Assembly: GCA_963402885.1 (NCBI GenBank)
Contig: OY727093.1
Location: 26,101,409-26,165,408, forward strand
DNA length: 64,000 nt
Reading direction: 5' to 3'
DNA from: Antedon bifida
Taxonomy: Eukaryota; Echinodermata; Crinoidea; Comatulida; Antedonidae
Made by a program: the position numbers and the translations under genes. Shown here in pieces: positions 1 through 64,000 of this stretch. The first letter of the stretch is position 1. Every line of letters starts with the position of its first letter. The notes under the pieces were generated by a model. That model had not been told where the DNA came from and made no database searches. It saw nothing but the letters and a program-made list of their open reading frames with translations.

Positions 1-41
1 ATTCTCGAAAAGTTTAAAAGGTTGTTTAGTGTATAACTTAC

Positions 42-3000
42 ACACATATTGCGTCTGGTTGTAGTTCACAGGTGAAGAAGCGTTTGTCGCAAGGATCAAT
101 GAAACAGAATGGTGGGTTTTCACAAGGCTCTGCACAGTAACAATATTATAATCAATAACATATAACTGTATATCGATGTAGATTTCAGATAGTTATTAAA
201 CCTATATCTTTAAAATAGTTATACATATGTTTTTGAAAAGCATAAAAGTGGTTCACCTAAACGCACAAATACAATTAATTGCAATACCTGGTAAGCAGAT
301 ACAGGTCGGGCAGCCTCTCCTGTCTGTGACGTAACCGAATGGACACGTTTTCTTTCCACAAGAAACCAGTTTACAAGCTGAAAATAAAAAGGCTTATTTT
401 CAATACTATAAACTGCATTATATTAATAATGGGATATTAATGTAAAGCTCTGTCTCTGTGATGTGCCCCAATATAGAAATGATATGCTCAAATATGGTAG
501 TGATATGAAATCATCATGTCCATGGGCACATCACATTTTTTTTTTGTCACATCAAGTTTGACATTAATTTCGTTAATGGAATATGATTTATTCATGAAAC
601 ATGTTGAACAGAGGTCTGGGGAGACCCAAGAGCTGTCAATGTGCATTGTGACTACTACTCATTTTGAGTAATAAGGGACCCACTTTGTATACAGTAAATT
701 AAAGTAAGTTAAATTAATTTTACATGTAGGATATGGCCTACGGTTTAAACTTACGTGGTGCGGACTTGCATTCGCACGTTGGACAACCGTTTTTATCAAG
801 AACATTTCCAAATTCACAGGCTATTTCACAGACTGGCGGACACTCTGCAGATAAGAAAGACGGCATCTTATGTTGTGTGTGTTTTTTTTGTTTTGGTGAC
901 AAAATAACGGATAATGAACATGTGTATGTAATTGAAAAATCTACTTTTACAGTGAAGAGAAATATAAACTTACCACACACTGCCAATGTACCAGAATGTG
1001 TGTAAAACTCTTGAGTGCAGTCACAGTTGTTTGGGCTACAGATTATAATTAAAATGGAATGGTAATACAACATTGAATGGCTTATAACTTTATTGGCGTG
1101 CTAACAAGTTTGATATATGGCAATAGGCCTAAAAACTAAAACATTAGGCAAGCCCTGATCTAACTTTCAGACCACCGATATCAGTATTCATTCAGATATT
1201 GTTAATACAAATGGGTACTAAGTGATATGAGTTCAATATTTCATGATTATTACTTAAAATATTACAAAAAAATGACTTTAAATTCAGAAAATTCAAATTC
1301 AAACTTTAGAATAAAGTATAGTGCCTATAATAATACTTACACACAAACGGCATTTGGATTGAGATTGCATGTAAATAACTCTGGGTCACATGGGTCGATT
1401 AGACATGTAGCGGGAGGATCGCATGGCTCTGGAAACGGATAATATCACAAATAACTAAGACATGGCATATTATATCAGGGTAAATTGTACTGAGTTTTCA
1501 TTCATTAAGGAGAAAAATAACGCTCGATATAGAAGCCTCGATTAATAACTGCACAATTAATTAATTATCAATGTGTACCGCATAGCCATAATACTTGGAT
1601 GGTACTTAGTTTTTCCCATCATGTTGCGACAAACATTAGGCCTATGAAGGTAGTTAGCCTGATGATATGAAATATTCATTAATGTAGCTATGTAGGCCGT
1701 ACTTACCTGGTAGACACACACAAATGTCACAGCCACAGTCATCCGTGGCATAACCAAAGGGACATTTTTTGTTGCAGTAATTGAAAGGACAGTTCTCTAG
1801 GAAAAAATACGATAGTATTAGTAAGGTTATATATCATAATATGTTAAAATATTTTTTATATGATGGCTGTCCCTGTAAAACACTTTAATTTTATTATGAA
1901 TATCAATGATTTTTAGGCAATGATGTTAAACTATTTTAGATATGACGGCTGTCCCTTCCTTACGTAACGTAAAACACTTTGAATTATTGTTATGTAAAAT
2001 TATGAATATCAATACTTTTTAGTCAATGATGTTAACATATTTTAGATACTTTTAATTATTATTATTATAATAATTATGAATATTAATAATGTTAAGGCGT
2101 TGATAAAACAGTGATAATTTTGATATCCGGAGTTGTGAAACATCTGTAAATAAATAAAAAGTATAGTCCTAATCTCTGTCTACACTATAAAACTTTATGT
2201 GACAACAACTTTATGGGCATATCACTACCATATTTGGGCACATCACACTTTGTAGACAGAGCGTTAGAATACAATGGAGGACTTGCATGATGTTATAAAC
2301 TTACTTCTTCCACATCGACGACCTTTGTAACACTTTGGACAGTCACATGTGAAGCCACGGGCGATTGTTGGATCTTCTACACAAACTCCTCCATTCAAAC
2401 AGTTATCACCAGTCTCACATGCATCCAATGTCACAGCTAAGAAAATAAGAATATAAGTGGAACGCCTAAATATAACAATACCCTACTACAGTGTATAAGT
2501 AAGTAAGTAAGATGAACTCGGCGTTCAAACTTGCAGTCTCTAAAATATGGAATAACCTACCAACTGAAATTAAACATTCCCCAAAATTGCTTCATTCAAA
2601 GCTAGATATCGATCTCATTTTTTTCACAAAACTAAACTTTTTTTTTCTTGATTTGTTTGTATCAAGACAGGACCACAATGTGAAACAGGTTTTCTTTTGC
2701 CTGATTGTGTGATCCTGTATAAAGATGTTGTTAAATAAAAAATGTATAATTTATGTGTAGGCCTACCAGCAAGTCATCCATTCAATGTTGTATCTTTTAT
2801 AACACATGCATTTGCTACAGATTTTTTTCTATGTATGTAAATTTTGATAAAACAATAATAATTATATTCATTATGGATATGATTGTGTCACAATATTTTT
2901 TAAATACCTGTGCATTCCACTTCTCTTCCACCAATATCATAAAAATGTGGTTTACAATCACAATTACTTGGCCTAAAATAAAAATAATATCAATATTAGC

Positions 3001-6000
3001 CTAAAATTATCATAGAAAAGATAATGTAATGTACTGTACTAATAACTATATTATCGCATATTCAACCTTGTAATCGCGCCCATCTCTTCCTCCACAATGT
3101 GAATTTTGTTTCTATGTTATTAATCCACAATCGAATTTCGAACCTTAAGCTTGGTTCCCACTGACGTAACGCAATGACGTAAACGCAACGCAAGCGTGTT
3201 GACCAATGACAAGCGACAGTTTGTGATTGGTCAACTTACGTTGCGTTACGTCCTTGTTGTGTTGCGTCTCTAGTGGGAACCAATGTGCAATTGTATTAAT
3301 TTTCCTTAGATGCTCATATTACTGTTTTCCAAAACCGAAGTTTAAAAACCAGAGCCGAATAATTAGAGCCAAATCATAACGGAACTCAAAGTACTGTAAA
3401 ACCACTTTCCTTCACCTAAAGTTTGTTGACTCAGTCGTGCCTATATTGTTAATACGTACAATGGATTAGATTCTACTTCCTACTTCAACATATCTTTTGT
3501 ATTAAGATTCACTTATGATTAGTTCTAAATAGTTGAAGACTTCCTAAGTACGCCACTCCACTTCCCCTGGATTTTAACTATCCGTTCATTAAGACGAATA
3601 TAATTATAGTTAATTCCAGATAGTTTGTTCTTTAATACTTATAATTATAAGTGCCGGACCTATACCAATTAACATATGCTTTTGTATAAGTTTTATCAAT
3701 CTTCAAATTATGCGGTTGTTCTAAGAATTAAATTAAATCACATCACGTATTTTGTTCGTTTACGCAATAAGTCGAATTGAAGTATAATGTGCTCTAGTCC
3801 TATTCATTCATTCATTCGGTTTCATTTCACAATGCATCACACTTGATAAGTTATTACAGAATAATTCAAAGTATTAAATACAAGATGCAAAGCCTGGAAA
3901 AAACAAATAAGCTCAATATATAGAGCTTTAAGCCTGTATTCACCAGAACAAAATAACTAACTAATAATAATTCTATCAAATAATAATAATAAACAATACG
4001 TACATTTAGGCCTAATTAAATAAGATCAGACAAGTAGTCTTAATTAAGGTGAAACGAAATCAAACTGTATCATGTATTTCAATATCTCTTTTTCCAATCC
4101 AGGTTTTGTTCAGTGTCTATTTAATTTGAATCACTTAAAGCAGGGAAGAGTGAATTTAGTTGTAATTTCACTCTTCCTTTCTTAAAGCAAATCATAACAA
4201 TTGATATGTTGAAAGAATCGTTTACGTCAAATTCTTCCGGAAGGGGGAATAGTGAAAAGTGTAATCTCACTCTGCTCTGTGTAAATATAAACATATACGT
4301 CGTTAGGATTTTAATCCGCGACTACAGTTCTCGACCACCGCCTTAAAACTGTAATGACATGATTTCTTAATTAAAATTGTACGAATAAGATTGATTTTTT
4401 TGTATTGAACTTACACACACACTGTTGATATTTTCCAAGGACAAACGACTCCAGGTGCACACGGGTCCTTCTTACATATTTTGGAGGCGTCGCAACTTTC
4501 ATCTATATTAATACAATTGTACAGTGTACGAATTTATAATATGATTGCAATATCGTTTTAAGGTACCATATTTAATAATTTATTGTTCTTGAGGGGTTTT
4601 AGGGAGGTACGTTTATTCGAAGGAGGCGTTTATTTTGTGGGTGTAATTATGTATATTCAAATAAATGCTCCCTCCATGAGAAAATACAACACAGTTAAGG
4701 TCTAATATCAAGAATAAAATACAGTAAAAATTGTGTCAAAATGCATGGTAAATTGTAGATCTTGAAAGCCATGAATTCTACTACAAAATAGAAATTTGTT
4801 ATAATACAGTATTCAGAGGGTGGAGAGGGGGAGTGGGGGAGCGTTTATTAGTGGCGGAGTTTATTCGAGTAAGGTATACGTATATAAGTACTCTAGGCGT
4901 TGATTTCTGTTCTGATGATGAGAACAGTTTTCTCGAAACATGTCACGGTGTTTTATGGCAGTTTGCCTATTTATCAAATGCCTCTTGGTTTTAACTCGAA
5001 AGTTTGGTGGTATCATACATGATTTATCTAACAAATAGAGATAAAATAATATAGGCTTAGGCTTTCATATCTATGATTATACTACATAAGCTGAGGGCAG
5101 CAATTCAACTTACCCGGCCTGCATTTGCATGTTTCACATCCGTTTTCATCTCTTAAATACCCAAATGGACAATTAAAAAGGCAATTTAAATCAGGACATG
5201 GACCTACAAATAATACAATAGCTCTTTTATTCAAAGTTGTTAGATTGTTCATTATATTCGTTCATTAAATTCATAAATGTTTAGCAGTATTTGTTCGTCT
5301 TATTTTCATTTATCATTCGTTCATCTTAAGTATTCGTTCCGGCTATATTCGTTTATTTCATATTATTAGAATTACTCATTCATACATTCGTTTATTCATT
5401 CATTCATATTTATCTCCATATTTTTTTCATCTATATACGCTCATTCATTCATTCGTTCATTAATAATTCATGAACTGTTTTCTATTCATTCATTATGTAA
5501 ATGTTTTTTTTTATTTATGTTATTTTATCATTTGTTATCATATTAATATTATTCATTCATGTATTCGTTTAGTCATATTTATCTCCATATTCTTTCATCT
5601 ATATACGCTCATTCATTCATTCGTTCATTATCATTAATAATTCATAAACTGTTTTCTATTCATTCTGTAAATGTTATTTTTATTTATGTTATGTTATCAT
5701 CTGTTATCATGGCTTACCCGCTGTGCATTCACATATGTAGCAACCGTTTTCGCGTGTATATCCGTACTGGCAATCGAGCAATGGACAGTTAAGTCCTGGA
5801 CAGGGCCTTGGTGTAGTTGATTCCTCGCCTGGGCCTAACAAAATATAATTAAAAAATAATTAAACCCAACTCTTAATTTTAGGTGAACGTACTACAAATA
5901 TTGCAATTGAATGTTAAAACATGCACAACATTCTGAGAAAAAGGAATGTAGATTAGTTGATTTTATGGGGGTGTCATATAGGATAGCAACACCAGTAAAT

Positions 6001-7540
6001 TCTGTTTTTCTATTCTACTATTATTCATTCTGTAAAGCTCTGTCTACAGTTAAGGGACAAAAAATGTGATGTCCCTATATATAGACATGATGATGTCATA
6101 TCACTACCATATTTGGCATATCACTACCATATTTGGGCATATCACTACCATATTTGAGCATATCACTACCATTTTGGGGCACAAACTTTTTTGATAGTGT
6201 AGACCGATTTTCATTTATTTAGTCTGTTATCATCACTTACCAGTGGCGCATTCGCATATGTGGCAACCGTTTTCATCGCGTGCGTATCCGTACAGCAGAC
6301 AATCAAGCAATGGACAGTCGAGCCCCGGACATGGTCTGGGTGTAGTTGATTCCTCACCTGAGCATAAAACAAGTTTGTTTTTTTATTGTTATAATTGGCC
6401 TATGCAGACCAACTAATGAACTTTCCTTTCTGAGAAATGTTGCAATGGAATAAAAGTAAAAACAGTTAGTGGGTTCTGAGGACCAGTGACGGTATATATT
6501 CATCAGTGAATGCAATCTAAGCGAAATGCTTAAATATTGAGTTAAGTGAAATACTTCAAATATTGGTGTGATTGGTGAATACGGCCACATGGTTGGTGAA
6601 TGTAGTTCAGACATAATGATAATGAAAATAATAAAGTTCAATTTAATATATCGCAAAATGCAGGGCGCATCTAACGCTGAACAATCGACAGAAAAGAGAA
6701 AAAGAATAATGACAAAGTAAAACAATAGTTAGCTTTTTTCTTCACATTTTTAAGAATTTGTTTTTACAGGTTTTGCCGTTTTGCATTGTTATTGGTTTCT
6801 AAGACCCTGTAAAACCAATGATTCGCAAAGATAAATATTGATTGCATTTACAAAGGATGTTCAAGCATCGTTGAGACAATACAATAGCCGAAACCCAATG
6901 CATTGCGTACTTCCCTTTCTATGACGATTGAATACAAGTATCTGTTTCCTTCCTACACATTGAAGATTAAGTGGAAATACATCACAGACTTAAACAATAA
7001 TTTTTGTTTTAATAACTTAAAAAAAAATATGTGTATATATTTCTTTCCTTTTTCTTAGATGACACAAGTCAAATAAACATAAACTTTTATTAACATTTAA
7101 TAAAGCTTCAATTTTCACTTAAGCATTTCTTAATTGACTTAATCAGAACGATTAAGACGGGAAAATAACAAAATGACCATGGTCTAATACCCTTGACCTA
7201 TTCTTCTTACATTTGAATTCGACTAACGTGAAGTAACTATTGGGGTTGTGTATCCAACAATCCAACCACCACCCCCACCCCCTCCACCACTTCTCCAGTG
7301 ATAATAATGTTTTACTACAATATATAGTTGTATGGATAATTGAAAACATAGTTCTATATATATTGTTCTTCTCTACTTGCAATTGTCTTGAAATCTAGAA
7401 GTATGATATTAATGTATTTTATGAAAAACATATAAAGCCAATATAAATGTGTGTTACTTACCAATTACGTAAGGATGTGCTATGCTTACTGCACAGAGCA
7501 GACTGGCCGTGATAACCAACTGTAATATCGACTTAGCCAT
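42..7540 (-). CDS. Secreted antistasin/EGF/cysteine-module mosaic protein, 5' part (13 exons seen, C-terminus outside window)
   Basis: Exons, 5' to 3' on the minus strand: 7540-7462, 6357-6241, 5828-5718, 5203-5114, 4502-4415, 2972-2908, 2436-2305, 1796-1707, 1428-1341, 1035-974, 844-755, 377-288, 129-42. All have AG/GT borders and phases join without a stop, giving about 396 residues. Exon 1 encodes a signal peptide (MAKSILQLVITASLLCAVSI...). Module order: antistasin-like x3 (CPxLxCxxxCxxGYxxDxNGCxxCxC), a two-exon cysteine module (DPC...VCV joined to NCDC...GG...EC), EGF-like, antistasin-like, cysteine module, antistasin-like x2, and the first half of a third cysteine module. Introns between modules are phase 1; the intron inside the cysteine module is phase 2, the usual signature of exon shuffling. 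Antistasin domains are protease inhibitors in leeches; a matrix or secreted inhibitor role here is inference. The gene continues beyond base 1. I cannot name an orthologue. Confidence 0.85.
443..563. repeat. MITE family A, copy 1 (degenerate)
   Basis: Has the left end TAAAGCTCTGTCT and the internal GTGATGTGCCC ... ATATGGTAGTGATATG blocks, then a diverged right arm ending near CATCAAGTTTGACA. Lies in an intron of the antistasin-mosaic gene. Confidence 0.6.
2170..2266. repeat. MITE family A, copy 2
   Basis: Short copy with CTCTGTCTACACTAT at the left and TGTAGACAGAGCG at the right, with ATCACTACCATATTTGGGC units between. Confidence 0.65.
2512..2640 (+). pseudogene. LINE reverse-transcriptase C-terminal remnant
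   Basis: An open stretch beginning MNSAFKLAVSKIWNNLPTEI resembles the end of CR1/L2-type ORF2 proteins, where a W-N-x-LP-x-EI motif precedes the last helix. It is a fragment in an intron of the antistasin-mosaic gene, opposite to that gene. Family assignment is from motif memory. Confidence 0.45.
3147..3285. repeat. Palindromic MITE with TTGGTTCCCACT ends
   Basis: The left arm TTGGTTCCCACT is answered by AGTGGGAACCAA at the right, with matching ACGTAACGCAA and TTGCGTTACGT inner arms. A decayed relative sharing CTTGGTTCCA and TTGTGTTGCGT words sits near 11748-11850 in PECR. Confidence 0.65.
5395..5712. repeat. Tandem duplication of about 150 bp in TTCA-rich DNA
   Basis: 5395-5540 and 5553-5712 share long matches (TTTATCTCCATATT, CATCTATATACGCTCATTC, AACTGTTTTCTATTCATTC, TTATCATCTGTTATCA) and both carry ATTC/TTCA microsatellite runs. 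They lie next to the antistasin exon at 5718-5828. Confidence 0.7.
6032..6206. repeat. MITE family A, copy 3, with expanded internal units
   Basis: Starts TAAAGCTCTGTCTAC and ends TTTTGATAGTGTAGACC. Internally it has four tandem copies of a 20-21-bp ATATCACTACCATATTTGGGC unit. Confidence 0.75.
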
Positions 7541-7581
7541 CTTATTCAACTGAATAACGATTTTAAACATACGTGTTTTAT

Positions 7582-7592
7582 TTTTATATATA
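7582..7592 (-). promoter_or_regulatory. TATA box of the antistasin-mosaic gene
   Basis: On the minus strand TATATAAAAA lies about 45 bases upstream of the ATG at 7540. That would put transcription start roughly 15-20 bases before the ATG, so a very short 5' UTR if all of it is in exon 1. Motif and spacing only. Confidence 0.45.
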
Positions 7593-8087
7593 CCGGATAA
7601 ATAGTTATGGCCAATCCATGGCCAGCGATTCTAGATTAGCGGAGATGAAGTCTTTAATTCGATGACATATTGTTTTCCAAAAGTTTGATTGGCATTATAA
7701 ATTCCCGGCACCTCGGAAGCGGATATAATGGATAAGTACCTAAAACCCTCCCGGATTAACACTAAAGATCTCTATGATTATAATACACAGATTGATAGGC
7801 ATATATTCTAAATCAGAAAAGAGAGAGAAAAACGAAATAATGACGATCACAAATGTTGTGCTTATCTTGTCATTTCTTATGTAGGCCTATAGCTTAAGTT
7901 ATAATAACCAAAAACGCATAATTCATGATACAATCATCGTAGGCCTATTTGGTTTGTTGATACATCGAGCAGTAGATTAGATGGTTATTAATCCAATTAT
8001 TAGTTTCAATTAGGGGCTGTGGCCGGGTTTATGGATTAATAATGGTTCATGGCCGTATCGGAGTTCGGTTCAGCAGTAGAGATCAGA

Positions 8088-8120
8088 ATCAGGGAAGAGT
8101 TGAATTAACTCTTCCCTGAT
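8088..8120. repeat. Perfect 33-bp palindrome upstream of PECR
   Basis: 14-bp arms ATCAGGGAAGAGTT and AACTCTTCCCTGAT around GAATT. About 205 bp upstream of the PECR start codon. A looser pair with the same GGGAAGAGT core lies at 4141-4177. Confidence 0.75.
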
Positions 8121-8324
8121 CAGATGGATCACTGTAGTTGGCGTTCATTCGAGTGTCGGTGAGAGCATGAAAAACTTCTCCATGGTGAGAGTCAGTGGTG
8201 TTTTAGTTTATTTTAACTTTATTTATTTTTCTATGATAAGGCCTATCAAAATTTAGTTAATTTATGATTTTTTCCAATATTGTGTTATTGGTAGAACGCC
8301 CTCTATACTTCAGTTTAGAAAAAC

Positions 8325-12070
<3,746 letters not shown>

Positions 12071-12692
12071 ATAATGGTAAAAGAAGGAAATAAAGATTTG
12101 TAAATGGATTTTAAAAATAATATATCTGCAATTAATAAAATAATTAAAATATAATTGTTGTATGTCGAACATATTAGCAAGTGGCATTAAAACAATTTCA
12201 GAATTTTGGTAACTTAAAATATACTGCAAAACTGTACTTGTACGACGGTAACATTCTAATGCAATGGAACCTAATGTTAGTGCATATAATTTCCTAAAAA
12301 TTACAGAATTCTGTTACTTATGTTGACTTATACTGGATTGGGTGTCACTCACTCTGCAGTGTGTTTTGTGGGAATGCATAATCAATCATGTTTACTTTGA
12401 TTTTTACACCTTAAAAATACATACAAAATAAAATATAAAAGTAGTACTTTACTTTCAACTTATATTAAAAAACACTCAAATCAATGTGACAATCTTTAGT
12501 ACACATTTGGAACCCAAATTGTCTGTCTGTCATAGACCCTACACCCACTAGAATTGACAGATAAAATATTTAATAAATTATCCATAGAATTTTTAGGATA
12601 CTGTCCACAAATGTGTGACCAATCATCAACCAGCATCAACATAATTATTAATTGATATAAAAATGATGATTTAATATATGTGAAGCAATTAT
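12071..12692. other. Convergent intergenic region PECR / PEX11
   Basis: Holds the PECR polyadenylation signal (12089-12094) and otherwise AT-rich DNA. No further gene or repeat recognised. Confidence 0.6.
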
Positions 12693-15643
12693 TTACCTAT
12701 TAGCGACAATATTTTTCTCATATGCAAGATAGCCACCTGCTATCGAGGCAACCACACCACCTAATGCACCAAGACCCTTGCTGCAAAAGTTCAACGCTGC
12801 GAGTGGGATAAACGCATCTGAGACATCGATCAAAAATTCAATTCTTGCTTTATCGAGTTCAGCTTTAATTGCAGTTTTCTCTTCTCTTTCACTCTGGCTT
12901 CTTAATTTTTTGGCTTGAGCAACAAGCAGATTGATTTTACGGAAATCACGGAGTGCGAGAGCCGTTACACCAATCAACCATAACCAATATGAAAGCTTTG
13001 CCCATCGTTGACTTTCAACCTATCAGAAGGAGGCAAAGAATAAGAATTGGTATATCATGTTTCGGACAAGGAGATTTGGTGGTGTAGGGTGAAAATTTCA
13101 GTTAAACCAATATAAGTAAACTCTCCAAAGGGGTCTTCCACTGCTGCTCAGTTCCGGCATGTGGAGCATCATGAAAACGAAACATTGAGATGCGACTTTA
13201 TTTGCTGGAGGCGGAGCAGACGCTTAAAATGGACCTGAAATGGACTTTCGATTTTCAAGAAATTCACACATGTTATTTAAATGTATCAAATTAGCACAAA
13301 CCCATACAAATAAAAACAAAATGTATAGTATTTTGAGTAAAAACGAAATTTTAAGATACCATGGTAAATTAGCGAAAATTACTCACGCCATTGCAATATT
13401 CTATTTCAACGGCCGTCGGAAGCCTCTATATTCACGACGTCACATATACACACGATGATATCGAGAGCGTGTATGCCGCCCGATAGTCGGTGAATGATCG
13501 ACGGCCTGGAAAGATACGCGAAGCGTTGACACTAATACTAATTTATTCTAATGTTGTTGAAATATAGGTCCCTAAAATGTACTTCGTTTGTTCAAAAACC
13601 CGAATTTAGAAGGCCTACCTCCCAAACCTTTACTAGGCCTAGGCCCCCAATCCAGCGCGCGGAGTCGATCCACCACCCACATCATGCGGCGAGGCTCCGT
13701 TTCCAAGGACCAAAGCGATATCAACAACTTGCTGCGCTCATTGTCAAGCCAAAGTAAAATATGAATAAAATTCGTTTTCGAACTGCCTGATTCGTGACAA
13801 ATAAATTATCATAATTATCTCATATTACTAATTTAATTCTGCTAAACTAAAAACTAAAGAAACTAACACATTTTAGCAGTACAAATTACGAACGATATAC
13901 AAAATAATACACGAACGACGGAAAATATGGATACGCATCATTGCGCACGGAGCTGTATCCCGGACAACGTTGCCAGGCCAACTTCGGTATTGCCAGAAAA
14001 AACCCGTTGATTTTAAGATTTTAAATCGTCATTTACTCGATGAATAACCGTTTATACGGTAATAATTTTATCTAAAAAAATTCTAAATACGTTTCTGCAA
14101 ATGCACAAGCATTTTTTAGAAAATACTCCATAGATTTCAAGAGTTATAGCCAAAAAACTGCAAATTGTCCATTGGAGGGATAGGAATATATTCGCAAAGT
14201 GACGTCACCCGCGAATTTTTTTGATTTTCAAATGGGGCTTTCCCCAAAAGGGCCAATTTATATTTTGTAACAATATACATTCTAGCAACACCTAGTAGCC
14301 CCCAAAACATCATTCTAAAATGAAAAAAATCGAAAATCCATTTCAGGTCCATTTTAAGGAACCAGAATCATTTGTATTAATAAGGCTGGAGAAAATGTGT
14401 AAAGTTTAAACAGTAGTAGTACTTGATTTTATTATACTAAGAAATGCACTACAAATTAATTCAAACATGATTTATAATCAAACATAGTACAGCTACATTT
14501 TTAGTTAGATTAAATTAAAGATATTAAACTTAATTGTGTACCGTGAAAACTTTGATTTGTCCAAACCATATCGCATGGTCAAGCACTAGCCACCCGGCTT
14601 TTCCAATACTTCCGATGAGTGCGAACATTTTGAGCTTTTCATCTGTTGTACGCAATGCATCTACAGCCTTCAGTGAAAAATCGATGCATCTCAACATTCT
14701 GAATACTGTTGGGGAAAATGTATGGTTAATTTGTTGTGAATGCTGATTCTGTTTGGCAGATAAATGTTGCAGGATTTGTTGGCAATTGTTGTGCTGAAAT
14801 TTAAATCTATCGCTAGTCTGTTAAAGACACAGCGAAGGTTATATTGTAATTAATGCGGTCCAACATGACTCAATGCAATTATGCAAACAGATTTTAGTTT
14901 TTTTGGTTTTTTTTATACGCATCCAACAACGAGTAACTCGCCAATTACAGTATGAATAAACTATTTTATAATTTATCATGCTTATGTCTCATTTGAGGCT
15001 TAGGGAGTGGAGTTGAAAGAGTTGTGAGATCCTAGGTCAGGATTGAACCCTAGACCTTGGGATTGGAAGGCAATAGCGTTAACCACACTGTATCAGTCAG
15101 TGGAGTCATACCGTACGGTATTCATCCCAAAATATTCCTCCATAAATTTTAAGTCGGGAAAATATATAATATGCATAAGTATATGATTAAAATATGATAA
15201 ATCTGGAAAAAAAACCAATCAATGTCTGACGCATAATAATGTTTTACTTTACATTTTCTTGATGTTGTAATTGCCGACTCCAAATTCTTGACTTTCTGGT
15301 GAAATGATGTCACACTATCCCGTCTTGAAAGATACCATAATACAAATCTGGAAGCATACTGGATTGTCCTAAAGATAAATCAAACGATATGCTTTACTTT
15401 CAGATAGCCTACTGCCTCGCCACACAAGTTTTTGTTTTTCCCAGGTCAGCCTGCTGCATGGTGCAAGTGAAGTTTGCACACAACAATGTTTTGGGCCTAC
15501 CTTTACTAACTCTAGGCCTAGCTATCCAAGCCTAGGCTAGTTTAAATATATTACCTGTAAATTTTATCTCTTCCCTCTGTATAGCTCGTGTACTTAACAT
15601 AATCACGGATAACGGAGTTTTGTGTTTGTTTCGACATGGACAT
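12693..15643 (-). CDS. PEX11: Peroxisomal membrane protein 11 (peroxisome proliferation)
   Basis: Four exons: 15643-15555, 15368-15253, 14705-14542, 13019-12693, giving 231 residues with all phases consistent. PEX11 proteins bind and bend the peroxisomal membrane and drive elongation and division. Family landmarks: N-terminal EGRDKIYRTIQYASRF; NLESAITTSRKLFRMLRCID; DHAIWFGQIKVF before the middle membrane region; the charged helix LRSQSEREEKTAIK; and a C-terminal FIPLAALNFCSKGLGALGGV segment followed by a glycine-rich membrane stretch. The SRKLFR junction fixes the exon 2/3 splice and rules out an earlier acceptor near 14794 that also gives an open frame. The first of two in-frame ATGs (M-S-M-S) is used. 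The last codons read AAT AGG TAA; AG|GTAAAT could also be a donor, so a further exon is not excluded. The PEX11A/B type is more likely than PEX11G, by impression only. Confidence 0.94.
13228..14353. mobile_element. Non-autonomous DNA transposon with TTAA target duplication, in PEX11 intron 3
   Basis: Terminal inverted repeats AATGGACCTGAAATGGA (left from 13228, right as its complement ending 14353), extending with one mismatch into TTTCGATTTT. TTAA flanks both ends (13224-13227 and 14354-14357). 1126 bp with no transposase ORF. TTAA duplications are typical of Kolobok and piggyBac superfamilies. A TGACGTCA palindrome sits at 14200-14207 near the right end. Confidence 0.85.
14917..15108 (-). 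repeat. tRNA-derived composite SINE (family R1), copy 1, partial
   Basis: Shares ACGCATCCAACA, AACTATTTTATAATTTATC and the reverse-strand tRNA-like core (B-box type GGTTCAATCCTGACCT) with copies at 31.5-31.9 kb and 45.97-46.44 kb. Lies in PEX11 intron 2. Confidence 0.75.
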
Positions 15644-17462
15644 TGTATTTATGTTAAAATTTCTAATCAGTTTTTTGTCGATTTGTGATGGTTTTTTCCG
15701 CGCGAGCGTGTTTTCATTTTAATGTCTACGGAACGCCAATTGAGTCATAGAAAATACTATACTATATATCGCGCTAAAATTGAGGTTTTACATTTATTGT
15801 TTGAAATGCTATTAGAAGTCTATATTTATCATATTTCGTTAAATTAACACTTTAAATTGACAGGTCTTGGTAGGTCTTGGTATTTAGGAGGACCCATAAA
15901 TGACGATGACCACTCAGCTCAGTGGCAAGTACTAGCCCCCTTGAAAAAAGGTCCACATTTTATAGGGTTTAAAAAAATTATATAGTGTTAAAGTATTAGA
16001 AATTATATACTCTAGTTTTGTGGTTTATGTAAAATAATTATATTTAAAGAAATCAAGTTTTAAAGCTATAAATTATAAGGTCATGGGTTAAATGGAATCC
16101 GATGTGTAAGAAAGAATAGCGTAAAAATTTGCCAACTGATGCTTCAATGGTTATTGTGTCGCCTATTGTAAGAAGACGTGGTATTCAATTCACAAGGTTC
16201 CTGTCTATTTCGTAGTAAACAGGTAAGGTATTGCAGTAATTATCAACATTTTCTGTTTCTTTTTGAGTAAACTTTTGATAAAGTGTATTTGATATAATAA
16301 TCGTAGGCATAGGGGAGGTAACAGGTGTATGTGAGTGAGTGATTTATTACGTATGAGGTGAGTTAGTTGACGTATGTAGAGACATACTTAATTTGAGGCT
16401 AATATTTATGTAGATAGTGCTATTCTGCTAAACTATATTTAAACACGTTTTGTGTAGACCTATGATTTTCCCCATAGAGCTCACAAAAGCGCTTAAATTA
16501 TTCACTCGAAAAATATAGCGTGTCAAACCATGAAGGGATATATTTCCTCCATGATAAAAGAGAACACCTGTATATTAATATTATTCATGACGCAACAAAA
16601 GGCTTGTGGTCCGGGGCAGCTCAGTCACGGTGCCGATTGAACGTAGGGCCTACGCAGTCTCCTTTTTTCATGATGACAATCATTATTTGCATCATGTTGC
16701 ATCAATGTTGCCATTAGTTACACTAAGCTGTACATGCACTACTTAATCAAGGTATTTGATATTATTATTAATATGGCGCCCCACCCTTTCTACCTAATGT
16801 ATCGTATTACCATACTATATAAATACTTTTAAGTGCACCACTGCCGATCTTTACATTGTTAGAAAAACTCTTTCTGTTCGGTAACCTTAATTCAGTATAA
16901 GCATGACCCTTTGGTAGACTTTTGAACAAATAACCCTTTCATATTATACTTTCTATTTACATCATTGTTGTACGCAGTGGTTGACGGTTGAAAGCCTTAA
17001 TGGAGTGTGAATTTCGTTTGTTTGTCTGTTAATAAGATTTTTAAAAAGGGATTTAATATACTTTGCAGCACTACTGTAGTACTGAGGTTTATTATTCACC
17101 TGTTTTATTGGAGACCTTACCGGTTCAAAAAACTATAGACAAAACTGATCCAGGGTAATTGACGCTGGTTGCCTGCGAAAGGGCAGTGTATTTTCTATAA
17201 AGTCAGGTAGGCACCAGGGGTTTATCATACAACATAGGAGCAGTTCAGTAATGACATTACAAATTAACTGCCTTTGTAAATAAAATTTAATAAAACATCC
17301 GTCCCTGTAGATAGCTTAGTTGGTGATTTAACTTGACAATAATGTGTATACCATTTAAATATTCACAACTTGCAGGAAGATCCATTTAACACTTATTGTT
17401 ATTCTGGTACAGTTTAGTAAAAACGCTTGACAAAACTTGTTGTTCATAGATTAAATATCAAA
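15644..17462. other. Divergent intergenic region PEX11 / SLC22-like
   Basis: 1.8 kb separating divergent start codons. AT-rich; no convincing ORF, RNA gene or paired repeat seen. Confidence 0.55.
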
Positions 17463-20400
17463 ATGGATATCGACGAATGTCTTAAGAAAATAGGAGGTTT
17501 TGGCCGATATCAAGTCATTCTTCTTATTGTGGCACCGATAATTCAAGGAGTATTTACCAGTTGGCAAATGCTGTCATCTGTATTTATCTTGTACGCACCA
17601 TCGCATCATTGCAAAACAGACGAGAAGATTGACGTTGCCATACCGATTGAAGAAGATGGAACATTTGCAAAATGCAGTATGTACACATTTGATGGAAATG
17701 AGACCACTAGCTGTGTAGATGGATGGGTTTATGAAGAATCTGACAAAGTAACTTCATTAGTAACAGAGGTAATCATTATACTTTTCCTCCTTAGTGAAAA
17801 CTTAAAGATAAAACATAGGCCTATACAGTTCCTTATCGAAAACCTTTAATAAAATTGAGATATACAGTTTAGGCCTAACTGGTGATATCTTGAGTCAAAC
17901 ATTCGACCGGAAACAATGTGTCAATTACTGTACTAGAAACTTACATTCATTTAGTTTTGTTGATTATTATTCATATATAAGAAAATCAGCATTTATTTTT
18001 TTTTTACATTTAATACATTAATATACCGTGTTAAGAGATTTGTAAAGTGTTACAATGTAGCCTGTTTATTCCTGAATTTCAAGGTTTTAAACAAAAATAA
18101 ATCTTAACTAAAAGCTAAAGCTAACAACTCTGAGCAATATAATTAATTCTTTGTCTCTCTGTTTAGTATTGTTGACTCGGAAAGTTTTTTTTTCGAGACC
18201 TTGGCATTTTCTTTAGTTGACAGTTATACGTTTTTATTATCTGTAGCCTATATTATAACCGAATCGCATATATCATAATAACATTTTTTTTCATTTCTTT
18301 ATTATCTCAACTAGTTGGATTTGGTATGTGACCAAGCGATACTCTCCCCAAATGCAATTTCTATATTTTTCTGTGGTATTCTTGCTGGGTCTGTGATCAC
18401 TGGTCAGCTATCTGACCTGTTTGGGCGCAAAACTGTTACTTGGCTTGGCATGATGGGAACGATCGTCTGCGGTATTATTTTAGCGTTTATTCACAACTAC
18501 ATTGCCTTCGTCATTGTCTGGTTCTTTCTAGCAAATTTTGTAATGGTAAGATTACTTATCAGTTAGATAATAATTTATTTACAATTGGATATGACGTTTT
18601 CTTGATAATTATCCGTCCGAGAATCATTCTAACTGGAGTGATATAAATGTTTATCATTCAGGGCACCTGATCTGAATTTTTGTCCTTCTTTAATTGCTAT
18701 TATTTTTATACTTGATTGGCTTAAACTTAATCTCCTATTCCATAAGTTTGATATTTATTTTTGTTGGCAATAAAAGTGAATGAAATGAAACTTTAATCTT
18801 ACTCTAATTAATTGAATTTTCTAACATAGTATGATCGTCTAATAAAGAAATCAAACACCGATATCAGTAAAAAGTATATAATAAAGTAAAATAAAATATG
18901 TTATGTTTTTAGGGCCAGTTGACTTGTTCCTTCATTTTATTATTGGAATTATTCCGACCAGAGCAACGATCACTAGCCTGCTGTATCGCTACTACAGCAT
19001 GGGGATTTGGTCTATGTCTACTGACACCAATCGCGTACCTGTTACAAAACTGGCGACATTTTCAATTGGCCATCACACTTCCTATGATACCTGCTCTTCT
19101 ATTCTGGTGGTAAGATTTTTAGTTTCCAATGATACTGTGGGCCTAATTTCTTATCCTAAACGGTGATGTGTTTGGCATCTATTAATATAATATTCAAAAC
19201 AGTATGTACAACATCTTAATCTAATTCACATCGTCAAACCTATAGTACTGGAATATGTATCTGGAAATGACAATAATCACAAAGAGTTTGTTTCTGTAGC
19301 TTTTTACCTAAATACTATTATCTGCTTCTTCTTTTTTTTATATAGGTTTCTTGTTGAGTCTCCACGATGGCTTCAGTCGGTTGGACGTCACGAGGACGCA
19401 AGACGCGTTCTCGAGAAAATGGCAAGATTCAACAAAGTCGATTGTAGCTTTCTTGAAGAAGGATCAAAACAAGAAAGGTTGTTAGCTAAGGATAAACAAA
19501 TGAATCCTGAGTCCCATGCAAAGAAATATTCTGTGTTTGACACCGTACGAACACCGAATTTGAGAAGATGGACTTTGGTGTTGTTTTTCATGTGGTAGGT
19601 TTCATAGATTAGACATTTTTTTAAATAAATATTACAAATTGTAATTATTATATCATATTTATGTCATATATCCTTTTTTTTTAGTACATCTATTATCATA
19701 TTTATTTTTTAATTTAGGACTGTGAACAGTTTAGTTTACTATGGGTTGGCGCTAAATTCGTCTGCCTTGGCAGGAGACAGATTCCTAAACTTCTTTATTC
19801 TTGGCTTAGCAGAGGTTCCAGCATACCTTTTTCAAATATGGGCATTACCTAGGTACGTTAATGTATATCAATTGTTACGGCCTTACCATGTTGAAGCACC
19901 GGTTCTCCTCAGATCAGTTAAGCAACGTCGGGCCTGGTTAGAGCTTGGATGGAGCTGGGGTCCCATTAGACATTTGACTCTTATGGCAGACCTTGCATCT
20001 AGTATCTGCCTCAGACGTATTAGATTATGTTTCTCCTCTGGTTAAGGTGGGCACTGGACGAGAGAAGCCCTTAGTCAATGTTGGGACCAGCCAAAGGTGC
20101 CTTAAACAGTCCTGGCTTAGTCATCATTCAAATGAATGTAAGACTAATTGACATTGTCGTTTACGACAGAAGTCGGCCATAATGTATATCAATCCAGACA
20201 ATTATCCAACCATGAAAAAAGGTGAAAGTGGCAATTTAATTCCGAAAATAACTTTAAAGATGTATTGTTCTCCAAAATCATGAAAAATGATGATTAATAA
20301 AATTATATTTTAAATATGTTGGTTTTGATAACGTTTCAGTTTCTTTTGCCTTAAATTAAATTTTTCAGGTAATTTTTTTTTCGATCCAATTTTTGGTCAA

Positions 20401-21477
20401 AGGGAATAACTATTATAGTTTAACATTAGGCATGTTCAGCCAAAAAATTTGAACGGGGACAATATATCTTTAAATATTGTGCAACATGTCAATTTGTGAT
20501 AGAATAGATGTATTGGCAGTCTTGCCTGAAAAAATTCATATTTTCTTTGCAGATTTGGTCGCCGGCAGTTGCTTCTTTTCTTTCATATAATTGCTTCTGT
20601 TGCTTGCATAATGACAATTGTCATTCCAGTAGAAACTAGTAAGGTTATGCTTCCTATATTACCATTACTATCGTGTCTTATTATACAAAATAATAGGAAT
20701 TTTCTCAGGAAGATTCCATTTTACATAAAGGTGTGGAAACAACTGCATCATGTATCCAAATATGTTTACATTCTAGGTAATGGTACTAACCTCACGCCGC
20801 TCATAACCACGATGGCTTTTATTGGCAAGTTTTGTATAACATTGACATACACCGTTGTTTGGATCTATTCGTCCGAACTCTTTCCAACGGTTATACGGTA
20901 AATTTAATAAATTTCAAAAAGTGTTCGATAATATATTTTAACGTGTACAGGTAGATATAAGAATATAGTTACTTTAGGCATACAATGCTTTGAATCTACA
21001 CGCGTGTATCTTGTGTTATGTGAATTGTTTTGTGGCATTATTTTATTTTTATATTTATTTATTATTTTGTGCAGTACCATTGGAATAGGAGAATGTTCTA
21101 TGATGGCTCGAATTGGTGGAATTTCGGCTCCTTATGTCATGTACTCGGTAAGATCAAAGATATTTTCGATTTCACATTGAGTTTATCAAACTTTCGTAGG
21201 TTTCTATCATGCCCAGAATGTAGTGTACCTTGATGTTCTGTAGACATTAATGTTGCTGTTGTGTTTGCAGGGAAAGTCTGTCTCATGGGTACCTATGGTA
21301 CTGTTTGCTGTACTGTCTGCGATAGCAGGTTTAATTATGCTGCTCTTGCCCGAAACATTAAACCGACCTCTACCGGAATCTATCGAAGATGGAGAAAACC
21401 TTAGAAACACACCACCGGTGACGTCAGCATATTCAATCGCACCCAATGAAGATGACAGTGAGAATACAAAAGTTTAA
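17463..21477 (+). CDS. SLC22-family organic cation/anion/carnitine-type transporter
   Basis: Nine exons: 17463-17768, 18315-18545, 18913-19109, 19346-19594, 19718-19852, 20553-20638, 20777-20897, 21075-21147, 21271-21477, giving 534 residues, the usual SLC22 length. Major facilitator fold, 12 membrane helices expected. Landmarks: N-terminal MDIDECLKKIGGFGRYQ; a large first extracellular loop with several Cys and an N-glycosylation sequon (NET); LDLVCD; GQLSDLFGRKT (MFS loop 2-3 signature); RPEQRS; FLVESPRWL before the big cytoplasmic loop; FGRRQ; YSSELFPTVIR; and LPETLNRPLPESIED at the end of helix 12. The ATG at 17463 is chosen because it starts the conserved MDxDxxL motif. Substrate cannot be predicted from sequence. 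Intron 5 contains a 5S-rRNA-derived repeat and a hairpin repeat. Confidence 0.92.
19874..19965 (+). pseudogene. 5S rRNA-derived sequence (probable head of a 5S-type SINE)
   Basis: GGCCTTACCATGTTGAAGCA, CCGGTTCTC, AGATCAGTTAAGCAACGTCG and GGGCCTGGTTAG...CTTGGATGG follow the order of animal 5S rRNA, including internal promoter A-box, intermediate element and C-box regions, with substitutions and a missing 3' end. It continues into unrelated sequence, as 5S-headed SINEs do. Lies in SLC22-like intron 5, sense orientation. Resemblance judged from memory of 5S rRNA. Confidence 0.8.
20254..20478. repeat. Inverted-repeat element family B, copy 1
   Basis: Begins CTTTAAAGATGTATTGTTC and ends GGGACAATATATCTTTAAA, a terminal inverted repeat. 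Related copies at 23343-23505 and 60196-60774. In SLC22-like intron 5. Confidence 0.65.
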
Positions 21478-22348
21478 ATCATAGATTTTCAGTAATCATA
21501 ATTTCCAAAAAAAATTGTAACCCGGTAGATATTTGAAAGATGACGCCTGAGGTAACGTCTGTAATATTATTGTTACAGTTGTAGAGAGGATTGGAACACC
21601 CCTTTTTGTTGTATACAATGTTACGTACGGTATAATCATGTTACTTACCATATAACTATCTCAGCAATTTGTTCGATGCGCCTGGTCTTTCCTTTGAAAA
21701 TTTCCCCAAAAATACGAAAAATGAAGATTAATAAAATATAAGACTTGCCTTTTTGTAATTTTAATAAAGTTAACTACTTCCGTAGAAACAAAAATGTTTT
21801 TACTTAGGCCTATAAAAAGACAAAATAAACATTTAACTTCAACCAAAAACCCATTGGCTGCAGGTAATCAATTTGACTATGTTTTGCTTTAAATTACAGT
21901 TTTTTTCAGGTAAATATATTTAAATGTCATATTCAACAAAAAGATTTAAAAAATATTGGTTTTCGGGGAGATAATAATTATATCAAACGCGATAATGCAG
22001 AACTCTATAGACGTGATAAATATCGTAGGCATATTTATTCAAGAAGAAGAAGATTTCGAGAAAACAAAAGAATCCGACACATTCATATTAAAGTCATATT
22101 AAGTAACACAGTATTTGAACTGTTATGTAAATAATTCATTTATACGTTTTTTTACAAATTATATAATACTTAACTTACGTTTACGTTTAACAAATACCAA
22201 TAACCTAATATTTACTAACGATTTTACTAATGATAGCTACATTATATACGGTAAAAGCAAGAAAACATTAATTTGAAGTAAAAAATTGTTACATTTATGT
22301 ATTGTATTTTTATTGTACTTTTATACTAGTTCTTGGAATAATTCCACA
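21478..22348. other. Convergent intergenic region SLC22-like / mucin-like gene
   Basis: AT-rich. Contains a likely polyadenylation signal AATAAA near 21731 for the left gene and, on the minus strand, AATAAA at 22309-22314 for the right gene, 35 bases past its stop. A fragment related to repeat family B lies near 21885-21960. Confidence 0.5.
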
Positions 22349-24203
22349 CTACTCAGACGGACTTTTTTTCTTGATCAATACTACAGTTAGTCCTGTTGCG
22401 AGGACTAAGATAGCTATAGTACCAATTACTATCCCAGCTACAGCTCCACCGGACAAATCATCCTGTAGTAAAAAAGAAAAATAATTGTTACCGCCATCAA
22501 GAATGCACAGCTGGGTAACAATCAATTGTAATTTAGACAGCGCTTAATTTTGCTTTTTTATTGATGTGAAAACTACTTTGAAGCAAGTAATTACCTTTGC
22601 TTTGTTGAATGGTCAGATGTTCTTGGAGCTAACTAGGGCCTACCTGCGAATTTGTTTGCAAGTACTCTCAAATGTATGGCTACTTAGTACAACAAAGCGT
22701 CTGGCTGCCATATCTTAGCTCCATTACGCAAAGTACGAAAAGTAGTTCTTAAATAATCATCCTGTCGGTGCAGTACCTGCTTCATTGGACTCAAATCTAA
22801 CCCTCAGCACAAGCTCGATAGTTTAAAGGTATGACAACCGGTGATCTGAAGGTGGTAGGTTCGAATGCCACCCGAGTATTCTCAAACGTGGGCATAAAGT
22901 TACCGTATAAACAAATTACGCGCACTAATTCCATTGAGCTATTAAATATCGTATTACTTTCAATAACAAAGCTTTTCTTACATCATTTTCATCGACTCCT
23001 AGTGTAGTCTCGTGTCCTTGCGTGGTACTGACAGTCATGTTAGCTGTAGTTACAGATTCTGTGCTGGTAAGATTCGTTGTAAGTTTAACTGTTTTTAACG
23101 TCGTCGTCCCGTTTGCGTTCGGTGTTGTTGCATTATCTGTTGTATTCTGGATAAAACAATTTGAGTTACTGTTACAAAATATCATTCGATCTAGTTGTCT
23201 TCATTGCACATGAGTTATGAACGACGTGCATATATAGGCCTACTATATTAAAAAAAAAACTCAAAACAGCTGGGACCAATAGGAATTTTGTTTTTACAAA
23301 TGACGCAGTAGTGACAAAACAAAACGTACAAATAATAAAAAGTTAAAGATGTATTTGTCAATTTAGTATTACATTTTTGTTTGTTCAATCCAATTTGTTG
23401 AAAGTGAATAACTATTATGTGACATTGATATGGCATAGTAAAAAAACATTAAAAACAAAAAAAAAAACATTTTCAGGAGGAGAAAATATAGCCTATCTTT
23501 AAATGTTATAAGTTGATTTACTATTATACATACCCCCATGCTGATGTTCATATCATTTTTCCTAGCATTTTCTGTAACAAAAGTTTGACACACTTTTACA
23601 TTGCATTGAGGAACAATGCATACTTTGGTTGCCGGAAATTTGTAATGTGTAACAGAGGACAATATATATATATATATATATAAACAAATCAGGCAAAGAA
23701 CATTAATTCTAAACCGCCCGGTGATATACTGAAATTTAATTAATTAATTTGAAACGATAAAGATGAGGAAATCTGTGAGAATGAGAAAAAGTCGCCCCAA
23801 CCGAGACTCGAACTCGGACCGCCTGCTTGATATGCAGATGTCCTAACCATTAGACCACTGGGGCTTTCATGGTATTGTTCGAACTCGATCTCATTCTCAC
23901 AGATTTCCTCATCTTTATCGTTTCAAATTATATATATATATATATATATATTATTAAATGCACGATATTGCAGCCTATACAAGAGTTTAAAAATGTGTTT
24001 TCCCCTAAAAATTAATACTTTCCATTCTATATTCACGAAAGTCTAAATATTTTTTGAAAAATAAAAATTGTAAAACCTATTGTCCTACGTGGTCTTGCGT
24101 GAGCTTTAAGCTGGTTCCTGCCACCAATAACATTTTGATTAAGCATCGCAGCATTAACGGATAAGACAAACCCCAAAACCACTAACAGCCAATATTTTAA
24201 CAT
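22349..24203 (-). CDS. Small mucin-like single-pass type I membrane protein (unrecognised family)
   Basis: Four exons proposed: 24203-24089 (or to 24077), 23622-23534, 23146-22982, 22462-22349, about 145 residues. Exon 1 gives a signal peptide (MLKYWLLVVLGFVLSVNA). Exon 2 is short and Cys-containing (CIVPQCNVKVCQ). Exon 3 is almost pure Thr/Ser/Asn with at least five N-x-T sequons (NTT, NAT, NGT, NLT, NMT), a heavily glycosylated stalk. Exon 4 gives a GxxxG membrane helix (GGAVAGIVIGTIAILVLATG) and a tail of about eleven residues, LIKKKSPSE. Phases match throughout (1, 0, 0). The exon 1 donor is ambiguous: GTAGGA or GTTTTA both give phase 1. A further exon in the 24.09-23.62 kb gap is not excluded. 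No homologue recognised; a cell-surface or CD164/endomucin-like sialomucin role is only a structural analogy. Confidence 0.6.
22809..22878 (+). repeat. tRNA-like degenerate SINE fragment
   Basis: A strong B-box-like GGTTCGAATGCC preceded at tRNA spacing by a weak A box. The stems do not fold cleanly, so a decayed SINE rather than a working tRNA gene. In the third intron of the mucin-like gene. Confidence 0.4.
23343..23505. repeat. Inverted-repeat element family B, copy 2
   Basis: Begins GTTAAAGATGTATTTGTC and ends TATAGCCTATCTTTAAA, the same ends as the copies at 20.25 and 60.2 kb but more diverged. Confidence 0.5.
23746..23929. mobile_element. 184-bp element with perfect 41-bp inverted repeats enclosing a tRNA-like sequence
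   Basis: The arms 23746-23786 and 23889-23929 are exact reverse complements over 41 bases (left arm begins AATTTGAAACGATAAAGATG). They enclose a minus-strand tRNA-like unit and a spacer of about 25 bp. TA-repeat DNA flanks it. No coding capacity. Confidence 0.9.
23794..23864 (-). ncRNA. tRNA-like sequence (tRNA gene or tRNA-derived SINE head), 71 nt
   Basis: Minus strand. Acceptor stem GCCCCAG pairs with TTGGGGC (one G-T). D-arm region TGGTCTAATGGTTAGGAC matches the A box. Anticodon arm TCTGC-ATATCAA-GCAGG, putting ATC at 34-36. T arm CCGAG-TTCGAGT-CTCGG with a canonical 7-base loop. Four-arm folding is intact, which is unusual for a SINE relic. An ATC anticodon would read GAU (Asp), where animals normally use GTC, so a functional tRNA-Asp is doubtful. 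Confidence 0.7.
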
Positions 24204-24948
24204 CTTGATGTTGTGATTGTAATCAGCTACAATTGTGATGAAATACTGCAGTGTTTATATTATAATATATCATATTATAAGAAAGACATGGTAGACTTTG
24301 TACCAAGATTCAACGGTACAAGTAAATTAATTAATTAATGATTTATTAGTTAACATGTTAGAGATAAATTGGTGTTCTTCCCCGAGATCTCATAAACTGT
24401 TGTTCATTATGATATTCTGAATATTTTGAGCATGCGCGATCAATCAAACAGGAATGATAGCAAGGTGGTACAAGTGAAAATTCTTCCACAATCTGTTGAT
24501 TCGCGTCAACCAAATTCTGAAGAAGATAGAGATGGCAACCGTCGTTCTAAATGAAATATGCAGTATTAATATGTTTGAAACATTATTATTACTGTATATA
24601 AACTGGTAATCTGTAGGCCTATAGCTGTTACAGTGCATGCTATATTAATATTTGTGCTTAAATTAGGCCTAAAACATCATGTATGTAAACGCTTTTGTTC
24701 GAAAGGTTCTCTCTTTATCTGCTTTTTATTGTAGCATGATACCATTAAATAACCGCAACAATACACAACTACACATTTAATAATTTCAATATTTATTCAA
24801 TTTTAATATATTCTTGACAATTAATTCTAGATATGATGGTTTTACACATTCATTTTTGTAAGCAGTTTACGGCTTGGTCTGTTGTTCCATCTGAGACAAC
24901 TATTTATTGTAGTCTCATGTTCCATCATAAACCCCATTCCATATCAAT
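24204..24948. other. Intergenic region, mucin-like gene / DNase I-like gene
   Basis: AT-rich. Carries the DNase gene's minus-strand AATAAA at 24903-24908. Nothing else recognised. Confidence 0.5.
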
Positions 24949-26890
24949 CTATTTTAATACCATTTCAATCGGGTAGTGGTCACTCACGTCTTTTGCCTGA
25001 AATCGAGATTATTGTAATATTGTTAATTCAATTTAATTTCTAGTGAAAAGGTCAAACACATACAAACATATTACATAAACTTTCTCAAATGCACTTATCT
25101 GTATTGGTTCTACTCTATCACCGTACCTCGGCATAAGTGAGTTTAAAAGCATTTTGAAAATCAAAAATCCCGGCAGATCCTGTTTGATAGCTAGATTTGA
25201 GATTTGAACCAGCAATAACAATTCTAAAATGGAGAATGGTTAAACTTAATTTATAGTATGTTCGTTTATAGGAGTTATTTCGATGTGATTGAAAATGAAA
25301 TGATACGGTATGGTACTGTTTCCATACTGTACACTATACTCAAGTGAAACTTTCTTAGTGGCCGGACGTCATCATAGTAGTACTGTAGTGGTCATCGTTC
25401 CGGGCAGTGGTGGTCATCGTTGTGGATTCATGATGGTTGTGAGTAAACCTTTTGGACCAGGGTGTTTACCTGTCATATGCGCAGTCTGTGGTCGATACAG
25501 TTGTATCTTGGTCATCTGAAATCAGCCAATCAAATCTTGATTGAGTACGCAGACGAATGAAAGGCCATTCAGATTTTGTGACGTAAGAACAATCAGCGTT
25601 AAAATCTCCTGCGATGATTACATCCTAAAATAGTAGGTGTATAGATTGCTATAGCTTAATATTATACTCGTATTCTGATTATATTATATAACTCTATCTA
25701 TAGAGTTTCGTTATGTTAGTTGTCTAGATGAATTAGTTAATTCTTACCTCTAGACCCCATTTACATACCACGTCATCGTAAACATCTGTTAAACTATCTA
25801 CCTCGGCTTCTGCCGCGTCAGGAGTGGTATGGATAGGAATAATAGCAAAGTCGTTAACTTGGGTTGATGGTGAACTAAATCTCACAACAAACGGCTCACG
25901 AATGAACTCGTCAATGGGAGGATCGTAACCTTCGATTCCGTCATCATATTCGTATGTATGGGTGACAGTTAGTTTGCTCGTCCTAGAACATTGCAAATCA
26001 CGTTTAGTTTACCTCATATAGGCCTAGGCCAAAATATTTTATATTTATGGTCAAACCTTTCAATGATTAGTTTACAGGCCTAAAAACAAAAATTGGACAG
26101 GCAGATATCACTCCAACCAAGTATCGAACGTTTAACTTAGTGCTTTTTATTTTTATTTAGTGACCAAATAAATAATAATGTTTTACTTGTAGAAGAATGC
26201 GTATTGTTCTTTGTACGATGAACGTCCAACTCTTGACCCAATGGCTAGCTCGTATGGATCGGACGAAGATTCGCTGGTGGGGAAAAGTGAAAAATTTTTT
26301 ATATTTATACCCATAAGTCATGATCTAGGCTTCATTTCCTTAATTTTGGCTGTTTATAGATATATTGTTTTACTTACGCATTCACATCATTTAACAGCTG
26401 CACAATGCTAGTACCACTGCTGTCTCGAATCTCTTGAATTAGGACAAGATCGTACCTCAGAATAATCTACGGGAATAAGAAAACAAATCTGCGTTAACCA
26501 GGTCCTGGTAAACTGAAATGTCAATCACTGCAAAACTCAAACTTCTAATCAAATGTCAAATTAAGTAATTCGGAGCAGAAGAACAAAATTATTTTTATGA
26601 CTAGGCCTACATTATCCTATTTAAAAAAAAGATAATTTCAGATGTCTAATTTATGTCAACATTATTAAGTAATGTTGACTCCCACATTTTCTAAAATCTA
26701 GCTAGATTGTGATTGTAGAGTTGATTTTTGGTTCCAAAAATGTACCTACTTGGACAAGTTTGTCAACGACTTCAGGTTTCCCCATCTTGCTTTGTCCAAA
26801 AGTCTGTATGTTGAAAGCTGAGAATTTCACCAATCCGAAGCATTGTGTTACCAAGATGACCAGAACAGTTATACACTGAAAAATGTACAT
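24949..26890 (-). CDS. DNASE1: Deoxyribonuclease I-like secreted endonuclease
   Basis: Seven exons: 26890-26750, 26466-26378, 26273-26187, 25982-25748, 25624-25470, 25223-25127, 24996-24949. All phases join, giving 283 residues (human DNase I is 282). A signal peptide (MYIFQCITVLVILVTQCFG) implies secretion. Colinear DNase I motifs: FSAFNIQTFGQSKMG; YDLVLIQEIRDSS (catalytic-region Glu); GRSSYKEQYAFFY; DDGIEGYDPP; FIREPFVVRFSS; FAIIPIHTTP (catalytic His); GDFNADCSYV (metal-binding Asp/Asn); WLISDDQDTTVSTTDCAYDR; the C-terminal SDHYPIEM (second catalytic His). The structural disulphide Cys pair (NADC/TDCAYD) is present. The second, calcium-stabilised pair of mammalian DNase I is replaced (GIEGYD). 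AATAAA follows the stop by 41 bases. Expected activity: Ca/Mg-dependent cleavage of extracellular double-stranded DNA. Could be the single ancestor-like member rather than a strict DNASE1 orthologue. Confidence 0.95.
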
Positions 26891-28530
26891 TTTAAAACTG
26901 ATTCTGCTGAGTTTATGCTGATAAAGCACCAGAAGGAAATGATTATTATAACAATAATATTTCAACAATAGTTTACTGAATTTGGAGTAGGCCTAATTGC
27001 TTTCCGTCAGGATGGTCTCTGACCGTTGTTTCCGTGTATGAATCTAGTAATTTCGAACGATGATTTACAAGAAACTAAGTAACTTAACTTCTAAGTTTCT
27101 GTTTCTGTTTCAGGTTTTAGATAGCCTATTGTATATTTTCTTTCTACGAAATGAATGCTTGCGATTGGTTTGGAATTCCAGACCGTTCAGTTTATTCACT
27201 CAACGTATGATGCCAGCTTACGTGGTTGTTTCTCTCCCTCAAACTGAAATCATGTTTAGTCTGAGTATTGTGTGTTTATATAATATATTCATAATCTTAT
27301 CTCACCTATAATGAGATAAAGTATTTAATGTTGTTTATGTGTTAATTATAACTTTCGTCCAATATCTCACAATAATTTAATGGATACAGTCTGGTGATAA
27401 TTATAGGCGGGCTACTAATTATATTCTGTGACATCACTAAATCGCATGTGTGTTATCAAACACATATCGGGATGATAAAGAAACGATTGACGTAGGTTAT
27501 TCAGAACATGTTATAACAACAGATGGTTTAGTTACACAAATTATAATTCAGACTTTACTATAGGAGTTGAACGACAATGTACTTTGTTTTATACTATAAT
27601 ATTGGAATTTTTCAAGAATCAGTTTTTTAATGAAAATAGATAGTATTATGATAGTGATGGCTAAATTAATTTTTTATTTTCTAATTAGTCCCAGTTTATT
27701 TTCATAATGATCAAAGTGAGAGGTTCAACTCCATACATGCATGCTTCCTTATAATTGCTCATGTTTTGTTCAACGTTTGTTTTTGTTTTCAATTACGATA
27801 TGATCTCTCCGTTTGTAATTTAGTAGTATCTGTATAAAATGTATTTAATGTAGTTCACGTTGTTGTTGTAGACCTGCTTTTCTATCTATTGTAATACTTT
27901 ATAGGAACTCGGCATCTAAATGATTGATTTTTAAAGTTTTATTGAAGACGTTTATCATAATTGTGTTTATTTATTGATCATTCACCTTTGAATACAAAAA
28001 AAAACAGAACAGAAAATATTTTTTTAAAAAGAAGAAAACATGAATAACTAAACGAAACTATTTACAAGCAATACAAATCAATCATTGGGAGTTTAATCAT
28101 ATTTAAAATATATAGTGTATTTGTCAGGAAGAGCTAGTGACAGAAACAGTGAAACTTAATTTGTTTTCATCTTTTGCATTTATTTAGTGTCATCATCATC
28201 ATTACAGATTGTCAAATAATTGTCTAGGTTTCTTGATTCCTTTTCTAATAATCTGTCACAATTGTGAATCGATTGCCTAGTTGTTGCTTAAATTTGTTTT
28301 GTTTTGTTTATCGAAGTGGTTAGGGTTTCGTCATCCTAACGTCATCAATGCACACGATTGGTCATGCGTACACGTCTCAGTGTATCATAGCTAATGCAAC
28401 GGTTTGGTGTATGTTTCTTCCAAGCCAACTGAAGAAGTATCATTCTTACGGTACTTTGGCATTCTAATATTCAGAGCCATAATAATTATGGCTCGGATAA
28501 AATTATTTATTTATTGATTTATGTAATTTA
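26891..28530. other. Divergent intergenic region DNase I-like / extended synaptotagmin, left part
   Basis: AT-rich, no coding exon, RNA gene or structured repeat recognised. The open frame near 27060-27311 has no homology that I recognise. Confidence 0.5.
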
Positions 28531-28880
28531 TAGGAAGATGAAGATATAATTCATTTTCTGTTAACTTGTCATGCACTTGATAGCATCAGAAAACATGAAT
28601 TTGCAGAATTAAAAAAAACACCTTTTTGCCAATGGCTTTAAAACAGTTTTTTAAGATTTCGAAAAATTGGAAACTAGGAAAAAACTGCAGTTGGCAAAAT
28701 GGACTGATAAAATACTGTAAGAGCCTTGTGAAGAAAATGTTGGAAAAAAAGATCTGATCTCTTAAATTAAAACTTGTTGTGTAAAAATGTGATCATTACT
28801 GTATTTAATTTGTATTAATTTAAATTCATATGTTATTAAATGTTTATGTTGATTCATTATCGAGTGTGCAAAAAAAAAAG
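28531..28880 (+). pseudogene. Degenerate non-LTR retrotransposon 3' end
   Basis: 28534-28640 reads EDEDIIHFLLTCHALDSIR, matching the E-x-x-x-HFLL-x-C motif at the C-terminus of many LINE ORF2 proteins, followed by an early stop and an A-rich stretch at 28870-28880. Intergenic. Confidence 0.5.
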
Positions 28881-28896
28881 TGTATGTTCAAATAAA

Positions 28897-29716
28897 TTCA
28901 GAGCCATATATATAAAGAGTTACGACATTGAAAATTAGAAGCCATTTTTGTGTCAAAGAATTCGCACGCTGAGGGCGCGCGCGTCTCTTTGTTTAGCGTT
29001 TTCCTATAGTTCATGCATTATTTTTAGATTTTTTTGTCTATGAAATAACGCTTATATTCCGTTTTTATTTTAGTAATTAATTTTATTAATGGTATTAATT
29101 TGGTAACATTTATATATTGTGTCTATAATAACAAAAGAATAAATGCTAGGGCCTACATGCAAGTCAGGATACATCAAAGCATGAACCAATACAAAAAACA
29201 CACAAATTCACCCCTCTTTTTATACAGTATATGGCTCTCTGTGTGTTTTTGACACAAACTTTCAGAGACTCGTTCATCATTTCATTTGTAATAATTTGCC
29301 TTTATTATTTTAATATTGTTCATACCCTATTCAATATATTACCAAATATATCCACGACACTTTATTATTTTATTTAGTCATCAAAGCATGCAATATGAAT
29401 TGAAAATATTACATAATTGTTATTAATAGGACGTAGTTATGGGATGTTTCGTTCCAAAATCAATCAATCGAACTTTATAATGTACTAGCGCACGCGCGCG
29501 CAATATTCTTTGCCGCAAGTACTTCTGTACGCTGTGCACATCGATATTTCACCGTTAGATGTGCAATTACATTTTTTTAAATATAAGAAAAAGTTTAAAG
29601 TATTTTCTTGCTCCTACACTTTACATGCAATAACGGAGACAAGTTTGACACAAATTGATCTGCATATCACGTGACTATAATCCAATGTCGTAACTCTTTA
29701 TATATATGGCTCTGAA
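28897..29716. mobile_element. Non-autonomous DNA element with 34-bp terminal inverted repeats
   Basis: Arms 28897-28930 and 29683-29716 (outer ends TTCAGAGCCATATATATAAA) are exact complements. 820 bp, no transposase. A TAAA on each flank could be the target duplication. GC-alternating tracts (GGGCGCGCGCG, GCACGCGCGCGC) lie inside both halves. It ends 123 bp before the extended synaptotagmin start codon. Confidence 0.88.
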
Positions 29717-29839
29717 TAAATTATTATTATAGCGCCCTCATAAAATAGGTTGACCTGGATCGTTGATTAAGGTTATTTTACACGCTTCACTGCATCCAAT
29801 GCATTCCTCATAACAAAACAACTAACTACAACAAGAAAC

Positions 29840-32800
29840 ATGGAGGCTTCAACCTCAAATGGAGCTGCAGATTCGGATGATTTAAATTCGAATTTAGACG
29901 ATGAGACAACACCAGATATAAAAGAGACAACGTCGGATGCTGTAGATGACCTCTTACCAATTCTGAAGAAGTATGTCGGTGTATTTTTCATGCTTTTTTC
30001 GATTTGGTTTATGGGATACTGTGGCTTCAGCAGTAGCTGGGTATTCATGATAGTTATTGTGCTGCTGCTTCGTGAAAAAGCAACTAAAAGAAAAGAAGTC
30101 AAACTTTTAGTTGCCAGACAAGCTGTAACAAGTGAAAGACAAGTAATAGAAGCTGCCGTTCAAGAATTGCCATCATGGGTAAGTCTAATCTTTATTTTAA
30201 TTTAGTGTAAAGAAATGGCCTACTACTAGACTAGGCCTAGTTCTAGTAGTACTAGTATACTATTAGTACTACTAGCCTAGCTAGGCCAGCACTCTACTCT
30301 GTAGTTAGTTCAGCAGATGCCTATTTTCCTCCAGTGGATGCAATTACAACTGTGTAGGCCATGTGTCGGTACCATCGATCATAATCGTATTATCTTTACA
30401 GATTTATGAACATCATAATATATAAATGGTAGCACGATTTTAGAAAATCCTTGCGCAATTTCAAATTGCAAAAGGATTTTTTTGCGCAATTTGAAATTGC
30501 ACGTAACTTGTGCAGTTTTAACACAAGTTAACACTGTAACAAGGCATTATAAAGGAAAATCCCCATCGTAATTTAGTATGCACTCAAGCCAATCACACTT
30601 TCTCATATCTCTGATTAAAACATAAAATGTTTCATTCCTTGTATTATAAAATGTCATTCTTTATATATTATGCATAACAGATTACAAGCTTTGATTGATT
30701 TATCAAATACTGAAAATACCTTGCACTGTTTGAAATTTTCTAAATTTAATAAATACTTTTGAAATTGTTCGTGCAAGAGAATCCTTGTGAGGTTTCAAAT
30801 TGTGCAAATGGCATAAATAATAGATAAAGTACAATATACAATGTAGTATCTACCCATTCCATTTTTTACTTTTCAAAAAAGTGTAATGCCACTTTACAGT
30901 AAATCTGTAAAACCAACAGCACAATAATTGTTATTGATTTTACTCTCTATTTCACTGACATGACAGTATTTATCTCTATCATTATATTTTGATATGTTTA
31001 CGACAATTCATATATAAACTCAATAGTATATTCACCAAGGATTAGTTATTTTGTCTGAAGCCTTAACCATTCTTGTGGTTAATAAAAAAACAAATACAAG
31101 TGTACAATTGAGATATTCATCACTAGTATCATAGCATGTTGTGTGGGTTGTTTTTAACTATTAACACAATTATACTCATGGTTGACCATGCTGATAGGCT
31201 CATCCCTATACTTTTGTTTGTATAAGTCATCATACAGTAGTCCAACTTGGAAATATACAGAAGATTAGTTTTGGTGTAAGGGTTTACATACTTTTATGGC
31301 AAACTTAGGGTTACTGTGCAGTATCTACAGTGTTTGGGCCTGGTTTTTAGCATATAACTAATATCAAGCCCAAAATGTGTAAGCTCTGTCTACACTATCA
31401 AACGTTATGTGACAAACAAATGTGATGTGTCCTTATGGTCATGATGTCATATCACTACCATATTTGGGCACATCACACTTTTTTGTCAAACTAGTTTGAT
31501 AGTGTAGGAAGAGGTTAAGATGTAGTAGTAGATTGTGAGACTACCCCTTACAGTAGGTCATAGAGCAAGGTGGTTAGAATATAACTATAGGTTCAGGATT
31601 GAACCATGGACCTTGGGACTGGAAGGCAGACACGTTTAACCACCAAGCTACAGCTCAACTTCACCATTTATCTTTGATTATTGCATGCTTAGAATGTGTA
31701 GTTTTTTTAGCTTAAAGATTCAAAGAAAATCGTTCCATTTCATAAAGCTGTGTTATTTAGAAATAGAGCTATTCAACTTTTTAAGTATCCAGGTATCTCA
31801 CTTGGTGTTTGCATCAATTTACTTTAGATCATAAAGCTGTGTTATTTAGAAATAGAGCTATTCAACTTTTTAAAGTGCTAGTGCCACACTTTCGACAAAT
31901 ACGACATTTACTATTATCAGTATCAAGAATAATATATGTAGATACTGTGTTGAATTGAGTTTCAATAATAAATTGTTATATATATGGAAAAAAAAGCAAT
32001 ATGTGTGTCGTTATTTGGTCACGAAATGTTACCTTTCGACATTTGTGTGTGACGTCACAGCCATAACACCGACGATATCGAGAGGAGGAACTAACCTGCA
32101 TCTTGCGCCTTATAACACACCCCGCGGCGATCACAACAGGCTTACTGAATATTTGTTATGGATTCCGAAAGCGATTTAGAAAGTGTTTCATCAGATAGAC
32201 CTAGTAGTAGTAGTTCATCATCAAGTGATGAGGAAAATGGTACTGGCCTTATAATACCATATAATTTCGAACCACGTTTTGAGGAACATGAATTACAAGA
32301 CATTGATGAAGAAGCCCAAGGTGAAGATGTTGACATGATGGCTGCACGCCTGGATAATTTAGAATGGTAGGTGTTCCCCTTGTGGTTGTTGTAGTGAAGC
32401 GTCTGCTTGATTGGGCTAGGCCTAATTAATCAATCGAAGCTAGAGCTACCTCAGTGTTTCTAAATTCTAAATATACAATCGATTTTGTTTTTTTTTTCAA
32501 ATTTTGTGAGATGCCATACGTTAATATAAAGTCCCCATCATATTGTTTGATGATTATTAGATGGGTCGGATTTGGGACGGTGGTTTAATAAATAGGCTAC
32601 TCCTTGGCTTGGCTTTGATTATAATAATAGATAGACTAGGCCTAAAGTATTAATATTCTGGTCATAGTTCAAATGGGCAAGAGCTAATTATATTTTCATT
32701 AAGCAAACATTTGAATTTCACTTGCTTGAGTGACTGCTGATATGATCAAGTAATTATAATCATAATAATTAGTTTTATAATGACTAAATACATTTTTTCA

Positions 32801-35800
32801 TCTTGTTCAGGTGTTCCTGTGAACATTGCCAAATCATGGGCTCAGGGGAAGAGTGCATCTGCTGCAAGGAGTGCGAAAACACAAGTGCTAAACTTGAAGA
32901 CAATGTCAATCTGTTCAACAATGATGCTCCATTCTCCTGCATCACAAATCATCCAGGTTTCAAGTCTGTTGCTCTTGACCCTTGGGTGCTGGAAGTAGCA
33001 TGGCTTTCGTATAAGCAACACTATGATAAGAAAGTTATCTATAACGGACCAAAAAACAAAAAGTACCGTCACATATCGTACAGACAGTATGCCCGATGGA
33101 TACATGGATATGTCGGAAAAAATATCCGTATAGTGCTTCCGTCTTGTGTTGTCTCTTGCATAAGAGCACATTTCCCACCACCTGGAGATGACCCGGTTTT
33201 TACAGGATTTAAATTACCAGACCTAAATTAAAACAGCCATAGCAGCATTTTAATTTTCTTATACTATTTAGTATTAGTTTAATAATTTTTTGAAATTAAA
33301 TAAAGTAATAATGTATACAATTTGCAACTCATTTTGATTTTATTGCTTCTCTCATTCATATACATCTCCAATACATTGTTATTGGGGAAAAAATGAAAGA
33401 GTCTGAAAATACAGTACATTTTATTATGTCTACAATAATATGCTGTGTTCAATTCATTTATATGAATGTACATATAATTATGTTGATGCGTTATTCAAGA
33501 GTCTTCTTGAGGTTGTTATGGAACCAAATCGCAGCATTTGAAAGACCTGAAAAAAGTGCCAAGTGTCAAGTTATTATTGCTTTTTAAACCGGCTTGTGTG
33601 TTGGGCAACTGCAGCACTTTTTTCAGGTCTTTCAAATGCTGCGCACAATGATGGTGGTATGGTCTCTGTAAATGCATCTAGATTTGGTTCCATAACAACC
33701 TCAAGAAGACTCTTGAATAACGCATCAACATAATTATATGTACATTCTGTTAAAAGTTTTTTAACAATGTAACCCCCTTTCTTGTACTTGGGAAATGATA
33801 TTACGTATTCCTTTTCTCCAGCCTTATTTACCATTTGTTCTCTGGTACTGTTCTCATTATAGTGAAGAGCAGCTATGAAAAGTCGACTCTTCATTCCACT
33901 ATATGAAAAGTGGAACATTTTAGGAGCGAAATGATTAATAAGGCTATGGTACCCTTCCACTGATGACGTTTGCCCATGAGGTGAAGAATTGCGAATGTCC
34001 TTCACCAACATTTTGGTTTCAACAAATTTTTGTAAGGCATCACAAGCTTCAGTATCAGCAGTCAACCACTTTGTTAACCGTTGGTCTGAAGGAGACATTA
34101 CCGGATGGGCACATTCCGTATATGGTTCAGGATGTCCAGTATGAAGATTTTGTACATGTCTTACCACAGACTTCCACTTTGCTTCAATGATATCTTTTTC
34201 ATCAATGTTGGTGGACATTACACACCAGTAATAATGGTTAGAAATAGATTTTTGCCAATTACCTAAAAGGTTACACGATTTTTTTGTTGATATGGCCTGA
34301 ATCTTTTTCTTAATACTTTTTGCAATGTGCCAGCAGTCAAAATAATGCTTAATGTCTGGACAATTATCCCTTAAATATTTTTGTAGTTGTCTATGTCTAT
34401 CGGAAACAATTGTACTTATATTTACTTTGAAATCTTTAAAGACATCCAATGTTTTTTGTAGACCCTTCAGTTCCATATGATAAGATGATTTAACATCACT
34501 ACTCTGAACTAATTCAACATTCAAAATCTTGTTTTCGGTCAAGTCAACTGATGTGTATGAACCATATTTTGCACTGTGGCCCATACTGTCACAGCGTCCA
34601 TCTACTCCAATAGAAATATCCTTGCCCTGTAATTCAGCAAAGTGCTTATCCCTTTTAAAAAACCAAGTATTCCTTACAACTCTGTGTAAGAAATTTTGTT
34701 GGTGACGGAAAAAAGTACGTTTACTAATGGCGCTCACGTTGATACTTTTTAGCGCTCTTAAAAATTGTGTGGGTGTTGAGCCAGAAAAAAGAATAGCCCC
34801 ACTTAGTAAAATATTACCCATTGGGGTACCTCTAGCTTCTGGCTGACTTTTCCACTCGCGGTTAGTGTGGCAACATAAGCATCTTATGTTTGCAATAAGC
34901 ATGCTTCCCTTGTTACGACAACATACTTGAACTTTACTAGAAAAACAGGAAAGGCATATAGAAAGTAGCATCAGTAGCTGATTGTGAAAAACAATGTATT
35001 TTGGCTGTCTATGTGCATCCCCATTAAATCCTTTCATCTCATCATCTTCCATCTCTGTATCCTCACCATCTGAAACTGATACATCCTCTTCAGGTCGATA
35101 ATCTGAATCGCTATCATCTTCTGTCGACTCATCAAAATCTTCATCATCTTCATCAGACGATTGTTCTTTGTATGTTGGTTTGGCTTTTTTGGGTGCCACG
35201 ACTTTAGCTTTGCTCATTTTTCTTCGCCGAGCACGTTTTCTTTGCTTTCGTGTCTGTGTGCCTCTGGACACCATAAGAGGCTTATCGCATACACTGGCCA
35301 GCTCCTGTTCATCCTCTTCCTTATCCTCTGTTCCAGTAATGAGCTCCCTGATCACTCTCGCCTTTTCCCTTTTAACAAATGCTGACCTGTTGGAATGAAT
35401 ATTAATACTATTAATAAATAAATATCAGACAAACCTAAACATTTTTTTTTTTATTTATTGAATCTATTACACTAACCTCTGTGCTGTACACTCTTTGGCC
35501 ACCTGACCACCATCGTCGGATGTCTCCCTCACAACATGTATTGTTGGTACCGCTGTTTTGGCATTCAGTAAAAGCCTAAAAGTAGTGAGGAAACCGTTGT
35601 CCAGTTAATATTAAGGGCAAAATAACGCAAGCAATATAATTATAATATAGTTGTTAGTTCCCGCTTACACCGACAGGACATTCTCCTACTGAGCATAACA
35701 GTGTAGGCATTGACTACCCTCCATCATGATTGTACAGCATTCAGTAAGTAGTACTAATTAGGCCTGGCTAGGCTAGCCCTATCCCATTATTATATTATAA

Positions 35801-38800
35801 TAAGCCAAATACATAACAACTAGGCCTAGCCTAGTTGAGTTATCTGTGTGTGTAGGCAAAACTAGTTACTAATACTTATTATGTTATGTTTATTTAAAGA
35901 TAAACCAACATAAAGTAAATACTATACACATATCAGGCGGAGCAACTGTACTGTATGTATGTAGTTTTATTGTTACTGCAAATTATGTGCCCGCGCGCCT
36001 AGAAGCTAGGCTTGGCCCAACAGGCCCATCAATAGCGACGGCGAACGTATTTTATGCAGTTTTTGTTGAAGGTAAAATATTAAAAGTAAATTCATCTAAT
36101 TAACAAATACCTACTTTGTAGCTAGACCAGCTTTGAATTGACCCATGTTTGTAAATGAATCGTCTGAAAAATGCTTAAAACAAAGCACTGATCGAGCTGT
36201 GGGTTTCCATTTATCGCGTTTTGTACGTACAAATCTTGTCCATTGCCTGGCGATGAAACTGTCCTTTGGCCACCGAAACAATAAGTTATTTTCATGATCA
36301 CAATTCGCAGCAACACAGCGAGAAGGCATATTGATTTATTATAATAGATAAATAAAAAAGTAGCTGACAATAATAATAGTTGAACAATAACAATTAGTAC
36401 CAGTAGAAAGCAGTATGCAGTATATAATATTAGTAGTAAACCAGCGTCTCATGCATGCACGTGTGTTGTTTTAAAAGGCGGAAGTAGAATGTCTTCTGCC
36501 TGTGACGTCACGCTTATAAAGTACGATGGCATATTAACGTTCTTAATTAAGAGGTGATTACGGCCATACCGTTAAAAGTAGGTCAATGCAAATTTCGGTC
36601 AAGATTTATAGACATTAAATCTACCCAAAATATCATTAATATCTGAATTTAAAGACTGTGGCACTAGCACTTTAAGTATCCAGATATCTCACTTCGGTGT
36701 TTGCATCGATTAACTTTAGATAGTAATAATCAGTGTTTAAGTATGGTATTCTTCTAGATAGCTTTGATGGGGTGAAGACTTAAAATCAGGTCTAATAGAT
36801 CTGTATGTAACTGTAAAAAAATGTGCAATTGATTTGAATGAAGTGTACCAAGTGCTTACTTAATGAATACAGTTACTTGAAAGATACAGTACTGGCCCAC
36901 TTTGTGAATCCTTTGGTTTGGCGTGGGTCATAACAAGGCCTCTTGGTTAGGATACAGTACTGTACGTGAAAATAAATAAATACAGTAATACAACCTGCCT
37001 ACTTAATTAATACTCGCAGCACTGGCCCACTTTGTGAATTCTTTGGTTTGGCGTGGGTCCCAAGCCCTGTTGGTTAGTATACAACAGTGTAAATAAAAAA
37101 AATAATTACTTGGAATTGATTTGAAGGAGCATACAACCCGCCTGCTTATCAAGATACAACACTGGTCCATTTATTTGGTTTTCACATGCTCATCACAATC
37201 TCGCTAACCTGTGACTATTATGATAATTCAAAGTACCTACATACTCTGATACTGTGATTGACATATTATTCCTGTAACTGTACCTACTGTACTACAACTG
37301 TACCTACTACAACTGTACCTACTACAACTGTAAATAGCATGTTAACTGTACCTAGCATGTTAACTGTACACAACACAGGCAAGATGTTTTGAATTGATCA
37401 CTGCTAAACATACTCAGCATTCCTAATGAATACCAATCCCTAATTCAAAGGATGAAAGAAAAACCTACACAAGATAATCCTACATGTCATAGAATTTTTT
37501 TAACAAAACTATTTATGTTCCAAACTGTACAGTTTAGTCAATCTTAATTTCTTTGTAAGTTGATTGTAAGGTCATCAGTTACAGTACAAAAACTGCTATG
37601 GTATCATACTGTATTGATTGCAGAAATCAGTCAAAAAAAGAAGAAAAATAAAGCCAAAAGATACCATAGAATTTGTGTAAAATACACAGTATAAAGAAAA
37701 TGTGTTATATAAAGTCAGACTGAAGTTGTACTGTAGTGGTTGCCATATTAGAAAAACAAGTTTTCATTTATATACAGTATGTTTAATGTTTTTTTTATAG
37801 GTTTATTTTCCGGACACCGAAAGGGCAGAATGGTTGAACAAGGTACAGTCGTTTTTCATACAGTAGTAGTTTTACTTCCAATTAAAATCCAAATCTGAGA
37901 ACCTTTAACATGTTTCTAAGTAAAACCTCATATTATCAACTTTACATTATATAATAAAACAAAGAAGTACTGTACAGTACATTGAATACAGTGTTTTACG
38001 TTTTTAAATCATTTACCATATTAACCGATTTTACCACAAATTTCAAGTAACAAAGCAATCAATATTCAAACCATTATTTGAATTTAATTTGCTGTAAATG
38101 ATATTTAATGTGCACAGGATGTCCCATGACCTTTGTGGGTGTGTTATTATAATTTCAAAGTATACTGACACAATATCCTGTACAGTACTATGATGTTAGA
38201 TGTTGTAGGCTGTATGAATACATTAAGGCAAAAAGAAAGTTCAAAGGTTATAGTTTATCTGTTACCATGAAGTTGATAGGCCCTTCTCTCCTCCATACCC
38301 TTCTCTCACCACTCCCCCCTACTCCACACCCCTCTCTCACTGCTTTCCCCTTGTTCCACACCCTTCTCTCACCACTCCCCCTACTCTCACCACTCCCCCT
38401 ACTCTCACCACTCCCCCTACTCTCACCACTCCCCCTACTCTCACCACTCTACTACTCTTACCACTCTCACCACTCCCCCTACTCCACACCCCTCTCTCAC
38501 TGCTCTCCCCCTGCTCCACACCCTTCTCTCACCACTCCCCCCTACTCCACACCCCTCTCTCACTGCTCTCCCCCTGCTCCACACCCTTCTCTCACCACTC
38601 CCCCCTACTCCACACCCCTCTCTCACTGCTCTCCCCTGCTCCACACCCTTCTCTCACCACTCTCCCACCGTCCCCTCCCTTCTCTCACCGTCCCTCTTCT
38701 CCACACCCTTCCCACACTTCTCTTCTCTTCCACACAATTCTCTCTCTCCGCCTGTCTATCTTCGCCAGCTTTCCTCCACTCTTCTTCCACCTCCCACTTC

Positions 38801-41800
38801 AAAAAGGTTGTCTTATACCAATACGCTTCAATTGAAGTATTTATCTAAATTACCTTCTTTTAAAATTTTCTTAGATTGTGAAGCAACTGTGGCCATTTAT
38901 CGAAGGTTATGTAACAGATTTGTTGAAAGAGACTGTGGAACCCTCCGTACAAGAGGCCCTCCCATCTTATCTCAAATCTTTTAGGTTTGAGAAGATCAAG
39001 CTAGGGCGATATGTAAGTTTTTTCTTGCAAGGTTTTATACTTTAATGGATCTTGGTATAGCAGGTTGTCTATTATCTAGACTTGAATTTACCTTTTTTAA
39101 TTGGCCCTTTTTTATTGGATGTACAGTATCATATGTCATAAACAATATATATTTCCACAAAAATGGTGGCATCACCTAGAAAGCAGTATGTACTGTACTA
39201 AAAGAATAAGTATGTTTTGTATGAATTTTCAATTTAAATGTTTCAATTTATTAGTTACTATAAATTACATTTGATATAATGGTTCTATTTTAAATGCAAA
39301 CTCAAATTTTTGTAACATTTTGAGAAATTTCTATACAGTTTAGTTACTTAATGGAATCGTTCTTTTTCTTCTGACATCCGTCAGGCAACTTCCACCAGTG
39401 TCTTCAAATCTCTTCTCAAAACCCACCTTTTGAATTTTGTATTTTCTAAATTTTTCTGTCAATGTAAAGCGCATTGAGGTTTTCAGCATAATGCGCTATA
39501 TCAAGTACCAGTTATTATTATTATTAATATCTCATTAGAATAGGACCATCAGTCTTCAGCTAAAAATAGTATTCCTATTCAACTCATAAACATTTGTATT
39601 TTTATGTCATCATCAAACTAAAATAAATCCTGTTGGAAAATATACATATGCATAATGGGTATAGCAATATTTATGGATTGTGAAAAACCTGTGTTCATAA
39701 TATAATTTGTTATAATATAATTTATTAGTAGGCCTAGTATAAAAAGGAAATATTTGATTTCAAACCTGAGAATTTAGTTGCATTTTATGCACACGTTATT
39801 TTAAAAATAACATTTTTTTGAATAAATTGTAATGTACATCATATTTTGATATCCTGTACTATACTGTTGTTCCTTGTTAAACCTTTGCTAATACCTCTTT
39901 CCCTTTACTCCTAACCATTTTCCCATTCTTCCTCCTTCCCTTTCCTCTTGCTATGTTTTTCCTTATTATTTGTGTTTAATCAATCATACTTTTTGTGCTT
40001 TTGTTAGCCTCCTAGAATTGGTGGAGTAAAAGTGTACACAGACAAAGTTGCCAGAGATGAAATTGTCATGGACTTAGAGTTGTTGTAAGTTTGTTTATTT
40101 GTAGCCACTTATCCCAGTACTATAGTACACCTGACATTATAGTTGTCTAGTTATTTACAATACTTTATACAGTCAAATCTACCAATACCATGACATCCTT
40201 GGGCTGGCATAATATGTCTGGTATTCTGAAAAGTCTGGTAATATTCTGAAAGTGATTTTAATTTTAAATTGTGCCTCCTTCATAATATTGTTTTATTCAT
40301 TTTAAAGATGAGAAAAAAAAATTGTATTGTTTTAAAACTATCTTTCTTCTCGTTATGAATTTTGTATTGTATTATTTATTTTGTATATTATGAAGGAAAT
40401 AAATGTTATTATGAAATGAAATGAAATGGTAAATAATAATGTTGGAAAAAAGACGTCTTGCTTTGGAGAGTTTTCAGAGATTCCAGTATAGGGAGAGTTG
40501 ATTAGCCCTATAGTTATTAATCAAGAAATTAAAATTAGTTTTAATAACAACAACTAAAAATAGCATTGAAGAATATTTATACAATTAGTACGGTAGGCCT
40601 TACCACCCACTGGTGAAAGTAATTTTAATTGAACTTATGTTTTTATCAACACAGTTATGCCGGTGACTGTGACATTGAAATTAGTTTTAAAACTCTCAAA
40701 AGAATTAAAGCTGGAATTCAAGACATCCAAGTAAGTTTAATATTATTCAAATTTGTTAAAACAAAGTTTTTAGTTGTACTGCCATTTTTGTTGTGGCTTA
40801 TACAAAATACATTTTATTTTTCATGCCTGTTTTAAATTTATTTCCATTTTTTTTCTTTTGGAAAATTAATATTATTCTTAGTACAGTAAATAATGTTTAA
40901 TTTTGTTATAATTATTGTGTTTCTATTAAATGTAGTTTTATTGCTTGCTTTAGTTTCTACTTAACAGTAAGGATTACTTTCTTCCACCTATATGTTGTAT
41001 AGTGATCATATAATTAAGATGTACAGAGGCGTAGGCTGGTTGCTGTCTGTCGGCGAAAATTGTATATGCAGGACTAACACCCCTGTACCATCAACCTCCC
41101 ACCCCTCCAGCCTACACCCCTCGCCCCTAATGTACCTCAGTTTCCATATTTGTATTTTTGCTACTTAACTTGAAATCACTGGCAGTATGTTATGAATATT
41201 CTCCAACAAATGTATTTCAGAATTGTACATTGGATCAGGTGAACATTTTCACTCTGATTGGATAGAAATACTGTAAACATTGATTACTGTAGTTTTTTCA
41301 TGCATTGTAGTTGTATTTGATTGCTAATATTTTAAAAATAAAAACAAATTATGTATTTCTGACGGCTGGTAATTTTGAGTACAGATACCATATGGTTAAT
41401 TAGAGTCATATCTAGACCTGTATGATAACTCGCTCTAATTGCCATACTAAATTGCAGTACATTGCACTTTCTAAGCTAACACACTTTAGGATAAATATAG
41501 TAGGGTTTTGCTTGTGAAATTTGGTCCAAAATATCTTGTATGCATGGGTATAAAAAGAAGTTACCTAGCTTAATAACCGATGCTTAATGGAAAACACTGA
41601 CCAATCACACTTAAGTGAGATATTTCCCATAAAAGTTTCACTTAACTAAATATATATGCACTGTAGTATTAGTATTCACTAAAGCTCTGTCTACACTATC
41701 AAACTAGTTTGACAAAAAAGTGTGATGTTCCCAAATATGGTATTGATATGCTTAAATATGATAGTGATATGACATCGGGTTATCACATTTTTTTGTCACA

Positions 41801-44800
41801 TAAAGTTTGATAGTGTAGACAGAGTTTTAGATAAAGAGATTTTTATTTTATTTTAAGGGTAAGTGTTTCCCTTAGCCTAAGTGTGAATACAGTCACTTCT
41901 TTAATTTAATAAACATGAACCACTCAACAATGCAAGTACTGTGCTATATTTACAAATTATCAAAAATAAATATTTGTAAAGTCTAAAGTGGCTAGCAAAC
42001 AACAAGTATTTACTGTATGGTTTAGTATGTTATACTTTATGTGTAGCCAAGTTAGCTATTATTGATTAATAAGGTTGGCTCATGCCGTAAATTATTAACT
42101 ATTTTGTTTATTTAGAAAGTTACATGTGCATGATTCATGAGTATTTGTTTATCAATATTTCAGGCCAGGTGTTTTAAATTTGATAATTACATTTTGTCAA
42201 TATTGAGTGAATTGCAGACTTTCTAATTATGAATTCATAATATATTTGTATATAGGCCTAAATATTCTTTGAAATGGCAGATTGTGTATACATCACAATA
42301 CTGTACCACCAAACAAACACTTCAATTTTTAAGAAATTTTACACAGTAAAGTGAAGAATATATATATTTTTTATTTTAATACTCTGTTAACCAAAATTAT
42401 ATTTAAGTATCTTAACTATCTTTAAGTGCTTACAGTAATTAGGTATAAACTCTTTATTTTATCATTGTTAAAATATATATAAGTAAATAATGTAAGTTTT
42501 TGGTAAATGTTTTTTTTTTAACAATAGCTCCATGGAACTCTTCGTGTAGAGATCAAACCATTGGTGAATATCATGCCTCTGATTGGTGGAATGTCGTTCT
42601 TCTTTCTGAATAAACCTGTAAGTTATAATTACCAACATCTTTTTTACGTTGGACATTATATTTATGTTTACCCATTGTACATTAATTAATGCTCAATTAC
42701 CGGAATCGTGGAGAAGTTAACAAGGGGTAGATTTTACATACAATACAATTTCCTCTTTAAAAAAAGTTTTGACATACAGACTGTTGTTTAACTGTTGATT
42801 CAAAATCATGTGTTTTTACTCAGGGTACCCGAGTCTAGGACTCGCTCATCTTCTCCTCCATCTGGACACTATTGAGTAAAAAGTGCGATTTATAAAGTAC
42901 TACTCCTCCCTTATTCGTTGTAGTATTGAGCTGGGATTGGCATGAATATACTACAGGGACATGTCCTCAAAGCTATAGAGCGGGATTTTTTAATTTCAAA
43001 CCGGATGCGCGCAGCCATATCACGTCTTGAAGATGGTACCGTATAGCCGTATTTGGTAGCGAGGTTATTGATGTGTATGTGACATTTCATCCAGTCTTAC
43101 GACGTCATTACAGCTTCTTTTGCTGTACCCCGAGTATCGCACATTCATGCTTGTTTTTTTTAATTTTAGCTGTTTTCTAATGTTATGCTCTTCATTATAG
43201 TATAATTGTTTAAGGTATTTAATCTACTCTCTTTCAGGCTACAGATTTTAATTTAACCAATTTAGCTGATGTACTTGACATCCCAGGCATAAGGTGAGAT
43301 AAATATATTTATCGATAAATGCAATAAGAGTACTTAAATCATGTTAATGTGTAACTATATTTAGTTCAAAGAATCAATAAAATGGTGAGGCTACAAGCTC
43401 TCTATATATAAAAAAAAAAAAAGAGATGAAAAGAAATGTGTGCTTTTTCAACTGATTTTTCTTACCTGTGAGAGTCTGAGGTTTCTCCACTTATGATTCA
43501 ATCACAATTGATGATTGTGATATCTAAATTTGTAATTATTTAGATTAATACCTGATTACTTTATATATATTTAAATTTGGAATATTTTAAAATGTGGAAT
43601 TTCTTTTATCATTGTGTCACAGTGATGGTTTATTTCCGTTCACCTCTTATGAAAAGCATTGAACCAGTAGCAGATGACAAAAGACCTGTTGTTAATTGGT
43701 ACTGAACAATATCAGACGATATAATCAGATCAGACATATAATTATAAAAATATCTGTCAGATTTATCCCCAAAAAATGAAAATGTGAAACATGCTGAAAT
43801 CTTTGACATATGAACAGGACAAATTAAATTGAGAAAAAAATGTTAATTATGCAACCTTTAATGAATAGAAATGTGTAAATATACATGTTTTACTTTCTTT
43901 CGTTAGTGGAATCCTGCGTAACATAATACAGGATCAAATTGCACATTTCCTTGTGTTGCCAAACCGTATACCCGTCAGTCTTATGGAAGATGTGGATCTG
44001 ACAAGTTTGAAATACCCCATGCCTGAGGTAAGGCAACAAATAATTTAAATTGTATTACCATAATATGTGGTATATACTGTCATGTGGATATCCACACTTA
44101 AACTTCAATGAGCATAGTTCAATCAAGGCAATCTAAGAACAGGATGCTGAGCTCCAGAGATCAAAGGGTTTACCTGTGGCTGCGACACAATATTTTAAAT
44201 TGTATTACCATACTAATGTGGTAATACACTTCTGTCATGTGGATATCCACACACTTCTAAATGTGCAGTGCAGTAAACTTCAATGAGCATAGTTCAATCA
44301 AGGCAATCTAACAACAGGATGCTGAGATCAAGGAAATCAAAGGGGCTGGGACACAATCAGTTCCACGCCCCTCAACAGACACCGCACGCCGCTGAGAATA
44401 TGTACATAGTACAGTACTGTTTGTATTTGTCGCAACCAGACATAAGATCAAAGAATGTTACGGGTGGGTTCCTATCTTGACAAGGCGAGCTCAGTGTCCT
44501 GTTGTTAGATTGCCTTGATTCAATCCAATACATTTCAATTCCCGGTTATAAACCCACCAACGAACTATAATACCATGTTATGCAGTGAAGCAGAATACAC
44601 CTACAAACTCTACATGGTATACAACTATATTGCCTTTCTGTTTTCAAATATCAGCAACTACTAAATTATTAAATTACCTGTTCGTAAATAAATAATTAGT
44701 ATCCATTACTTCTTGCCCAATGCTTTATTGTATTAATAATTCATTCACTAAAAGCCCCTGGTGTCATAATTATAAATTATGTATTATATAATTTTCATAT

Positions 44801-47800
44801 TGACTTCATTGTTTTTCTTTGCTTTCCATGTTATTTACTCTTTAATTTCATCAATAACTGAAACTAGGATTTTGTTTTTTTAGGGTGTATTGAGAATCAA
44901 TATTGTGGAAGCTAGAAATTTGATGAAGATGGATATTGGATTTTTAAAGAAGGGAAAGTCTGACCCCTATGTCGTTGTGGAAGGTACTATTCCCCTATTT
45001 GATTTGAAAAAAGTAGATGTCTTAAATGTGTGTAGTAGAATGCCTACCTCCTTTTCTGACTTGAAAGTAATCCCATTCTGGGGATAAGCCAACCCCTACA
45101 AATTTGAAAAAGAGGTATCATTCTATATTCACTAAACACAAAAAAAAAAGGAAAATGTAAAAAAAATGTTTAACAGTTAAAGTTCTGTTTTGCTCAAGAA
45201 AAATTAACCAATAATTATCTCATTCAAATCAGATAATTATCGGATAAAATGCAATAATGTTTAACCTTTGACCTAAAGGTCAAATTGCGGTAATGTCTGC
45301 ATATTCGCACTATATTGTTTTAATAATTATGTGATTGGTTAAAAAATTAACAGATAATTTTGTTATGGCTGTGGCCTAAACATGGCCTAAGTAGACTATA
45401 TCATACTATTCATTTTTAAATCTTTTAATCTTGAATATTATAGATGTTTTTTTTTCTTGTTTTTGCAGTGGGCGCTCACAAGTTCAAAACAAAGGTGATA
45501 AATAATACCTGTGACCCAAGTTGGAATAAATACTTTGAGGTAACTGCCTACAGATTTTACTTTTTGCATGTACTTTATTTATTTTTAATGTCAAGTCCAT
45601 CATAGTTTTGTTTATAACTTGTGTACATGAGGTTTAAATTGGGTTGTGAGTCAGTCGATAATAAGTTCCGTCTTACTACCCAATTGACTGCTCATGCCCA
45701 ATTAGAACCATAAATGTTATGACACTTATAGGTAGATTTTACTAACCGTTTCATTATATATGATAATCGCATTACAGTACTAGACATTTATATTTATTTT
45801 GACATAACAAACTGTATGCTTTCTCCATTCTCATACTAGATGTTATTATGGCATGTTTAAAAACGAGAGGTAATGTCCATAGAGTTAGGAAATTAGAATA
45901 ACATTGCTAGTTATAGCGCATGATGTCTATAATACTTAGTAAAACTAAATACTCTAAACTTCTATTTCATACGCATCCAACAGCGAGCACAAACTCGCCA
46001 CTTACAGGATGGATAAACTATTTTATAATTTATCGTACTTAAAAACTAAGTCTCATTTGAGAGTTGAAAGAGTTACAACCCTGGCACTACTGTAGGTCAG
46101 GATTGAACCATGGACCTTGGGACTGGAAGGCAAACACGTTTAACCACCAAGCTACAGCTCCACTTCACCATTTATCTTTGATTATTGCATGCTTAGAATG
46201 TGTAGTTTTTTTAGCTTGGAGATTCAAAGAAGATCGTTCCATTTCATACAGCAGTGTTATTTAGAATTAGAGCTATTCAACTTTTTAAGTATCCAGGTAT
46301 CTCACTTCGGTGTTTGCATTGATTAACTTTAGATAGTAGTATTCAGTGTTTAAGTATGGTATTCTTCTAGATAGTTTTGATGGGGTGAAGACTTAAAATC
46401 AGGTCTAATAGATTTGAATTATAATACAGTAAAACCTTTGGGGCATCCCTATTCAGAGGATACACCCATTTAGGGGACACCCCTTTAAAGGGACACTTTT
46501 ACGTAAAACGAAAAAAAGGCTATAAAATATATCTTTTTACCACTATGGCAAACCCATATTAAGCGAGCTCCCATTAAAGGGACAGGTAATAATAATAGTA
46601 CGAATTTGTAACGCGCCAATTCCAGCAGTAAGTGATCAAAGGTATGAGAGAGCTCAATCTGAAAGAAAAATATGAGTTTTCAAGGCAGATTTAAAGGCAA
46701 TAGTTTGTTGGGTCTCAATAATAGGCATAAATAATAATAATAATACACTTTTTTTTTAGTTAATTTAGAACGAATCATATAAGGAAATGCATGATTGGTT
46801 ATGACCAGTTTGCAAGGCTCTTATTTGTCTCTAGGTTGTCGTGTTTGAGAAACTCGGGCAGACAGTGGAAATTGACCTTTTTGATAAAGACGCAGACAAA
46901 GATGACCCTATGGGAAAGTGAGTCTTGCGGCGGATGCCATGTGTATTTCAATCTTGTTTTGTGGTTCCATACTTTAGCGATTGATGATTGAAAAGTTTTT
47001 TCTGAAATGTCGAGAAATCTCACTCTGTGCGATTATTTTCAATTACTTTACTATTGTACAAAAAGTATGGAACTACTTCTCATTGGAATAGATGTGGTCA
47101 TACCCCTTTTCTTTATAAAAAAAAAAGATTGACATTGACATTAAATTTTTAATTTCAGGCAGTAGTTGATGTGATTGATGGGCAGTTTCTAAACCTAGAC
47201 CTCTTTGATTATGATACACACAGTTCAGATGACCCTCTTGGAAAGTGAGTGGGAGTCTGAGGTCAAGTGTTGACCTTTAACCTCCCAATATTGGCAAAAC
47301 ATGCTTTCCATATAACATTTCAAAACTGTCTAACAAAATAGAAAGTTGGGATGATGGTTTAATAATTTTTGACTTCCAGTTTTCCTTTTTGTGTCATTTA
47401 AAGCAGAAAAAATCATTATAGGTAATTGAAGCCTAATGTTGTACTTTGTTGGGGGTGTAATTAATCTGCACAATTAAGGGTGGTTGCCTAGGAGTTGTAG
47501 CAGTAGTGGTGGACGTAATGGTATTTTTGGCAGAAACATAAAATGGTAGTCGAGATTATAAAACTACTCCTGCCTATCTCAAAAGCACGTATATGTGTAT
47601 AGGTCGTCATATTATTAAATTTGACTACCTTTATACTATGTACTATACTATTCCATTCTAACAAGCATTTATTTATATATTATAAGGAATTATATATTTT
47701 ATATATATATATATATTTAAACAATTATTATAATCAATATATTTCATCTATAATAGAAATTATATCTACTGTACTTGCACCACTCTGCACCTACAATACA

Positions 47801-50800
47801 ACTGAGCCTCTAGCCCAACATTATCATGGCAGCACTATCTCTCACCAAATATTTCTATATCATTGGTAACCCATGTGTGTGTAGTTGACATCATAGAGAT
47901 GATGAGGAATCATTTGAACATTCAATTTTTCAATTGTGATCATGTTTGATTTTTTATTATGTTGTTTTATTAATCCATCGACAATCAGTTTATGAGTATT
48001 ACTCCATATGTTTTTGCACAATTATTTATATCTACAAACAATAGGTAAACTAATATTTGATACCACCTTTTTTGTTTGATTCATTTGCACCAGAGTGTAA
48101 GGTGTGTAGGTAGTGGAAGGGAACAGTATAATATGAGTAGGGGAAGCAAGGGGAAAGTGTTATAAGAGGCAAAAAGAGATACAGCTTGGGGGATAAGGGG
48201 AATGCATATGAAACATGCATTTCTATAATTTATTTTTGAGAATTGACTGTACAGTATTACATAACAATTTGTTTGATGCACCAGTCATCTCATATCAAGG
48301 AAAACATCAACTCACTAATTTTTTTGTTAGATGATGTGCCACCAGTTGCCTCATCTCAAAAAAACAATTTTGCACTAGTCATTCATCTCAAGAAAAAACA
48401 TCATCACAATACTAAATTGTTATATTTTCATTGAAATTGGGAATCAAATTCATATGGTAACAATGAACGTAATTGTTTTATTTTATAATTGTTTTGTTTA
48501 CATTTTTAGCCTAAGTCTTGACATTGATCATATTTCACAAGCTGGAAGCCTGGATTCAGTGAGTATGCTATTCACATTATTTGCTGTATTTATTTAGGAA
48601 ATGCTTTTGCAGTTTTTTTAGAATTTATATCAGAATTGTAAATTCAAGTTGACTAAAGCAGCGTTCCGCAAACTTTTTATTTTGCGGCCTAAAATCCTCT
48701 TCCCGGGACTAATTTTAGGAATGTAATGGCGCTCACATCCCTGGAAATTGCATTGTAATTTTGTTTTTGGAAGGTTAAAATTGTGCTGATGATCCGGAAA
48801 AATTCAGCACAACCTCCATTTTGTAACGAACACAAAACTTGACACTTACATTGCGGCGATCAAAACTTTAGCCGCATATTAAAAATCGGACTAAAGAAAT
48901 GCTACATTTGTTTGTATATAAGTTAAACATAATGCTTGATAATAATAATATATGATAATAATTAATATAACATAATAACACTTAACATGACAAGTTTACA
49001 GTATTATAAGATTTGACATATTCATGTTCTTATTGTAGTGGTTACCTTTAGAAGATGCTACAAATGGTGAACTACACATAAACTTAACATGGCTTAGCTT
49101 GAGTCACACAATGAACGACCTAAATGTTGTAAGTACTAAAAGCAAAATTGCACATTTGTTTATCTAACATATTTATTTTTACTCGGGGTACCCGAGTCTG
49201 GGACTCTCTCATCTTCTCCTCTTTCATACGACACTATTGAGTAAAAAGTGCGATTTATAAAGTGCTACTCCTCCCTTAGTCGTTGTAGTATTGAGCTGGG
49301 ACATGCCCTCAAAGCTATAGATTAGCCGGATTTTAAAATTTCAAACCGGATGCAGCCATATGACGTCTCAAAGATGGTACTGTATAGCCGTATAAACTAT
49401 TTGGTAGCAAGGTTATTGATGTGTATGTGACGTCACATCCCGTCTTATGACGTCATTACAGCTTCTTTTGCTGTACCCCGAGTATCACACATTTGTGCTT
49501 TTTTATTTACGGTGTAAAATTGCTATTGTAAATATAGATGTGTATACACTGTTTTCTAAATCTTTATTGTCAAATATTGTTGGTAAAAGTTATAGATAAA
49601 TCGTAATCATATACATGTTGCATATGAATTAAAATTTATAAATTTAAATGTTTATTTCACTCATGTTATATTCATACATATTTTTTTAGCAACTTGCTCA
49701 GTGTCGTCATATTGAGTCCACAATGGGTGAACTTGTGTCATCAGCAATTTTAATTGTTCGCCTTGACTCGGCCAAAGATTTACCTGTAAGTATGATAATT
49801 ATGTACTGTATGATTCATTATTCTGAGAATGGTTGGCGCAACAGTTGATGAGCTAGCATGTACTGTACATTGATAACTCCATTCAAAATAATAGATTATT
49901 TTTACATTGTCATATAGACGTCCAAGAAATCGTCTAGTTTGCCAAGTCCGTACTGTCTGCTGTCCTTAGGTCACGTGGAACACAAAAGTCGTGTAAGTTC
50001 TGAAACTAGTTACTAGTTATTATCAAAAGCCAAATTATTTTCTGCAAACTACTATGCCAGAATCTTGTTGTGATTGTATTAAGCATTAATAGACTCTGAA
50101 AACAATACAGCATAGCAACATTGGCTAATTGTTCACAACCTTTCTCACTCAATTTTCAGCTGCTCCAATTTCCAATCCTGTTGTAGAAACTAACCATACC
50201 AGAGAGTAGTTTTGTTAAGCATGTATATTCTTTATTAACTTGGATAAAATTTAAATTGTATTTTATTTTTCTCATTACATTCTTCTATTTTAGATAATTG
50301 TTGATAACAGCAGTCCCGTTTGGGAACAAGTGTTTCATTTTCTTGTGCAAGATCCAAATGTCCAATCACTTGATGTAACGGTAAGAATCTATAAAATCAA
50401 TGTGTTATTCCCAAAAATTTATAATTTCACTTTTATTTAAAATTGAAAAATTAAACTTTTTTGTTTTCAAGAAAGCTTTTTTCATCATTTATTAATAATT
50501 TTGGGTTTTGTTTACTTATATTTATTTACCAGATAAAAGACAGTAAGAAAGACAAATCTGTTGGTGTGTTGAATATTCCCTTGCGTCGTGTTTTGTCTCA
50601 GCCAGATTTTGTCCTAGAGCAGCCTTTTAATGTGGATCACTCGGGTCCACAAAGCAGGTTGTTTGTACGACTTTGTGTCAGAGTAAGTAATGAACATAAA
50701 CAGATATGTTTAATCTGTATACAATTCTTTACGATAAACAGGTAATTAAATACGTACATGTGCGACTGTTCAACTTGTTGTCAACAAGTCTTCATCTGGC

Positions 50801-53800
50801 AATGACTGGATGTTAGTGGTTGCTGGGAGTAGCTTTGCTGGTTGTAGAGCAGCGCAGCGCCTCTAATGGCAAACTTAGTCTGCACATCACAAATGCGTAT
50901 TAAAATCTTGAGTTATCTTTATCTTAAATTATTTATCTTTAAATTATAAACAGCATGCCCTCTGTTGATCTCTTTATTTTGCGAAGTATTTCACTCAGTT
51001 TTTTAGAGCTTGATTTATTTGTTTGTTCTGGTAATACTGTACTTCTCCCTCATTGAAGAAATTTAAGTTATGTGGTCTTCTGACCCATGGCACAGTTTCA
51101 GCACCTTGTAAACGTTGCTAAAGCTCTGTTTCATTCAAACTAGTTTGACAAAAAAGTGTGATGTGCCCAAACATGGTAGTGATATGATGTCATCATGTCC
51201 ATATATGGACACATCACATTTCTCTGTCTCATTAAGGTTATTGTATACTTTTCATTTTATTTTAAATTTTTCTACTTTTATTTTAATTAGGCGCTAGAAG
51301 CAGCTCCCAAGAAAAGCAAAATGAGTGTTTCAGATCCTAAGGCATTTATGGTAAGAAAATGTAATCAAAATAAGCAAATATAATAATACTAGTGCAGTTA
51401 ATAAATTTATTTGTGCAAAAATTATTAAATTAATACATTTATTTAAACTATTTTCTTTTATTAACTTGACATTTGATAAAGAAATTCTGAATTAGATGTA
51501 AAATATATCAAATACTGTATATATATCCAATTAATTTACATGGGTCTTGTTCCTTTAAATGTTATAAATGTTCACTCATTTGTTTTATCAATGAACCATT
51601 TATTTTAAATACCAGTATTCGCAGTACATTGATTTCCGTCCGATTTCAGCAGACTAAGTTTTTTCCCAATAAAATCGTTGTTTTATTGCATTATGACTGG
51701 CATTTTGGTCGTGTTTCCGAAGCCAAAAATTAACCGATAATTAACCAATAAAAACTAACCGATAATTATCTCATTCAAATCAGATAATTATCAGATAAAT
51801 AATAATATTACATAGCCTATGTAAATACGTGAACGTAATTGGTTGAAACTGCATCACATGACTACTGCTGCAAGGTTTGTAAATCGTATATATCCTCGAG
51901 TATGATGATATTGACTGAGTAATTTTCACGTAATTATCGTGTCCTTGTCATTCAACTAAATAATCCAGCAAATTCTCGAGTACGATGATATTGACTGTGT
52001 AATTTTCGTGTGGCAACACTCGCGTTTGGCGATAAATAAACAAAAGTCATCTACTGGGACTTGAACTTGCGATGAAATTGTCACTCCATCGCAAGACAGC
52101 GCTTCATGCACTGTGCCACGGAACTTGCTAGAAGAAATTAATCAATTAAACTATTTAAACTATGCATACATCGCCCTCATTTGTTATTAGTCCTCTCTAG
52201 ATGTGATGAAAGACCGTTTGTGATTGGTTAATACTCATAGTAGTAACTCGGTACGCGCAACGCGGCGAACATCCGGTGATTCGGCACAAAGATTATTATT
52301 TATTCGGCCTAGGCCTACCTGATAATAATATTATTAATGTAGGCTTATTTGTGGAAATGCTTCTGTTATTATTTAAACAACTTAGGCTAGTGATTATTTT
52401 ATTGCCAAGGAATCATTAATTAGTAATTATCTGTATATTATTCTTCGCAAAGTAAGGCCTAGCCTAGCTACCCGACCCAGCAGATATTCTACTTGTTGTT
52501 GGATATGTAATATAACAGATATCGTCTTTTATATCGGTAAAATATAAGATTTGACATCCATCAGAAATGATATTAATTATGTTCTCTGGGAATGACTGAT
52601 CATGTTCACTTTATTGGTTAGTAATTAACTAAAAATTAAATTGTTTTGGGGCTGCGAAAACTAAGTTAGCAAACCATTTTTGTTTGATATACTGATCTAT
52701 AAATAAAGTTGATTGACTTTCACCAAGGTTGTACGGAGAAGTGGAAGTGTTAGCAGCGTAAATGTGGATGAAGATGACGACGAGGATGACAATGACAATA
52801 CTCTACAAACTGATGCTGATGAGCATGTCTTCAATGGAAATCACAATGGTATTGAAGACCTAATGATGAACGATGATAACGCAAATACTGAGTTAAGAAA
52901 ACGCCATCTTGATTCTACCAAGTAAGTCATGTTCATCACACATATTTAGTCCTCTTATTATGTTTTTCGTACCCTTTTATAGTATCGAAGTTTATATTTT
53001 GATAATTTATCAAGTGTTTTTTTATATTCATATTAGCAGTGAACATATTAGTTGTTTTTATTTAATTTTATGATTCTGTCAAACAAATCTTTATTTTAGT
53101 TTTACTCTATATTATTGTTAAACAGTATTATTGAGATTTCTGTTAACTGAATTTCATTACAGTATATTTTGGTCATGTCATTGATTTCACAAAAACATTA
53201 GACGTTACTGTATTCATTTTATTCATTTCTATGATTGTTAGATCATTGCAAAACTGTTAAATTCATCTAGTTAAATGTTAAATTAACTAGTAATGCCCAT
53301 CTTCCCTGCATTATTTATTGTCTATGTTCTGAGTGCTTTCAATATTTTGTATTTATTTTTATCTTATTTATTTAGCTTTATTAATTATAGGTGTGTACTT
53401 AAATTGGAATCCTGTATCTTTAGTTTGCTTACTTACTAATATGTCTGTATTGTGTCATACATGCCATACCTTAAACAACATACATTTTAGTTACTATTTC
53501 CTTTTGTTTTCTGTAAACTTACTTTTGGTTTGAGAACCGAAGTGTTTGGTGTCATTTAGTAAACATTTTGTGTTAGGTGTGTTATAGTTTTGCTATGAGT
53601 ATTAGTAGGATACTAGTAATATGTGTTTTGTCTGTAAGTTCACTACATGTAGTTGAGACCATCTAGTGCATGTTAAGTTATACAATTTTCTAAAGATATC
53701 GCTTAGTATAACCATTTCTTCACAAGCTGCATTTCTGATGATGTCCATTCGGAACACGGAGAAGGAGAAACAGAGATAAGTCTTGATATAGATGATGATG

Positions 53801-56800
53801 GTAATTTAAAAAGACGGGGAGAATCATTAAATCAGAAGAAACCCTCTAAGATTCTAAGAGAAAAGGTGTTGAAACAGCTCTGTTGTCTGATTTTGTAAAA
53901 TATAGTATAGAAATTGAATAAAAAAGAGACTGTTTGTTATAACTAAACTTTTGATATCTTTTACACAAAACCAGAGAGCAGTCTCTTTATTGTACATGAT
54001 TGGACAATCTAGGATCCAACCTGTGTTTGTTATATCTGATTATTGTATATAGTGTTGCTGCTATTCTTCCAGTGCAACTAAAAATCATGAAAACTTTATT
54101 ATAATTATATCCAAAGAATTGTTCATGCAGTTATAAATTTATTTATAGTAAACAATTTATATTTAAAAAAGGTTCTATTTATATAGTATACTTATAATAT
54201 CTGTGTTACAATTTTTACACTATTTGAATATATTCATTATATAAGAGAGTAAATGTGTATGAGAGTAAAGATGTACTATAGTAACAAAAACACAAAAGCT
54301 TTGCTTTTTACTAAAGACTCTAACCTCAAATTAGAGACCAAGAGACGAAAAACCAATACACCACATTGTATAAAAGTACTATTCTACTGTAGAAGCTAGG
54401 CCTATTGTTATTATTATATATGCACAAATTTCAATGTATGAGTCAAAGATAGATATATTATTGGGTTTCTACCAATAGGCCACAGGGCCCTGGTGGTTTT
54501 ACAGGCAGAGCTTTTCATCTTACCATATAGTTGATTTGATTGATGTAATATTATCCTAATTAATTTATACAATCAAAAAATAAAAAGGTAACATTATGAT
54601 GTTTAGAAAAGTGTTTTTCTAACCGTTAAGTAATTTGTAGTATCATTTATTACTATTGTTATATACTTTATAAAATATGATTGTTGTTTTTGTAAAAATA
54701 TTCATGGATATTACAGTATTAGTAAAGAACGTTTTCAAAAGTTAATATCAGGTGCTTGTGATTGCTAAATAAATTTTGTGTATATCATTTACTGCTTTAT
54801 CTTAGCGTTTCATTTAGTTTTAGATCTTGCTGTACCTGTATCATATCCTAGTATCATATTAACAGCAATTTCCTCAATGTACTGTGGTTAGTATATCCTG
54901 TATTACATATATACAGTAGTAGAAAAGTGTCTCTTAGTTTTGATAACAATAAGCGGCTTTTTACATCCTGGTTCTTAGGTTCAATTTGTCCTTAGTTTAT
55001 TAAAGTTATAATAGTTGATAAAACGCTTATTCTAAGTGAGAAGATAATCAAGAGATTATATTTTACATATACACAACCAAACTAAAAGAACTTTATGTTA
55101 TATTTAAGATAAAATCATGTGTTTTTTGGTAATCTTAAATATACAATAGTAATTGGAAGAAAAAAAGAATAATTTTATGTGCAAATATAATCAAATGATC
55201 CAGAAAAACAAATATTAAAAATTGCAACTGCAATGAAGTAATTGCAAAATAATTATACAATTATTTACAAATTATGTATTTGCAATCGTTCAATAAGTAC
55301 CTAGGCAATCGTAAGTATTCTTCCTTAACTTCTATGAATGTAATGTGTATCATTTCATGGTCATATGGTAATTAAAATGTTGAATTAAATTTGGAAACCT
55401 TTCATATTCACAAAACATGTGTTAGTTTTACTCAATGCCAACTTCTTCAGCTAGTAAAGTTGTGTATTCCTCTGCATTTGCATGTAACATGCATGATTTT
55501 TTATACTATCATTTCATATATATCATTGGTGTATACCATAATATATTAATCGTTGAGTCACTGAACGGTTAAGACAGGGATGCTGCCAACCACAGCCATA
55601 ATATCCGCACAGGTTTAAGGCTCTCGTTGACAAAAGTTCTATTGGTAGAACAAGTCTTCTTGCATAAGGACCTAAAACTGGAGAGCCAGTAAACAAACAA
55701 GCAAGTGCATCTTTCGGAAAAAGTATGGTGTTGCCCCGATGTTCTGGTCCATTTCAGCCCCTTGTCGTTTATCACTGCATTAATTTGTTACAATGTCCCA
55801 CCCTGGTCAGGCTAGCAACACTAGCTTGTTTGAAAGCCACATCAGAGAGGCCCTACCTCAATGTAAACAACTAAGGATGCTATGATATTTAAAATAATGT
55901 GTATAGTGATATTTTATCAGAGGGCTATATATTTATTCAACTAGTTTCTATTATGTAAAATAATAGAAATATGTTTTTAAAACTGAATTGTCTTCAACAC
56001 TATGTTTACATTAGTTGTGTATTATCAAGAATATAAAATATATAAATCATTGTCTCAAAATTTAACATATATGTGCTAATGTTACTAACATGTTGTCTAA
56101 ATACCACAGCATATACATTGTTTTCATGTACAAACAACTAGAATAATAGGAATGCAAGAATTTCAAATACAGTAACTTTCCTAATTGAATTTTGTGTACC
56201 CAGAATTTTATTAGTTTTATAGAGTTTTTAAATTAGTCATAACATGAAAAGATGCCCACCCCAGTAAAATTGTGGTCACTTTTATATCCCTTGTGTATTG
56301 ATGCGCTACATAACTTCCTCAATAAAATTTTGTGTAAAAAGTACCCATAGTTGAATATAACATGGCAATACTGTATGCCTATCATTACTTTCATAACAAT
56401 AAACTTTTGAAGGGTAGAACAGTGGACCTAAAAAATTAGGTTATAGGTTCATGGTAAAACATAAGCATTCTATTGTTACAAATGGGATCATATGACCACT
56501 TTCATTTTCGATTATACAGTAGTTACCTTCTTTCATTGGAGTTTGAAAGTTGAATACATATTTGAATGGTTAGTTGTGGTCGTTGTATTGAGAAAAAAAC
56601 ATGTTAGCATAACTAATGCATGATGATTGTATTGGATCAGCCTTTATGTCTGTATAATGTAATCTTATACTTTGTTTTATATCAAATACTGTTTTAGGAA
56701 ATACCCTTTATTGTTTACACTCATATTAACATGGTTTGCATGTTTGCCTATAATAAGGGTTAAAACAATTTCAGCTAGAAAATCATTTCACAAATGTGCA

Positions 56801-58809
56801 TTTCATTCGATTAAGATATTCATATTATAATTGTATAAAATAATGCTAAGATAGTAATTGTACTATATATTACTATGGAGAACTTACTACTTCTGTATAT
56901 ATTCATGGTATAATCCCACTTTAGGTCTAGTCCCAACCCTACTTTATGTCTGATTTCACAAACAGGCATATCCCTGAGTATAGTCCCAGTATTGACTTTT
57001 GGTCTGGATGTAGCCAGTTCAGATGTGTTTTTACAAGAAATGCTTACCAATTGTATTTTCCATGAACCAGGGTTTCCCCGGGTATAATAGTCCCACCCCC
57101 TAAAGTCGGCCCAATTTCGTGTTCTAGGGGCTGTTTTTATTGTAGTAGGCCTATATTATAAACTTTGAGACCTTTAATTTCGCCTCCTTTAAAATGTTTT
57201 AGCCATAGTATAAACAATATAATCTTAATCTCTCTCTCTTTAGATGAGATGTTTTTCTGTTTGTTGATAACCTGTAAACAAAGCATACTATATTTAATTT
57301 TATAAATATATAAATTATAACAATTTCTTTTTATTCCCTTCCAGAAGTTTGCAAGCACTTTACCCATATGGTCGTCTGCAGCTGAGTCTAAGCTACAGTA
57401 AAGCAAGGTCAAAGTTGACAGTGTTGGTACAGAAAGCCACGTAAATATTCTTTTGTTGAATTTAAAAAAAAAACTTGAGTAGTACTTCAGGTAATTTAAC
57501 CATACAAATTATAATAATGGGAATTATTTGCAGGCAAATTATTGGCATCAATTCAGATCGGACTTCTAATGCATATGTACGAATATATTTAATGCCAGAT
57601 AAAAGCAGTCGACATAAGACAAAAGTTATCAAGAAAACAAGAAATCCAATTTTTAATGAAAGGTATACTTTTTTAAAAACTTTTTTTACAATTCCATTAA
57701 AAAATAACAAAAAACAGTACACAAATTGTTTTCAAATACAGCACAATGTACATATTTCTACATATTACAATATTATTACAATATAATTATTTAATATTTT
57801 ATATTATATTTAATTTAATACATTATATTTGATTTTTGTATAGATTTGAATTTCACTGTAGTGAAAGTAACCTGTCCGACGCATATCTTGATGTTTGTAT
57901 AAAAAACTCTGCATTTTTGTCTGTTAGTACAACTTGTTTAGGCAAGGTAAGAAATAAAACCATTCTAAATGTAACTCCATTGTAGGCCTAAAGAAAGCAT
58001 TTTTTAAAAATAGAAGTGAAAATCATAATATTGACTCAAATGATATTATCTTAGCCCATATTTGCATTTCAAGTAAAGTGTATACACATTTTGCTATTAC
58101 AGGTTGAAATACCACTGAATTCAATGGACTTAAGCACGGGAAACTCTGACTGGTATGTATTCATCACTCTATAAATATACATTGATTTGTCATTGTAAAC
58201 AATAATCGACTAGTAATAATTTATAACCAATCAATCATCATAAAACTTAAACATAAGGTAATGTACAAACATTGGCAAAAGTTATGAAAAAAGGATCTCA
58301 AAATAACCAAAGCTTTTTAAGCAAAGACCCTTAAAAGCCAATAAAGTAATAAGAAGTTGATAATAACAATAACAAACATAAAAACAAGAATAAATTACTA
58401 AAAGAAGATATTAGTAAAGCTCTGTCTACACTATCAAACTAGTTTGAAAAAAAAAAGTGTGATGTCACATTTTTTGTCATATAAAGTTTGATAGTGTAGA
58501 CAGAGCTTAAATATGCTTAAAATTGAAATAGGTTTAACAATAAATATAATATGTGAGGTAAAGGTATTACTATACAACTGACAGACACAAAGTTTTACGC
58601 CTCACTTTCAACAGCCTAGCCCAAGTGATAGAGATGTTGTGAGAGCACAGAAAACATCGTAATGGGGACAAGTAATTCGTAGGCCTAATAATAATGATAT
58701 TAATATGAGTGTTTAGTACATTGATTGCATAATTAACTTTTTTTATAGGTATGTTTTACAGAAAGATGATGAGGAAGATGACTCAATATCTCGCATTTCA
58801 GCATCTTGA
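29840..58809 (+). CDS. ESYT: Extended synaptotagmin (ER-plasma membrane tether, SMP plus three C2 domains)
   Basis: Exons: 29840-30178, 37801-37842, 38875-39012, 40008-40084, 40655-40730, 42528-42617, 43238-43293, 43907-44027, 44884-44983, 45469-45539, 46835-46917 or 47159-47244, 48510-48558, 49039-49128, 49690-49785, 49918-49992, 50294-50380, 50533-50682, 51291-51350, 52728-52921, 57345-57440, 57534-57662, 57844-57946, 58103-58152, 58749-58809. About 810 residues, all phases consistent. Domains: acidic N-terminus; hydrophobic hairpin at about 45-77 for the ER membrane; SMP lipid-transfer domain at about 114-313 (LPSWVYFPDTERAEW, IGGVKVY, GTLRVEIKPL, LPNRIPV); C2A at about 314-444 with Ca-binding Asp positions (KMD, KSDPY, FDKDADKDD); C2B at about 445-600 lacking the SDPY Asp (SPY); acidic linker at 601-665; C2C at 666-810 with a basic patch (SSRHKTKVIKKT). 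It bridges ER and plasma membrane, transfers lipid and responds to Ca2+. ESYT2-like by overall layout. Intron 1 (7.6 kb) hosts the Kolobok element. Confidence 0.95.
31379..31518. repeat. MITE family A, copy 4
   Basis: TAAGCTCTGTCTACACTATC at the left and AAACTAGTTTGATAGTGTA at the right, with one ATATCACTACCATATTTGGGC unit. In ESYT intron 1. Confidence 0.8.
31540..31873 (-). repeat. Composite SINE R1, copy 2, left part (split by the Kolobok insertion)
   Basis: Contains the reverse tRNA-like core at 31592-31657 (GCTTGGTGGTTAAAC ... GGTTCAATCCTGA) and continues to CTATTCAACTTTTTAA. An 88-bp segment (31739-31827) is partly repeated directly before the insertion. The right part resumes at 36672. 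Confidence 0.8.
32050..32057. promoter_or_regulatory. CRE-like palindrome, left end of Kolobok element
   Basis: TGACGTCA 177 bp from the left terminus and about 100 bp before the P2X7-C-like start codon, followed by CTTATAAC at about 32109, which could serve as a TATA-like element. Confidence 0.5.
32158..33231 (+). CDS. P2X7-receptor C-terminal (ballast) domain-like zinc protein encoded by the transposon
   Basis: Two exons, 32158-32366 and 32811-33231 (donor TG|GTAGGT, acceptor CAG|G, phase 2), 209 residues. Residues 1-70 are acidic with a Ser run (PSSSSSSSSDEE). From W70: CSCEHC (71-76), ECICCKEC (84-91), a C...H pair near residues 113-117, YRHISYRQYARWIHG (155-169), LPSC (179-182), IRAHFP (187-192) and GFKLP (202-206). 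This spacing of Cys residues, YRxYxxW, LPSCxxxxIRxxFP and GFK matches the cytoplasmic zinc/nucleotide-binding ballast domain of P2X7. No membrane or P2X channel part is present. AATAAA at 33299-33304. Role in the element is unknown: a zinc-binding accessory factor for transposition, or captured cargo. Confidence 0.88.
33464..33559. repeat. Inverted duplicate of the transposase 3' end (left arm)
   Basis: 33464-33530 and 33531-33559 repeat, in opposite orientation, 33681-33747 and 33614-33642 of the transposase coding sequence; 38 bp (33643-33680) are missing from this copy. A 54-bp spacer holding the transposase stop codon separates the arms. Confidence 0.92.
33574..36329 (-). CDS. Kolobok-type transposase with N-terminal THAP zinc finger
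   Basis: Three exons: 36329-36115, 35575-35477, 35386-33574, giving 708 residues, no frameshift or stop. THAP domain at about 1-90: MPSRCVAANC, R-W-P-K, W-x-R-F, CFKHF, then AVPTI near its end, spanning the first intron. Residues 116-225 are basic then very acidic (RKQRKRARRRK nuclear signal; DEDDEDFDESTEDDSDSD), followed by a CxxCC segment (C272-C277). The RNase-H-like DDE core follows: IGVDGRCDSMGHSAKYGSY (D367), IVSDRHRQL (D434), HYFDCWHIAK, and SSVEGYHSLINHF (candidate E582). Start ATG and all splice sites fit the phases. It should bind the terminal repeats and cut at TTAA. Host gene ESYT runs in the opposite direction. The coding 3' end is the right arm of a long inverted duplication. 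Confidence 0.93.
36503..36510. promoter_or_regulatory. CRE-like palindrome, right end of Kolobok element
   Basis: TGACGTCA 161 bp from the right terminus, about 175 bp upstream of the transposase ATG. Mirrors the site at the left end. Confidence 0.5.
36672..36815 (-). repeat. Composite SINE R1, copy 2, right part
   Basis: TTAAGTATCCAGATATCTCA through AAATCAGGTCTAATAGAT matches 46284-46425 in order. It resumes the repeat interrupted at 31873. Confidence 0.85.
36888..37190. repeat. Tandem repeat, about 126-bp unit, 2.4 copies
   Basis: The block ACTGGCCCACTTTGTGAAT ... CTTTGGTTTGGCGTGGGTC occurs at about 36890 and 37020, and a decayed third start (CACTGGTCCATTT) at about 37160. In ESYT intron 1. 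Confidence 0.8.
37277..37372. repeat. Short tandem repeat CTGTACCTACTACAA
   Basis: Repeats of a 15-bp unit with AACTGTACCTA as core, degenerating into AACTGTACCTAGCATGTT. In ESYT intron 1. Confidence 0.75.
38276..38720. repeat. Pyrimidine-rich minisatellite (18-bp and about 60-bp units)
   Basis: Strand-asymmetric C/T tract: five copies of ACTCCCCCTACTCTCACC at about 38370-38450, then copies of a unit of about 60 bp containing CTCTCACTGCTCTCCCCCTG and CTCCACACCC. In ESYT intron 2. Its open frame is repeat-derived, not a gene. Confidence 0.93.
39379..39540 (+). pseudogene. LINE (CR1/L2-like) 3' end fragment
   Basis: A reading of TSVFKSLLKTHLLNFVF, then TGTAAAGCGCATTGAG ... GCGCTATATCAAGTACCAGT and a TTATTATTATTA tail, the typical 3' end of L2-type elements. 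In ESYT intron 3. Confidence 0.65.
41680..41830. repeat. MITE family A, copy 5
   Basis: Well-preserved ends CTCTGTCTACACTATCAAAC and GTTTGATAGTGTAGACAGAG, with TTTGACAAAAAAGTGTGATG inside. In ESYT intron 5. Confidence 0.9.
42817..43136. repeat. Element family C, copy 1 (CTCGGGGTAC ends)
   Basis: Starts TACTCAGGGTACCCGAGTCT and ends GTACCCCGAGTA, forming a 12-bp inverted repeat with one mismatch. In ESYT intron 6. Closely similar throughout to 49180-49484, apart from indels. Confidence 0.88.
44055..44530. repeat. Tandem plus inverted repeat cluster
   Basis: 44055-44165 and 44206-44320 share TGTCATGTGGATATCCACAC and GAGCATAGTTCAATCAAGGC. The block AATCAAGGCAATCTAACAAC reappears inverted at 44497-44522. 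In ESYT intron 8. Confidence 0.75.
45967..46436 (-). repeat. Composite SINE R1, copy 3, full and without insertion
   Basis: Runs from ACGCATCCAACAGCGAGCAC through the reverse tRNA-like core (46095-46160) to CAGGTCTAATAGATTTG. At 46275-46291 it carries the intact site CAACTTTTTAAGTATCC that the Kolobok element occupies in copy 2. In ESYT intron 10. Confidence 0.85.
46835..46917 (+). CDS. ESYT: ESYT C2A exon 11a (mutually exclusive with 11b)
   Basis: Enters at phase 0 and leaves at phase 2 (GGA AA|GTGAGT). Encodes VVVFEKLGQTVEIDLFDKDA and then DKDDPMGK, covering the C2A strand and third Ca2+-binding loop, with Asp at each usual ligand position. Confidence 0.88.
47159..47244 (+). CDS. ESYT: ESYT C2A exon 11b (mutually exclusive with 11a)
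   Basis: Same entry phase 0, exit phase 2 and GTGAGT donor as 11a. Encodes AVVDVIDGQFLNLDLFDYDT and then HSSDDPLGK. It is a diverged duplicate of the same C2A segment, one residue longer, with a different third loop. Including both would repeat the segment and disrupt the C2 fold. Confidence 0.85.
49180..49484. repeat. Element family C, copy 2
   Basis: TACTCGGGGTAC ... GTACCCCGAGTA perfect 12-bp terminal inverted repeat. Interior as in copy 1 with indels (GAGTAAAAAGTGCGATTTAT, CATTACAGCTTCTTTTGCTG). In ESYT intron 13. Confidence 0.9.
51119..51240. repeat. MITE family A, copy 6 (right end decayed)
   Basis: TAAAGCTCTGTTTCATTCAA at the left and GACACATCACATTTCTCTGT toward the right. In ESYT intron 17. 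Confidence 0.65.
52058..52135 (-). repeat. tRNA-derived SINE fragment
   Basis: On the minus strand GTTCCGTGGCACAGTGCATG (A-box context) and GCAAGTTCAAGTCCCAGTAG (B-box context) lie at tRNA-like spacing. In ESYT intron 18, beside a palindromic TTATCTCATTCAAATCAGAT repeat (51765-51800) that also occurs at 45215-45245. Confidence 0.5.
53727..53898 (+). CDS. ESYT: ESYT alternative last exon (isoform without C2C)
   Basis: The acceptor CACAAG joins in phase to the exon ending 52921 (AA|C) and reads 56 codons, Asp/Glu- and Lys-rich, to a TAA at 53896-53898. No phase-2 donor within it would lead back to exon 57345. AATAAA at 53917-53922 is a ready polyadenylation signal. The resulting protein would be about 721 residues, with SMP, C2A and C2B only. 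The tail ends KQLCCLIL, a Cys-rich hydrophobic end that could be lipidated (inference). Confidence 0.7.
53899..57344. other. ESYT: ESYT long intron after the alternative last exon
   Basis: 3.4 kb of AT-rich DNA. Only the polyadenylation signal for the short isoform (53917-53922) is evident; no conserved coding block or structured repeat recognised. Confidence 0.5.
58415..58508. repeat. MITE family A, copy 7 (shortest, no internal units)
   Basis: TAAAGCTCTGTCTACACTAT and ATAGTGTAGACAGAGCTTA enclose about 50 bp without the ATATCACTACCAT unit. In the last ESYT intron. Confidence 0.92.
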
Positions 58810-60195
58810 AATTGGTCACAAATGTTGTTTTACATTTACTGCTTAAAAATCGGCACTAAACAATTTTAACAATTTGTTGATGTCGGTGGAAAATAATGTA
58901 GTATTTGGCAAATGTGCATATATGTTCACAACTTTTATTTGAATTGCATCAAATAGCGCTGCAATATTCATTTGCATTGAGGCTTCTTTAATCAAAAAGG
59001 TAATTATGTTTAGGATGAAACTAAAGCACATCTCAATGCCAACTACTAAATTAGACTATTTGCTGTGTCAATTTTCACTGTAAAGAAATTTTATTGGAAT
59101 TTTTTATTGAAAAAAAAGTTATAACTGCTGTGAAAATAAGATATAATTGAATTGGTAATGTCAATTTAAGTGCCTTCATTAGTAGCCTGTGTATGCGTGG
59201 GCGAATAGCTTTTTGAGTAGTTGTTCTGGTGTCAATATTTTGAGGTGAGAAAAGAGGTGAAAGAATTACTTTTGGGTTGTGAGTAGGCACACATAATTTG
59301 GGGTGAGATAAGATGTGTTTTATTAGTGTACATTAGTAGTACAAGTTACTACTAATTAGTACACATCATTTGGGGTGAGAAATGTCCCTCTGGAATTAGT
59401 TTCAGGTGAAAATGAGTTTTAGACTCAGCTGTTTAGAGTGTGAGAAGCAGAAATTATTTGAGATGAGAGAGATACATAGGTGTAAGAATTATGTTAGGAT
59501 TTCAAGTAGTGTTATGGGATTTGTTATATATAAATATTTGTATACCCATTTTTTTTAATGACGGCTTCAGATGTATTTTTTGTTAATGGGTTGGGGATGG
59601 GATGAGGGTGGCTGTGTTATGGATGCGATGTTATTTGGTATTTTCTTCAACTTTATGTTGACTCTGGTTTGGCTGTGTGTAAGTGGGTGTGTTAGTCGCG
59701 TCTGTTTTGAGAGACAACAATACATTGAACATTGAAAAAAGAGATTTTTATTTATTAAAGGGTATCAAGTTTAAATATCGATGAGATGTACGCAAGTTAA
59801 TGTTTGTAAATGTGATTCCCACTTAGTTTAGTGACGTAATTGTTATAGAGAGAGCCCTCCTTGGTTTCCAACAGTATTACGACATAGTACATTGTTGATG
59901 TACTAACATTCATTAACATTTATAGATATTGTCTGAAAATATTTAATATTTAAAAAAAACAACAAAATTTGTTGTCCCATTGTGAGACGTTTTGTTCTTT
60001 CAAACAAAATTGCAATTTGTGGGTATTTTAAAAACGTTTCGTTCTTTCAAAGAATCATAATATGGCATAATAATTTTGTTAAACCCATAAAATATCTAAA
60101 TTAAATTATTAAAGACCCAGTTTAGTTTTGTTTGAAGTCTCATATGTACTTGAGTAGAACAAAATGAAAGGTCAATACAGTATTTTTTTTTATTG
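58810..60195. other. ESYT 3' UTR and downstream DNA
   Basis: No further exon recognised. Includes GAGGTGAGAA-rich short repeats around 59240-59470 (TTTGGGGTGAGA, TTTGAGGTGAGA) and otherwise AT-rich DNA. Confidence 0.4.
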
Positions 60196-60774
60196 CTTAA
60201 AGATGTATTTGTCCCTTTGACTAATTCCAAAAAAATAAAAAATAACAGATTTCGAAAAAAGGTGGGTCATTTTGAAGTATCATAATAGTTATTAACTATC
60301 ACAAAAAATCTGTCGGGAAAAAAATCATTTAACTGAAATACAGACGTTTTTTTTTTGTTAAAAAAATAACTTTGACTTCCAGTCAAAGTTTTCCATCAAA
60401 ACATATCCCATAATGAAACGCGTTTGTTTGGCTACTCTGTATGCATAATCATAAAACTTCCTCGCGATCTGTGTGAAAACACCTTCTCAATCGTGACGAG
60501 TTGTAAACAATCCTAATTAGCATCATGCATAATGCGTACTCGTGGTTTGAAATGTTTGTTTACTTTCGCTCGCGACGATTTTCCAGACAAATGTAATCAA
60601 ACTAATTTACCTGTTATTTACGTAAACTTGTTGCTTTTGGAATTTTCGACTTAATTGAATAAGTCGAAAATAACTTAAGTGAAGTGAATAACTTTAATAT
60701 TACTTTGATATGGCCAATTTAAATTTAGAATATTTTGACCATTTTTTTGTGTTTCAAGGGACAATACATCTTTA
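60196..60774. repeat. Inverted-repeat element family B, copy 3 (longest)
   Basis: Begins TTAAAGATGTATTTGTCCC and ends GGGACAATACATCTTTAA. 579 bp, no coding capacity. Between ESYT and the Toll-like receptor. Confidence 0.75.
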
Positions 60775-60913
60775 AAAAAAACTATAAAAGCATATTGTAC
60801 TTTTGTCTATGCTTTTAACTTAATTTATATTCTAATAAAGAATTTATTACAAAACTATGTTGATAGTAGTTATCATTCTATGTGAAGCAAGTTAAAAATG
60901 TAATCGTTGGAAG

Positions 60914-61072
60914 TAAAGCTCTACTACACTATCAAACTAAAAACAATTTGATGTGCCCAAATATGGTAGTGATATGCCCAAATATGGTAGTGATATGACA
61001 TCATCATGCCCATATATGGGCACATCAAATGTTTTTTGTCACATTAAGTTTGATAGTGTAGACAGAGCTTTA
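60914..61072. repeat. MITE family A, copy 8
   Basis: TAAAGCTCTACTACACTATC at the left and TTTGATAGTGTAGACAGAGC at the right, with two ATATGGTAGTGATATG units. Confidence 0.9.
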
Positions 61073-61498
61073 GTCGCCTTCTCGTGTGTCTAAATCCACA
61101 TCCCGGGTTCCGAAAATTGTACATTTATTATCCCAGGAGAAAAAAAGATCGTACTGCTGAATCTCTAGTTACATTTTTTAAACCACAAAGAATTACGAAT
61201 CAAGTACTCAACTACTCGTTTGATTCGTAATGTATAGTTCTCTATAATTTTACATTACAAACATTTTAAATTAGGGAGTTCCCAAGGATTTAGGCCTATT
61301 TGTGAAAAAAAACAACAATTTCTTGTGATAAAAATGAAATTGTAGCCTAGATATCTAACTCCCGATTCTGTTTGCTAATGGAATTTGAATCGAATAATTG
61401 CGAACTTAACTAATAAAAACTCTATTTTCTATACCGTCAATAAGTGAATAAAATGAATATGAACATGCTCCAAATACACGAACCATGTGCACGACGCT

Positions 61499-63298
61499 TT
61501 AATAATTAGTGACGGTGCGTGATGCTTCTAACGGAACATTCGGTGAATCAATTGCTCTTGCTAAACGCATCCAAAACACATCCCGACCCTCTTCCTTCGG
61601 CCATTCAATATACGTCCTTTTTTTCAACACCTTTTTCAGTAGTAAAGGCATCGATGATACTTTTACATCTTCGAGTAAAATGGTGACAAACACATCTTCG
61701 TGCGTATCAAACGTGCGGTTATGCGCCATCTCCATTTCAAAGTGACACCATTCACTGTGTACAAAATGCTTAGTGATGACCAGAACAGTTTTTCGACTGA
61801 ATTTCACAGAATTGGCAATGTTTTGAGCAATGGCTTCACCAACCAAAAAGTCCCGGTAGTCTACACAGAGCTTAAGGTTATAAGGAGGTGCTTCTAGCGT
61901 AGGCTGAAGGACCTTAACAATCCAATCTTGATCTTTACTATTATAAGATATAAATGCGTCGTACTGTATGTTTTGGTCTAGGGGCGGGGCTAAACTCTGT
62001 GTAATACGTTCGTACTGCTTACGTAATTTTCGTCTTTGGTAAAAATATCTGAAATATAATATAGATAACGCATAAATAACTGTACGTAAGTATCAAACTA
62101 GTTATGTAGTATCTGGATAAGAAGTATGCATGTATATTTACTATCTCTATTAATTTAAATAAATTGTTCTGATGGTTGCCAAGTTCAATTCTACTGTATT
62201 GTTGGTACGGGAACCAAGTTACTAATTAACTTACCTTATATTCCATCGGTGATAGAAAATTAAAAACGCTATACTAAAAGCAAAGGCAAAAACAGAACAC
62301 GATACAACAATTATCATTAGGGTACGCGATTGACAATGTAGCACATCTTCATCGATCGCTGAAACACACTTTTTTATCACTTCTGATGGTCCACTTGCAC
62401 ACCTGATTTGATCGTAAGATAACACTTGTACCGACGTAGCATTTAGCCATTCTTTTAGCCAGACAATTCCACAGTCACACGCATATGGGTTGTTTTGGAG
62501 GCTCACTTTCTTCAGACTATTTAAATCCTGTAAGTGAACCTCTTTTGTAATACCAGTTAATTGATTGTAAGCTACGTTTATTTCAAGTATATTAGGTGAA
62601 CCGGAGAACATATTTGACGGAAGACTAGCAATCGAGTTATATTGAAGGATTACACGAGCTAAGTTTGGTAATTGATGAAACAAGTCTTGTGGTAATTTAC
62701 GAATACCGTTGTTGTTCAGCACGACAATGGTTAGATTTTGAAGATGAGAAAATGCATCTTTTTCAACTACTCTCACATGCGAATTTTCAAAAGATATCCG
62801 TTGTAAAGAAATAAGTGGCTCAAGCCATTTCTTATGAACTATAGAAAGCCCACCATTGTTCGATAATTTAAGTTTCTGAAGCTGTGCAAGTCCTCGAAAT
62901 GCATTATCGTCTATATTGCTGTGGTCTAGCTTATTTGATGAGAGGTCTATATAACTTGCGATCGGAGTACTCTTAAATGTATCAGCACTCAACTTTGAAA
63001 TACTGTTCCTAGAAAATTGCAGTACAACTGCATCGGTGGGTAGATCGTTAACTGGAACCCGCGTAAATCCTCGACTTGAACAGTCAACATAATGAAGATA
63101 TGTTATTATAGATGCACTAGGTGTGAGGTTGTGTCGACAGTATTTGCAATGACACGTTTTAGGACATTTTAGAACGTCCGGTGACTGCACTGTAGTGTTC
63201 AAAACTAATGGATTAACGTCGTAGCATTTTTTCTTCTTACAGTAAGTAAAGTCTGCGAAAATCAGTAAAACCCAACAACTGTACAACCGACTGAACAT
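61499..63298 (-). CDS. Short Toll-like receptor (LRR-TM-TIR)
   Basis: Two exons, 63298-62235 and 62048-61499 (phase 2 join), 537 residues. Signal peptide MFSRLYSCWVLLIFADFTYC; LRR N-cap Cys cluster (CPKTCHCKYC...VDC); about seven LRRs; LRR C-cap (NPYACDCGIVWLKEWL ... C ... C ... C); membrane helix at about 326-349; then the TIR domain encoded by exon 2. TIR boxes: YDAFISYNSKD (384-394), LCVDYRDFLVGEAIAQNI (415-432), and FW near the C-terminus. The BB-loop position that is Pro in signalling TLRs is Val424. The ATG at 63298 is used because the reading upstream of it begins at a GTG. Far fewer LRRs than vertebrate TLRs (20-25), as in short invertebrate TLRs. Innate immune receptor by family; adaptor use and ligand unknown. 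Confidence 0.93.
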
Positions 63299-64000
63299 TA
63301 TATACACAGTTGTAAATAGTAGTAAACAAAAAATGAGCTGATATTACTTATACGGCGCTGTCTGACTTTAAACTTAACTATAAAACCGGAAATACAGCAA
63401 TATTATTTGACAAATCATCCACAGTGCAATGTTCGGTTGTTCATGAGGGCGCTTTATATCAAACAAACTTTTTAAACTGAAACGCGTATAAAGCAATATT
63501 ATATGCGCACATAATTCGACCCTTTTAGTATTTAACATAACTGGTTAATATGACACCATCATATAATAACGTGATATATGCGCATATATAGCAATAATAA
63601 TTGATTTTTTTAAAAGGCCATATTTTGGCCATTTTTCGAAAAAGTGCAAAATTTCGACTGTGTTCAAGTACCACCAAAATGGGTATGCTAGCGCACAGTG
63701 CTAAACTAAATTCTATTTATTATCACTGGTCTCAAGGACCACAAAAATGGGTTTGATAAACGAATCACAAACTAGATCCTATGTATTATCACATGTGTTC
63801 AAGTACAACCAAAATGGGTATGGTAACGTACAGAGCTAAACTGAATCTTATTTATTAACACTGGTTACTTGATCAAGCTTGATATTATTTTAAAGCTTAT
63901 TATGTCTGGCTGTACACATTATAAGGAATGGGATTTTTAGAGTCTAGGTTTAAATGTCTAGTAGAAAGGAGGCTAAACACGTAAGTTCTGGTAAGTTTTG
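63299..64000. other. Upstream region of the Toll-like receptor with a tandem repeat
   Basis: 63655-63865 holds about 2.5 copies of an 85-90-bp unit with cores CAAGTACCACCAAAATGGGT, CTAAACTAAATTC and TATTTATTATCACTGGT. No further gene seen up to the right edge. Confidence 0.7.

Follow-up and report, generated by a model that had tools for sequence, protein, structure and literature searches.

The window analysed here, a 64,000-nucleotide stretch of the Antedon bifida genome, contains at positions 31874-36671 what is very probably a Kolobok DNA transposon, 4,798 bp long, young and intact-looking. Its inverted ends, AGTGCTAGTGCCACA, lie at 31874-31888 (+ strand, starting 5'-AG) and at 36657-36671 (- strand), and match exactly over 15 bp, or 19 bp when the TTAA is counted. 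The TTAA target-site duplication occupies positions 31870-31873 on the left, and the same four bases are repeated at 36672-36675 on the right. The element splits an 89-bp tandem unit, and the adjacent unit (31740-31828, + strand) represents the pre-insertion state: it is uninterrupted, continues without the element and has a single TTAA. The first 45 bases of this empty site equal the left flank of the element up to the TTAA, and the flank on the right is matched by the second half of the unit. A model that had seen only the letters of this DNA (the sequence-only reading) had described exact 15-bp inverted termini and TTAA duplications; both were borne out, and the empty site adds support to them.

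Between the ends lie two convergent, intron-containing genes, as that reading had proposed, both of them models built from GT-AG sites and open frame. On the + strand, exon 1 (32158-32366) and exon 2 (32811-33231) encode a P2X7-ballast-like protein of 209 aa, referred to here as KolX, with one stop, at the end of the model; the ballast domain with its seven cysteines lies in exon 2, as does the stop codon. On the - strand, the 708-aa transposase is modelled from exon 1 (36329-36115), which holds most of the THAP domain according to Pfam, exon 2 (35575-35477), where an alternative donor adds two residues, and exon 3 (35386-33574), to which the motif alignment assigns the DDE core and the DxxH and which ends in the stop. 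The motifs YRxYxxW, LPSCxxxxIRxxFP and GFK, by which the second gene had been linked to the P2X7 domain, are present in the window protein, and the profile search upheld the link, with a match to Pfam P2RX7_C (PF20478; E 3.7e-16, 60 bits; cut-off 23.5). This was the only domain that Pfam found in the 209-aa protein, and the P2X channel is absent from it. Four distinct sequences of solved P2X7 structures also match the window KolX (E 6.4e-5 to 1e-3). A single-sequence fold model of exon 2 was unusable (pLDDT 37.4). A search for KolX relatives in viral contigs returned 10 stretches that fit the pattern, none of which was a relative.

The termini and the transposase bear out the earlier assignment to Kolobok. 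The element begins with AG and ends with CT, that is, 5'-RR and YY-3', and the 5'-RR termini rule is what distinguishes Kolobok from piggyBac (Kojima and Bao 2022, PMC9587614). The same paper describes Kolobok transposases as having a C/DxxH between the second D and the E, and a zinc finger between the C/DxxH and the E. In the window transposase, motif alignment places the DDE residues at D367 or D371, D434 and E582, with a DxxH at 455-458. Pfam recognises its THAP domain (E 3.7e-9, 37.7 bits; cut-off 23.9), and the DDE-type models of Pfam score below their cut-offs (MULE 19.5 vs 27.6 bits, ISL3 14.6 vs 23). A piggyBac element would share the TTAA duplications, and a KolX-like protein is reported from a few piggyBac families (Kojima and Bao 2022, PMC9587614), but the 5'-AG termini fit the Kolobok 5'-RR rule, the transposase has the THAP and DxxH signature, and no Pfam piggyBac match appeared up to E 1; we regard a piggyBac identity as scarcely conceivable. 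Within Kolobok, Kol0 elements are described as encoding KolX, a protein that resembles human P2X7 residues 476-595 (PMC9587614), and those of the Kolobok-1_XT type share with the window element the TTAA, the 5'-RR ends, a DDE transposase with C/DxxH and a ballast-like second gene. The KolX identity of our second gene rests on this published equation of KolX with the P2X7 ballast. Taken with TTAA, termini and transposase, the second gene makes it very probable that the element, with its two genes, belongs to the KolX-bearing (Kol0) Kolobok DNA transposons and was recently mobile.

A search of the 315.6-Mb genome with the element ends recovered, besides the window element itself, a single other full copy, which lies on C16 (L022), each end being 100% identical; in addition, C10 has a 64-bp stretch of the left end at 92%. 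L022 matches the window element from TTAA to TTAA, with equal borders, at 99.565% over 4,824 bp. Since these two full copies, which make up family A, differ by only 3 substitutions and one 18-bp gap, we conclude that the family moved recently. Their KolX proteins are identical (209/209), and their transposases agree at 706 of 708 residues, so the sole other full family-A copy keeps both genes. L022 likewise lies inside a tandem array, and the units of the array contain TTAA.

To place KolX in the genome as a whole, P2RX7_C profile matches (42, merged to 36 loci) were compared with transposase matches (at least 84, with 71 of 280 candidates scored, merged to at least 40 loci). By DNA likeness and ends, the loci were grouped into family A (window, L022), B (L009-L011), C (L012-L015, L027, L029), D (L017-L021), E (L023-L025), F (L026), G (L028), H (L030, L032, L035) and I (L031), with L033, L034 and L016 unplaced. 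The DDE and DxxH motifs of the transposases align across families A-I, except that the first D block is missing from the aligned stretch of F. According to the matches listed by the two separate genome searches, 28 of the 36 KolX loci have a transposase at most 5 kb away, and all 28 pairs are convergent. On closer reading, each of the three loci of family B proved to have a convergent transposase that has diverged (E about 3e-11), and L033 a weak convergent match (E 1.5e-6), which brings the total to 32/36. Twenty-eight KolX loci were read in sequence (27 fetched, plus the window) and the other eight were judged by position alone. In L014, a bounded copy of family C, the transposase core has been deleted. 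At three KolX loci, two in L016 and one in L034, the partner transposase is absent from the fetched stretch; the single transposase match in L016 belongs to DNA common to L013. In the reverse direction, 12 of the 40 transposase loci were without a KolX match among the matches listed. Four of these were fetched: L035 carries KolX, and L036-L038, all outside family A, had no KolX match in the fetched sequence, so that some lineages may lack a need for KolX or have lost it.

L016 on C12, with two tandem KolX end exons, and L034, with a KolX fragment, have no partner transposase match in the fetched stretch and would fit the view that the P2X7-like gene belongs to the host and was picked up by a single element by chance. 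This explanation is hardly tenable, however, against the presence of KolX in the other full copy and the 32/36 loci beside a transposase, 28 of them by genome-wide matches, against an expectation of about 0.0014 per locus. The P2X receptor exons also speak against it, lying in two places on C7, of which the nearer is separated from the closest KolX match by about 0.49 Mb. KolX is therefore not a chance passenger; it is a regular gene of the element in the Antedon bifida genome. The suggestion of the sequence-only reading that such genes may be mobile-element genes holds in this genome. It had named other copies without the second gene as a sign of a passenger; the other family A copy keeps the gene, and three fetched transposase loci outside family A (L036-L038) show no KolX match. 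Stand-alone relatives in invertebrates are often annotated as P2X7-like, and in one whole genome we find such domains adjoining a transposase in 32 of 36 loci. According to Kojima and Bao (PMC9587614), these stand-alone relatives had not earlier been recognised as transposon parts. What is added here is the regularity of the KolX-transposase pairing across one genome, together with a palindrome common to the regions near the ends.

The ends themselves were scanned in 27 loci. With up to 2 mismatches allowed in 14, 7 loci had TTAA-flanked ends; among seven other AT-only flanks, the same scan of the 27 loci gave ATAT in 3 loci, AATT in 3 and no ends under the remaining five. In families A, B, C, D, E, G, H and I, the TTAA of the KolX-side end is followed by two purines, with one exception among the six copies of family C, L029, which reads TTGA. 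The palindrome GTGACGTCA, which we take to be of the CRE type, lies in the window at 32049-32057 on the KolX side (+ strand), with a similar place in other families, and at 36503-36511 on the transposase side (- strand). Measured from the tips, TGACGTCA starts at 177 bases on the KolX side and at 162 bases on the transposase side. In families G, H and I it is found 172-198 bp from the tip at both ends; on the KolX side, the distance is 139 bp in D and 149 bp in E. We found GTGACGTCA at most 300 bp from the tip in 10 of the 13 family-ends scored, its G facing outward in 10/10 cases, and within 300 bp it was absent on the KolX side in B and C and on the transposase side in D. Since the transposase end of family C (L012 and L014) is also without it, the count becomes 10/14 family-ends, at 139-198 bp; in B and E the transposase end was not located, and in F neither end was.

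Shuffling gives an expectation of 0.0024 palindromes per end. Real flanks hold more: outside elements, 132,726 bases contain 20 sites, most of which belong to a small number of repeats. The expectation per end then rises to 0.044, and 10/14 family-ends against this background corresponds to 2.4e-11. This background replaced one of 5 sites in 124,253 bases from which site-rich flanks had been left out. No further copies of the palindrome were present inside seven bounded elements. L033 and L036 have one each, ahead of a gene; in L038 it stands near the end of the transposase matches and not ahead of a gene, and a full site is missing from L026, L034 and L037. In the window, 100 bases separate the palindrome from the KolX ATG and 173 bases from the transposase ATG, and on a plain reading it is thus a candidate CRE-like promoter signal for both genes. 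Its common occurrence near the ends points to joint control of the two. On a far more doubtful reading, which goes together with a nucleotide-dependent role for KolX (see below), the similar depth in both ends would tie both promoters to host CREB/ATF-type factors. The observation may be new for Kolobok ends: we found no prior report, nor any paper with both 'Kolobok' and 'TGACGTCA', and no word starting 'TGACGT' turned up in the passages searched of the paper on Xenopus Kolobok (PMC6004289).

The relation of KolX to the P2X7 receptor was examined through the ballast domain, which is found across animals and in P2X7 has a guanosine nucleotide site with the contacts R546, H547, R574, R578 and K583 (Rump 2020, PMC7016195). 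The window KolX has in common with the solved P2X7 ballast (PDB 6u9v, 8tr5, 9e3m) all seven zinc cysteines as well as R546, H547, Y550 and R578, and so retains three of the five nucleotide contacts. The seven cysteines are present in every KolX row that covers them, the D, E and L016 rows being without the first part. Among ten KolX rows, R546 is retained in 9/10, H547 in 5/10 and R578 in 10/10. Unlike P2X7, KolX has no channel, and R574 and K583 are kept in 0/10 rows. The window KolX also differs from P2X7 in an insert that follows the CC pair and precedes the next cysteine; P2X7 lacks it. Family B KolX, which is without this insert, is nearest to P2X7 (110.7 bits vs P2RX7_C; 8.6e-18 vs a solved P2X7). 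Nanor and the nanor-like proteins (ZCD) are stand-alone ballast domains like KolX; Rump 2020 (PMC7016195) draws no transposon link for them in its main text, which has no word starting 'transpos', and Nanor is described as likely a domesticated KolX in PMC9587614.

That the receptor domain may have come from a transposon gene, the central idea of the sequence-only reading, is right but already in print: Kojima and Bao (2022, PMC9587614) proposed that P2X7 arose through fusion with KolX. Our data agree with this origin. The direction from transposon to receptor is not proven, because the tree that joins P2X7 to one KolX family is weak. In the tree of KolX and P2X7 domains, P2X7 joins family B with a support of 66/24, where long branches meet; this placement is not firm, and for the same reasons we make no claim on which KolX family is ancestral to P2X7.

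As to how the element works, the THAP-DDE transposase would bind the element ends through its THAP domain and would cut and join at TTAA in a cut-and-paste manner. KolX would be a small zinc-binding protein working with the transposase, not a receptor, and might help to pair the ends, capture the target or control activity; P2X7 would later have acquired a KolX-like domain, as in the published proposal (PMC9587614). That KolX is a zinc-binding partner in transposition, as the sequence-only reading had suggested it might be, is the reading we favour. KolX might instead shield the element from host silencing, or adjust host nucleotide or zinc signalling. Three fetched transposase loci without a KolX match, and the fact that the same fold works in a membrane receptor, are consistent with such a role, but a direct partner accounts better for the constant convergent arrangement of the two genes and for the correlation between their protein distances, and we think a shielding or signalling role possible, though unlikely. 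Pairwise KolX and transposase distances, from alignments anchored on the window proteins, correlate across nine families (r 0.71, p 0.0001; p 0.0006 with fewer shuffles), without family E (r 0.41, p 0.012) and without families D and E (r 0.47, p 0.006). Between families D and E, the last KolX exon has a dN of 0.18 over 56 codons, with a dS that was not computable and is read as saturated. Within families, codon differences are too few to infer selection on KolX: 1 amino-acid-changing vs 2 silent in family B, none in family H, and 33 vs 15 in family C, a sum over non-independent pairs, most involving L027.

For the transposition partner, a more specific role can be drawn from the P element. The P element and THAP9 have a THAP plus RNase H transposase, like that of the window, and the P element transposase requires GTP for end pairing and joining; unlike the window element, the P element makes 8-bp duplications and has a GTP-binding insert of its own (PMC7776569). 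By analogy, KolX could act in trans and supply its transposase with the guanine-nucleotide-dependent step for which the P element transposase has an insert in its own RNase H fold, a suggestion that we consider very doubtful. We know of no second KolX gene in the P element. Were the suggestion true, the P2X7 GDP/GTP site would be a relic of transposon end pairing. With its two near-identical full copies, family A is a good subject for learning the function of KolX, which would reveal the purpose of the P2X7 ballast domain before it joined a channel.

An inverted copy of the transposase 3' end lies between the two genes (33457-33559, - strand), forming one arm of a hairpin whose partner arm (33614-33754, - strand) is inside the transposase coding end. 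We rejected the hairpin as a general Kolobok feature: in a k-mer scan of 27 loci it was present only in the two family A copies, and a BLAST scan did not list it even in family A. Inverted repeats at other places were observed in L014 and L027.

In both family A copies of the Kolobok element, in the window and at locus L022 of the same genome, the stretch between the two genes was found to carry a near-perfect fold-back partner of the 3' coding end of the transposase. The arms are 33457-33559 with 33614-33754 in the window and 4313-4446 with 4501-4596 in L022, and the fold-back energy as RNA is -167 kcal/mol. Among 27 loci scanned, the fold-back was restricted to these two copies. A read-through transcript across it would yield long double-stranded RNA, which could perhaps serve as a silencing trigger.

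The palindrome GTGACGTCA was observed 139-198 bp inward from Kolobok ends in 10 of 14 family-ends, covering six families. It occurs at 32049-32057 and 36503-36511 in the window, and near the element ends in L020, L025, L028, L030, L031, and L032. Apart from these near-end sites, GTGACGTCA was absent from the interior of seven bounded elements. A literature search found no paper mentioning 'Kolobok' and 'TGACGTCA' together.

KolX, the P2X7-ballast-like second gene, was also found without a complete partner transposase. The bounded family C copy at L014 2850-6317 (G000, contig C8) retains the KolX exons, but its transposase core is gone, leaving a non-autonomous element with KolX only. Two KolX end exons stand in tandem at L016 (4018-4329 and 4814-5143; G000, contig C12), adjoining a family C element and lacking a partner transposase; the pair may represent either remnants or exons used by the host.

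Family B KolX (L009-L011) was the most P2X7-like among those compared, with an E-value of 8.6e-18 against a solved P2X7. The element carrying it is of Kolobok type and has an end that reads TTAA-AG, and this KolX is a candidate for closely resembling the version that became part of P2X7.

Elsewhere in the window, open frames at 61499-63343 (-) show a TIR-like domain together with leucine-rich repeats and, on inspection by eye, were taken for a putative Toll-like receptor. Those at 17421-19598 (+) were likewise taken for a putative organic-cation-transporter-like protein.
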